This document shows, in pieces, positions 1 to 13,197 of a stretch of 13,197 nt of DNA. Origin of the DNA: Dehalococcoidia bacterium (GTDB lineage Bacteria > Chloroflexota > Dehalococcoidia > Dehalococcoidales > RBG-16-60-22); assembly GCA_013202615.1 (NCBI GenBank), contig JABMRL010000199.1, positions 1 to 13,197 on the forward strand, given 5' to 3'. How positions within the stretch are numbered: the first letter of the stretch is position 1; every line of letters begins with the position of its first letter. The notes under the pieces are model-generated. The model was not told the DNA's origin, did no database searches, and saw only the letters and a list, made by a program, of their open reading frames with translations. The translations under genes and the position numbers were made by a program.

Positions 1-39
1 ACCGAAGCAGACGCTTGTCCATGTGTTCAAAATGTGACT

Positions 40-55
40 CATGTCATTAGACATG
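40..55. repeat. Short inverted repeat overlapping the ccdA promoter
   Basis: The sequence reads CATGTC, a four-base ATTA spacer, then GACATG, a perfect 6-bp inverted repeat. It overlaps the -35 element proposed for the operon that starts at 83. A related half-site, CATGAC, follows at about 60-65. A dyad over a -35 box is a usual arrangement for a repressor operator, but no regulator gene is visible here and a 6-bp repeat can occur by chance. Confidence 0.35.
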
Positions 56-76
56 CTTTCATGACCGTTGTAGAAT
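48..76 (+). promoter_or_regulatory. Candidate sigma70-type promoter for the ccdA-gnd operon
   Basis: TAGACA at 48-53 and TAGAAT at 71-76 are separated by 17 bases. Each differs by one base from the consensus TTGACA/TATAAT. Transcription would start about 7 bases after the -10 box, at or next to the GTG start codon at 83. No Shine-Dalgarno sequence precedes that GTG, so the first gene may be read from a leaderless mRNA. Confidence 0.45.
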
Positions 77-82
77 CTTACT

Positions 83-778
83 GTGGAGAACGTTTCGGTT
101 GCCATTGCTTTTACGGCGGGATTGCTGTCCTTTCTATCGCCGTGTGTGTTACCGCTGGTCCCGGTCTACCTGGCCAGCCTGGTTGGGCCGGAACTGTTCA
201 ATGCGCGGAGAGAGGGCATGCGCCTGCCGACGTTTCTCCATTCACTAAGCTTTGTCCTCGGCTTTTCGCTGGTCTTCACCACCATGGGGGCTATTGCCGG
301 GCTGACCGGCTTTGCCATCAACCCGAGCCTTGCCCTGCTCAATGTGATTTCCGGCTCCCTGCTTATTGCTTTCGGCCTCTTTTTACTGGCGGCCCTTAAA
401 ATATCTTGGCTCAATTACGAAAAACGCCTGAGCCCGTCAACGGGAAGTACCACGGGCTACCTCCGCTCCTTTGTCATCGGGGCGTCATTTTCCCTTGCCT
501 GGACCGCCTGCGTTGGCCCGATACTTGGCGGCATTCTATCGCTAGCCCTGAACACGGCCACTGCCTGGTATGGGGCGTACCTCCTGGCGATATATTCACT
601 GGGGCTTGGCCTTCCGTTCCTGGTCATAGGGCTGGCGTTTGATTCTCTCCTGCCGTTGCTGCGGCGAATACAGCGCTATACCAGGATAATCCACGTGGTA
701 AGCGGTCTGCTTTTGATAATTATCGGAATTTTGATTCTGACCAATCAAATACACTGGTTCTCCACTATCGCGGCGTAG
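83..778 (+). CDS. ccdA: CcdA/DsbD-type thiol-disulfide transmembrane transporter
   Basis: A 231-residue integral membrane protein of the CcdA family (cytochrome c biogenesis / DsbD transmembrane domain), which carries reducing equivalents from cytoplasmic thioredoxin across the membrane to extracytoplasmic thiol proteins. It has about six hydrophobic segments. The two family cysteines are visible: Cys21 in the SPCVLPL motif of the first helix and Cys143 in TACVGP of the fourth; in characterised members this pair is redox-active. The start is GTG without a clear ribosome binding site; a promoter -10 box ends seven bases upstream. The next gene encodes a TlpA-like lipoprotein, the natural electron acceptor, only 20 bases downstream. 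The length fits CcdA rather than the full three-domain DsbD. The family is secure; the role (cytochrome c maturation or other disulfide reduction) is not determined by the sequence. Confidence 0.9.
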   Translation: MENVSVAIAFTAGLLSFLSPCVLPLVPVYLASLVGPELFNARREGMRLPTFLHSLSFVLGFSLVFTTMGAIAGLTGFAINPSLALLNVISGSLLIAFGLFLLAALKISWLNYEKRLSPSTGSTTGYLRSFVIGASFSLAWTACVGPILGGILSLALNTATAWYGAYLLAIYSLGLGLPFLVIGLAFDSLLPLLRRIQRYTRIIHVVSGLLLIIIGILILTNQIHWFSTIAA

Positions 779-798
779 GTTTATTTACGGAGGTTTTT

Positions 799-1326
799 AT
801 GAAGGCTTTCAAGGTAATTACGGTGGTGCTGATTTTTTCTGTGGCCTTTTCTGGTGTTTTGCTGTCCGGCTGCGCCGGTTCCGGTACGGCATCGGGACAC
901 GGGCCGGAGATAGGCAAACTGGCACCGGACTTCACCTTGAACGGACTGGATGGGCAGGAGGTGTCGCTCAGCGGCTTGCGCGGCAAACCGGTCCTGCTCA
1001 ATTTTTGGGCCACCTGGTGTGGCCCCTGTCGCATTGAGATGCCGTTTCTGCAGACGATATACGAAAAATGGACGGGTACAGAGCTGGTGCTGCTGGCGGT
1101 GAACCTTCAAGAGGACCCGGGTAAAGTGAGAGAATTTGTAGAAGACGCCGGCTATTCTTTTCCGATACTGCTGACATTTGGAAATGAGGTACCTCTTGCC
1201 TATAATATACGTGGCATACCGGCCACGTTTTTCATTGATGCCGACGGGGTGATACGCGATATTAAAGTCGGCGCGTTTTTCGGGATAGGGGATATAGAGT
1301 CGAGGCTGGTTAAAATCATGCCGTAA
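799..1326 (+). CDS. TlpA/ResA-like thioredoxin-fold lipoprotein
   Basis: A 175-residue extracytoplasmic thiol-disulfide oxidoreductase. The N-terminus is a lipoprotein signal: Lys2/Lys5, a hydrophobic core, then the lipobox LSGC with lipidated Cys25. A short Gly/Ser-rich linker follows. The AhpC-TSA/Redoxin (TlpA-like) domain runs from about residue 37 to the end, with the active site WCGPC (Cys74, Cys77) and the cis-proline loop in RGIPATFFID. The mature protein would be anchored on the outer face of the cytoplasmic membrane and be reduced by the CcdA homologue encoded just upstream. The start has a good ribosome binding site (ACGGAGGT). Homologues keep apocytochrome c or other secreted cysteine proteins reduced; the substrate here is unknown. 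Confidence 0.9.
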   Translation: MKAFKVITVVLIFSVAFSGVLLSGCAGSGTASGHGPEIGKLAPDFTLNGLDGQEVSLSGLRGKPVLLNFWATWCGPCRIEMPFLQTIYEKWTGTELVLLAVNLQEDPGKVREFVEDAGYSFPILLTFGNEVPLAYNIRGIPATFFIDADGVIRDIKVGAFFGIGDIESRLVKIMP

Positions 1327-1354
1327 CTGATATAATGGAGGGCGAGGGTTTGAA

Positions 1355-1660
1355 ATGGATGATGTTTTGAATGAAGCCTATGGAATAGTCCAGTGCAAGG
1401 AATGCCCCTGGTACAAGGCATGCGTGATGCCGATGCGTTTTTCGGCCGAAGATATACGCCGGCAACTGGAGTCGGCGCCGGGGATAAACGTTTCCCAGCC
1501 CACAGACCTGGGTATGCAGGATCTTCTGTCCAGCATGGCCACGGCCGCGCAGAACTCTTTGCTTGAAGGCTGCCCCGTATTTATCGCTCGCCTGCGTGAT
1601 AATCCCAAGCTGGCGCAACGCCTGAAAGAAATCATGCAGAAATGGAGTGAGGAAGAATAG
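1355..1660 (+). CDS. Small four-cysteine protein of unknown function
   Basis: A 101-residue soluble protein that I cannot assign to a named family. It has a cysteine cluster near the N-terminus, C-x2-C-x5-C (Cys14, Cys17, Cys23, in a [10 protein letters not shown] context), and a fourth Cys73 in GCPVF. The spacing suggests a bound metal (zinc or an iron-sulfur cluster) or a redox role, but this is inference. The C-terminal third is charged and probably helical. There is no signal peptide or membrane segment. It starts at an ATG preceded by a GGAGGGCGAGG stretch, 28 bases after the TlpA-like gene and 14 bases before transketolase, so it is co-transcribed with both. The context fits either a thiol/redox accessory protein or a link to carbon metabolism. 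Confidence 0.75.
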
Positions 1661-1674
1661 CAGAAGAGCACATT

Positions 1675-3690
1675 ATGAGCGATTCCAGAATTGATGAGCT
1701 CTGCATAAACACGATACGGTTCCTGGCGGTTGACGCGATACAGAAGGCCAATTCCGGCCACCCCGGAGCTCCTCTTGGCGCGACACCGATGACTTACGTC
1801 CTCTGGGACCGATTTCTCAAGCACAACCCTGAGGACCCCGAATGGCCAGACCGCGACCGTTTTATTCTTTCCTGTGGCCACGCGTCGGCAATGCTCTACG
1901 CGCTGCTGCACCTGACCGGCTATGACCTGTCTCTGGATGACATCAAGCAGTTTCGCCAGTGGGGCAGCCGGACACCCGGCCACCCTGAATACGGGATTGT
2001 TCCCGGCCTTGAGGTGACCACCGGACCGCTCGGGCAGGGATTTGCCAACGGTGTGGGCATGGCTATTGCCGAGCGCCGGCTGGCGGCAAGTTACAACCGC
2101 CCGGGTCATGAAATCGTCAATCATTATACGTATGCCATCGTCTCTGATGGAGACCTCGAGGAGGGCATTTCGTCAGAGGCGGCTTCCATGGCGGGGAATC
2201 TGCGCCTGGGAAAGCTCATCTATCTCTATGACGACAACGGCATCTCCATTGAGGGCAAGACCAGTATTACCTTCACCGAGGATATCGCCAGGCGATTTCA
2301 ATCCTGCGGCTGGCAGGTTATCGGGCCGGTCAACGGTTTTGACATTGATGCTGTGGAAAGTGCGCTGCGGGAAGCACAGGCAGATTCAGAGCGTCCAAGC
2401 CTGATTATCTGCCGGACAGTTATTGGCTATGGCAGCCCGAACAAGGCGGGCAAAGCTGCCGCCCACGGTGAGCCGCTCGGTGAGGACGAAGTGCAGTTGA
2501 CCAGGAAGCAGCTGGGGTGGGATAACGAAGAGGCATTCGCCGTGCCGCCGGAGGCGCTGAAACACCTGAGAAAAGCGCGGGATAGAGGCAGAAAACAGCA
2601 GGACGAGTGGCAGCAAAAATTGGAGGCATATCGTCAGGCATACCCTGATGCAGCGTGTCAGCTTGAAGAAGACCTCAGCGGTGAACTGCCGGAAGGATGG
2701 GACAGTGACCTCGATGGTCTGTTCAGGGAAGAAACCAAACCGATTGCCACCCGTTCGGCATCAGGGCTGGTAATGAATGCTCTGGCACCCAGAGTACGTT
2801 CCCTCGTGGGAGGCTCGGCTGACCTGGCCCCTTCGACGAAAACCATGCTGTCAGAAGGTGGTGATTACAGCGCGGCTGATTACCGTGCCCGCAACCTGCA
2901 TTTTGGCATCAGAGAGCATGCCATGGGTGCTATCGCCAGTGGTATGGCACGGCATGGAGGGGTTATCCCGTACACCGCCACGTTTCTCATTTTTTACGAC
3001 TATATGCGCCCGCCGGTGCGCCTGGCGGCCATGATGGGGCTGCGGGTAATATATATCTTTACTCACGATTCGGTGGGGGTGGGAGAGGATGGACCGACCC
3101 ACCAGCCCATAGAGCAGCTCGTTGGCCTGAGGTCGGTTCCCAATCTGGTGACCATCCGTCCCGCTGATGCTACCGAGACCGCAGAGGCGTGGAAAGTAGC
3201 CCTGAAACGGGACAATGGCCCGACGGCGCTGGTGCTCAGTCGCCAGAACCTGCCGGTGCTTGACCGCGGGAAACTGGCACCGGCCAGCGGCGTGCAGCGG
3301 GGTGGTTACATACTTCAGGATGCGGAGAAACCGGAGGTTATTATCATAGGCACCGGTTCGGAGGTGGCCATAGCGCTGGAGGCGGGCGAGTTGTTGCAGG
3401 AAAGAGGCATAAGGGCGCGTATCGTGTCGCTTCCGTCCTGGGAGCTATTTGATGCCCAGCCAGTTGAATACCGCAACACGGTATTACCGGAAAGCGTAAA
3501 AGCCCGGATATCAATCGAGGCGGGAAGCCCGTTGGGGTGGGAGCGATATGTCGGCGATAATGGAGTCATTATCGGGATTCCTCATTTCGGCTCTTCCGCT
3601 CCGGGCAAAGTACTTTACGAAAAACTGGGCCTGACGGCCCAGCGCGTGGCTGATGAAGCCGCTAACCTTCTGAAAGGAGGCGAGAAATGA
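1675..3690 (+). CDS. tkt: Transketolase
   Basis: A 671-residue full-length transketolase, the thiamine-diphosphate enzyme that moves two-carbon ketol units between sugar phosphates in the non-oxidative pentose phosphate pathway. The N-terminal domain has the substrate-binding His29 (SGHPGAPLG), GPLGQG at about 117-122, and the ThDP/metal motif beginning GDG-like at 157-160 (SDGDLEEG) and ending DDNG at 186-189. The pyrimidine domain includes GGSADLAPS and the catalytic glutamate in REHAMG (Glu414). The phosphate/substrate histidine region is [20 protein letters not shown], and LSRQN follows. The C-terminal domain is intact. The ribosome binding site is weak (AGAAGAG). The last codons overlap the rpiB start in an ATGA arrangement, so the two are translationally coupled. 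Confidence 0.97.
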
Positions 3691-4163
3691 CGCTGCGAGT
3701 TGCCATAGGCGCCGACCACGGCGGGTTTCCCCTGAAAGCCGAGCTAACACCCTGGCTGCGGGAATGCGGGTATGAAGTGATGGACCTGGGTGCCGAGACG
3801 CTTATCCCCACCGATGACTATCCTGACTACGCGCTGGCCGTCGCCGAGGCGGTAGCCTCGGGCAGGGCACAGCGTGGTATCATCATCTGTGGGAGTGGCA
3901 TTGGCGCCTGCATCGTGGCCAACAAGATACCGGGGGTGCGGGCCTGTCCCTGCCATGATACATATTCGGCGCACCAGGGGGTGGAGCACGACGATATGAA
4001 TGTCCTGTGCCTCGGGGCACGGGTGGTGGGAGGAGCGCTGGCCCGGGAAGTGGTCGAAGTTTTCCTGAAAGCCGAATTTCTCGATGAAGAGCGCTTCCGA
4101 CGGCGCCTGCAGAAAATATTGAATATTGAATCGCAAAACATGATAAAGAGGAAAGACATATAA
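3687..4163 (+). CDS. rpiB: Ribose-5-phosphate isomerase B
   Basis: A 158-residue RpiB/LacAB-family isomerase that interconverts ribose 5-phosphate and ribulose 5-phosphate. Diagnostic motifs are IGADHGGF (7-14), the active-site ICGSGIG with catalytic-base Cys68, the ANKIPGVRA strand, HDTYSA (His90) and the [16 protein letters not shown] block (100-115). Length is close to the roughly 150 residues usual for the family, with a short extra charged tail. Ser70 replaces the threonine common at that position, a conservative change. The start codon overlaps the transketolase stop (ATGA), with AAGGAGG just upstream. Together with tkt and the rpe homologue it supplies the pentose-phosphate interconversions. 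Confidence 0.96.
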
Positions 4164-4176
4164 GAGGAAGATTGCA

Positions 4177-5778
4177 ATGACGGATTTTCCGGCGTTTGGA
4201 GAGATGCTTGATGGCGTGAAACTGCAAGATATCGTGGCACGTATCTGGCACAAAGACCACATGGTATGGAAGCCAGAGCCTAAAGAGATTACAAATCGAC
4301 TTGGCTGGCTGGTTCTTCCCGAAACGATGAAAGAAAAGGTGCCGGAATTAACATCGTTTGCCGGGGAAGTGCGCAGCGCCGGATACAGGCATGTCGTGCT
4401 GCTGGGTATGGGTGGCGCCAGCCTGGGCGCGGAGGTGCTGCACGACACTCTGGGCAGCGGGAGGGGTTATCCGGATTTCAGGATACTTGATTCCACCGTG
4501 CCGGATTGGGTGGCCGCGGTTACGGAAGCCATCGACCCGGCACATACGATATTCCTGGTTTCATCGAAGTCGGGCGGTACCATTGAGACGGCCACCTTCT
4601 ACAGGTATTTCCGCGGACTCGTCGAACAATCGGTGGGAAAGGAGCGTGCCGGGCGGAACTTTGTGGCTATCACCGACGCCGGGTCATCGCTGGCCGGGCT
4701 TGCGGAGGAAGCTGGATTCTGCCGTGCCTTTTTGAACCCGGAGGACGTGGGTGGACGTTACTCGGTGCTATCCTATTTTGGACTGGTGCCGGCGGCGCTG
4801 ACGGGAATTGACATAAAGACCATACTCGGGCGTGCTGAGGAAATGAAGCGCCATTGCGCTGCCGATGTTCCGGTTCAGGAAAATCCCGGCGCCTGGCTCG
4901 GCGCATTAATCGGCACGTTTGCCCGGCGGGGGAAAGATAAATTAACGCTGGTTACTTCATCGTCAGTTGGCCGCTTCGGGCTATGGCTGGAACAGCTTAT
5001 TGCCGAGAGCCTGGGCAAGGATGGAACCGGCATTATTCCGGTCATGGGTGAGCCGATTATGGCACCCGAAGACTATGGAGAGGACCGGCTTTTTGTCTAT
5101 CTGCGACTCAGGGATGACAATAACGATGATATGGATGAGGCCATAGAGCGTATCCGGTCTTCGGGACAGGACGTGATTACCCTGGACTTGAAGGACAAGT
5201 ATGATATTGGCGCGGAGTTATTCCGCTGGGAGTTCGCCACCGCGGTGGCGGGCGCTATACCGGGCATAAACCCGTTTGACCAGCCCGACGTACAGGCGGC
5301 CAAGGATGCTACGGGTCGGGTCTTACAGGAATTTCAGGATACCGGCCAGCTGCCGTCGCTGGAAATATCTGAATCACTTGATGAGTTGATGTCGGAAATC
5401 AGGAAGGGCGATTACCTGGCAATTATGGCTTTCACGAAGCAGATGCCGGAGCTGGAAGAAACGTGCGCCGAATTACGTCGCAAGGTAATGGAGAAACACC
5501 GTATCGCCACCACCTTCGGCTACGGGCCGCGCCTGCTGCACTCCACCGGGCAGCTGCACAAGGGAGGTCCTAACACGGGTCTTTTCCTTCAGGTAACCAT
5601 GTCTCATGAGCATAAGATACCTGTCCCCGGTGCGCCGTACACGTTTGATATACTGGCAGATGCCCAGGCACTTGGCGACCTTCAGACCCTGCTGGCGCTG
5701 AAAAGGCGTGTGGTCAGAATTCATCTTGATTCCGGAGACACGGCGACCTTCGCCAGAATAGTGTCCGATTTGGCGTAG
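4177..5778 (+). CDS. pgi: Phosphoglucose isomerase, of the type fused to transaldolase elsewhere
   Basis: A 533-residue isomerase converting glucose 6-phosphate and fructose 6-phosphate. It resembles the PGI half of bifunctional transaldolase/phosphoglucose isomerase proteins rather than classical Pgi. Seen motifs: GMGGASLGAEV (77-87), the sugar-phosphate SIS loop SSKSGGTIET (129-138), NPEDVGGRYSVLSYFG, the EQLIAESLGKDGTG block with GEP shortly after, and the C-terminal GYGPRLLHSTGQLHKGGPN. No transaldolase domain precedes it: the N-terminal 70 residues lead straight into the first SIS domain. It is preceded by AAGAGGAAG and lies 13 bases after rpiB. Transaldolase must be supplied elsewhere, if present at all. 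The isomerase assignment is firm. Confidence 0.93.
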   Translation: MTDFPAFGEMLDGVKLQDIVARIWHKDHMVWKPEPKEITNRLGWLVLPETMKEKVPELTSFAGEVRSAGYRHVVLLGMGGASLGAEVLHDTLGSGRGYPDFRILDSTVPDWVAAVTEAIDPAHTIFLVSSKSGGTIETATFYRYFRGLVEQSVGKERAGRNFVAITDAGSSLAGLAEEAGFCRAFLNPEDVGGRYSVLSYFGLVPAALTGIDIKTILGRAEEMKRHCAADVPVQENPGAWLGALIGTFARRGKDKLTLVTSSSVGRFGLWLEQLIAESLGKDGTGIIPVMGEPIMAPEDYGEDRLFVYLRLRDDNNDDMDEAIERIRSSGQDVITLDLKDKYDIGAELFRWEFATAVAGAIPGINPFDQPDVQAAKDATGRVLQEFQDTGQLPSLEISESLDELMSEIRKGDYLAIMAFTKQMPELEETCAELRRKVMEKHRIATTFGYGPRLLHSTGQLHKGGPNTGLFLQVTMSHEHKIPVPGAPYTFDILADAQALGDLQTLLALKRRVVRIHLDSGDTATFARIVSDLA

Positions 5779-5792
5779 CCGGTAAGGAGAAG

Positions 5793-6713
5793 ATGGCTGA
5801 GATGGAACTGGGTATGATAGGTCTGGGGCGGATGGGTGGTGACATGGTGCGCCGTCTTCTAAAGGGCGGACATCGAGTTGTCGTTTATGACCTCGTACCG
5901 GAAGCAGTGCAGGCACTGGTGGAACAGGGAGCGGCCGGCACCACGTCAATTGCGGAATTAACCTCCAGGCTTGGAGCACCTCGCACTGTCTGGCTGATGG
6001 TACCGGCCGGTGAAACCACAGAGGAAACCATTGCCGAGATGGCGGCTCACCTATCGGCCGGGGATTGCCTTATAGATGGCGGCAACTCGTACTATAAAGA
6101 CAGCATGAGGCGGGCTGCCATGCTGGCAGAAAAGAACCTGTTTTTCCTTGATGTGGGCACAAGTGGCGGCATCTGGGGACTGGAGAAGGGGTACTGCCTG
6201 ACGATTGGGGGGGAGTTGGCGGCTTTTCAAAGGTTGGAGCCGATATTCCAGACCCTGGCGCCAGCGCCGGACAAAGGGTATGGTTACGTTGGGCCGTCCG
6301 GTGCCGGGCATTTCGTCAAGATGGTTCATAATGGCGTTGAATATGGCCTGATGGAAGCATACGCAGAAGGTTTTGAGCTGATGCAGGCCAAGCAGGAATT
6401 TGGCCTGGACCTGGAGAAAATCGCAGGGATATGGCGCGACGGGAGCGTGGTGCGTTCCTGGTTGCTTGACCTGGTCGCCGTTGCCCTTGGTGAGGATGCG
6501 GAACTGGAAAACATCCAGGCCTATGTGGAAGATTCCGGTGAGGGGCGATGGGCGGCGCAGGAATCAGTGGAACTGGCAGTGCCGGCACCGGTTATTGTTC
6601 AGTCGCTTCAGGCCAGGTTCCGCTCACGCCAGGAGCAACCCTTCGGGGCGAAGCTGCTGGCCGCACTGCGGAAGCAGTTCGGAGGGCATGCGGTGAAAAA
6701 ACCAGAGAAGTAA
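5793..6713 (+). CDS. gnd: 6-phosphogluconate dehydrogenase (decarboxylating), short form
   Basis: About 303-306 residues, the short (YqeC/GndA-like) class, against roughly 470 in classical Gnd. It oxidatively decarboxylates 6-phosphogluconate to ribulose 5-phosphate. The Rossmann motif GLGRMG is at 10-15. The second strand ends VVYD with Asp33, where NADP-dependent relatives usually carry Asn-Arg; this suggests NAD preference (inference). The substrate block is GGNSYYKDS and DVGTSGGIWGLEKGYCL; the catalytic Lys176 and Asn180 lie in GAGHFVKMVHNGVEYG. The C-terminal helical domain is present, ending near QPFGAKLLAAL. Start is uncertain: AAGGAGA is 3 bases from the ATG at 5793 but 12 bases from the ATG at 5802, which would drop the first three residues. 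Last gene of the operon, converging on rpe 16 bases away. Confidence 0.93.
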   Translation: MAEMELGMIGLGRMGGDMVRRLLKGGHRVVVYDLVPEAVQALVEQGAAGTTSIAELTSRLGAPRTVWLMVPAGETTEETIAEMAAHLSAGDCLIDGGNSYYKDSMRRAAMLAEKNLFFLDVGTSGGIWGLEKGYCLTIGGELAAFQRLEPIFQTLAPAPDKGYGYVGPSGAGHFVKMVHNGVEYGLMEAYAEGFELMQAKQEFGLDLEKIAGIWRDGSVVRSWLLDLVAVALGEDAELENIQAYVEDSGEGRWAAQESVELAVPAPVIVQSLQARFRSRQEQPFGAKLLAALRKQFGGHAVKKPEK

Positions 6714-6729
6714 GACTCTTGGTGGAGTT

Positions 6730-7377
6730 TCAATACCCCTGAACCAGAGATTGTAAATGGCGATAGCTTTTCGCCGGGTCTGGCTGCAGAAAAATCGCGC
6801 TGCCCACGCAGATATAATCAACACCGGCGCTGGCGATTTCCCTGATATTGTTCTCCTTGACGCCACCGTCAACCCCGATTTTGATTCCAGATCGAATAGC
6901 TCTCAATTCAGCCACCTTGTCCATCACTTCCGGGATAAATTTGCTGCCGTAGAAGCCTGGTGTTACCGTGAGGAGGAGAATGCTATCAACCTGGTCGATA
7001 TAAGGTACGACGGCGGATACCGGCGTCTCCGGGTTGATGGCCAGCCCGATATCAATTTCAAGGTCTCGGCTGCGTGAAATAACTTTGTGGGGGGAGGTGG
7101 TGGCTTCGTGGTGAAAAATAACCTTGCTGGCGCCGGCCTGCTTGAAATCGGCAACGTATTCTTCAGGGTTAGTAACCATCAGGTGGACTTCCCATTTCAG
7201 CTTGTCGGGCAGGCCAACTATCTGTTCCCGGGTAATGCTCCGCGATGGTACGAAGCGGCCATCCATAATGTCAATCTGGACAAAGTCGGTGAAGGTTTCT
7301 GCCTGACGGGCCATCTTCTCAAGGGCGGATGGGTCATCAGTAAGAATGGCCGGTACCACTTTCACGTTTCTGCTCAT
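6730..7377 (-). CDS. rpe: Ribulose-phosphate 3-epimerase homologue (variant metal site)
   Basis: A 215-residue TIM-barrel protein of the Rpe family, which interconverts ribulose 5-phosphate and xylulose 5-phosphate. Seen motifs: VPAILTDDP at the N-terminus, DIMDGRFVPS (36-45), EVHLMV with His65, the FHHEA strand (88-92), LAINPETP, LLTVTPGFYGSKF (135-147) and VDGGV (Asp170). In characterised enzymes two histidines and two aspartates bind the metal. Here Asp36, His65 and Asp170 are present, but the first histidine is replaced by Gln34 (VQIDIMDG). The phosphate loop also reads TPGFYG in place of NPGFGG. It may be a divergent epimerase clade or act on a related sugar phosphate. The start has AAGAGG seven bases upstream and its own promoter. 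It points against the operon that holds its pathway partners. Confidence 0.8.
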   Translation of the reverse strand: MSRNVKVVPAILTDDPSALEKMARQAETFTDFVQIDIMDGRFVPSRSITREQIVGLPDKLKWEVHLMVTNPEEYVADFKQAGASKVIFHHEATTSPHKVISRSRDLEIDIGLAINPETPVSAVVPYIDQVDSILLLTVTPGFYGSKFIPEVMDKVAELRAIRSGIKIGVDGGVKENNIREIASAGVDYICVGSAIFLQPDPAKSYRHLQSLVQGY

Positions 7378-7414
7378 AGCAAAACCTCTTACCAGCAGGC
7401 GACTAACCGCAGTA

Positions 7415-7444
7415 ATTGTAGATTTCGTGAAGATACGGTGTCAA
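7415..7444 (-). promoter_or_regulatory. Sigma70-type promoter of rpe
   Basis: On the - strand TTGACA (7444-7439, perfect -35) and TACAAT (7420-7415, five of six) are separated by 18 bases. Transcription would begin near 7408, giving a leader of about 30 bases with the AAGAGG ribosome binding site before the ATG at 7377. Because it lies downstream of the terminator at 7517-7486, rpe looks transcribed independently of the RNA unit further upstream. Confidence 0.75.
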
Positions 7445-7485
7445 GTATACGAAAAGACCGCATTCCTTCGGGTAATGTAGGGCGT

Positions 7486-7517
7486 AAAAAAGAGAGGGCA
7501 CTTTTCAGCGCCCTCTC
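7486..7517 (-). terminator. Rho-independent terminator ending a leftward transcript
   Basis: On the - strand a perfect 8-bp stem, GAGAGGGC (7517-7510) with GCCCTCTC (7499-7492), closes a 10-base loop and is followed at once by six T residues (7491-7486). This is a textbook intrinsic terminator for transcription coming from the right. No conventional gene lies between it and the divergent promoter region, so it either ends a small RNA or is the terminator half of an attenuator before rpe. Confidence 0.8.
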
Positions 7518-7652
7518 CCATTTGCTTTTTGTCTCGAGCCCAACTCACTTCCGGTTATTACTGCCGGACCTGGTCTCTCATTACTGAGACTGACCCTTTT
7601 TTCTAACTCGAGTCGAGTTCGAGGTCCGTCCGCCCTGCCGTCAGGCAGGGCA

Positions 7653-7697
7653 CTACTGGTCCACCTGCCATACTCCGAAGAGCTCGTGAAGTCTCAC
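7653..7697 (-). CDS. 14-codon mini-ORF with a very strong ribosome binding site
   Basis: GTG start at 7697 and TAG at 7655-7653, encoding MRLHELFGVWQVDQ. The upstream AGGAGGTGA (7710-7702) matches the 16S anti-Shine-Dalgarno over nine bases with about four bases of spacing. An alternative ATG at 7703 in the same leader gives only two codons (ATG CTG TGA). The stop codon falls one base before the first hairpin of the downstream structured RNA, a leader-peptide arrangement. There is one Trp codon and no run of a single amino acid, so it does not look like a classical amino-acid attenuator. Confidence 0.4.
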   Translation of the reverse strand: MRLHELFGVWQVDQ

Positions 7698-7748
7698 AGC
7701 ATCACCTCCTCTAAGTGAAGATTCGGGAGCCAAGAACTTCCATATAAT

Positions 7749-7777
7749 ATTTCACCATAATTTGCCATTAATGTCAA
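7749..7777 (-). promoter_or_regulatory. Candidate leftward promoter for the structured RNA
   Basis: TTGACA on the - strand (7777-7772) lies in the left arm of the 15-bp inverted repeat. Seventeen bases further is TGAAAT (7754-7749), a four-of-six -10 match. The start would be near 7742, about 30 bases before the strong ribosome binding site of the mini-ORF. The -35 is perfect and the -10 weak, so this promoter may need an activator or be misplaced by a few bases; a nearby TATTAT lies at 22 bases spacing. Confidence 0.4.
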
Positions 7778-7805
7778 TAGATAACGGCCATATCTATTGA
7801 CATTA
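7769..7805. repeat. Perfect 15-bp inverted repeat, probable shared operator
   Basis: TAATGTCAATAGATA (7769-7783), a seven-base spacer ACGGCCA, then the exact reverse complement (7791-7805). Each arm contains TTGACA pointing outwards, so the -35 boxes of two divergent promoters sit inside the dyad. The position upstream of both -10 boxes means it acts in DNA rather than in RNA. The symmetry suggests a dimeric regulator controlling the transporter and the leftward RNA together. No candidate regulator gene is next to it. Confidence 0.7.
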
Positions 7806-7825
7806 CCCCCTTTCCCGTGTACAAT
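7797..7825 (+). promoter_or_regulatory. Sigma70-type promoter of the NSS transporter operon
   Basis: TTGACA at 7797-7802 (perfect) and TACAAT at 7820-7825 (five of six) with a 17-base spacer. The start would be near 7832, leaving a leader of about 140 bases before the transporter ATG at 7975. The -35 box lies in the right arm of the 15-bp inverted repeat, so a protein bound there would block or modulate polymerase. Confidence 0.75.
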
Positions 7826-7943
7826 TTTCAACTATCGAAAGCATTTTATGTATACCATAATTAAAAACTTTGGCGATATTAAATCACGATTATTCGTGAG
7901 GAAGGAGGAGCCTATCAGCCACAGTTTTTTGGAGATATATACA

Positions 7944-7982
7944 ATGGCTATCTTCAGGAAAGGAGGTTATTTAGATGGCTGA
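7944..7982 (+). CDS. 12-codon leader ORF overlapping the transporter start
   Basis: ATG at 7944 preceded by GGAG (7931-7934), encoding MAIFRKGGYLDG, with a TGA at 7980-7982. The stop overlaps the beginning of the transporter gene (ATG 7975), and the ORF spans the transporter's own ribosome binding site (AGGAGGT, 7961-7967). Ribosomes reading it would unfold or occlude that site and terminate within reach of the transporter start, which suggests translational coupling. The frame stays open upstream to about 7797, but that longer version runs into the promoter and has no ribosome binding site. The peptide itself may have no function. Confidence 0.35.
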   Translation: MAIFRKGGYLDG

Positions 7983-9492
7983 AGTAACAAGGGAAAGATG
8001 GACCGGCCGGGCACCGTTTATCTTTGCGGCCATAGGTTCGGCAATCGGTCTGGGAAATGTCTGGCGCTTTCCTTATATGACCTACGAATATGGTGGTGGC
8101 ACCTTTTTAATTCCGTATATTATTGGCCTCATTGTTATGGGCATTCCCTGGATGATGATGGAATTTGGCATGGGCCGTTTGTTTCAGAGAAGCGCGCCCG
8201 GCGCATTCGAAGGTATCGGTAAAAAGTGGGAGTGGCTGGGCTGGTGGCCGGTCTGGGTTGCCTTCCTGATTGTGACTTACTATACGGTAATCATTGCCTG
8301 GTCGCTGCGTTATGCCATAAGCTCTGCAACTGTAGAATGGGGTATGGGGCAGGCTGGAGCTGAGGGCGCTGGCGATTTCTTTTTCGGCACCGTTTTACAA
8401 CTTTCAGATGGCCCAACTGCTCTCGGGCCTCCGGTATGGTTCATCCTTGGCTTGCTGGCATTTGTCTGGCTGGTCATTTTTCTCATCATGTTCCGGGGTG
8501 CCCGAATAATAGGCAAAGTTTCCGTTGTCCTGGTAATCGTGCCCTGGATATTACTGGTCGTCCTGTTTATTCGGGGAATTACCTTGCCGGGCGCACTGGA
8601 CGGACTGAATTTCTATCTCACTCCTGATTTCGCTGTTCTCGGTAGTATAGACGTCTGGTTTGCCGCCTTTAGCCAGATTGCCTTCACCTTATCTCTGGGT
8701 ATGGCGGGCATGGTGGCCTATGGCAGCTTCATCGCCAGGAAAGCCGATGTCAATAACAGTGCCATTATCACCTCATTTTCCGATGCCGCCACGGCTTTCT
8801 TCGCCGGTTTTGCCGTCTTCAGCACCGTTGGCTTCATCATGCAGGCGATGAACATCCCGATTGGCGACGTCAGTGCTTCGGGCTTGGGCCTGGCGTTTGT
8901 CACCTATCCGGTGGCCGTGTCAATGATGCCCGGAGGCAATGCGCTGGTGGGGATACTCTTCTTCCTCTGCTTGTTCTCCCTGGGCACGACGTCGGCATAC
9001 TTCCTCGCTTATGGAGGTGTCGCGGTACCGCTCATGGACAAATTTGGCTGGAGCCGGATAAAAGCTACCCTGATTGTCACCATCGTTGCCTTTCTGGTGG
9101 GCGTTCTTTACACCACCCAGGGCGGCCTGTACTGGCTGGACATGGTCGACCGCGCCGTGTGTTTCTATGGTCTGCTGATTACCGGTGCCCTGGCCTGTCT
9201 TGTTATCGGCTGGGTATACGGTCCTCGAAAGCTGAGAGAGCATAGCAACGAGACTTCAGATATCAAGATAGGCGCCTGGTGGGACTGGCTGATAAGACTG
9301 GTAGTACCGGGGGGACTGATATTTGTGGTGGTCGTCGGCGGCTTCATGAAGGACGGGAAAGAGCAGTATAGCGGCTATGAAATCGGAGCACTGGGTGGCT
9401 CGGACATCATATGGATTATACTCGGCGTGACCCTGATATTCAGCATCCTGCTGTCGTTTATCAAGACCAAGACTACCGGAGGGGGTGAATAG
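7975..9492 (+). CDS. Sodium-dependent transporter, NSS (SNF) family
   Basis: A 505-residue secondary transporter of the neurotransmitter:sodium symporter family (LeuT fold), importing amino acids or related compounds with Na+. About 12 membrane segments are visible, the length of LeuT. The first helix holds the family signature GSAIGLGNVWRFPY (21-34), including the Na1-binding Asn28 by analogy with LeuT Asn27; YGGGTFLIPY follows. The TM6 region is FSQIAFTLSLGMAGMVAYGS, with the unwound Ser-Leu-Gly segment. The ATG has an excellent ribosome binding site (AAAGGAGGT, seven-base spacing). It is followed after three bases by a MetS-like small protein, which points to the two-component MetP/MetS subgroup known for methionine and alanine uptake in Corynebacterium. 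The substrate here is not shown by the sequence. Confidence 0.92.
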   Translation: MAEVTRERWTGRAPFIFAAIGSAIGLGNVWRFPYMTYEYGGGTFLIPYIIGLIVMGIPWMMMEFGMGRLFQRSAPGAFEGIGKKWEWLGWWPVWVAFLIVTYYTVIIAWSLRYAISSATVEWGMGQAGAEGAGDFFFGTVLQLSDGPTALGPPVWFILGLLAFVWLVIFLIMFRGARIIGKVSVVLVIVPWILLVVLFIRGITLPGALDGLNFYLTPDFAVLGSIDVWFAAFSQIAFTLSLGMAGMVAYGSFIARKADVNNSAIITSFSDAATAFFAGFAVFSTVGFIMQAMNIPIGDVSASGLGLAFVTYPVAVSMMPGGNALVGILFFLCLFSLGTTSAYFLAYGGVAVPLMDKFGWSRIKATLIVTIVAFLVGVLYTTQGGLYWLDMVDRAVCFYGLLITGALACLVIGWVYGPRKLREHSNETSDIKIGAWWDWLIRLVVPGGLIFVVVVGGFMKDGKEQYSGYEIGALGGSDIIWIILGVTLIFSILLSFIKTKTTGGGE

Positions 9493-9495
9493 AAA

Positions 9496-9603
9496 ATGAC
9501 AACCGGAGCTATTATTTCCACCATTGTTATCTGGGTGATGCTTCTTGGCGGCCTGGGCTTTTGCTTCTCCAAAATCGGGAAAGGTGGAGAGTGGGAGGAT
9601 TAG
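9496..9603 (+). CDS. MetS-like small subunit of the NSS transporter
   Basis: A 35-residue protein starting at the ATG just after the transporter stop, with GGAGGGGGTGA inside the end of the upstream gene as ribosome binding site. It has one membrane helix (about residues 5-24, IISTIVIWVMLLGGLGFCF) and a short charged, glycine-rich tail ending GGEWED. Size, single helix, Trp/Gly-Gly pattern and position fit the methionine/alanine importer small-subunit family (MetS). That family is needed for activity of the partner permease in Corynebacterium. It is shorter than many members. Gene finders with a length cutoff would miss it. Co-transcribed with the transporter and followed by a terminator. Confidence 0.75.
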   Translation: MTTGAIISTIVIWVMLLGGLGFCFSKIGKGGEWED

Positions 9604-9652
9604 GGTAAACTCCGTTTGCTGACAAATCGAGAAGCAGAACGCGAAAAGAGAA

Positions 9653-9685
9653 GTCGCCCTGCCGGTATGGCGGGGCGACTTTTTT
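9653..9685. terminator. Bidirectional intrinsic terminator between convergent genes
   Basis: GTCGCCCTGCC (9653-9663) pairs with GGCGGGGCGAC (9669-9679) over 11 bp, with one G-T wobble and a five-base loop, followed by six T on the + strand (9680-9685). It ends the transporter operon. On the - strand the same hairpin is followed by TTCTCTTTTC, a weaker T-rich tract that could end the SDR gene transcript 19 bases after its stop. Confidence 0.85.
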
Positions 9686-9703
9686 ATCATTCTTTGGCCG
9701 GCA

Positions 9704-10489
9704 TTAAAAGTAATCTTCGGCGTTATCTTTGGGGTAGAAACCGAGCTTCTCCTTGGTTTCCGTCAGGTCAAACCAGCGGCGGTCATTGTTGCTGATGGCA
9801 TAGGCGAGCAGGAAGTCGGTATTGACTGCGAGGGCTCTGGCAAACGCCTCGACGCAGTCCCGCTTGCTCAGGAATATAGCCCGCGCGTGGTCCTCTCTTT
9901 CCGTGTCTTTCCAGATTGAAGGGTCATCCTGGGGAAAAGTCGACCCGATGCGCAGGGAGATAAACTGAATGCCACACCTCCGGGAGTAGTACCAGCCCAT
10001 GTTTTCACCGAATAGCTTGGAAATGCCATAGTACGAATCCGGCGCCGGTGGGTCGCTCAGCTTTACACCTCCCATGGTCGGTATGAAGAAGCGGTCTATC
10101 GTCATCGGTGTCTTTCCGGCGTGGTCGTGCTGGGTGTGGTTGGTGCTGGCGAAGACGATTTTCAGAACGCCGGCTCGTACTGCCTCCTCAAACACGTTGT
10201 AGGTGGCGATGATGTTTTTGTGGAGGACGCTTTCCCAGCCGGCTTCGGTCAGGGGGTCGGCGGCGAGGTGAATCACCGCATCCAGCCCCTCAAACACGCC
10301 CTGGACCTGCTCCGCTTTGGAGAAGTCCGCCTGTACCGTTTTATGCCTGCCGGCAAGGTCGGAATTTATCTCTCGTCGATTATAAAACAAGGTGAGCTTG
10401 TAATTAGCAGGGAGCCCTTCCGCCAGCGTGGTTCCAATATGGCCGGAAGTTCCGGTGATACCTATATTTACGATTTTTCGGTCTTTCAT
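9704..10489 (-). CDS. NAD-dependent epimerase/dehydratase, uronate dehydrogenase-like
   Basis: A 261-residue extended short-chain dehydrogenase. The NAD-binding motif GTSGHIG is at 13-19, HLAADP follows the fourth strand, and the catalytic YxxxK is in SYYGISKLFGE. Several features match uronate (hexuronate) dehydrogenases more than sugar-nucleotide epimerases: the FASTNH segment, SLRIG after the catalytic helix, the short length (about 265 in that group) and the C-terminal RRWFDLTETKEKLGFYPKDNAEDY. Such enzymes oxidise galacturonate or glucuronate to aldarate lactones with NAD. No uronate pathway partner is nearby, so the substrate remains open. The ATG is preceded by GGAGAAGAG, and its first 86 bases overlap the reading frame of the truncated hypF upstream, placing the two close enough to share a transcript. 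Confidence 0.8.
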   Translation of the reverse strand: MKDRKIVNIGITGTSGHIGTTLAEGLPANYKLTLFYNRREINSDLAGRHKTVQADFSKAEQVQGVFEGLDAVIHLAADPLTEAGWESVLHKNIIATYNVFEEAVRAGVLKIVFASTNHTQHDHAGKTPMTIDRFFIPTMGGVKLSDPPAPDSYYGISKLFGENMGWYYSRRCGIQFISLRIGSTFPQDDPSIWKDTEREDHARAIFLSKRDCVEAFARALAVNTDFLLAYAISNNDRRWFDLTETKEKLGFYPKDNAEDYF

Positions 10490-10937
10490 CGCTCTTCTCC
10501 GTCCGACTATCTTGTGCTATTCTGTGTGCGCAACTTTTGCAGGTAGCCAGGTCAGGAGAGACCGGCTGGTATTTTCCCGCCTCGGGCTGGCTTTTTCTTA
10601 TTACGAAGTCAACATCATCTTCATCGGGCAGTTTCCTGGTGGTAACGTCCTGGACACGGGCGGCGTGAGGCGCCTTTTCTTTCAACAGGCTAAGAAACTG
10701 GCTGAGGTTTCCTTCAAGCCCTTCTACTTCAATGGCCACGTTTCCCGAGGTATTTCGTACCCAGCCATTGAGGTGACAGTTCCTGGCCAGACGATAAACA
10801 AAGGGCCGGAAACCGACACCCTGCACTATGCCCTTGACCTCAATGTGCAGTCTGGCCCTGGCGTCAACTTTCAGAGGGGAACCTCTCATAACCTCCCCGT
10901 GGTAACTCCCGGCAATTATACTGGAGTGGCTGCCCAT
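10404..10937 (-). pseudogene. hypF: Truncated hypF (N-terminal acylphosphatase part only)
   Basis: An open frame of 177 residues. Residues about 28-136 match the start of HypF, the carbamoyltransferase that makes the cyanide ligand of [NiFe] hydrogenases. The acylphosphatase domain shows VKGIVQGVGFRPFVYRLA (34-51) and GWVRNTSGNVAIEVEG (58-73). Then comes VSPDLATCKSC, the first half of the first zinc finger. At about 10530, just after Cys136, similarity stops; the last 40 residues run into the 5' end of the SDR gene in another frame. About 600 residues (second zinc finger, YrdC-like and Kae1-like domains) are absent. The true start may be Met17 (10889), after GGGGAGG. Probably a deletion remnant; a retained acylphosphatase activity is possible but unsupported. 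Confidence 0.8.
10557..10573. repeat. 17-bp direct repeat, copy 1 (inside hypF remnant)
   Basis: AGAGACCGGCTGGTATT, identical to 11058-11074 and 501 bases away. This copy is part of the hypF frame (codons for YQPVSP on the - strand), about 25 bases before the point where hypF similarity ends. Confidence 0.75.
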
Positions 10938-11057
10938 TGAAATAAAAACAATAATCGGTTGGCGGTGTTAACCTGGCGAATTAACCACTCTCGATAGCTA
11001 TGCTCTGCCGCCTATATTTTATCACAGTATCGACATGTACGACTAGGCAGGGACGCC

Positions 11058-11074
11058 AGAGACCGGCTGGTATT
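11058..11074. repeat. 17-bp direct repeat, copy 2 (upstream of hypF remnant)
   Basis: Second exact copy of AGAGACCGGCTGGTATT, in the 198-base gap between purC and the hypF remnant. Flanking bases show only patchy similarity to copy 1. An exact 17-mer repeated in 13 kb is unlikely by chance. It may be a scrap of hypF sequence left by a rearrangement. The rest of the gap (10938-11135) shows no convincing gene; a - strand AT-rich stretch near 11015-11025 could be a weak -10 region for the hypF remnant. Confidence 0.7.
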
Positions 11075-11135
11075 AGCTAACACTGTGTAAGGGCGGGCGC
11101 TGTAGACAGTGCCTGGTCCTTTATGTTCCGGGTGT

Positions 11136-12053
11136 TTACTTCAGTATGCGGCCGGTAATTTTCTCGTATGCCTGAATGTACCCGCGGGACGTTGCTTCAA
11201 CAACATCCAGTGGCAGTGGTGGGGCGGGCGGTTCCTTGTTCCAGCCTGACGCCACCAGCCAGTCGCGTAGCGGCTGTTTATCATAGCTGGGCTGTGACTG
11301 CCCGACCTGGTACAGGTTGGACTCCCAGATCCGTGACGAATCCGGGGTTAAAAGCTCATCAATCAGAATGAGCCGGTCTTCATCCAGCCCGAATTCCATT
11401 TTAGTATCGGCGATGATTATGCCCCGTTTGGCAGCATATTCCTGTGCGTGATTATAAATGGCCAGGCTTTTCGCTTTCATCTCGAGGGTTCTTTTTTCAC
11501 CAACCAGCTTCTCGACTTCATCTATGGTGATGGGCAAGTCATGCCCGGTGTCTGCTTTGGTGGTCGGAGTGAACAACGGTTCAGGTAGCTTCTGGCTCTC
11601 TTTGAGTCCCCTGGGCAGCTTGAAACCGGCAACCTGGCCGCATTCCTGATATTCTGCCCAGCCGGAGCCGGCAAGGTAGCCGCGAACGACACATTCCACC
11701 GGTATACGCTTGACTTTTTTCACCACCATAGAACGGCCGACCAGGTAAGCAGGGTAGGAGAAGCGATTTTCGGCGGGTAGATACGTGTCCAGGCTGTGCA
11801 CATCTTCAATCGCCTCTACCAGGTGATTGGGTATAATTTCCGATGTCTGCCGGAACCAGAAAACAGACAGCTGGTTCAGGACAGCGCCTTTGTCTGGAAT
11901 GGCACTCGGCAGTACAAAATCAAAGGCGGAGATGCGGTCGGTGGCGATGATGAGGAGGTGATTTCCCAAGTCATAGCTATCGCGTACTTTGCCTCTGATA
12001 AATAACGGCAGGGGCAGATCTGCTTCACTTATTACTGATGCGTCAATTCCCAC
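11136..12053 (-). CDS. purC: Phosphoribosylaminoimidazole-succinocarboxamide synthase
   Basis: A 305-residue SAICAR synthetase that joins CAIR and aspartate with ATP in purine synthesis. Seen motifs: the nucleotide-binding GKVRDSYD near residue 21, signature ATDRISAFDFVLPS, ECVVRGYLAGSGWAEYQ, GHDLPITIDE and the second signature IIADTKMEFG, followed by LIDELLTPDSSRIW and SYDKQPLRDWL. The length is that of the long class (about 300 residues, like the yeast enzyme) rather than the 237-residue E. coli form. The start is GTG with AGGAG eight bases upstream. It lies 26 bases after the SnoaL-like gene in an operon with purB. No strong terminator follows its stop. Confidence 0.96.
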   Translation of the reverse strand: MGIDASVISEADLPLPLFIRGKVRDSYDLGNHLLIIATDRISAFDFVLPSAIPDKGAVLNQLSVFWFRQTSEIIPNHLVEAIEDVHSLDTYLPAENRFSYPAYLVGRSMVVKKVKRIPVECVVRGYLAGSGWAEYQECGQVAGFKLPRGLKESQKLPEPLFTPTTKADTGHDLPITIDEVEKLVGEKRTLEMKAKSLAIYNHAQEYAAKRGIIIADTKMEFGLDEDRLILIDELLTPDSSRIWESNLYQVGQSQPSYDKQPLRDWLVASGWNKEPPAPPLPLDVVEATSRGYIQAYEKITGRILK

Positions 12054-12079
12054 GTTTTAAACTCCTGTCCTCTCTATAT

Positions 12080-12532
12080 TTAATCGGTTAATCCCTCAAG
12101 AGATTTCTTGATGATCCGGCTGACCACGGCCTTGCTTACCGGGTCTCTGGTCACCGTGTCAGCAAAGTCCAAGCGGTCAAAGTAAAGGCGCAGACATTTA
12201 ATTTTTCCATTCTCGAAGACGAGGACTTCAGACTGCTTTGACTTTACCTCTGGACCGCTGTACAGTCTTGCCCGGATGATAAATTCCTCGAATAGAATAT
12301 TCCCCTCAGCCATGATTACGACGGGTTGAAACTTTATCTGCCGGATGTTTTTGAAAAGCCAGTCAAACCATTTCTTGACGCCGGTTTTTCCATAGAGGCT
12401 GTGACGCAGCAATTCAATTTCACAGTTGTCAGCAAAGCAGGATGTGACCGTGTCCAGATTTTTATTCTCTATCCCGCTGTCCAGCGTCATGGCCACTTTG
12501 CGAATCTCGTCAGTTGATTGTTCCTCCACCAT
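12080..12532 (-). CDS. SnoaL/NTF2-like domain protein
   Basis: A 150-residue protein with the pattern of the SnoaL-like/NTF2 cone fold: an N-terminal helix region (EIRKVAMTLDSGIENKNLDTVTSCFA), a strand-loop DNCEIELL, the GKTGVKKWFDWLFKNI helix and a run of beta strands (IKFQPVVIMAEGNILFEEFIIRARL, then SEVLVFENGKIKCLRLYFD). Members are small binding proteins or enzymes acting on hydrophobic or polyketide-like substrates, and the fold says little about function. It starts at an ATG with AAGGTAAT just upstream, 26 bases after purB and 26 before purC, so it is translated from the purine operon mRNA. I see no evidence that it takes part in purine synthesis. The family call is moderate; the reaction is unknown. 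Confidence 0.7.
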   Translation of the reverse strand: MVEEQSTDEIRKVAMTLDSGIENKNLDTVTSCFADNCEIELLRHSLYGKTGVKKWFDWLFKNIRQIKFQPVVIMAEGNILFEEFIIRARLYSGPEVKSKQSEVLVFENGKIKCLRLYFDRLDFADTVTRDPVSKAVVSRIIKKSLEGLTD

Positions 12533-12558
12533 ATTACCTTAACCTTTACAGGCGGCTA

Positions 12559-13197
12559 TCACAGTGCCCTGGGCTCCAGATGGGTCGATTCTGATATGGC
12601 GCTTTTCCACTGCGTTTTGGTCAGGCCCAGGCGCTCGAAGATTTCGTCAATGTGCCTCAGATAATACTGGTAATCAAACAGAGACCCGAGTTCCGGCTGG
12701 GGCAGGATTTCAGTGACCTCCGGGTCTGCTTTTAGAAGATTGAGGAAATTTTTATTTCCTTTCCAGGACTTCATTGCGTTGCGCTGCACCAGCTCATATG
12801 CCCTCTGTCGGGAGAGGCCTTTATCGATGAGTGCCAGCATCACTCGCTGTGAAAAAACGAGGCCTTTGGTGAGCTCGATATTCTTTTTCATACGCTGCGG
12901 GAAGACCTGCAGCCCCTTGATTATTGAGGTGAAGACGGACAGGCAGTAATCAACGAGCAGGCAGGAATCGGGCAGTATAATGCGTTCCGTGGAGGAATGG
13001 CTGATGTCACGTTCGTGCCAGAGGGCGATGTTTTCCATTGACGTAAGGGCATAGCCTCTTACCAGTCGTGCCAGACCGCTGATTCGCTCGCAGAGTTCAG
13101 GGTTACGCTTGTGGGGCATGGCCGAGGACCCCGTCTGGCCGGTGCCGAAAGGCTCGCCCACTTCACCAACTTCTGTTCTCTGCAGCCCTCTAATCTC
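12559..13197 (-). CDS. purB: Adenylosuccinate lyase, C-terminal part (cut by window edge)
   Basis: At least 212 residues in frame to the window end; the N-terminal half lies outside. The enzyme splits SAICAR to AICAR and adenylosuccinate to AMP, the step directly after PurC. The frame enters with EIRGLQRTEVGEV and then shows the fumarase/aspartase superfamily signature GSSAMPHKRNP, whose mobile loop serine acts in catalysis. ENIALWHERDISHSSTERIILPD and the helical C-terminal domain (KGLVFSQRVMLALIDKGLSRQRAY) follow. A GTG at 13161 is internal, not the start. The gene ends with TGA at 12559-12561 and is followed after 26 bases by the SnoaL-like gene and then purC. Confidence 0.96.
   Translation of the reverse strand, partial: EIRGLQRTEVGEVGEPFGTGQTGSSAMPHKRNPELCERISGLARLVRGYALTSMENIALWHERDISHSSTERIILPDSCLLVDYCLSVFTSIIKGLQVFPQRMKKNIELTKGLVFSQRVMLALIDKGLSRQRAYELVQRNAMKSWKGNKNFLNLLKADPEVTEILPQPELGSLFDYQYYLRHIDEIFERLGLTKTQWKSAISESTHLEPRAL

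Follow-up and report, generated by a model that had tools for sequence, protein, structure and literature searches.

Which kind of gene lies on the minus strand between rpe (7377-6730) and the gene of a sodium-dependent transporter (7975-9492, plus strand) of a Dehalococcoidia bacterium (Chloroflexota)? A sequence-only reading had suggested an RNA gene that is structured, so far undescribed and equipped with a 14-codon ORF and a terminator of its own. We followed this up in the window, i.e. the whole stretch of 13,197 nt that was analysed, and in related genomes. The host assembly of the window is 76.6% complete in 277 contigs, and both gene names were derived from reading the ORF translations.

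The RNA unit spans 7777-7486 on the minus strand and consists, in this order, of a promoter, a leader, a Shine-Dalgarno sequence, the 14-codon ORF, a hairpin, a three-way junction and a terminator. A summary is given in Table 1. The coordinates bear out the proposed succession of nine-base Shine-Dalgarno, mini-ORF, hairpin directly after the stop (eight to nine pairs) and terminator, and add the unit's own promoter (TTGACA-17-TGAAAT), which had been overlooked.

Table 1. Features of the RNA unit, in order of transcription.
Feature	Position	Strand	Details
Promoter	7749..7777	-	-35 TTGACA 7777-7772, 17-nt spacer, -10 TGAAAT 7754-7749
Helix P0, 5' arm GAAGTT	7735..7740	-	partner GACTTC 7693-7688 (ORF codons 2-4)
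Shine-Dalgarno GGAGGTGAT, nine-base	7701..7709	-	
Mini-ORF GTG..TAG, 14 codons, MRLHELFGVWQVDQ	7653..7697	-	conserved core GVWQVD 7676-7659
Hairpin H, arms TGCCCTGCC / GGCAGGGCG, eight to nine pairs	7631..7652	-	immediately 3' of stop codon
P1, 5' arm of three-way junction	7609..7623	-	
P2, stem-loop with two-base purine bulge	7572..7595	-	
P3, stem-loop	7550..7568	-	
P1, 3' arm	7533..7547	-	
Intrinsic terminator, GAGAGGGCGC..GTGCCCTCTC plus six T	7486..7517	-	stem 7517-7492, T run 7491-7486

These signals recur in relatives. A promoter of the same form is found upstream in 49 of 68 homologous sites compared to 117 of 1140 random positions (10%). A terminator-like stem is present in 62 of the 68, by a lax scan that also finds one at 514 of 1140 random positions (45%) and begins so far downstream that it misses the nearby terminators of two loci, L194 and L195. 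The set of 68 sites, used for promoters, terminators and neighbours alike, mixes close and distant relatives that are not independent. The Shine-Dalgarno sequence in order-level relatives is mostly AGGAGGTG or GGGAGGTG.

A known RNA class was not recognised. Rfam 15 gave no hit in the window at the gathering score and three chance-level hits under permissive settings (E ≤ 10). In the loci of 37 relatives no family matched at the site, the only four hits (two tRNAs, cobalamin, c-di-AMP) being located elsewhere. A cobalamin riboswitch (L009:1835-1981) and a c-di-AMP riboswitch (L230:1844-1976) lie near two homologous loci. tmRNA, likewise a structured RNA with an internal short ORF, was considered and rejected: RF00023 is unmatched in the window, and the genome's own tmRNA is found at G000:C151:51-401. 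Moreover, unlike tmRNA, the RNA described here has a Shine-Dalgarno sequence and a start codon. 6S RNA (RF00013) was detected neither in the window nor in any of 25 genomes (the own genome and 24 relatives), by a search whose control recovered it in only 5 of 14 known genomes; it may be missing there or too diverged.

In a literature text search that covered the main texts of papers, few of them from subscription journals, the string GVWQVD did not occur. For structured or dual-function RNAs of Chloroflexi/Chloroflexota and small RNAs of Dehalococcoides, no title or abstract start among the matches listed describes this RNA. The available parts of PMC2864571, PMC8632094 and PMC11109978 deal with other motifs (Chloroflexi-1, Downstream-peptide, odc1, uORF and sORF categories, rdhA motif). 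A prior description elsewhere is possible.

The distribution of the unit was determined with BLASTN and two models. BLASTN with the window unit yielded matches in 37 of 101 genomes, the own genome included (E ≤ 0.01). A covariance model built from 20 loci (R1) matched 54 of these 101 genomes (own and relatives), among them 24 of the 31 genomes of the window's own family; the 47 genomes with no R1 match include nearly complete ones. A second model restricted to ORF and hairpin (R2) gave matches, both at E ≤ 0.001, in 112 of the 343 genomes from the class and in 77 of the 400 from the phylum. Some of the loci used to build R2 come from this very sample of the phylum, thus those members match by construction. 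Sixty-two of the 77 phylum matches score at least 28 bits, compared to 27.7 bits for the best hit outside the phylum. One hit of 27.9 bits (G311, locus L194) is on the line and was counted with the other 15; it carries the ORF by eye, with the peptide GVLQVDS. No match was seen in any of the 11 nearly complete genomes listed for one family (f9, genera g24 and g63).

In two sets of genomes from outside the phylum no genuine copy was found. The first, of 12 genomes, gave one marginal fragment of 32 nt and the second, of 239 genomes, six weak R2 hits (≤ 27.7 bits), whereby one genome (G762) is present in both sets and the genomes come from one drawn phylum and a few others. By eye, four of the hits (L237, L238, L240 and L241) are located inside longer open frames of other genes and three (L236, L239 and L242) are hairpin fragments; none has a short GVWQVD ORF before a hairpin. 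These hits put the noise level of R2 at about 2.5% of genomes at E ≤ 0.001. A plasmid search gave no match to the unit. Judged from these searches, an RNA gene family of about 250 bases with a conserved predicted fold and a mini-peptide recurs across the Chloroflexota.

The fold energy of the minus strand is 4.7 standard deviations below dinucleotide shuffles (z -4.71; none of 200 as low). The plus strand is nearly equal (z -4.55). Hence the energy does not choose the strand; the ORF, the promoter and the T run do. Taken by itself, the window has a minimum-energy fold with H, P2 and the terminator as well as the competing stem of the sequence-only reading. This fold lacks P1 and P3, and in their place part of the ORF is paired to the 3' region. 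The three-way junction is a prediction from comparison and not from the single-sequence fold.

For this comparison we aligned 20 loci, those returned out of the 37 genomes with BLAST hits. In the alignment 88.0% of the cells are paired, compared to 80.8% in column shuffles, and 20 of 38 pairs show changes on both sides, a value reached by none of 500 shuffles. Likewise, 65 cells are changed on both sides where 21.9 are expected from shuffles (0/500 reach), and shifting the partner by one column lowers the pairing to ~44%. One of the five covariation measures is not above shuffles, namely the number of further pair types (44 compared to 43.5, 256/500 reach). All three stems of the junction contribute: P1 is paired in 89.3% of cells with changes on both sides in 7 of 15 pairs, P2 in 82.1% (6 of 9) and P3 in 84.3% (4 of 7). 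Hairpin H was evaluated in a larger alignment of 63 sequences, where 94.6% of the cells are paired and 7 of 8 pairs have changes on both sides. At this step 5 of the 73 R1 matches were omitted (both L114 matches, L091, L112 and one L117 copy), and from the remaining 68 another five were left out for long or odd hairpins (L092, L129, L109, L111 and one L117 copy).

The proposed junction is supported by covariation, and the expected compensatory changes in the stems are present. The GUAA tetraloop assigned to the junction did not stand in this form. In the window GUAA sits in a nine-base loop; by eye, about 12 of the 20 order-level relatives have a loop with GURA and the rest lack it, hence a GNRA tetraloop is not constant. 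Judged by eye, H and the terminator have GCCC/GGGC arms in common within the order, arms that are not constant in distant members, and no conserved antiterminator emerged.

Distant members were addressed by an alignment-free swap test, in which the segment after H was paired with the segment before the terminator and partners were exchanged between genomes. For 55 distant sites, 12 of which are short copies without P1, the sites' own pairing amounts to 1025 compared to a mean of 860, and none of 5000 swaps was as good. Row by row, a site's own partner ranks first for only 10 of the 55 distant sites and for 5 of 37 near ones; the signal is thus carried by the sum. By this test the predicted closing stem P1 is kept in distant members.

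The same kind of test was applied to the leader in 38 relatives. Its pairing with ORF codons 2-4 is sequence-specific, with 1 of 5000 shuffles reaching the own pairing. The resulting helix P0 would place the Shine-Dalgarno sequence and the start codon in a loop. Pairing of the leader with codons 6-9 failed the test (3038/5000 reach the own pairing), as did pairing with the region before the Shine-Dalgarno sequence (1115/5000). An a-b-a'-b' pseudoknot is, with the failure of these two pairings, unsupported.

The mini-ORF was examined by the codons of GVWQVD. From 111 hits (L114 dropped) 102 distinct codon windows were obtained; that of L214 is misplaced, and its peptide GVWIFPS was read by eye. 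Single-base codon differences are synonymous in 11926 and non-synonymous in 1260 cases (90.4% synonymous), counted over pairs of related sequences that are not independent events. Read in the other two frames, the same codon windows give 5.4% and 12.5%. Departures from the codon consensus are synonymous in 219 of 295 cases, where random placement yields 60 on average and 84 at most (2000 trials).

In their third positions the two Val codons take all four bases (entropies 1.97 and 1.88), and their first and second positions are nearly fixed (0.24-0.44). This pattern largely contradicts the explanation that the RNA alone matters and that a conserved RNA stretch contains the ORF by chance. The pairing of codons 2-4 with the leader, within the conserved region, would suit such a chance ORF, which we nevertheless regard as scarcely credible. 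As the sequence comparison shows, the GVWQVD core is kept by selection on the peptide.

N-terminal to the core the residues are kept less strictly. In the order M-R/K-L-H-x-L/I-F/Y is frequent, and the N-terminal part is very different in other classes, e.g. MYPMKKPHKVY or MNNRIRW. The stop codon, for which TGA, TAA and TAG all occur, follows 6 or 7 codons from the glycine in 65 of the 102 codon windows. The remaining 37 end later than the usual place before the hairpin: in 23 the stop is 11-13 codons from the glycine, within H, and in 14 the ORF continues beyond 13 codons.

Does the unit serve the gene behind it? Shine-Dalgarno sequence, short ORF, hairpins and terminator are the anatomy of a cis-acting leader-peptide attenuator, a device that would govern how often transcription passes the unit's own terminator into the gene behind. 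Moreover, rpe or an rpe-sized ORF comes next on the same strand in five loci of the same genus (the window and L039-L042). Against this, the 66 sites with a readable neighbour (out of 68) divide evenly: the next downstream ORF of 80 or more codons points the same way as the unit in 33 and is convergent in the other 33. Hence the unit is no leader for a fixed gene, and attenuation of such a gene was rejected on this orientation. Neighbour sizes and strands differ between families, the ORF has no run of codons for one amino acid, and rpe has a promoter-like site after the terminator (7444-7415, 11/12 matches). The sequence-only reading had anticipated both this promoter and the conclusion that the unit is not a simple leader. 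With further copies that do lie directly before genes (see below) taken into account, we consider a cis attenuator improbable. By its promoter, its terminator and the lack of a fixed neighbour the unit is a predicted free-standing transcription unit.

A mobile or selfish repeat might also carry its own promoter and terminator, and some genomes indeed harbour several copies (7 in G094, 6 in G580). A single R1 match is found in 41 of the 54 matching genomes, the place is the same within the genus, and the exact ORF-plus-hairpin pattern is unmatched in a viral contig collection. All three points speak against a mobile repeat and make it a very improbable explanation.

The region upstream of the unit has features of its own. 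At 7769-7805 there is a perfect inverted repeat of 15 bp (TAATGTCAATAGATA / TATCTATTGACATTA) that contains the -35 hexamers of two divergent promoters, leftward for the RNA gene and rightward for the NSS transporter. It looks like a candidate for a shared operator. L004, a locus of the same genus, has one half of the repeat only. In the window the NSS-family transporter (7975-9492) sits between the RNA gene and a gene of 262 aa. In three genomes (G001, G004 and G005) a gene of 262-263 aa, judged by size and place, is directly upstream of the RNA gene, so the transporter in the window may be an insertion; the contig of G003 ends too early for this comparison.

Variant copies show which parts can be lost or altered. 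Short copies with ORF and hairpin and, by eye, no junction domain are located just upstream of genes in six genomes. In five of these (G094, G046, G070, G033 and G098) the downstream products begin like signal or membrane peptides, and in G065 the gene behind has no such start. This position before genes is what a cis attenuator would lead one to expect. In a Pfam search two of nine downstream proteins resemble matrixin peptidases (one above and one below the Pfam cut-off) and one is DUF6345; six of the nine were unmatched, as was a tenth protein upstream of one copy. The ORF-plus-hairpin copies at L117, L119, L120 and L123-L130 mostly precede genes for secreted-looking proteins of unknown family, and some of them are, by the look of the sequence, beside response-regulator/histidine-kinase or sigma-factor-like genes.

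Paralogues in G580, G589 and G034 keep the RNA plan with an altered peptide end (QVTS, IFPS, LFPS, LEYQ..) or read through the hairpin, thus GVWQVD is not needed in every copy. In three G580 loci (L211, L212 and L215) a common ORF runs through the hairpin (GVWLEYQKALLMRQG.., GVWLEIQPALLMRQG.., GVWLKIQQALLMRQG..), hence the hairpin is also coding there. By eye, the unit is reduced to ORF, hairpin and terminator in L194 and L195. These variants point to ORF plus hairpin as the core and to a peptide end that is open to change.

The main rival of the reading we prefer, a translation-gated RNA, is that the peptide itself is the product. The unit would then be a tiny mRNA for a GVWQVD peptide with a trans-acting role at the ribosome, a protein or a membrane, and the 3' structure would protect or regulate the message. 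The core is selected on amino acids and not on bases, L194 and L195 by eye seemingly retain ORF, hairpin and terminator only, and consensus-like promoters and Shine-Dalgarno sequences would fit a high output. Yet covariation of the P1-closed domain is seen in close as well as distant members, beyond the needs of a plain 3' UTR, the fold is kept in paralogues with other peptide ends, and N-terminal residues are free to vary in distant members. On balance we rate the peptide as product unlikely, while giving it more than passing weight.

Known systems resemble the unit in part. The dual-function sRNAs SgrS/SgrT, SR1/SR1P and VcdRP are likewise free-standing RNAs that carry a promoter and a terminator of their own together with a short ORF under selection. 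Their peptides are, as far as is known, lineage-restricted, and they are longer (VcdP, according to its abstract, 29 aa) than the 14-codon ORF with a conserved hexapeptide near its end found here; the fold in our family is a conserved multi-branch domain. An ORF under amino-acid selection and, as far as sequence alone tells, a free-standing unit are common to both. A second function of the RNA would be base pairing or protein binding; what the comparison shows for the RNA is the conservation of its fold. At least 10.3% of sRNAs are estimated to carry a coding ORF (PMC5521070, available part).

Leader-peptide attenuators and stalling leaders (erm, ilvB, odc1, uORFC-6-1/hflX) are similar, in the parts of the sources available, by a short ORF, often with Shine-Dalgarno sequence and conserved peptide, beside regulatory hairpins. 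They differ by their downstream gene, which is not fixed for the unit described here. TnaC is a further stalling leader with a short ORF next to regulatory hairpins. The conserved peptide near the ORF end is compatible with a nascent-peptide arrest element.

The Downstream-peptide RNA yfr6 of cyanobacteria, as presented in the available part of PMC2864571, has a similar length (~250 nt) and a short ORF with synonymous change. Its conserved structure is the 5' UTR before the ORF, in contrast to a structure mostly after the ORF here, and it is represented in Rfam (RF01704), where our family has no match. The rdhA motif of Dehalococcoides is a candidate structured RNA of the same bacterial class, located, according to the available part of PMC11109978, just upstream of reductive dehalogenase genes; the family described here has no such fixed neighbour.

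By comparison, then, the locus is a conserved unit with predicted transcription signals, a conserved predicted fold (H and the P1-closed multi-branch domain) and an ORF selected for its peptide. The claim of an undescribed structured RNA gene with mini-ORF and terminator thus finds support in covariation, conservation from order to phylum and the lack of an Rfam match. We infer that transcription runs over the unit as given in Table 1, that the RNA is trans-acting, and that translation of the mini-ORF belongs to its way of working. Our preferred explanation is a free-standing, translation-gated (dual) RNA gene of a Chloroflexota family outside Rfam 15, neither purely non-coding nor a cis attenuator, to which we assign an even chance.

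RNA and peptide are well supported by these sequence comparisons, and the mechanism is what we infer from them. Ribosome loading at the strong Shine-Dalgarno sequence would have to open helix P0, formed by the leader and codons 2-4. Reading GVWQVD would bring the ribosome against hairpin H. A pause or a slow termination, driven by the nascent peptide, would then hold H open, shield the 5' half and determine how the 3' junction domain folds, how far it is exposed or how long it lasts. Such gating is hinted at most strongly by the position of the conserved peptide core, at the end of an ORF abutting a hairpin, in combination with the leader helix that initiation would have to open. Altogether this suggests a new kind of translated regulatory RNA.

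We put forward more tentatively that this is a phylum-wide class of translation-gated RNAs. In this case a ribosome held by GVWQVD at the hairpin would be the switch of an RNA acting in trans, paralogues with QVTS or IFPS/LFPS ends would respond to other signals, and the short copies upstream of genes for secreted proteins would represent cis versions of this switch.

An RNA gene that is kept over much of a phylum, usually in single copy, is likely important to the cell. Chloroflexota are abundant and mostly uncultured, and to our knowledge little is known about their RNA regulators. The GVWQVD residues, the stems and the boundaries of the unit are defined and provide exact targets for mutation. 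Annotation would gain a new RNA family and a 14-codon gene, which is below the usual length for gene finders. If true, translation gating of a free-standing RNA would represent a mode of regulation between cis-acting leader peptides and dual sRNAs with two functions.
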